Below, piece by piece: positions 1 through 64,000 of a stretch of DNA of 64,000 nt. Below the pieces are notes generated by a model. It had not been told where the DNA came from. It made no database searches and was given only the letters and a program-made list of their open reading frames with translations. The first letter of the stretch is position 1; the number at the start of each line of letters is the position of its first letter. The stretch comes from Rhodamnia argentea. Lineage: Eukaryota > Streptophyta > Magnoliopsida > Myrtales > Myrtaceae. The stretch is taken from assembly GCF_020921035.1 (NCBI RefSeq), contig NC_063158.1:3206001-3270000 (forward strand), written 5' to 3'. Both the position numbers and the translations under genes were made by a program.

Positions 1-243
1 CTGCTCTTTGAAGCTACATAGTACCACCAGATATTGTGCCTACCCCGCAAAAAAGATCGAATTTTTACCGATTTAAGGATAATATATTTCGTATATTTTG
101 ATATGGGACTTTCTCAAAGATGTAGAGATTCAAAAAGCAAAACCAAGAGAAGCTAATTAATGACTAGCGCAAGGTTATTTCTGTAAGTTGAAAGAGATGA
201 AACTACAAGGGCTTTGTTCTTGGGGGGAAGAGAAAGAGCGTAC

Positions 244-567
244 CAAGAAATTGTCAAGCTCTTGCCTGTCGCGAGGAGAGAGGCTGCTGCCGCCGTGCTG
301 CACCGAGGAGGAGGCGGCGGCGTAGGAGCGCAGGAGATGGTGCGACTGCGCGAGCTGCGCGTCGATCAGCGGCAGCTGGTCGATCGGGGTCGCGACGCGG
401 AGGCACGCCACGTGGGCCGCCAGCAGCTGCTCGTACATCGGGTGGCTGGCGATCTCCGCCCTGAGCTGGCGTTGCTGGTGGTCCCCCGAGAACGACGCCT
501 CGCTGCTCAGACCGGCGCCGACCCCGCCCCCGCCGCCGCCCATCATGGCCAAGTTCGGCTCTTGCAT
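244..567 (-). CDS. KNAT7: KNAT7-type class II KNOX homeobox protein, first coding exon (partial)
   Basis: This is the first coding exon of a class II KNOTTED-like transcription factor; the rest lies off the left edge. The 108 residues start MQEPNLAMM and carry most of the KNOX1 half of the MEINOX domain (about residues 32-82, including [20 protein letters not shown] and the [11 protein letters not shown]-like stretch). The exon ends after DNFL at a GTACGC donor (243-238), the position expected before the AQYV-type continuation. I chose the ATG at 567 because MQE is the usual KNAT7 start, although the frame stays open upstream. A glycine run (residues 10-16) and a serine-rich loop are local expansions. 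KNAT7 proteins act in the nucleus with BELL and MYB partners in secondary-wall control; that role is family knowledge. The MEINOX-interaction, ELK and homeobox parts cannot be checked here. Confidence 0.88.
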
Positions 568-867
568 TTGGTTGGGGTTATGTGCTCGGGTATGTTCCTG
601 CCCAAGAGAATCAGTCGAAACTCTTAGGAAGAGGATATGTAGTCCACCAGCAAAAAGAAAGGAAGGGCAAATCAAAAGTCTGAAAGGGTATCGGGGAGAA
701 GAAAGTCTGTACTTTTTATCTGTGGCGAGGAAGAGGAGCGACGAGGGTTTTGAAGAAAAAGAGAGAGGACCACACAGAGAGAAAGAGGGAGAACTCTGAC
801 TACTGTGATGATGAAAAGAAGAAGGAGAAGAAGAAGACAGTTTTCTCGTTAAGGGTGTGCATGAGAG

Positions 868-868
868 G

Positions 869-907
<39 letters not shown>

Positions 908-978
908 TATTGGGATCAGAGATACAAGACTTTCTGCAGAACCCTCTGCGTTTTTGCAGCAGATTTCGCTTCAACAAG

Positions 979-1021
<43 letters not shown>

Positions 1022-1110
1022 AGGGGGGCCCGGAGAGAGAGAGAAAGAAAAAAAGCCACAGCAGAAGCAGTAGAGAGAGAGAGAGAAAGAGAAGAGTTTA
1101 GTTTGGGAAG
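868..1110. repeat. GA/CT microsatellite cluster in the KNAT7 leader/promoter
   Basis: Long GA dinucleotide runs (about 871-904 and 981-1013, then shorter ones to 1110) lie 300-550 bp upstream of the KNAT7 ATG. On the coding strand they read as CT tracts. GAGA-type repeats are known binding sites for plant BPC proteins, which regulate KNOX genes. Their position makes a 5'UTR or proximal-promoter role plausible, but the sequence alone does not show use. The open frames across this stretch are low-complexity artefacts. Confidence 0.8.
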
Positions 1111-1259
1111 GAGGCTGATGGAATCATCATTATTGCGAGAGGAGAAGAAGAAGGAGAAGAGGAGGGTTACAGATAAAGAAAGCAGAGAACTTTTCACAGA
1201 TAAAGCTGTTCTGCTGCCTGACCATTTGATTGCTTTTTTAGCTTTTTCCCCTGTTTTTT

Positions 1260-2736
1260 TTTTCCCCCAATCTCAATATTCATATTTCGGTTATTTATTG
1301 GTGTATTATGGGTCTTGATTCTACTTTTTTAAATCAACAGTCAACACTGACTTTATGAGTTCTCTACCTCAATTAGGGTTCATGAATTAGGTAGATCTAT
1401 CCTCTCTCCATTCGCGCAATTACTCTCTTCTTATGTTCACATCATATGCTTAGCGCGTGCACGACTTCAGATCGATCCGACACACACAAACATACCGACT
1501 TCTATAAATTCGATCATCTCCGTAATTTCGATGTAAAGCTTGATAATCTCTATATATGGTCAGTTTAAATCGTCTGAAGCGGGCGATTTGTCGATTTGAA
1601 AGAGGGGACAAAAGCCTATTTGAATGATAACGCCGACATTTTTCCTTGCTGCTTCATTAAGATATGTTGGAGAAGAGGTCTCCGCCATCGGTATAAGTTA
1701 CTTTTACCTCCTTCATAACTGGATAGTGGCCTGCTATCTACCTTATGTAAAGGACAAAGATTCATGGAATGTTAAGTGGGTAAGCATTTTGGTAAATCTC
1801 GAGGTTAGTGGAGTCTTTTTTTTTTTTTATCTATAGTGGTGATAATTTGTTTGGCAACAAAGATTCTACACCTGCAAAAACTCAAGAACTCTTTTCCTAC
1901 TTTCAAAAGCAAGTAACAATGTCTTGCTTTCCTCCCCCGAAATATCGAAAACGAACCCCGAAATTTCAAGTCTCCAAAATTTACGGAGAGAAAAACACAG
2001 AACTAAGTCGCATGTCCGTATATTCGAATCGTAATATACTTTGGGTGTCCGGCATTAAAATTAGAACGAAAAATCAGAATTTTCCGAAATCATACAAAAG
2101 TATTTCAAGACAGAAGTCACACTCTCTACGAATAACTAAACATCCATCAGATGCATTTACATCAGTACCGAAGAATATGCATAAATTCCCCTGTTGTTAT
2201 ATAAATAAGAATATGCAATAATTGTTTGGAGCCGATCTCAATTATTATTTTTCTTTTTTTTTTAATCCATTATTTGTTTCTCTCTCTCTCTCTCTATCTC
2301 TAAAGCTGCAAATTATTCAAGTCAGTGATGGGGACATATCCTTAATGACGCACTCCTGTCAATGGAACGACATGAAATAGGAGGGAGGCAGGTCACTTCC
2401 CTTCTTATCATTTCGTCGTCGTCAGGGAAGCTTCTTCTTGCTTTTTTTTTTTGTTTTTTTTTCAAATGGGTCATGCCCTTAATTTTTTAACGCGTAATTT
2501 TTTTTTTATCTTATTGACATGTCAGGGCGATAGTATAACAATAAAATACTAGGCATAAAATTAGAGATGATTTCCATCATGATTACTAAATATATTTTGT
2601 CATTCATAACACCTACAATTGATATTGTACCATGTGATACCATCAGCTTCTCAAATCTCTTTATAGCATAAAAGATGTAATTAAATGGATTTTTTGTGTA
2701 ATTAGAAAACGGCATTAAAAATTTGAGTAAACGGGT
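1260..2736. other. Spacer upstream of KNAT7, no gene seen
   Basis: AT-rich sequence with homopolymer T/A runs and a short CT run near 2280-2295. I found no coding stretch with family motifs and no terminal repeat structure. It probably contains the distal KNAT7 promoter. Confidence 0.5.
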
Positions 2737-2738
2737 CA

Positions 2739-3420
2739 TGTCTGAAAGATTTTATGAGACCACAACCAACTGTTCTAAAAGTTTAAGCTTATAGAAAAAT
2801 GCGTGATTTAATATTTATATATTCCAACACTCCCCTCACGCTTAGTCCGGTCTTTTTGCCTAATACTAAGCGTAGTGATTTAATATTTATATATTCCAAC
2901 ACTCCCCTCACGCTTAGTCCGGTCTTTTTGCCTAATACTAAGCGTGAAAATATTCATTAGGGAGGCAAATAGGGGCCTGGAAAGATTTGTATATTCCAAC
3001 ATTTCCCCTCACGCTTAGTCTGATCTTTTTTACTAGTACTAAGCGTGGAAATATTCATTGAAGATGTAAATAGGGGCTTGGAAAGATTTAAACTCGGGAT
3101 CTCCCGCTCCGATACCATGTTAGAAAGTTCAACCCAAAAACTTAAGCTTATAGGTGGAGGGAAACCACATGAATATAAAGAGAATATAATACCCGTTCTT
3201 AAGCGATGTGGGATAACAACTACAACACCCCCTCTCACGTGCAAGCCGAATTACGATCGTGGCACGTGGAATTTGACTAATAGGGGTGGATGCACTCGCA
3301 TTTGCGAAAGAGATAATACCTGGCTCGACAACATGAAAGATTTTATGGGACCACAACCAACTGTTTTAAAAGCTTAAGTTTATAGAAAAAGACGTGATTT
3401 AATATTTATATATTTCAATA
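2739..3420 (-). mobile_element. Short-LTR (TRIM-like) retroelement array, degenerate
   Basis: Two direct copies of an ~85-bp unit lie at 2742-2826 and 3334-3418; the first sits in a 2739-2829 block that starts TG and ends CA. A third LTR-like block at 3118-3228 also starts TG and ends CA. At 3106-3117 GCTCCGATACCA is the complement of a tRNA-Met-type primer-binding site. C-rich tracts next to LTR ends (about 2830, 2902, 3002, 3229) read as polypurine tracts on the minus strand. A 72-bp unit is tandemly repeated (starts 2803 and 2875), and a related ~43-bp segment recurs at 2945-2987 and 3048-3090. No protein is encoded, as expected for TRIM elements. The PPT-LTR-PBS order suggests a tandem array collapsed by recombination. 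Confidence 0.65.
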
Positions 3421-6400
3421 GTGTCTAATATATTGATACGTAAATTTCCCATGAAATACGACGAAAGTCTTCTCGGTAATGGATTCAACATGCCGACGGG
3501 GAGTCACGTACCTAATTAATCGTCTCTGTCAAAGTCACCCGTCAATAGAAGCAACGATAAACGGATAATATCCCATAACAACTGCACAACACCACATATA
3601 TAATCGTGTTAAGAAAGTTCCTTTTTTAATTCAAACAAAAGGGCAATTATGTAACGTATGCTTTGCGTCAAAATTTCGTCACGAGACAAGGGTTTAATGG
3701 ATTTCCTTTGATTAACATTATTGGGCCAAAAAAGAAAGGGCGGAACCATTTTGGGATTAAAGCATAGTCGGCTGAAGAGTTGAACTGTCACTGTTCCGCC
3801 ACCCCTTTGGCTGGTGATCGCCTTTTTCAGTTTGGTGTCTCTTTCTAAATTTGCATTTTGGTGTTTTGAAAAGTGAGGAAAAATAAACAAATAGATAAAA
3901 AGAAAACCACTAAAAAAATCACGAATTATGCTCACAGTCACATATTTATCCTAAATATTTTTTTGGCGGGGACATTTTTTGCAACACATTTATTTTTTTT
4001 GTGACCTCAAAAATTCAAATTTGTATCTGCATGGCGCATTTACCGTAAATGTGTCATACGAATATAAATTTAGGATTTTTTGCATCATAAAAAGGGTTGG
4101 CGTAAAAAATGTTACATCGGTATAAGTTTGGGGTATAATGTCACGGTACGCATAATTTAGGATTTTTTGGTGGCTATCCTAATCCTAAATAAAGTTGCCC
4201 GAAAAAATTGCAAAAGAAAAAAAAAAGAATACAAAAGGAGGACGGAAAATAACAATTAATTGAAGGGAGAAAAGGGATACAGAGCAGAAGTTTGTTTGGA
4301 CACAGTGACCACCTACCCAACTCCCCACCCTACATTAGCGGCTGACGTGGCGAGCAACCATTGGCGGTGGGGTCCCTTCGAGTTAAGGTACTTATCTTAT
4401 TGCTGACTTTGACGTCTGATGGGGCCTCGCTAACCGTTTGATCCGGTCACGTTGCGTTCAGTATGATGTAATGCATGATCCGATTCATGCATGTATCCAA
4501 TTGCTGCCCCCCACCCGTGGGGAATATTGTTCAGCACGGTTTAGGATTTAGGGCATGAACATGGAGGTTTTCTTTTCTTTTCTTTTTTCTTTTTTCATCT
4601 TTTTGTTCCGTCTGCGTTAAGAAACTAATATATTTTTGCGAAAATAATTAAATATCAAAGTGTTTGGAATGATTTTAGAAAACACGAAATCTTGTTTTCT
4701 CGCGAAAAAGAAGAAGAAGAAGAAGAGATTTTCTTGATATAACAAATTCGAAATGTCCGATTTGAGTTACAGTCGTTGCTCATATTTTAGCGAGCCTGCC
4801 TCTCCCCGTACAACCGAATGCAATGGGACAAGGCCGGAGTTATCGTATATCCAATGCACAGGCAGGAGCAACGCCATAACCGAATCGAGATTTCTCGGGA
4901 TCGAGGTGGGACTGTCTCGATGGATTTAAACTCGCAACCGAAAGAGTTATCGGGCCCCGTAATCTCGAAAATAAAGAGAGAGAAGAGGTTTTCTTTTTTC
5001 TTTTTTTTTTTCAATAAATGGAGGATAAAATTGAGTAAATTGAAACGGTTCTTGTTGTACGGGACATGGGAGGGATGGTGGGACCATGTAGGAGAGCAAT
5101 TCTCAAGGTGATTTAGGACAAAAAATTGGGAGAGAATTGTTGGGGGGATCAAGACATGTTGTGGGGTGGTGTGGTGGGTGTCCACTGGAGTTGGATTCAA
5201 GCAAAACACTCGAACGACTTCTTAGGTTCCTTTTGTTTCACGTGGGAAATGCTGCTTTGTATACACGAAAGCTTTTGTTTCACATTTATTAGATTAATTT
5301 TTAATTTTTATTTTTTATGTCTGGCCTTATTTTCGGTGTATGTTTAAGTCTGGTGCCCTTTCTAGAAGCTCGATCTCTTGCGAAAACATTTTCCAATTTT
5401 AAAACCTTTTTTTTTTTCGTTTTTAGCTCGGTATAATATTTCCATCAAGAGAGAAGGGGAAAAAAAAAAAGACGTCACTCTAACCGAACAGGTAAAACAT
5501 CCATGAACGGCTTCACGTTCTGGAACCTCGAATAGGCTCCCATACATGTGGAGGTGATTTCAATGTACGTTAGTCATTGCGGGATTGGCCTCTTAAACCG
5601 ATCCTTAATTAAAAAAAACACAGATATCGTCATTTGTAAAGTTTTCTGTGCCCTTCAATTTCTTTTCAAATTAGTCTGAGTGGTCAAAACATCCAATTTC
5701 GTAACCTGGTGAACGAGCCGTAAGCAATCTAACTCTAATTCCGAGTAATCTTACAGACTATACAACGGTGGTGCGCACAAAATGAAACTATTTACATGTA
5801 ATTCGTGACAGCTAGTGGCGTACGAATTTATGAAATCAAGTATGACCGGAAGCTATAAAAAAAAACAGAAAAAGAAGAAGAAGAAGAAGGAGAAGAAGAA
5901 GAAGATGATGTGAGAAAGGGAAATTGGAGAACGCTGGTGGGGAATAGAAGTGGGGTCACCGTCACAGCTGTAGCCTTGTCGCGTTGTTAGGGGCCTCTAG
6001 ATTGCGACCTCTTTGGCAAAGGATTTGAAAAATCTCGAAGAAAGAGGACACAAACACACTCAGGATTAGTGGCCCAATTAGCGGAATACTTAAATTTCTA
6101 AGCATTAGTTCGCTACGCGAGAAATGAACGTTTTGTTGGACATTTTTCGAAAAATAATTATTTATATTATTTAAAAAAAATTAATCAATAAAAAATATTT
6201 TTATTATCGATAACAATCTATGTCTAATTATTTTCGTAGGCGATGAAAAACTTTTTCATTCATTTATTTTTGTAAACAATATAATGAATTATTTTTTGGA
6301 AGTTATTTTTTGAATCACTCTTTTTTTCTCGAAACGAGTGGTGCATAAACCTTTGACATATCCATATATATAGAGAGAGAGAGTAGTTGCTTTCAAGAAC

Positions 6401-7650
6401 TCCGCAAACCCCTGAGCTTGAAAGTTCTCTCCATTGTGTTTCCCTCGTGGTCTTTTTTTGTTTCACTTCTTAGATCTTTCTCTAAAGTTCACCCAAGTCA
6501 ATCCCATGGCTAATCAGTAAAAGTGTAGCCCACTTTATCCAAAACAGAAGGCTTACTCGCTCGCTTACTCGACATTATCACCTTCCCAATAACATGGACG
6601 ACGATTTGCAAGAAAAATTCAAAAATTTTTTCTTTTGACACCAAAGGACAAAATCGCTTTTGTTGGTGATGTTGTCGTATACGATTGTGGGGTGCCGTGC
6701 CGTGACAAAAAGGAAAATTGGTTGATGGGGGGCCACTTTGGGCCTCTCCAAGCTTCATTGGCTAGCTGAAAGGGGCTTAGCTCCGTAGCTAGACGTTAGC
6801 ACCTAAGAGACGAGAGAGTGACAAACGTTGGCCGAAAAGAGAGAGCACAGGGCAACGCCGATGGCGAGGACGATGAAAAACTCTTTTCGCCGATAAAGCA
6901 CACCTCCATTGAGGAGGTGTTAGCACCTGCGCCGGATGCACAGTGAGGTCCACCGGAACCTCCCTAATCTCGTAGCTGATTTGATTTGCATCAGGAATAG
7001 TCCTTGCAGTTTCGTTTCCCGCTTTGACCTACGCGCGTTCTAAAGAGCGTGTCCTGGTTATCTCATTTATGTTCTAATCCATAGCCTCCTATAGAAAGAG
7101 AGTACTTCTCAAAGTGCCTGATGATTCTCGACTAGAGTGAGGTCCTTAGCAGCAGTCAATCTTTGGATTGAACAGTCGAGAAATGCTAGATTTCTGAGGT
7201 AGCCATGAGAAAAATTCACAACTTTTACCAGTCACAAGTCACAAGTCATTTCTACGGGACTTCTCTTGTACATTAGCAGAAAAAGGCTGTCTTCATAGTA
7301 ATGGAAACTATTTGATGAAATCCTGTTCACAACCTTCTTTTCTCCACTTAGATCGTGTAAATAGGGAGATTATGACAACAAAAACTGGCTCCATCAAAGT
7401 CGCATGACTGAACAGCAGCAGAACGGGAAACAATGACAACAGCAGCAACAATAAGATTTCCCCCGGAAGAACATCAAAGAATTCAGATGAATTTTATTAT
7501 ATTAGGTACATAGATTTAAAATCTGGCTAGAAGGGCTTCATTAAGTATAGAAAACAACCTTCACAAAAACTCATTCTTGACTCTTCCGTTACTTACTTAT
7601 CGGATAAAGACACCCATCTTAAAGGAAAGGGCCACAAACTAATGTTTCTA
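3421..7650. other. Spacer with simple repeats, no gene seen
   Basis: AT-rich intergenic DNA. It contains a degenerate repeated phrase around 4060-4190 (variants of 'aatttaggattttttg') that could be an old MITE. There is an AAG run near 4710-4726, an AAG/GAA tract at 5870-5905, and a short GA run at 6372-6385. The open frames here show no family motif and have no coding-like composition. Confidence 0.5.
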
Positions 7651-8333
7651 GCAGGGTGAAACTGCCCACAAGACACGGTCACACAGCTTCCTCAACTAAA
7701 ACGAACTTGGCCCTTTTACAATGGCCATTTACTTTTTACGTGGAACGGCAAAGAGAGCTTCGCGATTCATTCATCTGATGTCAAAATGGCAGAGAGATCC
7801 AAGTTCCAACACTACAATATGCATTAAGGATTTTGGAGCTCACAATCCTTGTCGACATCAATATGACAAAACTAAGACCAGCATTGAAACAAATCATCAG
7901 GAGAAAGAAAACCCACTGCATAAAGTTTTTATTAGAGGATCAAATCCAACTGCAGTATAGATGGCAGTACTGTTCCAAACTTCTCACCTCCATATAACAT
8001 TGGAGCATAAAACACGCATTCCCAAACTATCAAAGCCTTGAGTCACCCGGCTCCATCAGTATCTCCTTAACTCCCGTATTATTCATGCGGTTCCTTTCTA
8101 TGCGATGATCCACATATTCATTTCCATGTGATGCTTCATTACAAATGAAACGACAAATCAAAGCTTCTAGGCTGCTAAAAGAATATGCAATTCCTAGATA
8201 TCTATTTACATTACAAAATGAAATATTGAGCGAAAATCCACATATATTACCAGAAAGGTTGATTAGTATCATGACATACAATTGGAACAAGGCAAACCAT
8301 TTACAACACGAACTCACCTACAATGCACGCTGT
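7650..8333 (-). other. Probable 3'UTR/downstream region of the MINDY gene
   Basis: Sequence just past the TGA at 8334-8336 of the minus-strand gene. It has AT-rich tracts but no family-like coding frame. The true polyadenylation site cannot be fixed from the sequence. Confidence 0.4.
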
Positions 8334-11300
8334 TCACATAATGGTACATCTATCCTTCGATTTTGCATCAGCCCTGTTCGAAGATGATGGATTTCTCCCT
8401 CCATATCTTCCCCCCTGTAGAGCACCATTAATGGCTGGTATAAGTTACACGCCCAAGGGAAAAGTCTTAAATGAACACTATTTGATTGCATTACAAGTCA
8501 TTATCCTTCATTTACATGCAACTGTAAACTACATACAAAGACTAAAAATTCCTCAAAAACAACTACACATGTATTTCACGAGTTGGTTTCTCAGCTATGC
8601 AATAACACAACCAATATTCTAACTTCTATCATCTTCAAGAAGTCATCCTGAAGGCAAAATATTATCAGATATTAGTAGGACGTCAAGGCAGAGAGCAACT
8701 CCATGAGATACCTAAAAAGATTGACCTAAATGAGAACAAGCAACAATTAAACAAGCAGCCCACTCCACCCTCGCCTCCAACCCAACACCTCCGAAAAAAA
8801 GTTGCTATTTCATTTTTCAGCTAATATGGAAGGACCATCCAAAACATAACAAGTTTGAGCTCATCCTTAAATTTAACGAATTCTTGAACATGAGAAGCTC
8901 CCCTGCCAACTTTCGAACACCAGACTTGGGTTTTAAGAGTGAGCGCCAGGGACGGATGTAGAAGTTTCTCTTAGAGGGGACAAGATTTGATCATTTAGAA
9001 ATTAACAATTGATTGCTCGTACACATAACAGTACCAAGAAAATTAATATAAACAAGTTTTGTTCGTCTATAATACCTACGTTTTCAAAATGCTTGAAGTA
9101 AATAGGATGTGGAACGAGATGTCTAACTGCATCAAGAGAGTGGCAAGAGGGGTGTTAGGGGAAAGTAGAGGGAACGGACATCAAACAAAGGAAACTTGGT
9201 GGTGGAATGAGGAGGTGCGGGAGGCAATTAAACAAAAGGAGTGTTTCAAATGTTTGCATAAATGTTCTAATGAAGAGAATTTGCAAAAGTTTAGATTGGC
9301 GAGAAAAAAGGCCAAGAAAGCTCTGCGAGAGGCTAGAGGCAAGGTTTTCTCCGATATGTACAAAAAACTAAGAAGCAAAGAGGAAGAAAAATGTATCTAT
9401 AGGCTTGCAAAGATAAGGGACAAGAGAATTAAAGACTTGACACAAATTAGATGCATTAAGGATGAAAATAAAAAACTCTTAGTAAGAGATCCGGAAGTTA
9501 AGGAAAGGTGGATGAGCTATTTTAACAAGCTTTTTAATGAAGAAGCGGTAGAAGTGAGGTGGATTTGGAGGACGCTTCTGATGATTTAAACAGAAGGTTT
9601 GAGCGTACAATTAGAGCGCATGAAGTTAATGAAGCATTAAAGAAGATGAAGACTAGTAAAGCCTTGGGACCCATGGTGTCCCTATTGAAGTGTGGAGATA
9701 CTTAGGGGATGTGGCAATAAGTTAGTTGACTAATCTTTTTAACAAGATTCTCCAAACTAATAAGATGCCCGACGAATGGAGGAAGAGTATGCTTTTGCCT
9801 ATCTATAAGAAAAAGGGGGATATCCAGAATTGTTTCAACTATAGAGGCATTAAGCTTATGAGCCATACAATGAAGTTGTGGGAGAGAGTTATAGAGCATC
9901 GTTTAAGAATAGAGACCAAGGTCTCTGTAAATCAATTTGGATTTATGCCAAGAAGATCTACCATGGAGGTTATCTTCTTGATACGACGATTGATGGAGAG
10001 ATATCGAGAAAAGAAGGACCTACATATGGTGTTTATTGATCTCGAGAAGGCGTATGACGGGATTCCAAGAAAGGTTCTATGGTGGGTTCTTGAGAAGAAA
10101 AAAGTACCTTCAAAGTATGTAAAGGCAATCAAGGATATGTACGATAATGCTACTACATGTGTGAAGGCTTGTAATGGTACATACAAGCCATTTTCCAATC
10201 ACAGTAGGCTTACACCAAGGTTCTACTTTGAGTCCTTATCTTTTGCCCTAATTATGGATAAGCTAACAAAAGATATCCAAGATGAGGTGCTGTGGTATAT
10301 GCTTTTTGCAGATGATATTGTGTTTATTGATGGGACCGGGGCTGGGATTTGCGCTAAATTAAAATTATGGAGAAGTAGGTTGGAGTCTAAAGGATTTACG
10401 TTAAGTCGAAGTAAGACCGAATACATGAAGTGTGAGTTCGACACGGCAAGAGGAGGAGATCAAGAATCCGTGAATATGCTCGGACAGGAGGTACCCAAGA
10501 TAGATGCTTTTAGATATCCGGGATCAATATTGCAAAAGGGGAGAGAGATTGATAAGGATGTAAGCCATAGAATCAAAGTAGGTTGGATGAAATGGCGCAG
10601 TGCATCGGGGTTTACGTGTGATCACAAAATTCCTCTTACGTTAAAAGGAAAATTTTATAGAACGGCAAGAAGGCCTGCAATACTATACGGAGCTGAATGT
10701 TAGCCAAGACAGAGGCAACAGGAGCATAAAATGGTATTAGCGGAAATGAGGATGTTAAGATGGATGTGTGGTCATACAAGAATAGATAAAATAAGAAATG
10801 AAGATATTCGACGAAAAGTTGGAATAGCACTAGTGGTAGAAAAGATGAGAGAACATAGATTGAGATGGTTTTAGCATATTCTTCAAAGATTCCTAGATGC
10901 TTCAAGAAGAACAGAAGTTTGTTACCGAGAGCATAACATGAAGAAAAGAAAAGGTCGGCTGAAACTTACCTTGGGGAAAGTAGTAAAACAAGATTTAATG
11001 AAGTGGAAAATAGATTGGTGCATGGTTTGTCTTAGGACGGAGTGGAGGAAAGCTATTAGCGTTGTGGAGGGACAAAATTCCTATATTACTGATTGTCCTT
11101 TTTAGTCATTTTTCCCCCATATATATTTATCTATTTTTATTTTTATATATTTATTTCTATTTTTATATAATTATTTCTTTTTCCTCAATCGATTTTGCTT
11201 CTTTTTATTTATTTTTGAGTTCATCGACCGCCGACCCCAACTAGTTTGGGATAAAGGTAATGTTGATGTTGATGTGGTGGGGGCAAAATTAAAATGAAAA

Positions 11301-14300
11301 TATTCAATTTTCACATAGCTGTATATTCTGAGAAATTGAATGGGGACACAAGTTGTTTTTAGGCCAAAAGTAATTTAGTAATAGTTTAGAAACCATTATA
11401 TATTCCAAATTTTTGATGAAATGAGCAAGGGCAAGAGCCGCTGCTACTCTAAAGCTAAGTCTGTCCCCGGTGAGCTCTGGTGAGCTCTCAAAGCCATCAG
11501 GCTAGAGGAAAGTTGATCTTGAAGAAGACAAGCAGAGTTCCATATTCCACATCTAACTTCTATGATTCAACAAAAATATACTTCCTTTTGTTATCTGCTG
11601 CATAACATGTTTGGAGAACAATGAGAATGGAGTTCTTTAAGGTGACACAGAAAATCTGGCTTGGGCGACTTTTGCAAGCAACTATGGAGGATGACCTAGT
11701 AAACTTATGATCTCAAGTAAAGACACTGCTTAAAGCAGGCAACTGCCAACAACGCATTATTGTTATGGCCTATGACACGAAAAAGTACTTGTATCTCCAA
11801 TTAGAACTTTATATCAAAAGAAGCTAACAAGATTACACAAATAAGACATGGCAACTAGATGATCAGCAAACCTGGGGACCAGTGATCAGCCTTGAACCAC
11901 CAATTGACTGTGGTTGCACATTACTGCGTTGTGGTTGTCGTTGCTGCTCAAACTCTTGTTGCTGCAGAGCTATCGCCAATTGATGGTCGGAACTACAACA
12001 TAGAAATGTTTACACTCTAAGCAAAAGGCTCAAGTTGTCAAAATGTATTTAATTTATGAGGCACTAAGAGAAAGAGGCTTTAATAGACAAGAAACACTCA
12101 AACTGAAGAGACATATCTTCGAACTCCAAATAGTTCACAAGGCCTAGCCAATTATCAACGCAGTGTTGCAATTATGCAAAGAGCATGAGAATGCTTTTGC
12201 GAAGAAATAAACGATTCCTTCACACGGTGTGGTGCAAATAACAAGACCACTGATGTCGCTTGGCAAAATCCAGTAAGACTGTTAATATTGCTCGACCTAG
12301 CCTAATCCATCCAAACTATAAAACGATAGCAATCATGAAGTTAGGATTGTTTACTCCATATCCAAGCCTGCATGTGTTGCTCTGTCAATGCTGGCAAGAT
12401 AGTCCTGCAGCAGATGAGGGTAATATCGGTTGACAGTTATGGCAAAACTCAGAGCACATAAGGAAAAAAATAGATGCATACAGCTGTATTGGCCATGGCA
12501 TTATGCTCATCCCATGTATCATTTGTATGACTTTCCACCTTAAATTCCTTAAAATTGCTGGTCATAAACAAGGTGTCCCCATTGACCTGAAAACGCAGTG
12601 TCAGTGCTTGAAAGAAACATTGTGCAAACCATCCACGTGGCACAAAGCAACATAGTCAGTTCACACCCAATCATCTTAAAAGTCACTTATTTGCAGGAAA
12701 GACCAACAGTAACAAAATGCTGTATAACACAACAACAAAGAAGGCATGTGAGGTCAAGCATAGATTGTTGGGAGAGTAGGGGGAAATACTTCAAGTTTCA
12801 CAAGTGGAAAATAGAGTTCCAAGGAGAAGTTCATCCCACAACCCATAAGTGGGATAGGTTGGTAAACAAAAAAGGAACTCTGTTCACCTTCCTAAAAACT
12901 TGGGTAGTACCCTCATTCAGTTAGGAAAAATCAAAGTTTGGAAAGGGAGAGAAATTACAAAAGAAAAAACCATCATGTTTAGTAGCTGTCGCATAACTTA
13001 CGACTGTAACTCTCATTAATCAAATTGTGTTTCTTGTTCACATATCTTTTCCTCATTCAACCTGCACAGTTGTGCATAAAAAGAGATAAAATCCCATAAC
13101 TTGAAATAAGTCCATTTCTCTTAACCATGGGAGAGGTTACAGACGTGAAGTAGAACTGGAAAACTAGTCCTGTTTGGAATAAAATCAGTGAGCTTACAAC
13201 CAAATTTGGCAGTTACCACCATAAGAAAAGGTTATGCACTGATTAAATGTCCTTACCTTTTTCTATGACCAGATTAAATGGCCTTAGCTACGTCTTGGAT
13301 TCACTTAAAAAAATCCAAATAAGGACACTCACCGGAGAAACCACAAACCCGATAAAACAGCTTCAGTTTCAAGCAGGTAAAAGGATGAAATGAGAACAAA
13401 CTGATGAAAGCTCTCCACATCAATGACAATGAGAATACGCTTCTTACCTCATTTAGTTTCTCCCATACCAAATCAGGCTGATTTATGTAACCTTGGTCTG
13501 TAGCTAATAGATATAGTTGACCTTCATACTGCAAATGACACGAAAGTTAATTAAAAAGACATTTCCTCGTTCATCTGGCACAAACAGAGCAATGTCCAAT
13601 GGTTCACAATAATGATAGAAACATACAAGAAATACAAAACAAAGCCCATGACTGACCTTAAACATGGTACTGAAATGATTGTTACGAAAGAACACACAAA
13701 GCTCTCTCTCTTTAAGGCCTTCTTGTAGACTAAAAAGGCTGCATTGTCCATAGAGTATTATTATGGAGTGCCTTCATATCCAAAATGTTGGACAACTTTT
13801 GATAACTGATAGAAAAATAATGTAGGATAGGAAATTCATACACATACCCATAGATGGTCAACTGACTGGCGCTGCTCTTCAAGAAATTTCGCACTAATTC
13901 CCCTAAAAGCAAATTTGACAGAAAGAGATATAGCATCATGACAAAGTCAATAGTAAACTGAACGTCCACTTGATTACAAAACCTCTTACCCTGTTGTGGG
14001 GTCATTTCATCCTTACTACTGACATTATAGGCATCTATGATTGCTTTGTCAGCTTGTTTAGCAAGAACCACCTCGCCTTCATATATAGGTTCTCTATCTT
14101 CACAGGCTGCTGTGCCAGAATCCAAAATGCATTCCTCTCCCTCATATATGGGTTCACTACCATCTATGCTGGGTGTAAAAGGTTCAGCAACATCTGTGTG
14201 CTGCAATTTGCCATTGGACGAATCTGAATCGACATTTGGCACAGAGACACTCAAAAATTCCGCTGCATCACATCCAGTCTGATAATCAGCTGTTTCAACA

Positions 14301-16921
14301 GCATAAACTGGAGAAGTTGGCGTCTCTACCTTTTCATTTACTCGCAAACATAAACTCAAACTCTCATCCATAGTGCCACCCAGTTTAACAGGAGACAATA
14401 CGGAAGCTTTTTCAACCTGGAACGAAGTGTCTACATCTCTCAGGTCAATCAAGTCATCCTGAATGGCAGCCTCCCCAATTTCTGCATGTTTAGACTGATG
14501 AATGTGGTCTGCCACATCCGTCTTTAAGGATGGAGGACCTACTTCCCCCAGACAAGTTCTGGCAATCACTGGATGGTTCTCATCAGTCAGGGTAATACCA
14601 GCAACCATGAGAGGTGGTTCCAACTGACAAGAGATATTTTCAACTCCACTAGAATCCTGTAATATACCAAGTGCATCTGCATGTACAAACTTCTGGGGAC
14701 AACTACCTTCGTCGAAGTTACAAGAGATACTGCATGTGCCATTACCCGCGATGAAAGAGTTACTTGATGAATCAGGTCCTTCAATCTCCGACAACTTTAA
14801 AACTCTCATCAGCTCTGCTTCTTCTTCAAGATCCCCCTTTCTCGGTGTCTGGGTATCAGACACTGAGCGCGGAGAACCATCAAATGAGCTGACCTTTGAA
14901 AGGGATGGAGAAGGCACTCCAAGGGCTGCAGTAGCTGCAGCAGCAAAATCAACACAGTCTTCTCCACTGTCTTCCTTATGTTCTTGATCCATCATTCTTG
15001 TTTCTAATGCAACAAGTTCACCCACAAGGGTATTATATGACTTGGATCCAATCGCGATTTCAGTATCATTATCCTAAGAAGTTGTAGAAAGACAGATACA
15101 AACGCGTAGGCAGCATTAGAATAAATTGACAGGAGGGAGAATACAGAGAACTTAAACTAGTGGGAATTTACTCAAACTTTAGATTTAAACTACAACAAAG
15201 ATCACTAAATCCAGTAAAATAAGTACACACTTCTTTTGCCTGCCTACGCAAGCCACTAAGTACCAAAATAGAGCAAGATTGTAGAAGATACTTCTACTCA
15301 AGAAGGATTTAAATGCAATGCAATGCAATGAGACTGGCACAAGTCTGATCATCGAGCAAACCACAGTGGTTTGCCCGCCTATGCAAGGCACTAACTACCA
15401 AAATAGAGACAGATCATAGAAAATACTTCTACCCAAGAAGGATTTAAATGCAATGCAATGAGACTGGCACAGATTTGATCATCAAGCAAACCACAGCTGT
15501 TTCCTCATGTAATCAGCAACCAACCTTAAAGTTTTTTTTTTTTTTAATAACCGAGGTGTCCGCCCGGCCGGCGAGCTATGGCTCAAACCGGTGGTGGAGC
15601 ACAACTATTCCTCGGGGGGAGGGGAGGTTAGCGCAGCATCCCACCGCCACGACCCTCCGCTTAAATCACCGACGCCTACGAGTTTTGAATCCAGGATCTC
15701 TCGTGAAAGGAACTGGGCTCAAACCATCGCGGCCACCGATGGGTGGGTAACCAACCTTAAAGTTGGCTTTCAAATAAATCAAAATTTTCAAATTAGCAGA
15801 TGTTATACATCATCCTGGACAGAGACTGCTGATAGTTCAAAGAAAAATCCTCAAAAGAGAGACAGTTTCCACAGTTGATACTGAAAGCCATGTATATACT
15901 GTACCTGTCAAAAATTTTGATAATAGATAGCGAATGAGGACTAACACTTACATTCAGATGAAGTAGACATCACAAGTTACTTGAGAATTTACTCCTAAAT
16001 AAGTGATGAGCATTGGCACAAAAGCACATAAACCGAAATGATAAGGCACCTGGGGATCGACAATCCAACCATGATAAAGTGGAATGTCCAGCAGATCAAA
16101 GATTGCACATTCACGGGTGAATTCAAAGTCGTCTATCCTGCAATTAAAAGATATACTCTGCTCAAGACCAATAAAAGCATAAAGATTCAGGCTAAAACTT
16201 GAATACTTGTCATAAAGCCAATTCAACCTCCTGAACTTTATATTTACATCAATGCCGGTCGCAAGACGTGGCAGCAGATCAATTGCATCCGCAATATTCT
16301 GTTGTTGATTTTCAACATAGCCAGCATCCTTATTCTGCAACATTTCCAAAGAGGGGGGAAAGGAATAGAAGATTAACATCCCTCATAAACAGAGAAACCC
16401 TCCACTTCCAGGGAACAAGAAAAGGCCATTACATTAATATTGCTGTTGGAATCAATTAGTCGTTCAGCCACCAAAGACAGCAATTTTTCTTGAGAAACCT
16501 CAGCTGTGTCTGGACTCAAATTCAGGCTGTTCCGCAATAGAAGAATATTACCTGCATATGATCCAATTTAAGAACATTCCCCGAGTCACCGTCACCCACA
16601 AATAAACTCTGTACACATCACCCACGCAGCCAAAAAATGCATGACCTAAAAGACCTTGTATTATGATGAACTGAACGTGAACGATACCAAATACCCCTCC
16701 TGTTTCTTCAAGTACTGATTACGCCACCTGATTTCTCAACCAGACGAAGTTATAATCCATGATTGCCACGGTTGACATTGCAGCAATTAAAATTGACAGC
16801 TAGGCAACGATTCGATTTCATCCCAAACGCAAATACTAATCGCGAACCAAGCAAATGAAGGACATAAACAACAATTGGAAGCCAGAGAACGGCGAAACCC
16901 TAGAGAACCGCAACTAAAGGG

Positions 16922-16963
<42 letters not shown>

Positions 16964-17225
16964 AGACGTTACAGATGGCGAGGAGAGGGCAAGGGCCATT
17001 ATCGTTCTGGAGGACGATGGGCGTGGAGCGACCGAGGAACTGTATGAGCTTCGTCTTGTGGATGCATTCTTTCTCCGTCCCATTCGAGGGCTGAAGCTGA
17101 TGGAGCTGCTGCTCCTGCTGCTGCTGCTGTTGTTGAGGCTGCTGGTCTTGTTGCCTCGGTTGCTCGTCCACCGTAGACGAAGAAGGCGAAGCGGAAGGAG
17201 GAGGCGAAGCAGTAGAAGTCGCCAT
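8334..17225 (-). CDS. MINDY-family (FAM63-type) deubiquitinase
   Basis: Cysteine protease expected to trim K48-linked ubiquitin chains (family knowledge). Exons, in coding order: 17225-16973, 16551-16433, 16334-16228, 16137-16050, 15073-13990, 13902-13848, 13738-13657, 13528-13448, 12586-12482, 12404-12355, 11992-11872, 8414-8334. They sum to 2,226 nt, or 741 aa. After a Ser/Pro and poly-Gln N-terminus comes [15 protein letters not shown] with catalytic Cys79 and the oxyanion Gln. [11 protein letters not shown] carries the catalytic His (about 590). Exon 5 is a long acidic, low-complexity insert splitting the catalytic domain. Exons 10-11 give a ubiquitin-binding MIU-like helix ([18 protein letters not shown]). 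The protein ends CTIM, a CaaX-type prenylation signal; human MINDY-1 also ends in a CaaX box. All exon phases agree. The exon 10-11 joint was inferred from phase and the MIU motif. Confidence 0.9.
8947..11469. mobile_element. hAT-like DNA element (host of a LINE), in MINDY intron 11
   Basis: The left end reads CAGGGACGGATGTAG (8947-8961). The right end, on the reverse strand from 11469, reads CGGGGACAGACTTAG, matching 11 of 15. The flanks are 8-bp near-copies, gtgagcgc (8939-8946) and gtgagctc (11470-11477), 7 of 8 identical and of hAT target-duplication length. No transposase is seen; almost all of the interior is an RTE LINE. I infer a non-autonomous hAT element that later received the LINE. 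The termini are degenerate, so the class call is moderate. Confidence 0.6.
9070..11275 (+). mobile_element. 5'-truncated RTE-type LINE (non-LTR retrotransposon), broken
   Basis: Frames between 9086 and 10703 encode the linker and reverse transcriptase of an RTE-like LINE. Visible parts are the [19 protein letters not shown] block, the NYRGIKL and [11 protein letters not shown] blocks, [13 protein letters not shown], and the catalytic FADDIVFID. The endonuclease is missing, so the copy is 5'-truncated. A stop at about 9587, a lesion near 9660-9725, and a stop at 10701 show that it is dead. The 3' end has the plant RTE signature (CCCAACTAGTTTGGGAT near 11236-11252) followed by a short TGATGT-type tail to about 11274. 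It lies antisense to the MINDY gene inside the last intron, within the hAT-like element. Confidence 0.88.
15238..15501. repeat. ~135-bp imperfect tandem duplication in MINDY intron 4
   Basis: The block 15238-15372 is repeated at 15373-15501. Shared phrases include 'ctaccaaaatagag', 'aagaaggatttaaatgcaat' and 'gagactggcac', with scattered substitutions and a small difference in a caatg microrepeat. It is non-coding and lies next to the SINE insertion. Confidence 0.85.
15534..15748 (-). mobile_element. tRNA-derived SINE with 16-bp target-site duplication
   Basis: A ~215-bp element in MINDY intron 4, oriented on the minus strand: its poly(A) tail appears as a T run at its left end. The direct repeat aaccaaccttaaagtt flanks it exactly at 15518-15533 and 15749-15764. 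On the minus strand the first ~80 bp carry tRNA-promoter-like boxes: an A-box-like TGGCCGCGATGG and a B-box-like GATTCAAAAC. The perfect duplication implies a fairly young insertion. The GC-rich body contrasts with the AT-rich intron. Confidence 0.88.
16926..16961. repeat. (GA/CT)n microsatellite next to the MINDY intron 1 donor
   Basis: About 18 GA units on the plus strand, read as CT in the pre-mRNA. It begins about 10 nt past the intron 1 donor (GTAACG, 16972 downward). This is an unusual place for a long pyrimidine tract. Confidence 0.9.
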
Positions 17226-17429
17226 AGCGATCTCAAGAATCGGAGCTTTTTCGCGAAGAAGACGACTGGATCGGAACGAGAACGGATAGGAGATTCGCGA
17301 TTCGAACCAGCGCGAGAAGGAAAGAAAAAGGTCGTTGAGTCCGGGCGAAATGGAGGATTTATAGTGGGGACTGGGGAGGAAGAAGAGGAAAACTAGAAGA
17401 GGGATATCCGGCAATAACAAAGGGCTCTT

Positions 17430-18045
17430 TCAATCGACATTTAAAAATATTTTGACCTGTGCACCAACAAGAGAAAATCTCATTTATTTATGATTAATTG
17501 AAAAAAAGAAAGTAATTTATTTTGTATTTTTTTTTCTCTCTCTTTTACTACTTACATATATATCGGGCGTAATCGTGACCGTGGTCGTGTCGAATTGGTC
17601 TCGCCATTGACATTTACAGCCGAACTGCAAATTTGTGTCGTTGAAAGAGCTTTTAATTGCTTCTTTCAAGATATCGATCTTCTTTCCGAAGGCGAAGAAA
17701 TTTACAAATTCGATTGTTTGATTTGGGAATTTTTTTTTTTCCCCATCACTTTTTGATATACGAGGTGCAAATTGGACTTCTCCCATCTTTAGAAGAAGCA
17801 GTGGACTCGTTGCATCATAGGCATCTCTCTTCCTCTTCTCGTTTCTGCAAACCCGTGAAATTGGGAGCCCCGGTAAAAATTAGGTGAAGTTTACAAAGTG
17901 AATTACATCATTTGCGTACACGCGTCTGATCGAATTCGTATTAGACTTAGCTGTTAAGCAAGACAACACATCTATGAGCAAAGAGGGTCAGGTCAATACG
18001 GCCATCGGAGTTACATAAACTACGATATTTTGCTTCTCTAAATAT
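17430..18045. other. Spacer upstream of MINDY
   Basis: AT-rich DNA containing the presumed promoter of the minus-strand MINDY gene. No recognisable gene or repeat was seen. Confidence 0.4.
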
Positions 18046-18049
18046 TGCT

Positions 18050-18605
18050 TAATTTCCCAAAAGGTCCCAAATTTTAGGTTTAGTCCGAAATCTGCTCCGT
18101 ACTTTTCTTATCTCGAAAAAAAATCACAAACTTTAGGTCCAGTCCCAAATCTATCATGAACTTTATTTTTGTCTAAGAGAAAATTCATCAATTTTTACTC
18201 TAATAATAAATCTGCTCCCATTAGCCCTCTGTCAAAAAATCCCCATTGGTCGTTCCTAATTTTCATATCCTAGAATGATTTCATTTTCAAGAATTCTAAC
18301 AATTTTTATTGGGGTGGATTCGTCATGGATCGTGACATTTTCATATTGATTCGTACCTATAGCCTCGCTACTTTGTTGATGTGGGATTTGCTATCCACGT
18401 GAAAACGCCACTTCGAGTTGGGACTAAATTACGGGAATATATCCGAGATTAGATTGAAAGTTTATGATTTTCTTTTAGACAAAACATAATTTGGGATGGA
18501 TTTGATACCGCACCTGAAGTTGAGGGGTTTTTTCCGAGGTAAAAAAGAGTTCGGGATAAATTTGCGACCGGATCTAAAGTTGGAGATTTTGTTCACAAAA
18601 TGCTT
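18050..18605. repeat. Foldback-like element with repeated subterminal units (degenerate MITE)
   Basis: The left side (18050-18220) repeats a phrase of the type 'tcccaaa-tttaggtttagtccgaaatctgctcc' three times with decay. The right side (18415-18600) carries the reverse complement of the same phrase two to three times ('gggataaatttg..accggatctaaagtt'). The inverted, multi-unit arms resemble Mutator-like MITEs. I could not set exact ends or a target duplication. Confidence 0.5.
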
Positions 18606-19604
18606 AGCAAGTGTCCTCTCACATAAGGTTAGACAAAAGACAGGAGCAAGCGTACCACTTTGTCTCATCTAGGGTGGTGCGGGTGGGAGAACGATTCTCG
18701 CGCAAAGTAAAGTACCCACCAAGCAGAAAAACACGAACAATACATACAAAAATGGCGGTCTCAGAAAAAGGCTTAGACGATGCGGACCGCCTGTACAATT
18801 ATTTCCAAAGGGCGGTCTCGAAATGGACGAAACCATTCGTTAGGATTTGCATTTTCGGACGTGGCGCAGAGTGCATTTGATCGAATGCGTGCCGGATAGT
18901 AGAGATGCCCGCTACGAAATTTCAATTACTTATCCGACGATCGGTCGATGGCATTTAGATTTTGGAGAAGGTGAGTTAATGGTGGTTTTCGCTTTTAACT
19001 GCGACCAAAATAGTCAATAAATTCATTTAAAATTGATTCAAATTATCGTTATGCACTGGTTTTGAGGTGATGTAGGCGGAGTGACAAGTTTTGTTGCTGA
19101 ATCTACATTAATAAGAAGGGGATAAAAAGGATTTTCGGCCAAAAAATAGAATCAGCCCAAAAGTTGAAGTACACGTGCGTTTGGGCCAAGGGAACAGGGG
19201 CAAACTTCCGAGACAGAATCATCAACTGGGCCTGCTTTCTAGGGTGGGCTTCACAGGCCCAAGAAACTTATCGAATGTCGTTTGGTAACCTAAATACACA
19301 AAACAAAAGAATTTAAGGGCGTGCTTGATTGAGCGTGAGAACTTGGCGCGGATTAACTTTTCGAACTTTTACTTATCTGGTTTGCTAAAATTGATCGGTC
19401 AATGGAAAACCATTAACAGTAAAAAAAAAATATGTGAATGCTTCGATATAGGAAAACAAATTCCCTAACCACGAAAAAAGGAGAAGCTATTGAAGGATGG
19501 TGCGATCATCCAAGGACTCAAGTGGCAGGGAAGACGACCCCCTGATAGGATCGTCTCATAAAAAAACAAGTCATTCTCTGGCAATGCAGTTAGCGATAAC
19601 TATC

Positions 19605-19810
19605 GTGATAGGATGCATGTGTAAGTTGTGTTAGAAAAATGAGAATTACCGTGACGTGGAGCGGTTAGTATATACATTCTAATTGGTTCATAATTCATTG
19701 ACTTAAGTTTTTGAGTGAAGATGAGTCCAATTGGATATATTGACAGGCTTGGACTTGGATTCTCTCTTGGTGATTTCTTCGGATGAAGTTATCGGGTTTT
19801 TTCAATGTTA
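19605..19810 (+). mobile_element. Solo LTR of the TRIM family (copy 1)
   Basis: Similar along its length to the LTRs of the intact TRIM at 59499-60174, in the opposite orientation. Shared landmarks are a 'gatgca.gtgtaagttgtgtta' start, the 'gtccaattggatatattgac' core and the 'cttggtgattt' end. No internal region or second LTR is adjacent. Confidence 0.65.
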
Positions 19811-21127
19811 AAGTTTAATGAAGGCCCAAACCCAATCGAGTATTCGGGAATAGGGGTGAGCATAGTTTTAGGGTAGAACCAAATCGGTGTCGATATCCAT
19901 TATAAGACTTTTACTTAGTTAATGTTTCATGTTTTCGCTTTTATTTAGTTAATATTTCACGTTTTTCGTGTACATAAATATGAGTTCTGGTTATTAATTG
20001 TATCGACAAATAGTAATTACTATTCACCGCAATCACTCAGTTAAGAGAATAGGTGGAACCCGAGTATAACCGAAAACGACCCTAGAACATATGACGGAGT
20101 ACAAAGCTAAACATAATGGACAGACCGAATTGAGAACCGCACAAACCGAATCGAACCCGCCGGCTTACACTTATGGTCGATTTGGTTTTGAGGAGTGGAC
20201 TGAAACTACTAGCTTGGTTTAGTTCCATCAAATTAGAATTGGTTATGGTCGATCTAGTTCTCGATAGCATAAATTTGAAATCGATTACGATTGGACCGGT
20301 TTTCGATTCTTGGGGGAACTAGATCGAATTTAAAAAAAATTCTTAAATGTAAACTTAAATCTAAACCTAAAATGCTTAGAATAATTAGTATGGTTTTCAA
20401 GTTTAGCGACAATTTGATGCATTAACGAGAGGTTATCCGGAAGAATATGTTATTAGCGAGAAAAATTTACGAGAATGGCTGCATTTGGAATTCCGTGTCC
20501 CCATTAAACTTAAATCTTATATATATATATCTCTCGCGTGCATCATCTCAACGGAAACTTCAATTCGAAAACTGATTTTGGCACCTTCTCTCTCCACATT
20601 TAGCAGAACAAAGCAGGGAATATATGCTTCCCACATGGGAGGGATCATGGCCTATTACTGGTCAGTTGAAAGACTTCCTCGTCCTCCTGTGCCTGGACCA
20701 CAAGCAAAAGTGACGACGCAGCACCAGACACGATGGTCGGATGCTGCGTGCGCGCTCGACCTGAGTGCGAGTAATGATTCTAATTCTGCTCCTAATCGCC
20801 CCCTCTCAACTCCTCAAAGGTCATTTTGCCATATAAACTAACGCAAAATCACGCAGCCCCTTATTATTATTTACTACAACTTGTGCGATCTGGGTTGGCG
20901 GGCTGCACGTGCAAACAAAGACTCCTCGTCCTCATGGACAATATTGCTCAATCCCCACTTCCTTGCAAGGCTGTGGAAATCTTCAAAAGAATACTTGGAG
21001 AAACCAAAAGGAAAGCCACACGGACCAGTTCCGGGCTAGGTCGTAGCAGAAGTTGCGCTGGAGGGTCCGGCCAGGGTCTGCCTCAAACGCGGTCTGAAGT
21101 TTCTTTAACGAGCCAATTTGGTCTAAA

Positions 21128-21200
21128 CCCGCGAAGACGGGGGGCATCCCCGTATTCTCTTGTGTATGGAATGGAAGCAAGGCTACATGTCCAAATTATA
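21128..21200 (+). pseudogene. Ty3/gypsy integrase C-terminal relic
   Basis: One frame reads RRRGASPYSLVYGMEARLHVQI, close to the GATPYSLVYGMEAVLP motif at the integrase end of plant gypsy polyproteins. Nothing convincing of the rest of the polyprotein is seen nearby. It is a short scrap of an old retroelement. Confidence 0.65.
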
Positions 21201-24200
21201 GATTCCTTCCTAACGTATACTTTTTCAAGTCAAGCTGACTGAAGCTGATTAGATCCAATAGAGGATGGATCAATTGAACCTATATCTACCCGCGAGGTGG
21301 GGGGAGAATTCAAAAGCCTCGGACAGAGGAACGTTGATAATTAGATTAGCTCGATAAGCCTCACGAGAATGAACTGTAATTAATTTTGCGGGTTGCGATC
21401 GATTTCGCATGATATATTATCTGGAGTTTAAGGTGATTGCGGAGTAATTTCGTTTGGATTGGGGAGAACGATGCGGGGGGGGTGGAAGAGGCATTGGATG
21501 GGATGGAGAGCTCAGCGCAAAGGGCACGAGGGACCACAAACTCAAAGCAGCCACTTTGAACTTGAGCCTGTTCTCAAGACTTTGGGCGCGCCATTCACGT
21601 TCAGCTTTCCAAGGCTCCCCCACTTTTTGAGTGGTGTGGCATGGGCCATCCAAAGAGTATATATAAATATATACACAGTGTTGAAATCTGGTTCAAAAGC
21701 CATTCGTCGTGTACTTCTCCCTTTACATATCGATTTAGGCTTTTGGATCAGAATCGGATTCGTCAAATCATAGTATTGATTTTGCGCGTCAAAAGGATGA
21801 TCTCGGGTTAATCGTAGACCCTGCCCAAGCACCGCACCCATTTATGGCTCGTACTCGGTTATTAAACAAGCTTTACTAGCATAACGGTTTTGTGAGACTA
21901 TAAAAATAACAGTACATTGTGTGCGCCAAATTCTTAAAAGAATGAACACACAACAACTTGTGATTAATTGTTATTTATTTTTTTGCGGTCCTAAATGGAC
22001 TGTTAATCTTATAATTACATAATCAATTCTCTCGTTGAATCATGCATCAAAAGGGATGATACGATGTTAGTGCTCCACGTTGATCGAGTTGGATATGTGC
22101 TATGGCTTAAAGACGGGCATTACGGATGAATAGCTTTTAGTTATTCGAGAATTTTTCGCAACACACAAGCTCGAGCGATCCTTTCATTGACAAAATGAAG
22201 TCATTAAGCAGCACCAAAAGATCAAATTAACTTAGATTGGGTCGAATAATCCGTGCTCGACATATTGATTTCAGTTTAATAGAGTGGAAAGATGTTAATA
22301 CACAAAATTGGTTATTTTAACTTTCATGTGGGTTTTCAATGATCTTGTGAGCGGAGAACTTACCCTCTTGTCCATGAAAAGAAAAATTAGAGATATATGT
22401 AACGACAATGCTCAATTTGAATGACGAAAATGCCCTTAGTCAGTCTATTCTTTAAAACAAAAAGGGAACTCAAAGCTCTTATTTAAAACAATGTTCACTT
22501 CATGCTCTTATTTGTGAAAATAATAACACTTTGGACTCTTATTTATAATTTTCCCGTGGATTCATTCTAGATGAAAAAAAATTTTGGTTTTATTTTTTTA
22601 GTACTTGTTCGATTTGCTCATAGTTTGCTAGAGTTAGCAACGAGTGTCATTTAGGATAATTTTATAAAAGGGACTAAGTTTTACATCGTAAGTGTAATTA
22701 GATTAGGTTTCGTTTATTTCGTGAAAAAATGAATAGTTTATAAAATACATTTTGAGTAAAAAATACTTAGATTTCTTGAAATAAAAAGTTGGATCGGCGA
22801 CCGGTTGGAAGAAAAAGAAGTAAGAAAATAAATAAATATTAAAAAAAATTAAAATTATTTAAAATTATCACGTCAATGTCGGCCAGCTAAAATTGGAAAG
22901 AAAAAACGTTTATGATCGAATTGGCATAAGCGTAATAGATTTAAATTTTTTGGCAATTTTTCTCATCTTCAATATAAAAAGGAGTTTTCAGAAGCGCTAA
23001 CCATCAAATCAACAATATAAATACGTAAGTGAAAAGATTTATTTATGTTAACGACATAAAAGTGTGATTACTCGTGAACTAGAACTTCATATGATTAGAC
23101 ACGAACACGAATACGACTGAACCGACTTCTCCTCCACCCGCATCTTTGGTCGTATTTGGCATAAGGCCTCAGTTCCACATAAGTCGAGGAATCTCGTTTG
23201 ACTAAAAAAGTTACTATCGTTAGCATTTAGCCGCTGGCAATTGTCCTCGATAGACAGAACTTTGGCCTATCAAGTGACTTTGACAAGTGAAGAGAGTATA
23301 AAAGAAAGGGAAAAACAAAAAAAATGAGGTAAACTGCCATAAAGTGGAGAATGAAATGGCGTGAATTCAATTCACGTATAGAGAATATGTAGAGAAGCTT
23401 TCCTGATCGTAAAACCGAATGAATCTTCCATTTTAGAATAAGATTAGTGGAAACGCGATAGCTCAGACTTATTGATTCGAGTTTGAAAGTATCTAAGAGG
23501 AAAAATGTGGGTTACGACACGAAGCATGCAACTGTTCACTGTATAGGAAATCGGATTGTCATGATCGCCGACCCTTCTGTGCATTCCTCTTCTTAAATAA
23601 GTTGTTTCTTTTATGATTTAGTTCAATTCGAATATCGGGGTGATAAACAGAAATTCTAGTTGTATAATCAACTATACATTATAAGTACCTATTCATACCC
23701 GCATAAGTTCCACAAAAACAATTCGACGCAAGAAAAGTCCACTTGAGATTCGAGTATCGTGACAATGGCAAATTTCTTAGCTATGAGTTGAAGTTTGCGC
23801 AAGAAAAGCTCATAGGAAAAGCTTGTCTGGTGCTATAAACACTCTTGTTTTGATGGGGAAGAGATACTATCATGAGGCTATAAATAGTCGAAATACACAA
23901 TGTATGTACGCATGAAATGATGTTCAAATTCTTGATTTCCTATATTTCACTTGATGCTCGTCTACTATAGCTTTGCTTTTTTGTCGCTGCGCAGAGCCAT
24001 AAATACGTCATGAAGGACTATGATTCGTGCGTTCGGTAACATAATTTGAAGCTTCATCGCCTTAGAACCGAGTGACTTTGCTTCGAAAAAACTATTATAG
24101 ACCGTTGTAACATTGAAGATGCCACACTTGCGAGGAGCTTGCTAAATATCCCATCAAAATATTTCTCAATTCTCATCCCATTTTCGTAGTTGCATAAACC

Positions 24201-24260
24201 TATACTAAGCAGCATCTTAATTTTTAGCAAATGAAATACAAAGAGTTGGTAAATAGGGCG
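21201..24260. other. Repeat-derived, AT-rich spacer, no gene seen
   Basis: No family-like coding frame. A degenerate repeat with a ~36-40-bp period ('ctcttattt' phrases) occurs at about 22460-22550. The rest is unassigned. Confidence 0.45.
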
Positions 24261-24261
24261 T

Positions 24262-24478
24262 CGTTTAAATGCACGTATGAGTTGTGTTAGAGAAGTCCGA
24301 CATCGGATAATTGATGTGGTGTGGAGCGGTTAATATATCTTAGTTGACCTATAACTCATTGGCTTATTTTTTGAGTAAAGGTGGATCCAACTAGATATAT
24401 TAACGAACTCGGACTTGGACTTCCTCTTGGTGATATTTCCGTCCGAAAGTATCGAACTTCTGCCGCACGCTTCTAACA
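24262..24478 (+). mobile_element. Solo LTR of the TRIM family (copy 2)
   Basis: Shares the 'tgcacgtatgagttgtgttaga' start and the 'ggatccaactagatatattaac' core with the TRIM LTRs near 59.5-60.2 kb, and it ends ...cttctaaca. It is about 217 bp, the same length as those LTRs. No partner LTR is adjacent, so it is probably a recombination product. Confidence 0.7.
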
Positions 24479-24539
24479 TGCCGTTAGCTAGATTTGAGTG
24501 AAGCACATTGGGCCGATAGAGTGATCTTCACAAAAAAGA

Positions 24540-25165
24540 ACGGTTAATACCGTAAGAAAACCTAAACCGACACATTTGTGATAAATTTACTTAAAATTAT
24601 TTCTTTGATCGCAATAAATTCCAAACCGATGCATATGCGATAAATTTACCATAAACTTATTTTTTGACTACTAAAAATTTCAAACTAGTACGCATGTAAC
24701 AAATTCATTTCAAACTAATTTTTAACCACAAAAAATCATAAATTAGTACACCAGTAACAAATTTACCATCAATTAACTTCCGTTAAATTGAGTTAATACC
24801 ATGAAGAATCTCAAATTGATGGGCTCGTGCAAACATAGGGGAAAAACCCAAAATTGGGATACTCGTCAACTGTTACATGTCATTCAATTCAAGACATTGA
24901 CGATAAAATTTAACGAAAACGAAGGGAGGATAAGTTTATCACGGATGTACCAGAGCTTTTTGGTGGCTAAAAAAAATAGTTTGAGATAAATTTATCACGG
25001 GTGTACCAGTTTAGAATTTTTTATACAAAAAAAAAAAAAACAAGTTGGGATAAATTTATCGCGGGTGTACTAGTTTGGAATTTCTTAGGTAAAAAAAAAT
25101 AAAATGGCTTGGCGCAAATTTTTCACAGGCGTACCTATTCAAAATTTTTCGCGGTGTTAACCCGA
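24540..25165. repeat. Foldback-like element with ~65-bp subterminal repeat units
   Basis: The left half has four decayed copies of a unit like 'aaaccgacacatttgtgataaatttac' (about 24565, 24630, 24690, 24745). The right half has four copies of its reverse complement ('gataaatttatcacgggtgtaccagttt' at about 24927, 24985, 25045, 25110). The two halves can fold on each other. The architecture matches the 18-kb element and the MITE at 60.2 kb. Ends are not resolved. Confidence 0.6.
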
Positions 25166-25589
25166 GAAAGAATCAGATGAATTAATAAGAATGGGATTAA
25201 CTTAACAAATTATTTCACTGGAGAAGATATTTCTCGGCCATGGGAGCCCAAAATGCATGTACGTGGAACTTGCTAAAAGCCAATTAAATTAAATAGAAAG
25301 TGGCCCCACATGAATTGTTTAAGTCAAGTCACCAATTTCGACAAAAGGCAAAAACGACAGAAAAAAAGTCACTCTCGATACAGAAAAATCTTGGCCTCCC
25401 GCAATTAAATAGGGAAAGGATTCACGTACCCTCTTGTGGTCCTGCGACTTCAGCACGCTTAGGGCACTCTGGAGAAAAAAAATAAAAAAATAAAAAGAAT
25501 TAATAATGATAAAAAAAAAATTCACCGAAATGTCCACTAAGAATATATTTAAATGCGAAAAGACAGAAAAGGAAAGGAAAAGTCTCGCT

Positions 25590-26060
25590 GGTGCGCGGCA
25601 CATGACACATGTCAAGACCACGTGACGCCAGTACCCCCGGGTCTTTTCAGAGCGTGGGACACGTGGCGCCTCCCTATTGACCGGGCTCCGGGGCAATGGT
25701 ACGGAATCTCATCCGACGTGTCCATCGGCTTTCGTACGGACCGGGCATCCCAGTTCAGTTCCCCGCAATAACTTTATCCTCTCTTTTAATTTATTTTCTA
25801 TGCGAAAGATAAAGTGGCGGGAAAAAGCAAAAAAAAAAAAAAGGGAAAGAAAGAAAGAGCGCCCGAAAACCAAACCCCGGCGTTACGGTGCTTCTCAGGT
25901 TGGGTGCTTGTCTGGGTTTCACCGGATACCGACAGGAACGGTCACCGTCTTCGGGGTTCACGTGTCCCTCGTGCCGCCGCGAGGGTTACCGGGACTGAAA
26001 AGTTGTCAGTCGAACTTTGCCAGGCGGTTTCTTCCGAGACGGTAGCACCGTTGCTCCTGT
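25590..26060. promoter_or_regulatory. GC-rich island with three CACGTG G-boxes
   Basis: An unusually GC-rich stretch in AT-rich spacer, 1.5-1.9 kb upstream of the MADS gene start. CACGTG occurs at 25619-25624, 25660-25665 and 25959-25964. The second sits in an ABRE-like ACACGTGGC context, and an ACCGAC core (DRE-like) lies near 25927. G-boxes bind bHLH and bZIP factors. Whether this island serves the MADS gene or is a relic of something else cannot be told. Confidence 0.4.
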
Positions 26061-27099
26061 GCCTCCAAGCCACTGTTCAAAAGTGCAAAGAAGCATAAAA
26101 GATAGTAAGTCTTACGTAATCTCAGTCGATCACATAACTTCTGAAACTCGCCCGTTCAATTTTTCACTTAATAATCTTTTTTGTTTCTGACCAAAAAAAA
26201 AAAACAAATTTGTTAAAGTTTACATTTCTTTTATCGCGAATGCAAATAAATTGGGGTTCGATCGTAAAATTATACTAAATTTACCCACCTGTCCATATGG
26301 CTCTAAAAGAGAGAGAGGGAAAAAAAAACTCGTTCACAGTAAAAAAACATTTGCGAGAAAAAGATCAAGAATCCTGATTTTTTTAAAAAAATATACAATA
26401 AAGTTGGATAACAAATCATGTCGATGAGAATTTAAACCCATTTCATAGGGGCTCGACTTACAAGTATGGCCATGAGTCACGTAGCGCCGACGTCGGCAGG
26501 TGTCTATAGAAAATCGAGAGAAACTCGCCGAGGTCTTCGGTCTTCTCACTCAACAGTCGTGAGGACCGTACCCATTTCTTGCTACTTCATCTGAAAGCAT
26601 TTTTGATATACATATATACGAGCAAACTAAATTCGCGTATCCATGAAGATTGGTCGAATCAAAAGAGTTTCGGAATTCCCCGTGTATAATAAGTATCAAC
26701 AACATGTATACTTCATCACAAAAGTCCACATTTATATAATATAAATATAATGTTCTCATGAATTATTAAGATCCACTGATGAGGGAGGGTGGGAGAGGAC
26801 ACATCGTCGGTGACACTACATCCACACACACATAGACTGAGCATTTATTCTCCGTTTCTTTGCTTTTTCTGGGAATGCCTGTTTTGGCTGTGGCCTTACC
26901 AAAAGGAGAAAGACACAGAGAGACCAACTTCTCCACTCTCGCTCCCTTTTTTTTTTTTGTTGTTATGGCTTTTTAGGGTTCATCTTATACTCTCCAGTCT
27001 CTTCTCCTCCTTCTTCTTCCTCCTCCTAAGCTCACCTCGTAGCCATGGCTTCTCTCTCGCTCTCTCTCTTCTGTCTAATTTTTCCTCTTCGAATCGCCT

Positions 27100-27425
27100 A
27101 GGGTTTTTTTCTCTCTCTCTCTCTCTCTCTCTCTAGAAATACGTCGTCTTCTTCGACCGAGCTCTCTCTCTCTCTCTCTCTCTCGCCACCAGCCCCATCT
27201 CCAATCGCCGTTTCTAGCCCGATCTCCTCAAGTTCCTTCACCGGATTCCCTACTATTTCCGGCAGCTTAAGTCTTAATCCACGCGGGCCACCATTTTCTC
27301 TTCTTTTTTTTTTTTTTGGCTGCTTCAAATCAGAACTTGGAGCCGTGCTTGCTTGGATCGAGCTCGTCCAGGTTCAAGCTCGTCCAGGTTCGCCACCCTC
27401 GCTCTCTCTCTCTCTCTCCCCCGGT
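27100..27425. repeat. CT-rich microsatellite leader of the MADS gene
   Basis: CT runs at about 27109-27134, 27162-27184 and 27401-27418 lie within 400 bp upstream of the ATG at 27511, on the coding strand. Pyrimidine-rich leaders of this kind are common in plant MADS genes and can be read by GAGA-binding factors. They probably lie in the 5'UTR. Confidence 0.75.
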
Positions 27426-27510
27426 CGCTTGCTTGCGCTCTGCGATCTTGTTTCCTTTCTTTTTGTTTTTTTGTTTTTGGCCTTTTTGGTGGCTCGAGCG
27501 AGAGGGGGAA

Positions 27511-30500
27511 ATGGTGAGGGGGAAGACGCAGATGAAGAGGATAGAGAACGACACGAGCAGGCAAGTGACGTTCTCGAAGCGGAGGAACGGGCTGCTGAAG
27601 AAGGCCTTCGAGCTCTCCGTCCTCTGCGACGCCGAGGTTGCACTCATCATCTTCTCCACGAGGGGCAAGCTCTACGAGTTCTCCAGCTCCAGGTACATTA
27701 ATTAATCAAATCTCTTCACCTCTTTTCCCCATCCTGTAAATCACCGGATTCTTTTCCGAGTAGCATGGTGTATAGATATCCGAGCCTTTGATTCGATGAT
27801 CTTGGGTGTCCTTAACCAATGCGTTGTGATCTTGCCAAGAGTTTCGCAGGGATTTTCCTGGATCGTGACTTGGGAGGAAAAAAAAAAATGGTAGGACTGG
27901 AGCTTTTTTAATTGTTGGACCCAGTTTATTGGAATCATCATTTGATGAAGGCAAAAAAGAAAAAACGAGACAGAAAAAGAGTGAAGGAAGATGAGCCAGA
28001 AATAGGAGGATAGGCACAAAATAGGCAAAGTACTATGTGCGCAGGCTCTAGCTGTCAAAAGTGTTTCCTCTTCTTCCTCTCTCTCTTTCTCTCCCGTTTG
28101 ATTTCCTTTTTCGTACAGCTTGAATCGCGAGTGTTCTTTCCCTGGTGCAGACCATCGAATGCAATTTTTAGTCGAGCAACGAAAGAAAAAACTTGACTTT
28201 GGAATGCGATTTTTATGGTTTGGAATGTTTTCCTTGTTTCAGAAAGGCTTTTTATTTTTATTTTTTATGGCTTTCACTTGCAAGAATGGCAATTTCTTTT
28301 AGCATTGTATTGTGTGCATGTTTCCTTATTTTGGTCAATGCCCAAATTTCTCGCAGCCTCGTACATACATTGACTCATAGGACTGGTGACATGAGACGTG
28401 AATAGTTTACACAACACGAGACAAGTTGCAAGACACGAAACACTGAAGATGACTCGGTTGCGGTACTACACGATATGTTTAACTCAGAGAGAGAGAGTCA
28501 GTCATGCGTCACAAGTTCACTAGGGGTATGCTTTAGTTTAGTTTAAGAGGATGTCATGACTTGCTTAATCCGTACATACACATATCTCCGGCATATCTGC
28601 GTCAGTCCATTGAAGCAGTGTATGCCCTACAATCCACTCAAGTGGTTTGGGATGTCAGTGACCGTATTTACCAATTGGGGCATTGCAAATGATTGCTCTT
28701 TGGTTTTGTTTTTGTTATTGATTTTCGTTTCTCAACTGTGGCAGTTCAAGGTTTTGTATCCTTTGATCTCCAAAAACTGTACAACAGTGTAAAATTAGCC
28801 GGTGATGAGACTTTCTCAGTAGCTTTTAGAAAATGACAATGAACATGGAATCTTAGGTCCGTTTACTTTGGGAAGGGGGGGTTGCTCTCGAAGAAGATGG
28901 ACTTGGTTTGTTTGCCAGTAAAAACTGTATACGCTGTTAACTCTTCCATGATTTTTGTTTAATTGCCTTGGAAAAGAGTGGAAGTCTCTCCCCTACAAAG
29001 ACCCCCAAACCCATGGAGGATCTGTGCACATTGTTTTTTGACCCTATTAGCTTATGCAGGTTTACGTGTTTGAATTGTGATCACATAATCTAATTTAATC
29101 CTCGACTTACTCAGCGCATTGTTACTGTGGAAGCTACAGAAATCCAAGCTATGTAGAGGCTCTAGTTCTCTTGTTTTGACTATCAGTGGCAAACTACAGT
29201 TAAGACTCGAGTTTTGTCAATTACTGTTCACTGTGGTCATTTTGGTTTAAAGGGGTTTTTCAGTGAGCAATGACGAGCAACGAAAATTCAGTTCTGAGTT
29301 CTCCGATATACAAATTAATCTTGATGAGTCCCACAAGGTATTATTTCATGCATGTTTCAGATTGCAGGCTCTTGGTTTCTTTGGTGCAATGCTCAAAAAG
29401 TAGCATAGTGGTATCTGAAGAGGAAATTTGAGCCTTCACAAAGATTAATATGATCATCTAATGTAACTCAAAAAATGACTTTTTAGGTTCACTTATCTGC
29501 ATGACATTTCTAAAACCTCTAAAAGCTTTTAAACAAAATTTGCTTGTGTGAATGGTGGAATTATTTCAATGATGTCGAGTTGTATGTCAGCTGTTTCAGT
29601 ATCTTGCCCTCAGATCTCTATATTGTAACAATATACATGCAAATACATATTCTAAACTCCAGGTTTTTCCTCTGGAAAGATCGTGTTTTGTAGTTAAGCT
29701 CTCTGAATTGTGTTTATTAAGTTTGTCTGAATCTTCAGTCACCTATTAGCTTATTATCCTCCTTGGACCAATCTGAGGAGTTTCTCTATTGAATAAAATG
29801 AACTTGAAGGTGCATTTTGCAATATTTTGAGGACATTGTCATGTGTTGTGCTAGTGGATGGATTTGCAGGGCATAATTAGAAAGAATTACAATCAGTTTT
29901 TAGAATGACAATAAAAACTTGGGACGCAAATGAGCAAGCCATATGAGACTGAGAGACTAGCCAAGTTTAATAAATTCTAGTCTTTGGCATTCAAGCCCAG
30001 GTTGAATAATCAATGTGTCATACGAAGTCGAACTCAGGCTTGAAATACTTCAGATGAGCAGTTCGTCATCCTAATTTATTCATAGTTGAATTATAGAGTG
30101 TTTGATTTATATCTATGTATAAGTTATGATCGCAATACTGTAAGGAATTAACGATGACATAAGATTTCTTTTCATGGTACAGATTTCGAGTTTCAGTTTT
30201 AGCTGAACTCGAGCTTTCATCAAAATTTGTTTTATCAAGTTAAGTTCAAACATATGAAAATTTATCAAAGTAGAACTTGAGGTTGAAAATCAAGTGTCAC
30301 TAAGCTGGAGTCTGATATCAACCTTTGAGTACTTGAAGACAAAGCCGACCTCATGTAGAAAGTCGTGTTGATTTGACTCGTACTAAGTGAAAGTTCCATG
30401 ACTGAATTTTGCTTACGTGCGCTCGCACATAGATACATGTGTATACACATGTTTGTGTATTATTATAACTTGGTTAGTTATTTAATTTGAGTATTCTGCA

Positions 30501-33500
30501 TCTTTGATATTCTCTGATCTGATCAAGAAGTATTATAACATTCTTTCTCATCCGGTTGTCTGTGTTCATGATGATAATCCTTATACAGTCATCAATAGAC
30601 TATCTTCTTCTAGCTGGTGCTTATACGTTCTTTTTCCATATGAGGGAGGTGAAAATGCCATATGCATAAGTTGTCAGAACTCAAAAGCAAAGCTGCTAAG
30701 CTAGTACTGTCATGACATAGAGTTAATAAAGAAGGTAACTAATTGGTCTGGCACTTGACTCTTAAGACTGATTAATAGCAAAGTGGCCTGAAATTTCTCG
30801 CAGTTTTAGCTATAACCCCCGCTTTTCTTAGATGATGTATGCCGAACTTACAATTTCTTTTACTTTTTGGCTGTCATTCAGTACAAAGTTCATGCATTTT
30901 TATGTGAGCGTATGTTCTAGCTATGATTGTAAATGACACTTTCGCTCTTGTGGGGTGCTACGGAAATGCAGCTTGAGCAAGACAATAGAAAAGTATCAGA
31001 AGAGAGCCAAGGACATGGGAGCCAAAAGTGCTGAAATTTCTTTGCAGGTATGCTTCAACTTGACTGTAAGCATAAGAGATGTTTCCATGTCACCAATTAT
31101 GTCTTTGAGATGGTGTCCATCCGAATATGTTTTTTGGTCTTGACTTACCAGAAATATTTTTTTGACCAGAAAGAAAAGTTGGTCATCGGAATGCTACGAC
31201 ATAAACGTTGGTAATTAGAAAACGAATGATTATGAGTTGGTAACTTGAGGAACTTTTATTCAAGTCGCTTGGACTCGTTTAATAACATTGGAATACAAGT
31301 GTTGGACATTCAAGTTCTTAATATCAAGTGAGTCTTTAAGGGCTGAAAATTAAAGCAAAAAAATTTGTTCGATAATTGATGAAAATTGAACAAAAATATG
31401 TATTCTTAACAAGCATGGAGTATTGAGCATTAATTGGATATTTTGGCAACATAACTGGGCTTTGCTTTTCATTGTACATGTCATCGCTTAATCAGCTGAG
31501 CAGGCCATTCTTACTTACTAAATTAAGTGTTTTTGACTTAAACCAATCCATTAAGTTGTGTGTAGTTAGTGGTTACGAAACGCACTTCACCCTTAGTGCT
31601 ACAAGTTTAATTTTAAGAGCTCAAAATGATTTTCCAACACATACTTACTTGAGTTGATAATTTAAACCTAGTTGGTTAAAAAATTGTAAATAACTCAAAT
31701 TAAGGTTAGGAATTCAATAAAACAGTTGGTAACTTAAGAAGTTGGCAAATTATGCAACATAGGTTGGTAAGTTCTTATAAAAGAATTGTAATTCTGAATT
31801 GACCAAACGAATTTGGATAAGTGACTCCAATAAAAGTTGATAATCTAAAATTAGTTGGTGATTTAATCAGATTAAATTTGGAAAATATTGAGGTTGGTTA
31901 TTTTGATATAAGATCCTGTATATTAAAAATGGTGTTAAGCTAGGCAAATTAAAGTTGGTAAGTTCTTATAAAAACTGGTAATGTGGAAATAACCCAATAA
32001 ATGAAGGTTAGTGACTTGGATAAGAGTAGGTAACCTAAATCTAGTTCGAAAATTATCTGAAGGAAAACTGATAAGCAACTCAACTTTGGATTTGTAACTT
32101 AGTACATGGGTTAATAATTTGAGAACGTGGGCAAGTGACACAAGTAAAACTCTGTGAGTTAGTATAAAGTTCGGTAGTTTCAAAATGACCTATCAAATGT
32201 CCTAAGTAGCTCAAGTAGAGTTTGGTACTTTAATTGGAGAAAAATATATTGCTCAATTTAAAAATAATTTTCAACAATGGTTATTGTAGATCGCTCGCAA
32301 GCCCCACAAGAAAAAACGATAATTTCAACAGTTGAGTGGAAGGGGTGTTTTTTATTTTTAGGTGGGAGGAGGAGGAGGAGGAGGAGGAGGGGGAGGGGGG
32401 GAATTTGCAAATGCGAAAGGGTGCTAAAGTAGTGTTTGCTAATTGAAAAATGACTGCTCAATTGAAACTTTGAGCCACTGTTGTGTAGCCACATACTCAA
32501 GCGTCCCTAGTCGCGGTCATTAGATGTTAACTTTTAAGGCTGGCCTCGACACTAGTGCTTGGCCAAGTTCTGACTTAAATGAGAGAATCTAGGGTTTGTA
32601 GATGGACTTTTCGGTGATGACGGTGAGAAGAGTGTTATATATGTGTTACTTCCAAAAATAACAAGTTTGCAAATATAGCTACAATAGACAATAGTGATTT
32701 GGAGGTGTAACTAACAGCACTCGCGTTGTAAAAACTGAAAACAGCCTTAACTCGAAGGAAACAAAGTTATTGGGCAAAAGATGATGAGGTTTTTTTTTTT
32801 TTTTTTTAAAGATATCCGTACCGATCATATATCATATGGTTTGATTAGGGTTTTTGCGATATGATTTTTTGATGGCGTAAAACTTCGAATTGTGGGGGTG
32901 ATAGCAGCTATTAAGCACACATTACCTAATTAAAGAACGCAACTTGTGTAAATTGTGTTCTCTGTCGACAAGATTTGTGCTTTTAGTAAACGTTTACCTT
33001 TTTTCCGTGAAAGTTGCTCTAAAAAATCTTCTGATGATTTCAAACATCACGCGTAATTACCTTTTTCTTTTTTGTTTAGCCTAAAAATCATTATGAATTG
33101 ACTAGCGCCTTCTCTTCTAGCCAAGATGTCACATTTCAAACTAGTAGGTAAAGTAGATTTCATATTGGTGCACTTGATTTTTGATTTCGATCGACTAATG
33201 CATTGACATACTCATTTATTATGAATAGATGCATTATAAATTGATTACATTATTGTCACATAAGGAACAACGCGGAAATTATCTAAATTCTGGTCATAGT
33301 ACATCTATGACAAAAAAATCAAAGTTTAGTTTTACAGAATTATTAAGCTGAAGTTCAATAATCATATTGCAATATTCACTTAATTTCAGAGATCATGAAA
33401 CATGAATGTGACACCAAATGCAAAATCTCATTGTAGTTTAAATTCATCTATTTGATTTTCAAATCTCGGCGACATAAAAAGAGTTCCGAAACATATAAAT

Positions 33501-34787
33501 AAAATATTCCAAAACATAAATTTGACACCAAATTCAAAATCTCACTATAGTTAAAATTCATCAATTTGATTTTCAAATCTGGGCACACCCTAAAATTATT
33601 TGAGTGTTTTTTTTTCTTCTTTTTGGGTTGCAAATAAACTTTTAATTCATGTAGAATCACAATCACCATGCTTGACATGCAGCCTTCCAAGGGAAACACT
33701 GTTGATATGGAAAAGAAGATCGAGCATTTCGAAGTGTCGAGAAGGTCCAAATCTCATATCTTGTCTTTTGTAAATCTTTTTTCAGCACGATAACACTGGT
33801 CAATAAATAAATTGTCCGCGCGACAGATGCAATGAATCACAACCCGTGCTGTTATTCGGGCTTACGTTATTCCGTAAACGCTCAATCTTGCCACTTAGAT
33901 CTGTTATAATTATACGTATGCCTGCCTTTGGACAATACAGAAGACTCTTAGGAGAGGGTCTGGATCCGTGTTCGGTCGAGGAGCTCCAACAAACAGAAAA
34001 CCAGTTGGAAAGAAGTCTCACCAAGATCAGGGCAAGAAAGGTGAATCGTTTCCCTTTGTTCAAACTTCATGTTTCGCTTCCCATGTTTTCTTCTATCCCC
34101 ACTTTCCGACTGGAAAGCTGACTGGCGATTAGTGGTTGGTTAACGCTTTCGTTATCTCGCGCAGAACCATTTAATCAAGGAGCATATTGAGCGGCTAAAG
34201 GCAGAGGTAAAGATGCCTACGACACTGCCCGTGCCCATGGATATGTGCTTTGTCTTTTGATTATTGTCTCCTGGTTATATGGATAGCAATGGTTTAACAT
34301 CTCTCTCGGGACATTCTATAGGAGCGGAAACTACTGGAAGAAAGGAGAAAGCTACTTGAAGTGGTGATTAATGCTTTTCCTCTCTTAATTATATCCTCTT
34401 TTATCTATCAAGTTAAACAAACAGAAAAAGTTTATTACATAGACTCGTCGTCGAATCTGGTAGTCCCATGTGTCAATTTGGTGCACCCCCGCCAAATTGA
34501 ATGTGCAGATTTATTTAGGTGTAAGGACGCGGTGTATGCAATTACTTATCAAGTCCAGGAGAATGGGGATTTTGTTGGGTTACTCCATATTTCAATAATT
34601 AATTCTAAGGTAGGTCCTCAGTTTTCATAGTTAAGTTGAATGACTTCTGAAAGCATTTTCTCTGCCATTGAAGATCGAACGTGGCAAAGGCTCAACCCCA
34701 GCCTCCGCGGAGCCTCCTCGTGAAAAAGTCCGCACGGAGACTGTGGACGTCGAGACCGAGTTATTCATAGGACCACCGAAAAGATGA
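27511..34787 (+). CDS. MADS-box transcription factor, TM3/SOC1 clade (AGL14/AGL19-like)
   Basis: MIKC-type DNA-binding factor. Exons: 27511-27692, 30972-31047, 33683-33744, 33941-34040, 34165-34206, 34322-34363, 34674-34787. They give 618 nt, or 205 aa, all in phase. Residues 1-61 are a complete MADS domain ([13 protein letters not shown]...[10 protein letters not shown]). The I region has KTIEKYQKR, and the K domain has [34 protein letters not shown]. The C-terminus has the SOC1-type motif [10 protein letters not shown] and stops two residues later, shorter than Arabidopsis AGL14. The KYQKR, KIEH and FIGPP features point to AGL14/AGL19 more than SOC1 itself. The family acts in the nucleus on flowering time and meristem programmes. 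Introns 1 (3.3 kb) and 2 (2.6 kb) are long, as is usual. The exon 6 donor (GTG|GTGATT) is the least certain joint. Confidence 0.88.
31160..32250. repeat. Degenerate short-phrase repeats in MADS intron 2
   Basis: Variants of 'gttggtaactt' / 'gttggtaagttcttataaaa' recur many times. For example, 'ggttggtaagttcttataaaa' occurs near 31763 and a close copy near 31954. The spacing is irregular, so this is an old decayed array or a repeat-derived insert. It is non-coding. Confidence 0.5.
32361..32401 (+). other. G-rich (GGA)n / poly-G tract, possible G-quadruplex
   Basis: A GGTGGGA start is followed by about eight GGA repeats and runs of five or more G, on the sense strand of MADS intron 2. It has enough G-runs for DNA or RNA quadruplex folding. 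Function is unknown. Confidence 0.6.
33395..33600. repeat. Tandem duplication upstream of MADS exon 3
   Basis: A segment with 'gacaccaaatgcaaaatctc...gattttcaaatc' (from about 33410) is repeated 114 bp further on (from 33524). It is a local duplication inside intron 2, about 90 bp before exon 3. Confidence 0.75.
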
Positions 34788-35086
34788 ACCGCTCGGTCAC
34801 AAATAATGACCATAGCACCAGAAGCGCTTCCTCGGTTGCCCTTTTCTTCTTCAATCTGAGGCAAAATAAGTTGTGTGAACATGTTCATTAAAGTCTTAAA
34901 TCAGGATGAGTGTATACTTGCTTATTGTTGCTCGATTGCGTGAAAAACTGTATATTACCAAGACACCCCATTTCATCTCTCTCTCGGTGGGAGGGGTAAT
35001 GTTATAGCAAGAACACAGACCATGTATCAAATCACTTGCTATTCGAGCATCTTCAATGCTTGGAATGGTAGAATCCCCCGACTTGT

Positions 35087-35275
35087 CTTTACTATTTAGG
35101 CAGAATACCAGAGCACCGTCACATATTGTCACTAAAAAATTCAAAAAAATCTCAGATACGGAAGAAACGGAGGAAGAAAAAGATACAGAAATAGAAACAA
35201 TTTTTGAAACGAAGGGAAAGAAACAGGAACAAGAGGGATCCATCGAAGGGGATTCTTCTCCTTCCCTTGGAGAAA
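35087..35275 (+). pseudogene. Plastid ycf1-like fragment (NUPT)
   Basis: The frame reads [45 protein letters not shown]. This matches the low-complexity KKLKETSETEE...ETKGTKQEQEGS..PSL region of plastid ycf1 (Tic214) as I recall it. The preceding bases 'ctatttaggcagaatacc' match the ycf1 YLGRIP codons, although the frame shifts between the two. I infer a small plastid DNA insertion, now in the spacer between the convergent MADS and FZR genes. Similarity may extend left to about 35010 in decayed form. Confidence 0.7.
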
Positions 35276-35930
35276 GGCAATCCAAAAATTCCCAATTGGT
35301 GTCTTTTCTTCCGTTACCTTTAATCATACGGAACAACAGACAAGAGGGTTACACAGTTGCAGTCACAGTCGACAATACCTAAGTGACAAAGGAAGGCCAA
35401 ACGTAAGAAGAAGCACATGTACCTCGAAGAACAAAACCAAGAAGTAGCATCCTAACCGTAAGGTCCTTTGACAAACCACGAGTCATTTCATGTCGAGTAC
35501 CGAAGAAGCATGTACAGGAAATCAAAACCATTTACGTTCGTTGAAGCTGAGAGGAGGTTTACATGGAGGGAATTATGAGAATTTGCTACACAGTGGAAAG
35601 TTTAAATCACCCTATGATGCCTATGATAATATACAGCTGAAGGGAGTGAGTCGTTAAAAGGAATACATAACCCCTCCCACTATACATCTGGAACTGAAAT
35701 TGATAAATGAAACTAATTGGATGGCAAGGACAAAAGACGACCTAGTCTCTCCTATTCACATCTTATGCTAGAGATCCCCGCAAATCTGCCAATATTCGTG
35801 GAATTGCTTTTCTTGGATAAATCTTGCAATCTGTGATGTGTAATATCTGTGATGTAATATGCCATTATGCATCTTCCAGAGTCCATGAACTAGAAATAAC
35901 AATATGTTGGACTGAGAGTGAACTGTCTGA

Positions 35931-38900
35931 TCAACGAATTGTAGTTCTTCCAAAGAATGAGGATCCAATTTCACTGTCTGTGTTCTGCGAAAACAGAAAC
36001 ATAGATTAACCGATTTTGCTAGGATTGTAACACGCCCAAAACAAGCAAATAAGGTAGCGAGAAGAATAGGCAGAAACGAAGGTAGCTAATTAAGAAAGTC
36101 TTAGCTAAAGACTAGGTGATACGCCAGACCTCATGGCACAGAAAAAGAGAATATGGGTCATGGCATGCCAGTAGTCAGAATACTAGAACAAGTTGATCTT
36201 GTTTTATTGGAGCAATGAAAATGTGTAAATGTGATGATCCGCTAGATTGGGGGCATCAATTCTAGGAACTAATCTGAGATAGGCTAAGAAAAGTTTAACA
36301 AGCGCTAGGACAGTACATCAAATTCTGACAAAATCTTAAGAATGTAGCCTACCTGGGACTTCGGAGAGGGGAACACGTTCCAAAACCTAAGTGTTTCATC
36401 TCCAGCTCCAGTGACGATTGTCTGAATCAGCAATTTTGGAAAAGAAGAAGATATTGCATCAATAAGGTGTGCCCATCCTGGGAATAAAATGACAAAAATA
36501 TAAATAGGATGTGTAATGTAACCTGTCCATCTGGTGAAATAGCAAGGTAAAGTACTCTGTATGTATGTCCTGTAAGAGTCGCCAACTACAAAAGGAAAGG
36601 GACTCTCAAATTTTGGTAACTCAGAAACTTGACTAATTGATAACCGGTGATTCCATACCTTAGACATGGTGGGATATCTCCAAACTATTATCTGGTTTTG
36701 AGAGTAACCATGGGTGCTGACAAGTTCGTTAACATTCTTGGACCACACAAGGTTGCATACCTGTAAGAGATGACGAAAAAAGGGAGTAAATTCTCTTTTT
36801 CTGTGCGCACAGTGCAAAAGGCAATTCTACACTGTAAATCTTTTCAGCATAGCAAAGAAATCAAATTCTGTTTCCTCATTACATAAGAAATTTGATAAAC
36901 TAAATGACCCATATTCAGACGTATAAGAGTCAATCATAACCAACAGGAAGTCTGCAGTCCACAACCAAAAAGAAAGAGACATGGCAGAGGCAGTTAAGTA
37001 AAAGCATAAACCTACAACTGAAACCACAGAGTCACCCACATAAAGTTAGCTAGCACAAACAGGCAGGAGACCAGATGAAAATGCAAAAATTGCACATAAA
37101 AGCATGTCTAACCTGGCTGCCAGTGTCAATACAGCTGAGTTGTGAGTTAGTGGTTGTATTCCAGAAGCGAATACAACGATCTGCAGTACCACCGCCAGAT
37201 GCAAGAAGTCCATGAAGATGCGGAGACCAAGCAATCGCTTTTACAGCTGCTGTGTGCTCACTGTACTTAAGCACAGGCTGTGTTGAATGTTGATTCCATA
37301 CAAAAAGCTGTAAAGGAGATCAGCAGGTAAATGCAATGTAGCTCAAACAGAAGTAAGCTAAATTACCACAAAAAAGTGACAAGAAAGAAAGACCAAAGAA
37401 AAAAACAATAGCTTACTCTGTTATCATTTCCACCAGATGCTAGTTCACGGTTATCGTAAGACCATTTAAGTCCACACACCTACATCAGGAAAGAATAATC
37501 AGGCAGACTGAAATTTTTCTGTCTAGTCAGACTATTGCCGTGTCAAAAAAAAAACCCAAAGGCTTTTTGCCTCTTATATTGGTGGTATCTTGCACTTCTG
37601 ATAGCAGGCTTGTAGAAAACAGAAAATCAAATAGGCTGCATAAACTCCAAACTATGTCCACAAGTACAACAGACTTAGTCGACCTCAAGTTCTGAATGTA
37701 TAAAAATCTGACCTCTGACTTATGTCCTGCAAGTTTACTGACAAAATCATCCTGTGCGCGAATATCTCTTTGAAGAATACTCTTGTCCCTGCTACCAGAA
37801 GACAACAGCGATGAACTCCAAGCTAAGGCGCCAACCCTTAATCTGTGGCCTTCCATAGTTCTGACCCTCCTGCAGCGTGATGCATCCCATACCTATGCAG
37901 AAGACATTATGAAATTACAAAAGCAAATATACTAGGCTGTCCAAGCGAAACAGGTTATGAAGCAAAAAATCAATCATGAGAGAAACCAATTTACAATAAA
38001 ACAAAGGGAGTGATCCAGTTATTCTGTTGATAACGGAAAGAATTAAGGGCAACTCACTAATTTAAAATATCATCCCGTTGAACAAGAGAAAACTATGTTT
38101 GATGCATTTTGACAATTGAATGAATGGCAAAATCTATGACTCACTTATCAACAAGCAAATCATCTCATCAAAAAACCGCTCATTTGTTGTAGTTAGTTAC
38201 ATATCAATGGACAAACCTCACACGTATAATAGAACCAAGGTTTTTCCCCTTTTTATGAAGGATGAGGCCAATATGTTGAACCAAGGTTCAATCACGTATC
38301 ATAGCCAGTGAGCTGGATATTTTTCTAACTTGATAAGAGCTTAAATGACCACTGCAGTATCCTATACTGTTCATTTCAAGAGCAGCTGAACTGGACAAGT
38401 ATCAAAGCTGTCGCCATCCTTTCCATTCATTGTATTGTCCTACATGTCCATCGTCACTAAAAAGAATCTGGTATCCTTCTCAGCAGAATCCGCTAACCTT
38501 ACGGGGGTTGTACTAAAATATTCAATCAGTCAAAGAATAAGGGAATCTAATATCTGGTACATCTCAAACATTTGAGACATTTAATAGACTTAAATCCATC
38601 ACATCCTAAGCGGCAATGCAGTTCTTTGCACTTCTAAATAACTACCAACCCAAGTCTAATTAATTCCATGAGGATAAGGCAAAGCCAAACAATAAGCAGA
38701 GGTAAACTATTGTCAGTACAAGAAAAACGGAACAAGCACTCTTTCCTTGCTACAGCTTCTTGATGGAGTGATAGCATCAATTTATCCAAACTACTCATGC
38801 AATGGAGTGTAAAAGAATGATGCGAACAGCCTTTGCCTTGTATCTCTATATTGCTATAATCTTTCTTTTTCAATTACAATAGCTTCATTACAGTTATTTT

Positions 38901-40813
38901 TTGCGAGGTTTTCAAACTGTGTTTGCAACAATAGCAAAGTGCAAGGTAAACTGATAGAGAGAATTAGATTATGGGCATACCATTGAGGTTGTGGTTATGG
39001 TTAATACCTCAAATGGAAGTCTATACTCTTGGAAGAATCTAATCAATGCCGATTGCATCAATCATCTGAAAGAACCATGCACACTTTTGATAAATGCTTT
39101 ATATATGAGTGCTTCCCGTTCATTTGGTTTTGCAAATCCATCCATTTTATGCTCCTTTGTCCATAAAAGTATGCCAGCTAAAGCATTAATGCGATTAATG
39201 CACGGTACTGGTACCATAGACCAAAGTTATAGTTTGATAACTCTGCTCGCCTCTGGAGCTAGATGTAGGGTTTGGTTAGAGTATCATTGACTGCAATATA
39301 CAGGCTCAACAACCACAAGTACATGGAGTTAGATAGCAAGAAAGACTTGATGGCCCTGTTAAGCCTGAAAAAGAAGATGACGGATCCTATCCAAATCAAA
39401 GGGATAAACCTTAAAAACTAAGTCAGGTTAACGGCACAGTCGATCCTGAAGGCACAGCATCATTGTTTGAGGTCTGGCATAGCACCCATCCTACAACTGA
39501 TTGAGCTAGTTAAAACCACTAAATCACATGCTAAATCCATCCCTCAAATTCCACCTACCCCGAGTCTACTGCAGAAACAAATGCAAGCTCCCAAAATTTG
39601 ACTGACCAACAGCAACCTAAGCAACTAAAATTCCCAGCCCTTCCAATTAAGCAGAGGAAAGTTTCAGAAAGCAGAGAGTTCTAACCTGGAGTTTTCCATT
39701 ACTCGTTCCGATTGCAAGATGTGTACCGCGCTGTGCCCAACCAACCGAGCAAACGTTATCATCAATCCCTAAGTCACATAACTTAGTCACCTGCAAGAAC
39801 ATACCTCTGAAGTTAGGGCACACCATAATCGACAAACAACTTGGAGCCCATTACAATGGCAGGAACCGAAATTAAGGAAGGGATTACACTTCAAGAGAAT
39901 GGGTGAAGACTCACCTTGCTGCTGCAAGCATTCCATAGATAGACACAATTCCCCAGCCCCACTGCCAACACATTATGCGAAGACCAGTCCACAAGATTCA
40001 AGTAAAAATCATCCTGCAATGCAGGCGCATCCAAAACCTAAAAGAATAAACACACAATCATCAAAAGTTAATCCAAAATACACCAAATCTCCCGCTCCAA
40101 AACGAGGTTCTTTCCACAAATCCATAACTACAACTAGCAATTTTCCATGCGAACAGATAGTCCTCCGTGGTTTCATCCATACCCTCTTGTTTCTTGCCAA
40201 AGTAACTGTCGTAACAAGTTTCCTAATCACAACATACTGAATCATAAGAAGGCCCCCCCAAGAACCAATCAAGAAAGCTCCTCACCTTGTACGGCGACCT
40301 CGGAACCTTCCTCGCGGCCTTCACGGGGCTCTGGCTAACCACATTCCCCGCGTCCTCGAACCCAAAAGGCGAGAGCGCGTGCAGCGACCGTTTCGTCTCA
40401 GTCTTGTACCGGAAGATGTTCCGCCCCACCACCGGGGACTCCTTCCTCTCCGGGGTGTCGGGGCCAAACAGCGCCGCGCGGAGCAGCGCATTGTACGTGG
40501 ACAACGAGGCCTCCTCTTTGCTCTCCGCCGCGGCAGAAGAAGAAGGAGAAGGAGAAGGAGAAGAGCTCGCCGACTGCGGCGAGGGCGAGGACTGTATGCC
40601 GAAGAAGGCGAAGTTGGAGCCGGATCGGCTGGGGATGAACCTGTCGGAGTAGATTGCCCTCGACGGCGACTGGCTGTGGGCCGAATTGATCATGCGGTTC
40701 ACGTGATCGGAGGGAGTTGTTAGGGTTTCGAGGGCGAGGGAGTCGCGAGGCATTGTGGGAGGGAGGCTGAGCTGCGCACGCGTCTGGGACGGTGAGGTAG
40801 AGTCGTCGTCCAT
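35931..40813 (-). CDS. FZR: FIZZY-related / CCS52A-type APC/C activator (CDH1 homologue)
   Basis: WD40 co-activator that loads substrates onto the anaphase-promoting complex and drives endocycle onset and mitotic exit (family knowledge). Exons: 40813-40286, 40037-39915, 39790-39686, 37892-37713, 37479-37417, 37307-37113, 36760-36659, 36585-36523, 36421-36353, 35984-35931. They give 1,482 nt, or 493 aa, close to Arabidopsis FZR2. The C-box DRFIPSR is at residues 57-63. [14 protein letters not shown] and the [14 protein letters not shown] linker follow, then seven WD40 blades from about residue 190. The protein ends GRTTIR, the Ile-Arg tail that docks on the APC/C. Every exon from 1 to 9 ends in phase 0. 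The serine/proline-rich N-terminus is typical. I cannot separate CCS52A1 from A2. It is convergent with the MADS gene. Confidence 0.95.
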
Positions 40814-40899
40814 GGAGGATTTGAGCGAGAGAAAGAGAGATGCAGGTGAGGAGTTGATGATGGAGTGTTAGCGATTCTTGGTGATTGATGGAGTGTTAA

Positions 40900-42900
40900 A
40901 AATTTTGTCTTTTTCCCCCCTCTCTCTCTCTCTCTTTTCCGGGAAAAGTTGGTTTTTTTTGCGCCAAATATGGGGAGATCTGGGAAATTCGGGTGCTGAC
41001 CAGGGGCTGCAACGTCTTTTCAAGAATCTTGAAGGCAGCTACGACGTCGGCTTTGAGGTATCTGGATTTCCTCGAGTTTTGAGATTTAGTTAACACGTGG
41101 CAACAGGACACAAATAATATGATATTTGTACTTTATCTCAACATGCAATATTATTCATTTCCTAAACTTTTAGTGAATTTAATTTGATCTCTGAACTATA
41201 TAAAATTAAAGTTGAATTAATGAAAGTACAATAATAGACATTTTTATATAGTCCGGATACTAAATTGAACATGCAATCAAAGTCCGGAGATCATATCGAA
41301 CAAAAATTAAAAGTTTATGGATCACATTGTACATCGAGGTAAGGTTCATAAGTCATATTGAATAGATTAAAAATTTTATAGATTATATTTCATATTTGGC
41401 CAAAATTCAAGAACCATGACTGTCCCTTACCGCATTGAAGGTCTCTTGTATGGGTAAGATACTAGGGCTTTCGCACAAAATACAATCGTAATATTTCTTC
41501 TTTTGGAGTGAGCAGAATTATAAACATCTAAGACACGTCTTATTATATCCAATAAAATATTTCACTTTTTAAACTTTCTTTATATCTTTTCTTGCGATTC
41601 CTCGTCACATAATATGAATTGGTAACGAAGTTTCATTATTAGATAATAAGTTTCTATAAAATTTTGTATTATAAATAAACCTGTTATAAAATGCGAGCCT
41701 AACTTTTTGTTTAACATGATAATATCATCTCCAGGAAAACGATGGTGTGTATCTGTCCGTATACCGAACCGTATAATTTTTGTTCTTGTACATTGCTAAT
41801 GCTACGGAGCGCTTACTGTACTTTTTTTTTGGTCTGAACGCTTACTGTACTTGATTGGCAATTATCAGCACCAGAACTGGGAATGCCGTTCAGGAAGTTA
41901 CTAAACATAATCGCAAGGTCTCACAACGTAAAACTTTTCGATGGCTTCGATGATTGACCCTTGAAACTTCTGTCGGACGGAGTCGAATTCGAACGAATTT
42001 TTTCGAAATCCTTGCTGTTCCTGGGGAAGTCCAGTGCGTCGACTTTTTTACATTTGTTTCGGTTGAAGTCGAGTTCTCAGATCGCCTCTTGACGCCGGCT
42101 AAGTTCTCTCATCAGATTACTGCTCGGAATTCGGCATAAAAAAGGTTGTTGATGTTGGCGACGGAGACTTGGGCTCAGACGCATGCTGCACAGTAGTAAT
42201 CGGCATCGGTTCAACGTTTGCTGCCAGACTTGGAATGGAATGCAGCGGCGGCATTTCAATATTACAAGGACTAGTATTTGCCCCCTTAATTTTGGGGGCT
42301 ATAGCCGAGTCAGGGTGACATTTTCCAGCATGGGCCAAGCAAATCATCTTTTAGAAGGTATAAATCTGAGCAAAGCCACGACAATTGAACCGTCGGCGAG
42401 CGCGAGGCGCAACAAGCCTACACGGCGACTACCTCGGGTTGTCGAAATCTCTGCGACCCACCCAACTAATTCACCAAACTCCACAGAAGAGTCACGATCG
42501 AGTGTCACCTGGTTCATGAATATGCAAAAACAAGACGTTTGGATGAAAAGCATATGACGCATCTGGAGATCAGGAGAAGAAAAAACAGTCTGGACTTAAT
42601 CTCGCCATGCTAACAGATAAACAGCAAAAAACAAAGTCGTAATGACTAGAATCAATTGCTTCCTAGAGACGTGAAGCAGGAAGAGTAAGAGACTATCCCT
42701 CCCCTAATTTCAGATGACAAAAGATTGGATGGATACATTCAGCTCAAGAAGCAGAGCCTTTTTTTTTCCTCTCTTTGTTCACACAGTACATGGGACCGCC
42801 TGCGAAAATTTGAGCTCTGGCATCCGAAAATTCTCGTAGCACCTTCCTATTTTGTTGTCAGCCGATCAATTTTACAAAAGAAGCAATAGCCGTGCGTTTG
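40900..42900. other. Spacer between FZR and the DUF1191 gene
   Basis: Contains the FZR promoter, with a CT run at 40919-40936 about 110 bp upstream of the ATG. At 42117-42560 the minus strand has two adjacent open frames of coding-like composition (ending PTSTTFFMPNSEQ, and ...RRVGLLRLALADGSIVVALLRFIPSKR). I do not recognise them. They may be a relic or an unannotated short gene. The rest is AT-rich. Confidence 0.4.
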
Positions 42901-42927
42901 GCAATGTCTGAAATTTCGAACTTTTGA

Positions 42928-43857
42928 TCAAGAAGGAAAAGGAGCATACTCATGCTCAATGATGGGCACGGTCCTGGTGACAGCAGCAGTTGGTGCTCTT
43001 ACATGGCCAACCATGGAAACTTGCAGTGCCTCTTCCTCATAAGCCCTCCTCTCCATCTCTTCCCGCCTCGATTTCTTCTTTGCCTTCACGAACAACGCCA
43101 CGAGAAGCAGGCTCAGCAGGAACACCCCCAGCATGGACCCAATTGATCCCCCGACCGCTACCTTCCACTTGCTCACTCGCTTCCTCATCTGCACTGGCGG
43201 CAGCTCGGTCACCAGCCCGAAGTGCCCATGCCCTGTGGCCAAACAGACTGAAGGCGAGACCTGATTGGCCAAAGTCAGCTTCCCATTGGATTCGAAGTTG
43301 GCACACATTGGCACGACTCCAGGCCTGTGATCCAGTGTGGCAACGCCAGTGAAGTTCACTGTGATGGGTTTCTCTCCGGCTGTGATACTGAGCTCGAGCG
43401 CCGCAGTGGCGGTGTTGGAATTTCCGTGGCTACCGGCATTGTAAGCTAAAAGGCCTAGCACTGGAGAAACTAGCTGGTACCCAGATAAGTCATAGTTGGA
43501 GTAATATATGGAAGACCAGTTGTTTTGCAAGATTTGCCTGATCAGCATGACTCTTTCCACGCATGGTTGGACCGTCACCCCGATGCCCAAGTGGAATTCT
43601 TTCACCTGCGCGCCATACCGGTGTAAGCTGCCACACCGGAACTTCACGGTGTCAACTCGGATGCCCGAGAGATTCTTTGGCAGGTTCACGGCGTGTATCA
43701 CTCCGGTCTTGATCTGCTGGCTGCTGGATTTAAACGTGTAGTCGCGGATCAGAAGATCGAGGACACGCGCCGATTTAATCTCTTGAGCTAGGACTTTTTG
43801 TGGTGAAGCTAATGCCGAGACAAGAAGCAAGAAATTGAGAGGAAATCGACAGCCCAT
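42928..43857 (-). CDS. DUF1191 single-pass membrane protein
   Basis: Intronless gene of 309 aa, with its start at the ATG opening MGCRFPLNFLLLVSA (43857). The 25 extra codons upstream lack signal-peptide character. A signal peptide (about 1-24) leads an extracellular domain with Cys residues in FRCGSL, QPCVE, VPMCANF and SVCLA and a YNLSGYQLVSPVLGLLAYNA-like core. One membrane helix follows (about 234-257, GGSIGSMLGVFLLSLLLVALFV), then a basic stop-transfer KAKKKSRREEMERRAYEEE and a short tail ending EHEYAPFPS. This layout matches the plant DUF1191 family, whose function is unknown. It is probably at the plasma membrane (inference). Confidence 0.85.
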   Translation of the reverse strand: MGCRFPLNFLLLVSALASPQKVLAQEIKSARVLDLLIRDYTFKSSSQQIKTGVIHAVNLPKNLSGIRVDTVKFRCGSLHRYGAQVKEFHLGIGVTVQPCVERVMLIRQILQNNWSSIYYSNYDLSGYQLVSPVLGLLAYNAGSHGNSNTATAALELSITAGEKPITVNFTGVATLDHRPGVVPMCANFESNGKLTLANQVSPSVCLATGHGHFGLVTELPPVQMRKRVSKWKVAVGGSIGSMLGVFLLSLLLVALFVKAKKKSRREEMERRAYEEEALQVSMVGHVRAPTAAVTRTVPIIEHEYAPFPS

Positions 43858-45173
43858 TATACGGTGTGAGACTGCTAAAACAGAGTGCTGGGTTTCTTCT
43901 GCTTCTAAAATTAGTATGTCATCACTGATCACTTATCAGTACTGGTGCTAGAACAGGTCCAAAAAACCTTGTCAGAGACAACTTCTTCTGTAGTTATAGA
44001 CGAAAGGAGAGAAGTTGCAAAGAGAGAAGAGCCTGCACCGGTTGAGGGAAATGATGTAGAAACACTGGGTTGATTGAAAGCTAAGCAAGTGTAGAGAAAA
44101 GAAAAAGAAAAAGTCTGAATCTTGTTGTGGATAGACAGAAAAGACAGGCATGTTTTCTCATTAGGTCGAAGTTAAAAGGTTTCATCTGACAGGGTCCTAC
44201 CTTCTCCTCACAGGAAGAGGAAGCATGAATGAATTAGCTGGTAAATTGCAAGTAATGTTTGGCATTCAAGATTCTAGAAAAGTAGGCGTCACCACCACAC
44301 AACGTTCATTATGCAGATTGCGTTTTCTCTGCAACTTTTCCAGGAAAGTAAAAAGCTCTTGTACAGTTTTTTCTTGCTCCAGTCGTTAAAGCCTTAAAGG
44401 TCCTAAAGGTCACACCTTTTTACCTCACTGCATGATGCAGTCATTTGCATCTCTCATGGATAGCTTGAGTTCTTCTCAATCAGGGACTCATTTTTCTTTG
44501 CAAGGTGAAGTTTCTGCAAAGACAAATCTTTACTTTGTCTAAAGAATCCTCCGAAAGGAGAAAAAGAAGAAGGAATTTTCAAATTGGGGGTCAGTGGAGC
44601 ATGTTGAGCGCAATGATTGGGGAGGTGGGTCGATGATGAAAGTTCATATGACCAACCCAAAAAACATAAAATTGGAAACCAAAAAAGAAAAGGGTTTTGG
44701 CATGCTTAAGGAAAAGGTAAGGAAGCCACACTTAACTCCATATGTAGTTGATGAAAATGTTCCCCACTACACCAACCTTTGTGGGTCTCATGTTGCCTCG
44801 CATGGCCCTTCTTCCAATTGGTTTCTTTTCAGGAGACCCAAAAGTTTCGCATTCAGGTCAAACATCGAAGTAGCAAAATTGCCAGTCCTCAGAAAAGTTT
44901 TTTGTCCAGTGATCTCTTTCCATCTTCTTCTCTCAACTTGGGCCTCAAAACTTGTTTTATACAAGGAGGAGGATAATTAGAGCGATTTTGCTGAAGTGGG
45001 ATGATGAATTTGACAAAGAGGGTATCTGAAAGAAGTGTTCAAATTATGGTAGTCATCCAAAAGGATTCTCTTTCCCATTTGAACCCCTCCATCGAGTAGT
45101 ACACGTGCTTATAGAAGCTATTACAGACAGATAAGTAAGTCTCCCTTTAGCATAACAAGAATTGCAAAGCTGG
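43858..45173. other. Spacer between the DUF1191 gene and expansin
   Basis: Holds the promoter of the minus-strand DUF1191 gene and the downstream region of the expansin. No other gene or clear repeat was seen. The 44594-44980 open frame has no family motif. Confidence 0.45.
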
Positions 45174-46391
45174 CTAGTGGAAATTGACAGTGGCTTGGTA
45201 AGCCAACCCTGCGTTCCAGTTGGAAGGAGCAACGTTGTAGGCAATGATGGTCTCTCCGGTGGTGTAGGAGGTGAGCTTGAAGGAGAGAGATTGGCCTCCA
45301 AGGCTTGCAAAGGCTTGGTATGAAGCACCCCAGTTGTGGCTCATGCTGATCCAATCTGTCTTGCTTCCTTTGACCCACATGCTCACGATGTCTCCCCCTC
45401 CCCCCACATTCATCACGTACACCAGGAGCCAGTAGCCATTCCCTTGGAACTGGAATCTGATCCCTCCTGGCTTTATGCAGGGTACTCTGCAAACATTTCC
45501 ACAGTCTTCTCGAGTTATTTCAAGTCAAATGGATTTGGATATGACACCTTGGTCGAGTATTCACATTCATGTCTTTAGGGAGTACATTATAACCCCAAGC
45601 AGTGTGTAGAATACATATTGCCATACGCTGAGGAGAGGCTAGAAAGAAAAAATGTTTGTGTGTACCTTCTGTACATGACGGGGACTATGCCGGCCTTCCA
45701 CTGAGCGATCTTCATGAAGGCGGGCTTGGACATGTCAAAATGGACGCTGGGTGGGTTGCACCACCCGCCATTGTTTGAGTCCTGGGACCAGTTGGGCGGG
45801 CAGAGGTTGGTGGCTGTGACCGTGGTGAAAGGTGAACTGACGGAGCACCAGGGCGACTGCACGCACTTGATCTGATAACATGTCCCGCAAGCATACCCGT
45901 CGTCGAAAAGGGTCGAGCTCAAAGCTGCCGTCGCGGAGCCATACCCGTTGATGAACAAGTTTCCATACCCACATGCCCCTCCTGGAAATTGGAAATGAAA
46001 GCATGGGTGATACTTAGAATGGACATACGTACTTCAGGTTATATACTTTAAAATCACATCCGCTACGCAAATACTTGAATGCAAGACCAGAGAGGATGGA
46101 CCCAACAAAGAAGTATGGCCATTGCAAAAACGCAATGCAATTAGTATCAATTCAGCTCTAAATCTTTCAGTGATGATCGCATGAAACAACAAGCGTACCC
46201 ATAGTCTCGGAGGCAGTCTCATCCCCATAGAAAGTGGCATGAGCAAGAGACCATTGGCTAGGTTGAAACCCTCCAGACCCAGGAGAATCACCATAGCTCC
46301 CACCACCCATGGCTGAACCATTTTCGCCTACTGCTGCTGCAAGTATCAATGCAAAAGACCATAACCTCCATGAGCGAATCAAAGAAGCCAT
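45174..46391 (-). CDS. Alpha-expansin (EXPA)
   Basis: Secreted wall-loosening protein acting on cellulose-xyloglucan contacts (family knowledge). Exons: 46391-46199, 45981-45666, 45486-45174; 822 nt, or 273 aa, with two introns as in most EXPA genes. A signal peptide (about 1-24) is followed by a Gly/Ser-rich linker and [26 protein letters not shown]. The six-Cys GH45-like domain has [23 protein letters not shown] and HFDMSKPAF (the HFD motif). The C-terminal CBM63-like domain starts at [22 protein letters not shown] and runs to YQATVNFH. The [19 protein letters not shown] and [11 protein letters not shown] stretches resemble EXPA12/13-type members, but I leave the number open. All phases agree. 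Confidence 0.93.
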
Positions 46392-46429
46392 GGATGGTTT
46401 GTTCTTGCTGATTCTTGGGCACAACACAA

Positions 46430-47730
46430 AGCTTCCCCACTAAAAATTATGTGCACCCACGAACACACAACCCGATTTCAACAGTGCCCTCGTATATATT
46501 TGGTCCTATACAAGGTGTAGGGAGAGAGAAAAATGTTGAACTTCGTGATGCCCACGAAGATATTTGGCCTCATGCATTTAAGTCAAAAGGAGTTTGGTTA
46601 AATAATAAGCCAATGTGATTTTGGGCTATGGCACTTAGAATATTGATTGTTTGGAGTCAACTACTTGATGGTTATACTGATATGGGTTTGATAGATTTTG
46701 GATAGAAAGGAGACAGCCAACGTGCGGGGCTCAATGTCTTCTTAGTTGAGGGCCTTAAGGCGTGATTGCAAGTTTTCAAGTGGTTTTCGATACCGAATCC
46801 CAAGTCGGGTTAGATCTGAAGCCAAAAGCTGGGGACTAGAAAGAGAAGCCATCGTCGAAAAGTAGAGGCTAGTTATTGAGCACCACAGACTACGAGAAGA
46901 CTACACAATTCTCATCACATATTGTTGGCATCATCTTGGTTTCAATACCGTGACAAAACTTGATCTGCGACATAAGATTGAGTAGAATTCAAGTCCTTTA
47001 CTCTCTTCTCTGAACAGTGATTCGCTGTGATTACTCAAAGAAATGCTGATAAGAAAAGGAAACCCAGAGCTGAAGTTCATGACCTTCCTGTAATCTGCAC
47101 AAAGTGAGCTGAAGTTCAAGCCATTCCTGTAATCTGTACTATGTGCAATGTTACAAGGCTACTTCTTTGTACCAAAGCCTCAGAAAGCAAGAGTTGAAGC
47201 ATTATTGTGGCAAACTGTGGCTGAAGTATGGAAACTTTTAGATACACGGTCTCTCTTGTTCCGCAAAAATATTCGTAAGCGATTTTCTCAATATTGACTA
47301 AGATGCCGTGACAGGTATTTACTAGCAGCATGTAACTGGAATTTGACATATTAACAGCACTCGTGATTGATTGTTGTTATACAAATAAATATTGTACAGC
47401 CATCTTGTTTCCTTCTCCTCACAACCAAGGTCATGATGCAGCAGCAATTTCCTCGGCATGTTATAACACGGTACATGCTGAGTCCCAATCTCGCATTGGC
47501 ACGTTCATCTTGTTAACATCTGAGAAATAATTCACCCTGCATAATGACGAGGGAATCGGAACTGTTGAGCACTAGTATCTGAATTTGATGCAGAGAGGTA
47601 CGACAATGAAGAATGAGCAGGTGGGTATGCGAGGCTCTGTGAGGACATTACAGCGCGGACTTCCTCAGAAAACCTGACAAGGTCAGGAAAAAAACCGAAA
47701 AGCTTGAGCGCTTAAGTTATGTACCTCTCA
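46430..47730. other. Spacer between expansin and PGRL1
   Basis: Expansin promoter (right end of that gene) and the presumed 3'UTR of PGRL1. No family-like coding frame or repeat was found. Confidence 0.45.
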
Positions 47731-50439
47731 TCAAGATTGACTTCCTTCGGGCAATGTAATCAACCGGGTTTTCGAGTCATACACCATCTCAGTTCCACAG
47801 CTGAAGCGAGAAGGGATAAATTAGCATATCAGTACGGACCATGGAGAACTGATAATAACTTGTTGATCAGAAAAGACAGTGGAGCGCTGATTGAAAGATG
47901 CAGAAAAACACGACTCAGGTCCAGAAAATTTCTTCCTACTCACTTTGAGCATTTAACAATGTTCGTTGTACCGCCGCTAGAGATGGACAATATGGTGCCA
48001 AAGAAGGAGACATTCTCCGTGCCGCAGTTGGGGCAGGCACCCTGCAACCCCGATAATCTTTAAGTACAGTTTTACTATGAAGAGTGCTGAAAATGTTGAG
48101 TGATGGATCATGATGAAGCTTGACCTTTAAAATGAGCGAGTCTTTCACAATCACATTCGTCAGCGATAGAGCCAGATAAACTAGGAGCGGCAGAGCCGCG
48201 AACCATGTGAAAATGAAACTAAACGGCTCAGGCAGCTGCAGGAGTGAAGAGAAAAGTAACGCAATTGGGGGTCACAACATGGAAGGCGCAAGATATCGAA
48301 TATCAAGCTCTTGCGAAGGGAAAAATAACCGAGACAGCGCGAACTACAAGTCCACAAAAGGAAGCAACTATTTCAGTAGCTCCAACAGCTACAAAGATAA
48401 AGGGACAAAAAGAAACAATTCCTGATTACCTCCAAAAGATATGTAATCTCAAATCCAGTTATATCATCCAGGAAGAAGAACCTTTAAGACCCGAAAAGAG
48501 CGGGTTAGGAGAAAAATGCACTTGTCTGGCAAAATGGTAATAGCGTGAAACGATCTTCCGGTAATAAACAAATGTCGGTGAAAACGAAATTCTACTTACA
48601 GTCCTAGTGCGACAACAGTTGCTGGGACATTCAACAGAAACATCTTGAGGTAATCAACAGAAAGGTCACTGTAGACCTGTCATGGGAGGATTAATCAGTA
48701 ATGTCTGAGCCCCTTGGAGGAATAAATAGACCGAGTAATAAAAAAGGAGAGAGAAACACACAAGAAAAATAAACCTTTCGGCTGCGGAGGCTGCATCGTG
48801 GGCCTTCGGCAACGATTTCGCTCCCGTCAGTCTGCAAAAAACAGAGGTGATGAAGCACATGATCTATTGGAAGGACAAGGAGGAAGGATAAAGCACATGA
48901 AGTTTTGCTTAATCTTGTTTATCGCCCCAACATCTGGCTTCTGTTGAAGAAGCAGGCAAGTTTCCACATTCCTCACAGAGTTCATGGTCCAAACAGGGAC
49001 ATAACATATCGTCTGTGGTATGGATGTTCCTATTTCTATATTGAACAAGACAGGTGCAGATGCTAATTGAACGAAGCTACGTCAATGGCTTGTCGAATAT
49101 GCTGCACCCGGTTCTCTCGCTCAATGTACAATCTCAATGGCTATCTATCCTCAGAAACAAATGACATATGTTAGTAGCACCTACAATCGCATTCTATGAT
49201 AGCGACCTTTAGTCTCAATTTCAGGTCGTCGTATTCTTGGTCGTTCATAATTGGATTGCCAGACACGTAGGCCATCGAAGCTTCCAAGAATCTTTGCTCA
49301 TCAGAAGCTGCATTACACGAGATGCGGAGAAGTCAGTGAAAGTGCATCCGATAGGTTGTGACAAACAGCATAATGGTTAGATGCGACAGTTGGAAACGTT
49401 TAGCTCAATCATCCGTTATACATAGCATGACAACGCTGCTTCCTTCCCACATGAGCTCTTCCTTGAGATTGTCGAATTCCTCATTTGACATGATTGCTTT
49501 CCCTTCATAGTAAAATGACTGTATAACAGCAATTAGTGTACGTATACGATGAAATGATGCATGCCATATAAAAGAAAAGAAAAGAAAAAAAAACAAAAGA
49601 AAGGTGCTCAGATTCTTCCATACTTGTAGTGCTTGAAGAAATTCTTGTTCAAGTTCGCCGAGAGACTTCTTCTCTTTCTTGTCTATGTTGCAATATGGCA
49701 GAATTTTGCTATCTTCAACATCGGACTCTCCTTCTTCTACCTTGCCTGAAAAGTGCACAAAAAGTCGAAACGACAGCCGATCAACCATAATCAGACATTA
49801 CCAAGCTAAAATAATCTTCGCCCAGGAAGACTTTTATCATCCTGACTGACTCATGGTGACTCCAGTTTTAGCAAACATGATTTTCTAGGACGGCACAGAA
49901 CAAACTAGCCAATATGGTGATCTCAGACAGCTAGCCGATACGTGATCAGATCATGAGAACAGACCATGTCGCGATCTGTATCATAGACATCAGCTACCCG
50001 ACTTATAAAAGCAAAGCAAAATGAGTCCCACATCCTAGAGCTCTGATGGGAAGCCGTGCGGCTCCTATTTTCGGCGCGATCCCTACTAAGTTTTCTCTCG
50101 GGCATGAAATTTTCCGGACCGTTTGTATCAGTAAACCACAGACTACACCTCTCAAGTACTCAGAGGCGCAAAATCACGTCACTGGGGGGGGGAAGGGGTC
50201 ATATGACCATACCGACCTTGTTGATCAGCAGTAGCCTTCACGGGGATCATGAGCACTCGCCGCCACACCCACGACCGCCGTCCATCGGATGCTCGGGCCC
50301 TCGAAGAGGAAGAACAAGAAGAAGAAGAACACGGCGCCGGACCCGGAACGGACGGCACGAAAGGAGCAGAGGGCTTCCGAGCGGGCTTAGCGAACAGGCG
50401 ATGGCATGTCAAAGTAGCCCCTAACTTGGTGCTAGCCAT
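47731..50439 (-). CDS. PGRL1: PGR5-like protein 1, thylakoid cyclic electron flow factor
   Basis: Thylakoid membrane partner of PGR5 in antimycin-sensitive cyclic electron flow around photosystem I (family knowledge). Exons: 50439-50217, 49745-49624, 49518-49422, 49307-49207, 48831-48775, 48676-48600, 48481-48430, 48235-48125, 48041-47944, 47800-47731; 1,008 nt, or 335 aa, all in phase. The Ser/Arg-rich N-terminus is a chloroplast transit peptide. SFYYEGKAIMSNEEFDNLKEELMWEGSSVVML and ASMAYVSGNPIMNDQEYDDL are hallmark stretches. Two membrane helices lie at about 213-230 and 249-271. The redox/iron cysteine pairs CPNC (283-286) and CSNC (311-314) are present. The start is the first ATG (MASTKLG). 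A GATAAG I-box-like site lies upstream at 50588, and the foldback element begins 197 bp upstream of the ATG. Confidence 0.95.
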
Positions 50440-50635
50440 GGCCAATACCAGTCAAGGGGAAGCGAAGAAACTGAGCAGACGAGGAAGATTAGTAGTGTCA
50501 ATCGACAGCCGATTCATTCGGGGTGAATTTTGCTCTTTCGTTGTTTCGTGAGTTGATGTTTGGAGGGAAAGAGAGACGGATCGTGAAGATAAGGTGGCGG
50601 AGCAACGTGTGGAGGGAAACGCAACGGCATTTTGT

Positions 50636-50781
50636 GGGTTTTTTTTCCAATTTAATTTTTTTTTAAATATTTACAAAAATATTTTTTAAAAACAAATATT
50701 TACGGATTTGGGCCTCGCTTGGCAGTTGGGTTGCCGAGCGAGGCTTGCTCGGCAGCCCAACTGCCGAGTAAGTGTCTATCT

Positions 50782-50822
<41 letters not shown>

Positions 50823-52318
50823 CGTTTTTTTAAGTGTTTTAATTATTTATATTTATAATATTTTCGTATTTTTTAACATGTTTATATTTATTTTATTTAT
50901 ATTTTTTTTGCGAAGCTTATCTTTATAACATAATTAGTAATAATTAATACAAAAAATTATTAAGATCTATAATTCATAAATAATGTTGTAATTATGTAAT
51001 TAATTGAAAATATTCACATAAGGAAAATCCCCAATACCAAACGAAAAGAAACCCTAGCCGCAGTATAAAAAATAGAGCCCAAAAAAATTTTAGGAGCGTT
51101 GCTCCCAAACCCCCACGCAGATTTGTTCGCATCGTAAAAGAGATTTGTTCGCTTGCTCGGAGTTGGGCCTATCGGCCCAACTCTCCGCGTCACAAACTAA
51201 ATTTCAATTTTTCCTCCACTTTTTGGGCCGCACAAAAATATGTCGGGTCGGGTGATAAACCGGACCGGGTACATAAAATTCAAAACATATTTAACAATAT
51301 ATGAAATTAATTGAAAATATTCATAATATAAAATTGGTAAAATATTCATATAAATAATGTTATTGGCTAAAAAGATTGAAAGAGGAGGAAAGAGGGAAAA
51401 GAGGGGTCATTTAATACTGAGAAGTAACACCGGAGGGAAAAAAAATGCAAAATTGACAAGGAAAACGGCCGTTTTCCCACACAAAAAGAAAAAGAAAAGC
51501 CCGGCATTTTTTCCCCAAAAAAAGCCGTTTTCCTTGTCAATTTTGCATTTTTTTCCCTTCGGTGTTACTTCTCGATATTAAATGAACCCTCATTTCCCTC
51601 TTTCCTCCTCTTTCAATCTTTTTAGCCGACCGAATTGCATAATTACAACATTATTTATATGAATATTTTACCAATTTTATATTATGAATATTTTCAATTA
51701 ATTTCATATATTGTAAAATATGTTTTGAATTTTATGTACCCGGTCCGGTTTATCACCCGACCCGACATATTTTTGTGCGGCCCAAAAAGTGGAGGAAAAA
51801 TTGAGATTTAGTTTGTGACGCGGAGAGTTGGGCCGATAGGCCCAACTCGGAGCAAACGAACAAATCTCATTTGCGATGCGAACAAATTTGCGTGGGGGTT
51901 TAGGGGCAATGCCCCCGAGAAATTTTTTTTTGGGTTATATTTTTTATACCGAGGCTAGGGTTTCTTTTCGTTTGGTATTGAGGATTTTCCTTATGTGAAT
52001 ATTTTCAATTAATTACATAATTACACCATTATTTATGAATTATAGATCTTAATAATTTTTTGTATTAATTATTACTAATTATGTTATAAAGATAAACTTT
52101 GCAAAATAAATAAATAAATAAAATATATGTTAAAAAATACGAAAATATTATAAATATAAATAATTAAAACACTTAAAAAAATGAAATTTAAAAAAAAAAA
52201 AGAGATAGACACTTGCTCGGCAGCCCAACCGCCGAGCGAAGCCCAAATTCGTAAATATTTATTTTTAAAAAATATTTTTGTAAATATTTTTTAAAAAAAT
52301 TAAATTAGAAAAAAACCC
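50636..52318. mobile_element. 1.68-kb foldback (Mutator-like, TIR-only) element with 9-bp TSD
   Basis: Left arm about 50636-51470 and right arm about 51522-52318 are near-perfect reverse complements, separated by a ~50-nt spacer. The termini are gggttttttttcc at the left and ...aaaaaaaccc at the right. The exact direct repeat gcattttgt flanks the element at 50627-50635 and 52319-52327. A 9-bp target duplication is the Mutator-superfamily length. No transposase is present. The arms contain a smaller dyad, GCTCGGCAGCCCAACTGCCGAG-like (about 50734-50767), of which the right arm has only one copy. A fully paired transcript would be an ~800-bp hairpin. Confidence 0.9.
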
Positions 52319-52329
52319 GCATTTTGTCC

Positions 52330-52996
52330 GTTTGCCCCCCTTCGAAAAAAACCAAACGGTAATTTTCGGTAGCCTCGAGCTGCCACGTCATCATGTTGGG
52401 TTGCTCACCACGATTGTGATTTTTTTTTTTTGTGAGAATGTGGAATTTTGGATTGGAGGAGGACACGTGGATTGATCTCATTGCCCACGTCCCACTCGAC
52501 CGGATGACAAGTGGATACTCCCCTTCCTTCCGTGCCAAAGAAGAAAGACAAGATTTTGACTCTCCAGACACCCCCCCAAACAAACTAATAAATCCACCGG
52601 TTCTATTGGGCCACCAGATAACAGGACCGGATCAATTGGTCTTGTACGATCTAGTCCCGAGACCATCCCGAGTCCTTCCGGTTCGGTTCTTAGTTCAGGG
52701 GTGGGATTAGGTTGGGCGGAGAACCGACCCTATTCATAAGTACATAAATAAATATACAACGAGACGCATGATATAGATTTAATTCGAATAAAAAAGTGTT
52801 GAACTTAGATATATTCTAAATTAGCATTTTATGTAAGCATTAATTTTCAATTAAGCTCATGAGCGACTCGAATTTATATGTATCGCTAGACTTAACCTGC
52901 TCGAGTAGTTTGGGCTTGATTTGATCTTAGAAAAATGAAAAGCATACACGGGCCTTCCGCCCAAAAAAAGATGAAAAAGCATACATGGATGGGCCA

Positions 52997-53053
<57 letters not shown>

Positions 53054-54390
53054 TGTCAAAAGAGTATCCATTTTTATTTTTATGTTTTTTTTCCTCTAAT
53101 TCATACAGGTTTTTTTTAGTTGGGTCCACAAATTTGTCATTGGTACAATCGTGTCATTCAATTTACATGATTCATGTAATGGATTTATTCCATCGTTAGC
53201 GAACTTAATTACGCTTACGTGGTCGCCGGCGCGACAATATCGAGTACTACAAAAAATGAAAAAGAAGTAATATTTATCACCATTGAATTTTGTTACATGA
53301 AAGTCTCTTCATTGAAAGACTTTCTTACTCCCATGGCACAAGACATCTGAAATTCCAAATGAGCATATGACGAAAGATTGCTCAAGATCAAATCGGGCAT
53401 CCGCTGTTAATTGACGTAAGAGCAAGAAATATAAAATTAGGGGTGATCGATTTCGGGGTAGACATATTCCGCACTCGAAACCTACCCTGTTATAACGGGT
53501 TCTCAATTTTTGGAACCCGAAACCTACCTAGTTTTTCCTGAACTGGTTCTATAACCTACCCCGCTTTTCCGATTCGGTTCAAGGTCTATCCGATAACCTA
53601 TTTTTTTCCCTTTTTTATTTCATTTTTTACAACAAAATAATATGAGCAACAAAACGGCTCAAATTAAAAGATGACCAGCATAAATCACTATTAGCCAAAC
53701 ACATGATCACATATTATTATGAATAATAAAAAGTTCAAACATGTAATGTAAAACATAAATTATAAAACTTCGTTCCCATTCATCAAAATAAATTTTTAAA
53801 CTCCATTCATCCATACAAATATTAATCCAAAGAATAGAGAGAGAGAGAGGCAACAAAGAATGGAGAAAAACCAAATAAGGTGAGGTAGAATTAGACTCAA
53901 CTTAGAGAAATTATGTTGTTTTTAAAAGATATCGGTAGCTACCTCAAGGGAAGGAGGATGATCTTTACCCCAACCTTGTAAGGAAGGCAATCGACTCCTT
54001 GCCTCGTTGCTCTCTTTCACAACTTTGTAGTGTAGTGTGCAGCTGAGAAGGAAACCCCCTCGATAGAACTTTAACTGAAGAAGAAATTCCACTAGGGAAA
54101 AAATTCAAGAATTCTCTTTCTTTCTTCAGCATAGCATAATCAATCTGTTTTGTTCTTGAACCTAGACAAGTGAAAACCCTTTCTTTCAGCGAGGCAAGAG
54201 AGGACTGACTCGACTGAGTTTCAAGCAGCAGATGGTTGGAGAGGGTTCACGCATTCCCCTACTCTTACTCTTAATGTGGAGACCTTCTAGTTGAAGTGCT
54301 AAGAACATATATTTTCCCGCTGTAAGTATGAGGGGACATTTCCTATCATATAGCCTTTCAAAAACTGACTTGCGCCTAAGATGCCTACCT
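52330..54390. other. Spacer with a long GA microsatellite
   Basis: AT-rich DNA with a 50-bp GA run at 53001-53050. A degenerate 'acccgaaacctacc' repeat occurs at about 53475-53590 and a short GA run at 53837-53848. No gene was recognised. Confidence 0.5.
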
Positions 54391-54396
54391 GACATG

Positions 54397-55039
54397 GACA
54401 ATCTTTTTAATTTTTTTAAAAATTAGGAATTTTTTAATACTTTCTATTTTGTTTTATTTTCATTTTTTCTATCCTTCGGTATTAGAGATCTTAGAATGGT
54501 AAGATAGCACCTCATCAGTTGGCAAGGGCCTACAAGCCCTTTGTTGAGAGACATAACACATTGAAAGTTCACAAATGACTATTGAGTCCTCGCCAGCCGC
54601 AATGGCTGAAGCCCTTTGTTGAGAGATATAATAGCCATTGCGACTGGCGAGGACTCAATAGTCAATTGTGAACTTTCAATGTGTTATATCTCTCAACAAA
54701 GGGCTTGTAGGCCCTTGCCAGCCGATGAGGTGCTATCTTACCATTCTAAGATCCCCAATACCGAACAGGTATTAAAGAGAATGAAGGAGAAGATAAAAAA
54801 AAATGAAAATAAAACAAAATAGAAAGTATTAAAAAATTCCTAATTTTTTAAAAAAATTAAAAAGATTGTCTATGTAAGTATCGGCTGTGCCACGTAAGAC
54901 AGTTGGAGTTCATATTAATTATTCTTGGCCAAAACGGCAAATCGTCAAAATGTTTAGGACTAAATTGACCAAAATTCAAAGAATTATGACCGAAATGGCA
55001 TATGCGCAATAAGTTTAGGGCCTTTTTGGTAATTTGCCC
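54397..55039. mobile_element. Hairpin core plus one terminal arm of a Mutator-like MITE (truncated)
   Basis: The segments 54397-54607 and 54633-54870 form a near-perfect inverted repeat around a 25-nt loop. Both outer ends read gacaatc / gattgtc. To the right, 54871-55039 has stacked 'tttaggactaaattgacc'-type units and ends with aatttgccc, the reverse of the GGGCAA terminus of the MITE at 60201. No matching left terminal arm is found, so the element is probably truncated on the left. It encodes nothing. Confidence 0.7.
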
Positions 55040-57400
55040 GGCCTGCAGCCGAAAGTCTTACGTTGTTTTTTTCTATTTTCCTCTAGTTTCTTGTCTTGTC
55101 ATTTTTCAAGGAAAGAGTGTCACCACGACATGGTCGAAACAGAAGCTTCCGGATATACCCTTTAATGATGTCCACCCCCACGAAAGTCTATTGAGTGCGC
55201 GAGTTGGAAAAGAAACCGAGTAGGTCTCTTCCCAGCTTCTTGCATGGAAAACAACGTTCTGGCCCCTAGATTGCCACCCTTCCCACTGACCTTTTCCCTT
55301 TTCCTCCTCTTCTTTTCCAGACTTACCCAGATGGCTTCGGTGGGAATTCTACCTCTTCGACACCAAACCCTTTACCAACATGCACATTTCCAAACATGTT
55401 CCCTAGGGTTTTCGAGCTTAGAAAAAGAAGAAGAAGAAGAAAAAAAAAAAAAAACTGCTACTTTCCCCTTGCTTTCGGATCAATGAACGAATACTTCACA
55501 GAGGGAGAGGGACGGGTGGGGGCGTGGTTGGTGACTCGTGCTCAACAGCTCTCGGTCAAGCTCACCTGCCCCCCGTGCACATGCGCACGGTCCCCATCTC
55601 TTTTTTTTTTTCCTGGCCATTCAAAAAAGGTGTGGTTATGGAAACGCCATTGAAATACGCACGTCGTGTCTAAATCGCTCCCAAAATTTTAGCGGACCGC
55701 TTCATTTCCTCGTTCAATAGGATTGTTAAAATAGTTTGAGGACAAATCTATTGAGCTAGTTAGCATGTCAGCTCGGTGCAGGTGATACTGTCGGTTCGTA
55801 TAAAATGAAGTGGTCCGGTCTATGTTCACGGTCCGAAGGCACGTGGTCGCCCTCCCATCCAAGCGAATTCTACGACGCTGTTATCGTCGTATACCTACAT
55901 CACGCGCTCACCTCACCCGTTTTGACATTACGATGCAAATAATGCAGTTGTTTCGCAGGAATTTTGTCCAGCGACGAACTATGTTTTCGCTTCGATTTTT
56001 TAATTAAAGGAGAACGGACCATGTGGCGACTCCGTACATGAAATGTCTAGGAGAACAGGAGAGTCGACAACTTGAATTTCGATAGTATTGTACGAACACT
56101 AATCGTACCGAAATTTAATCGGTGGCAAGAATTGGAAAGTACAATTGTTGCAAAGGAACCAAACGTGGACACACCCAGCCGGAATTTAATCTACAACAAA
56201 ATTTGACCACGTAATGACACTACGCCAGAATTGAATCGACGACGCAACACCTGTGATAGAGATACACGTCGAAATTCAATCGACTAGGCGAATCTGAAAC
56301 CTATGCAGCTAAGAAAAATGAAGTTTAGTACATGAAAATAAAGATAAAGATAGTAAATCGATTCATTTATGTGGAGAGCCTTCGAAAAGTACGATGTGGC
56401 GAATTAAAGCCTACAATCATCGGTTATCGACGGAGGTTACAAAGAGCTGTTACCAATAGATGTTACAAACAGTTATCAAAGGTTTCTTTCACTTCACTAC
56501 CTCAACAGTTTCTTCGACTTCACTATTTTGGTAGTTGCTTTACTTCACTACGTCAACGGTTGCATCCAAGATTGACGATTCCATTTTTTGTCGATTCATC
56601 CCGTTGTCGATTCACCGCATTGTCGGTAACTCTATCGGTAAATGATTGGATATCATGTTCTCATCGATTAAGTCTATGGCGTGCCCCGACGATAAAAATA
56701 ACAAGAATCGGTAATTTTATTTTTCGTGCAAACAGAAACCATGCTGGGAGTTTCTCACGCGTACTCGTACATGGTTTCCGGACATCATTGTTTCGTGCAA
56801 GAACGTCAGGGGCTTCGAGAAAAGCTTCAAGGGACGAGCCTCGGCTCACTTTTCGATCACTTCGCACGCTACATAATGGGAGTAATGAACTGTGGAAATT
56901 TCCTCGTGGCTGTGTATTAAATGAATTTGAGCCACGAAGATTCTGGTGTCCACAGGAGACCGAAACAGCGATGGGTTAGATAGAAACGTGCGATTTTTTT
57001 CACTTGTTAGGTGGCTTCACCTTTCGTTGAATCTACAACAAACTAGGATGTTGCCCTTTCGCCTCTTGTCTACTCCTTTTCCTCCTCCTTTCTCTCTTGT
57101 GCATTATCAAGTCAGGACAGTGAAATCAACAAAACCGGTTGATCAACGAACACATTTCATTACTCGGATCATGGTTCGATTATATGCTCGACCCTGCTTG
57201 TGAGTATATAGTCAATGAGCATAGAACCGAAAATAATCTGAGGACCGACCATCAAACCATTGCGAATTTCCCGGCGTCTCATCGTCGGACCGAACATGTC
57301 TGTGCACGTACGATGAAAATCATGGTCCGGGACGGTTAGACCGTGCTTCTCTCCCCTCCCCCCATGCTTCGACCTGCCATTCAGCTCACCTCCCACCGGT
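55040..57400. other. Spacer upstream of ANS, no gene seen
   Basis: Includes decayed ~60-bp repeats around 56095-56285 (phrases like 'cgaaatttaatcg' / 'cgaaattcaatcgac') and a Thr/Ser-coloured open frame at 56332-56979 with no family motif. The distal ANS promoter probably lies at its right end. Confidence 0.45.
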
Positions 57401-57414
57401 GTTGACCCTTTGAG

Positions 57415-57600
57415 GATATTCACGTGTACAACTTACCCAGGAAACCAGGCACGTTATTTCTCTATCGACTTTTGGTAGCTCTAGCTTCTCCCGTTCCACA
57501 AGAATCACCCGGGACCCATCTCCACCATTGCTTTTTTTAAGTATTTCTTCTTTCAAAGCTAATACTCTCCGGTTCAGATTGGCATCCCCTATAAAGACCC
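57415..57600 (+). promoter_or_regulatory. ANS proximal promoter: G-box, MYB-type sites and TATA box
   Basis: A palindromic CACGTG G-box is at 57421-57426. An AC-element-like ACTTACCC follows at 57431-57438, and TTTGGTAG (57471-57478) is a reverse MYB AC-type core. A TATAAAG box is at 57590-57596, 87 bp before the ATG. Closely spaced bHLH and MYB sites are what MYB-bHLH-WD40 control of anthocyanin genes would use. The assignment is inference from motifs. Confidence 0.6.
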
Positions 57601-57655
57601 CACCAGGAGTTTGGAGCTTGATCATACCGGATTTGGTGTTTGCAACGCTGTGTAG

Positions 57656-58961
<1,306 letters not shown>

Positions 58962-59049
58962 TCGGCATCTGTTCGTCTCGTATTGAGTTGGCTACACTAG
59001 CTAAAAAAGAAAAAAGAAAAAGACAAACTTCTCCTAAGGCGTTTGTCTG

Positions 59050-59315
59050 TTGATTTATCATGTGCCGTGTCATAAATGCTCATCTGGTCTTGTGACCAGA
59101 TTTCTGTTAAATAAGATTCATGTTTTCTCATCCGATTTTAGTCCTACCTTCGTTGTCTATGGAAAATTCAAGTATTACCTTCCATCTCGCCATAGCCGAA
59201 ACCAGGCATCATCTCCATGCTCCTCAAATTAGAGAAACACGTAATTTTATCGGAAAGTTATATCGAGAATGACATGTACAGATTACAGGGATTACAAAAG
59301 AAATTCCAGCAATCA
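59050..59315. repeat. 3'-flank duplicate, copy A (downstream of ANS)
   Basis: This sequence, ~90 bp past the ANS stop, is ~85-90 percent similar by eye to 61202-61405, in the same orientation. Shared phrases include 'aggcatcatctccatg', 'ctcaaattagagaaacac', 'ataattttatcgg'-like and 'agattacagggattacaaaa'. A few indels separate them. It is probably a remnant of a local duplication. Confidence 0.85.
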
Positions 59316-59498
59316 GTAACTTATGGGTGACCGTGTTGCTCCTACTAAACAAGGGCACGAGGGATTATTGTTTTTACTGAGTAGATTCTGCGAGAAGTTA
59401 AGGACCTGAAACTATATTGAACTAACACACCCCAGTTGCAGTAAAAGAAAAAGAGGGTCACCTGTAGTTAGGACCTTTCCATGAGGCTTAGGACAACA

Positions 59499-60174
59499 TA
59501 TTGTGAGCGCGCAATAAAAGCCCGATACTTTCACCAGGAGAGATCGCTAAAAGAGAGCCCAAATTCGAGCCCGTCAACATATCCAATTGGACCCACATTC
59601 ACTTAAAAGCTTAAGCCAATGAGTTATAGGACAATTTGGATATATTGACTGCTTTACACAATACCAATTCTCCGATGTAAAACTTCTCTAATACAACTCA
59701 CACGTGCATCTCAACAATCTCCCTCTCACATGTGAACTTCAGTATTAAATTTGCTCCTCCTTAATTGAAGTATCATTCTACACCAACATATCTCAAATTC
59801 AATGTCCACCAACGCCTATCGAGCCCGCATTGCTACACCACAGCGTTCACTGGTCCGAAAATCGCGCTGGTCGCCAGATTCCTTCTTTATAATATTCACC
59901 AAATACTTATACATATTGGGAATAGGCTACCATTTAATCAAAGGTTCTAATACCATTTGTTGGGAGCGCATAGTAGAAGCCCGATACCTTCGCATAGGAA
60001 ATCGCCAAGAGGGAATCCAAGTTTGAGCCTGTCAACATATCTAATTAGATCCACATTCACTCAAAAGCTTAAGCATATGAGTTATATGCCAATTTGGATA
60101 TATTGACCGCTATACATTACCTCAATTTTTCGATGTAGGACTTTTTTAACACAACTCACATGTGCATCTCAGCA
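59499..60174 (-). mobile_element. Intact TRIM retroelement with 5-bp TSD
   Basis: Two ~217-bp LTRs (59499-59716 and 59958-60174) flank a 241-bp non-coding interior. The exact duplication caaca flanks the element at 59494-59498 and 60175-60179. On the minus strand the right LTR is the 5' LTR. Just left of it, GGTTCTAATACCA (59943-59955) is the complement of a TGGTATTAGAACC-type primer-binding site. A GAGAGGGAGA polypurine tract abuts the left LTR. The LTRs differ at many sites, so the insertion is old. No ORF is present, as expected for a terminal-repeat retrotransposon in miniature. Confidence 0.88.
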
Positions 60175-60200
60175 CAACAAGTATTCTTATGTATAGTTCG

Positions 60201-60739
60201 GGCAAGTTGTCAAAAGAGTCATAAACCTATTGCACTTTTGCCAATTCAATCCTAAACCTTTTGCATTTGTGTCAATTCAATCATAAACTTTTTGCATGTG
60301 TATCAATTCATTCCATCCGGCGCCGACGTGGATCTTGGCGTTGATTTGGATAATTTTTAATAATAGTTTTGAATTATTTTTCTTTTCTTTATCTTTCCTT
60401 TTTATTCTTTCTTCTTCCTCCAGTGGTCGTTGCCAAGCAAGGTTGACCTTCCCCGTGGCCGACGAGGGCGAGCCTTGCCTAAGGTCCCTCGACAACCTTA
60501 GCCTCAACCGATCGCCGGTAGTGGCAGGCTGGGGAAGAAGAAAGAAAGAAAAAAGCGAAAGAGAACAAAAAGAAAAAAAGAAAAAGAATAATACGCCAAC
60601 ATCAACTGACCAAAGTTGATTGGATATATTAAATTGGCAAAATCAAAAGATTTAGAATTAATTGGCACAAAATTAAAAGGTTTATGACTGAATTGGTAAA
60701 AGTGCAATATATTTAGGACTTTCTTGATAATTTTCTTCC
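60201..60739. mobile_element. Mutator-like MITE with multi-unit inverted ends
   Basis: The left arm (60201-60300) and right arm (about 60620-60739) are imperfect inverted repeats built from two to three copies of a ~37-bp unit ('cctaaaccttttgcatttgtgtcaattcaat'). The termini are GGGCAAGTTGTCAAAAG and its right counterpart. The flanks tatagttcg (60192-60200) and tataattca (60740-60748) match 7 of 9, fitting a 9-bp Mutator duplication. The centre has an inverted CT/GA-rich pair around a GC-rich core ('gtggccgacgagggcgagcc'). It is non-coding. Confidence 0.7.
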
Positions 60740-60924
60740 TATAATTCAGGTACAACATCAGAAAATATATCTGAACTCGTAAGTGTTTGGCAGCACTTTG
60801 GCCAGCGATTGAATGACATAAATCAAGGGCTTGTCGTCGATGAAAAAGCATGATGGCCTCAAACAATGCATGACTTTGTTTCAAAGCGATATTGCTAGCT
60901 TATTCATGCCATATATATAAATTA

Positions 60925-61040
60925 TGTAGCACCGACACAGCACGACAAGGCTACACGTCATTTCTCAAAAAATACGGAATTCCGACACGTTAGGATACGT
61001 AGTATATTAAATGTATATTTTTTCATATATACATAATAAA
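60925..61040. repeat. Dispersed AT-rich repeat, two copies (also 63435-63580)
   Basis: Both places share 'acacgacacgatacgacaag'-like, 'aaaaatacggaattccgacacgtt' / 'aaaatatttcgacacgttgggac' and TA-rich tails. The class is unknown; a MITE or LTR scrap is likely. Confidence 0.45.
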
Positions 61041-61099
61041 TAATCATGATAAATATAAAATAATCACGACGAGTTTCCTCTTTTTCTGTTGGAAATTCA

Positions 61100-61101
<2 letters not shown>

Positions 61102-61153
<52 letters not shown>
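61102..61153. repeat. (TA)n microsatellite
   Basis: About 25 uninterrupted TA units, downstream of the HPR3-like gene stop. Strongly hairpin-prone and likely polymorphic. Confidence 0.95.
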
Positions 61154-61155
<2 letters not shown>

Positions 61156-61201
61156 TGATGCGCCGATTGATTTAGTTGCACTAGCGGATCGATGTAGCTC
61201 A

Positions 61202-61405
61202 GTTGATTTATCATATGCCGTGTCACTAAATGCTCATCTGGTCTCGTGATCTGATTTCTGTTAAATAAGATTCATGTTCTCCATCCCGCCATAGCCTAAA
61301 CCAGGCATCATCTCCATGTTCCTCAAATTAGAGAAACACATAATTTTATCGGAAATTTATATCGACAATGACATTTCCAGATTACAGGGATTACAAAAGA
61401 AATGC
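61202..61405. repeat. 3'-flank duplicate, copy B (downstream of the HPR3-like gene)
   Basis: Second copy of the segment at 59050-59315. It ends about 50 bp from the stop of the minus-strand HPR3-like gene, so it probably forms that gene's 3'UTR. See copy A for the shared phrases. Confidence 0.85.
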
Positions 61406-61452
61406 ATAGCTCATTCAAATTACAGGGATTACATCTTTGAAACCTTGCTAGC

Positions 61453-63200
61453 TCATTCATGTTGTACTAGCGACCTCAAAGGTTCGTTCGAAAAGAAAGC
61501 TCTCAAGTTGCCGATTATGAGTTCCTGCACAGCTTCCAAGGATTCCGGAGTCATGACGGCGCGGTGTGGAGAGAGCACGACGTTGTCCAGCGCGAGCAGC
61601 TCATCCGGCACCTTGGGCTCCTTCTCAAACACGTCGAGGCCGGCACCGCCGATCTCGCCCCTCACCAAGCGTCGCACCAGCTCTTTCTCATCCACCAGAG
61701 CCCCACGCCCGACGTTTATGATTACGCCTCCTTTCCCGAGCGCCGACATCACGTCCTTGCCGACGATGTGGCGAGTGCCTTCCGTCAGAGCGCAGCAGAG
61801 GACAAGAATGTCGCTATTAGCTGCAAGGTCACGGACGTTGGCGTAGTAAGGGTATGGAACGTGCGGTTTCTCCTTCCTTGAGTTGTAGGCGATGCTGCAT
61901 CCGAAGGACACCAGCCGCTTCGCAGTCTTGGAGCCAATACTTCCAAGCCCAACTATGCCGACCCGTTTTCCCCCTAACTGCAATGTTTGACATTCGGTTA
62001 GCCGACACCAAAAACCTCCTCCTGTGCAAAGCAACTATAAGTCGCTGAGGAGTTAATGTGAGAGAAGTAGCTATCAGTTCCAGACCATTTGATCGGAACT
62101 TACACTCTTTTAACATTGGCATGCTTTTCTATGCATCTGTGTAATCATACAGGCTATATTCAACATATAACAGCAACCATAGGATCTAAAACCTCATGAA
62201 ATATCGGTGTCGGGAACTAGAACTATGGGCTCATGACAAATTCATTGCAGTTTAGCTGGAATGGAGCCCATCATTTTGCTCCGGAAGAACTTCCCAGCGT
62301 GAGTTTGTCTGGCTCACCAAATGTTACTACCTTTCTTGGCAGCTGCAATAACATCGGCTCACCAAAGTGACGAACAACATCTTGATCAGACCACTCGATG
62401 AACGTTCCTAGTGATAATCGCAAAATTAGACAAGTCCCTAACAAGATCCGAGATTTGGACGAGGGTCTTGTTAGTTACTATGTTAACTACTCTGCAACTT
62501 AGTAAGATTAATATTTTCGATTCGAGGAATGTACTTTCAATTTCGCACATTGCGGAAATTTCAAGGTACAAACTTCCACATTTATAAAGTGTACTGGAAA
62601 CTGGAAAGCGCACGACTCGAATTGCTAAAACTAAAGTTTAATGTGATTACTTTGCAAATCTCCAAAAATTACGAACTTGGCATTCGGCCCAACATCTCCC
62701 AAATGATTAGCGATGATAAGCTGACCTACCTTGAAACCCAGGGGGAACTCCCTCTGGACCGGCCACGACCCGGCCCGGACGAACCGGTCGCCGTGCGAAA
62801 CCCTCCTCATCACGTCGATCAACATCGCCACCGCGTAGTCGGCCCCGTCCTCGCAGAACGCGGCGCTGGCGTTCGCGACAGCGATCCCCCGCCGGCGACA
62901 ATACGGGAGGTCCACGTGCTCGAGCCCCGCGCTGGAGACGACGATGAGCTCGAGGGAAGGGAGGAGGTCCAGGGTTCCGGCGTTGACGGGGACGAAGGGG
63001 GTGAAGAGGCAGAGGAGGGCCCGGACGGAGCGGCAGCGGAGGGAGAGGAAGGATTGAGCCGGCTCGGACGAGTCGAGCGGGTCGAGGAGGTGGAAGTGAG
63101 CTCGGAGGCGGGCGGCGAGGGGGAGGAGGGTGAGGGCGGAGGGGCGGAGGAGGAGGACTTTGGGGAGGACGGCGTCGTTCTGGGGTGGGTTGGTGTCCAT
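61453..63200 (-). CDS. HPR3: D-2-hydroxyacid dehydrogenase, HPR3 / HPPR-like
   Basis: NAD(P)H-dependent reductase of the glyoxylate/hydroxypyruvate and hydroxyphenylpyruvate reductase group. It reduces short 2-oxo acids or p-hydroxyphenylpyruvate, probably in the cytosol (family knowledge). Exons 63200-62730 and 61977-61453 give 996 nt, or 331 aa; the single intron is in phase 0. The split substrate domain has LELIVVSSAGLEHVDLPYCRRRGIAVANA and YAVAMLIDVMRR. The Rossmann motif GLGSIG is at 167-172. Catalytic Arg248 (NVGRGALVDE), the acid near 275-277 (FEKEP) and His295 (SPHRAVMTPES) are all present. Exon 1 is very GC-rich. HPR3 versus other HPPR-like paralogues cannot be settled from the sequence. 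Confidence 0.88.
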
Positions 63201-63254
63201 CGTTGGATCGTTCGACTGACGGTGGTGGGATGTGTGACCGAGGGGCGATGATCG

Positions 63255-64000
63255 CGTTACAGAAACGCGACTCGTATCAATGACAACACCACAGACTTAT
63301 TGTCAATGAGATTATTAAATTTAATTGGCTAAGTATATGATGTTGCTGACATAGCTACGGAGACAAAAGGGCACTTTTTACGTCAGCCAGTCCGTCATTC
63401 ATTTGTTTGTAACTTCTTTTTAGGTTTATATCTACGTCGGTGCAACACGCCACACGACACGATACGACAAGTTGACAAATAAATTATAAAAATATAAAAT
63501 ATTTCGACACGTTGGGACATGTTATATAATATAAATATTCTTGTAAGTTATCGTTTTCATGATTTTAATAATAATAAAAAATGATAATAGAAATGATAAT
63601 TCCGACATCTCTCTTCCCGCTTTTAACTTTTTGTCCTCCACTCAAAACTCTTTCTTTTTTTATCTTCTCATCTTGACTCAGTCAACTCTTACCTCCCCCA
63701 AAATCTGCTCTCTTGTACACGTGTATGGGCAGAGATGGCGTGTACAGGTGAGTGACAGGTGAGCGGCCAGTGGACTTTCGAGAAAGGGTGGATGTGTGTA
63801 AACATGGCCAAAATGAACCGAGGCCCGAAACCGGCCCATTGATCCTGCCCACGGTTTCGATCCGATTTTTTTTTTTTTTAAAAAAAGAAGAGGCTTGGAA
63901 AAAAAGAGCCGTTGGGCCTAGGAACCGGAATCGGCGATTTCAAGGACCCGGCCACGTCTATATGTGTGTACGTGAATGACTACATCCCCCAAAGTTTTTT
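63255..64000. other. Right-edge spacer, no gene seen
   Basis: Promoter side of the HPR3-like gene and AT-rich sequence to the window end. It includes the second copy of the dispersed repeat (63435-63580). No family-like frame was found. Confidence 0.45.

Follow-up and report, generated by a model that had tools for sequence, protein, structure and literature searches.

The foldback element and its surroundings

The window, that is, the whole 64-kb stretch of DNA that was analysed (C9:3206001-3270000), contains a non-autonomous Mutator foldback element at positions 50636 to 52318 (1,683 bp, no strand assigned). The element begins with GGGTTTTTTTTC and ends with GAAAAAAACCC. It is flanked by two copies of the 9-bp sequence GCATTTTGT (50627 to 50635 and 52319 to 52327, no strand assigned), which agree at 9 of 9 positions at the two edges, so that the exact 9-bp target site duplication (TSD) given in a preliminary description of this DNA was confirmed. 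The left arm (50636 to 51474, forward strand) and the right arm (51518 to 52318, reverse strand), both with approximate boundaries, span the element apart from a loop of about 40 nt (51475 to 51517, no strand assigned). The left arm corresponds to the transposase-distal end of the coding element described below, up to a short hinge repeat, and the right arm to an inverted copy of the same end; the loop is collinear with the coding copies. The terminal stretch of about 105 bp (50636 to 50742, forward strand) is the sole part of the arm that occurs at both ends of the coding element.

The element is the longest inverted repeat that was found within the window. Self-alignment of the arms, which had been proposed as a check, gave 746 identical positions in 795 ungapped columns (93.8%), with 49 mismatches; when the 93 gap columns, in 13 gaps, were counted, the identity was 84.0%. 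The longest perfectly paired runs were 89, 69, 68, and 55 bp. The inverted arms are real, but the earlier wording of a near-perfect palindrome was an overstatement because of the indels between the arms.

The neighbouring gene, whose presumed start codon (CAT) was read from the sequence at 50438 to 50440 on the reverse strand, lies outside the element. It is presumably PGRL1, a name that was given in the preliminary description; searches of Pfam with two exons and of PDB with one exon gave no support for the name. One exon of the gene is single-copy in the genome. Between the presumed start codon and the TSD the distance is 186 bp, and to the element it is 195 bp. The close proximity described earlier holds, but the distance of 197 bp does not.

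A second palindrome of about 490 bp is located at 54389 to 54878; its inner arms, 133 bp long and 95% complementary, enclose 25 nt. The full palindrome is single-copy in the genome. Its ends are 76 to 82% identical to other places, and its inner parts match C7:25673964-25674068 (81%) and, exactly over 31 nt, C6:22681370. Possible identities are a small foldback MITE and a young hairpin or microRNA-like locus. The frames in 57656 to 58961 resemble plant 2-oxoglutarate dioxygenases, with a DIOX_N match, and we take them to be anthocyanidin synthase-like. The frames in 61453 to 63296 resemble D-2-hydroxyacid dehydrogenase.

Dispersed copies and empty sites

The element was used as a query against the genome (346.7 Mb, 74 contigs), and at least 268 matches were detected, with 40 of 656 candidates scored. 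A further 40 stretches (L009 to L048) and the window copy (L001) gave 41 loci for comparison. Both ends were present at 20 of the 41 loci, and at 21 only one end lay inside the stretch. Among the two-ended loci, 14 of 20 had a perfect TSD of at least 9 bp, four had a TSD with one mismatch (L013, L018, L029, and L045), the duplication at L017 had two mismatches (7 of 9), and L014 had no target duplication. The same TSD borders L010 and L012, whose flanks are 92 to 96% identical; independent insertions are therefore rejected, and the two represent one duplicated insertion. Once this segmental duplicate was merged, the TSD was perfect at 13 of 19 two-ended loci. The foldback architecture is thus dispersed in multiple copies genome-wide, and the genome search for copies with common ends suggested by the preliminary description led to a dispersed family, mostly with TSDs of its members' own. 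The recurrence of the ends elsewhere with their own 9-bp duplications, together with the rank of the palindrome as the longest inverted repeat in the window, indicates that the palindrome is more than chance.

Empty sites were searched for by comparing the joined flanks of six copies (L009, L011, L013, L018, L019, and L020) with the genome. For L013, 10 paralogous places on C7, 73 to 82% identical, run through its junction; two of these were aligned and contain a single copy of the target without the insert. A single place on C5 (74%) spans the L019 junction, where the alignment is gapped within a TA repeat. The joined flanks of L009, L011, L018, and L020 had no junction-spanning place in the genome. 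For the window site, no empty allele was found in the one assembly searched, in which both flanks are single-copy.

Coding copies with MULE and plant mobile domain frames

Matches to the MULE transposase domain (PF10551) were found 5 to 6 kb from the ends at at least 8 family copies, and PF10536 matches were found beside at least 10 of the 15 coding-type loci. A complete coding-type copy of 9,214 bp is located at C3:12884750-12893963, with the 9-bp TSD AGAATTTGC on both sides and end repeats that are 92% identical over 89 bp. Its transposase frame is broken into separate short frames. A copy on C5 has a 555-amino-acid frame with Pfam matches to MULE (2.4e-17) and DBD_Tnp_Mut (4.9e-06) and a further frame with a plant mobile domain (PMD) match (5e-53), and no TSD was found for it. 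The MULE and PMD frames are separate, about 1.7 to 3.7 kb apart, and the coding copies have a TIR-like stretch repeated near the right end.

Eight coding copies were examined, and only the C3 copy had a convincing TSD. Apart from the C3 and C5 copies, the stretches compared for the remaining six revealed neither a convincing TSD nor an outer right end. A 9-of-9 match at L044 was not counted, as it lies inside sequence common to all these coding copies. Since the transposase frame of the C3 copy is in pieces, no intact two-ended autonomous copy was found among those examined.

The palindrome arms match positions 1 to 364 and 559 to 1101 of the C3 copy, and its other end has only about 105 bp in common with them. 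This indicates that both arms correspond to the same, transposase-distal end. Judged by sequence, elements of the type of the C3 copy are likely to be the mobilising partner of the foldbacks. The earlier assignment to a Mutator-superfamily foldback without coding capacity is upheld by the family TSDs, the empty sites of a related copy, and the coding MULE with the same ends.

Genome-wide, a PMD was found within 5 kb at 37 of 150 scored MULE domains, compared with 0.5 expected by random placement and a maximum of 3 in 1,000 random trials, which points to a large set of MULE-PMD elements. In the family searches, 150 of 474 MULE candidates and 117 of 2,465 PMD candidates were scored; the PMD list used for the pairing held 117 of 150 rows, second fragments having been dropped.

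The hinge of the palindrome

The centre of the element was aligned for 27 loci and a duplicate row (K). In ten palindromic loci (L009 to L015, L017, L030, and the window), the sequence agrees with that of the coding copies across the loop (about 40 nt) as far as GCCGTTTTYCTTGT, after which all 10 switch to the reverse complement of the arm. At this junction, 15 coding-type loci read on into AATTATGTAATTAATTT. L016 and L023 have other junctions, with neither the turn nor the AATTATGTAATTAATTT continuation. Across the loop from GCCGTTTTYCTTGT, the coding copies bear ACAAGGAAAACRGC, and these two sequences make up an inverted repeat that is short and imperfect.

Five copies (L021, L024, L025, L026, and L028) have long arms on either side of an interior that they share. 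The interior is 784 bp in most of these copies and 358 bp in L026, is 95 to 98% identical among them, and had no match to the C3 element. It is perhaps captured sequence, as in Pack-MULEs; a Pfam search with an interior open reading frame from the longer copies gave nothing above the cut-off. The left end of the coding-type locus L027 is an arm like that of L024, after which this region occurs once more in its coding-type form, a structure which suggests that foldback and coding elements may have exchanged ends.

Divergence of the arms

The distances between arms of different elements were independent of arm type (AA 0.088, BB 0.087, and AB 0.089, loop-oriented). Arms of the same element were on average 0.069 apart (eight elements, with L012 and without L017). 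When L012 was dropped and L017 included, again eight elements, the within-element mean was 0.072 versus 0.090 over all pairings, and only 2 of 40,320 permutations were as low as observed. Sister arms came from the same element in six of nine elements, the exceptions being L009, L014, and L010. This statistical evidence indicates mutual homogenisation of the two arms of an element, either following insertion or in the interval between insertions, and the process is probably gene conversion within the palindrome. Homogenisation was not uniform, because in two elements the arms differ more from one another than from some arm elsewhere: those of L015 are 10.8% apart versus 8.3% from the nearest other arm, and those of the window copy are 7.3% apart versus 6.4 to 6.6% from the nearest other arms.

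The terminal branches of the window arms in the arm tree are 0.063 and 0.050. In the coding-type clade they are 0 to 0.03 (in a tree of the central 470 bp only), mostly far shorter than those of the window arms. With such branches, and with the nearest other arms as far away as given above, the element is not evidently young, contrary to the earlier proposal, although the branches include change that preceded the insertion.

Over 16 arms, transitions had occurred at 73 of 872 consensus CG, 36 of 465 CHG, 119 of 2,346 CHH, and 101 of 8,660 A/T sites. In the window arms, the counts were 10 of 110, 4 of 60, 17 of 299, and 8 of 1,079, respectively. The excess at C in all contexts, in a comparison made without an unmethylated control, suggests past cytosine methylation of the family.

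Origin of the palindrome and its relation to PGRL1

Palindromes are a known class of artefact in assemblies and libraries, as far as the portion of the literature consulted goes. For the window element, we give such an origin a practically negligible probability because the arms differ by about 6 to 7% (at 49 of the 795 ungapped columns) and because other members of the family have independent TSDs and empty sites; the TSD of the window element is itself exact. As to how a real palindrome arose, the broken end of a coding element may have annealed at ACAAGGAAAACRGC...GCCGTTTTYCTTGT and primed the copying of that end, which would give a palindrome in one step. All 10 palindromic rows leave the coding sequence exactly where the short repeat ends, as fold-back priming would predict. 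The same junction would result, however, from a microhomology deletion between 14-bp repeats in a long-armed ancestor, which is possible since long-armed forms with unrelated interiors exist (L021 to L028), and also if the coding copies had been derived from the foldback. Being unrooted, the arm tree leaves the direction undecided, and L016 and L023 have different junctions. Fold-back priming is therefore put forward tentatively, as an explanation that has a reasonable chance but that we do not favour over its alternatives taken together.

The preliminary description had also proposed that small interfering RNAs from the arms could silence or tune PGRL1. None of the 1,431 non-simple 15-mers of the element was found in the part of the window from 47500 to 50626, which contains PGRL1 and its upstream flank, and silencing of PGRL1 in trans by sequence is accordingly not supported. 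Each of 12 coding-type loci tested contained 176 to 430 of the 1,577 24-mers of the element. Any small RNAs that the element might produce would therefore match the parent family. The insertion might instead alter PGRL1 in cis, through displaced promoter elements or spreading methylation. The TSD is 186 bp from the presumed start codon of a gene with a single-copy exon. On the far side of the insertion there are now a G-box (52464) and three ACGT cores (52385, 52465, and 52487), and an ACGT core at 50605 and an I-box at 50588 stay on the near side. The excess of C transitions is also in keeping with such an effect. Motif matches are weak evidence, however, displaced motifs prove nothing alone, and the arms and the gene have no 15-mer in common. 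We consider an effect in cis unlikely.

Proposed mechanism and implications

The account that we prefer, and hold to be very probable as a whole, is that of a non-autonomous Mutator foldback made of two inverted copies of a MULE end, mobilised in trans, with homogenised arms and a hairpin that matches the parent. The source would be a MULE of the same genome, 9 kb long and with two genes, for a MULE transposase and a plant mobile domain. Its transposase-distal end would be present in the palindrome twice, in opposite orientations, each time over about 840 bp. The common ends GGGTTTTTTTTC...GAAAAAAACCC would let the MULE transposase move the foldback in trans, and each insertion would duplicate 9 bp, in keeping with the TSDs, the empty sites, and the common ends. 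Gene conversion inside the palindrome would then homogenise the arms after or between insertions. If transcribed, the element would give a long hairpin RNA, and the small RNAs from it would match the coding copies at their ends and would not match PGRL1.

A lone palindrome has thus become a family with a likely parent, and the expected target of any small RNAs from it has been corrected from PGRL1 to the parent transposons. Since the junction has been located to the base and 15 coding-type loci are uninterrupted there, the origin of the foldback is directly testable. It is conceivable, but in our view improbable, that the foldbacks act as a mobile, multi-copy analogue of Mu killer, with hairpin small RNAs that would act against all coding copies of the parent MULE and gene conversion that would keep the arms paired. 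If this were true, a derivative would both parasitise and silence its parent MULE.

Comparison with known systems

FARE of Arabidopsis is a plant foldback family tied to a MULE-domain transposase. The present family is like it in both of these descriptive respects. FARE foldback transposons are named in a report on Tm1, a Mutator/Foldback family of root-knot nematodes with long inverted arms of about 93% identity and mostly 9-bp TSDs (PMC3169594). According to that report, non-coding Tm1 copies exist alongside one that has a MULE-domain transposase of the Phantom type, and the arms are composite (PMC3169594). The family described here resembles Tm1 in its foldback arms, their similar identity, the 9-bp TSDs, and the presence of non-coding copies together with a copy with MULE transposase. 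Unlike the nematode, Phantom-type Tm1, it is associated with a plant MULE and a PMD, and its arms correspond to a single end of the coding element.

Rearranged and duplicated end sequences have been described in MULEs with multiple or tandem TIRs (PMC3310237). The coding copies here are similar in that they repeat a TIR-like stretch near the right end, but the duplication that gave the palindrome is inverted and not tandem. MULEs that captured a PMD have been described in grasses and Amborella, where the two form fusion proteins (PMC5418596). A MULE transposase and a PMD are likewise combined here, but in separate frames and in a different plant genome. In the part of the literature covered, no description of a foldback family paired with a PMD-MULE was found, which does not prove that there is none.

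The Mu killer locus of maize, in which one end of a MULE is duplicated in inverted orientation, includes transposase coding sequence (PMC3440606). The foldbacks are also inverted duplications of one MULE end and could in principle give a long hairpin RNA against their parent. Mu killer is described there as a locus, whereas the foldbacks are many dispersed copies, of which the two-ended ones mostly have their own TSD. In contrast to the transposase coding sequence of Mu killer, the arms here are non-coding (positions 1 to 1101 of the C3 copy), and the transposase matches lie far beyond them.
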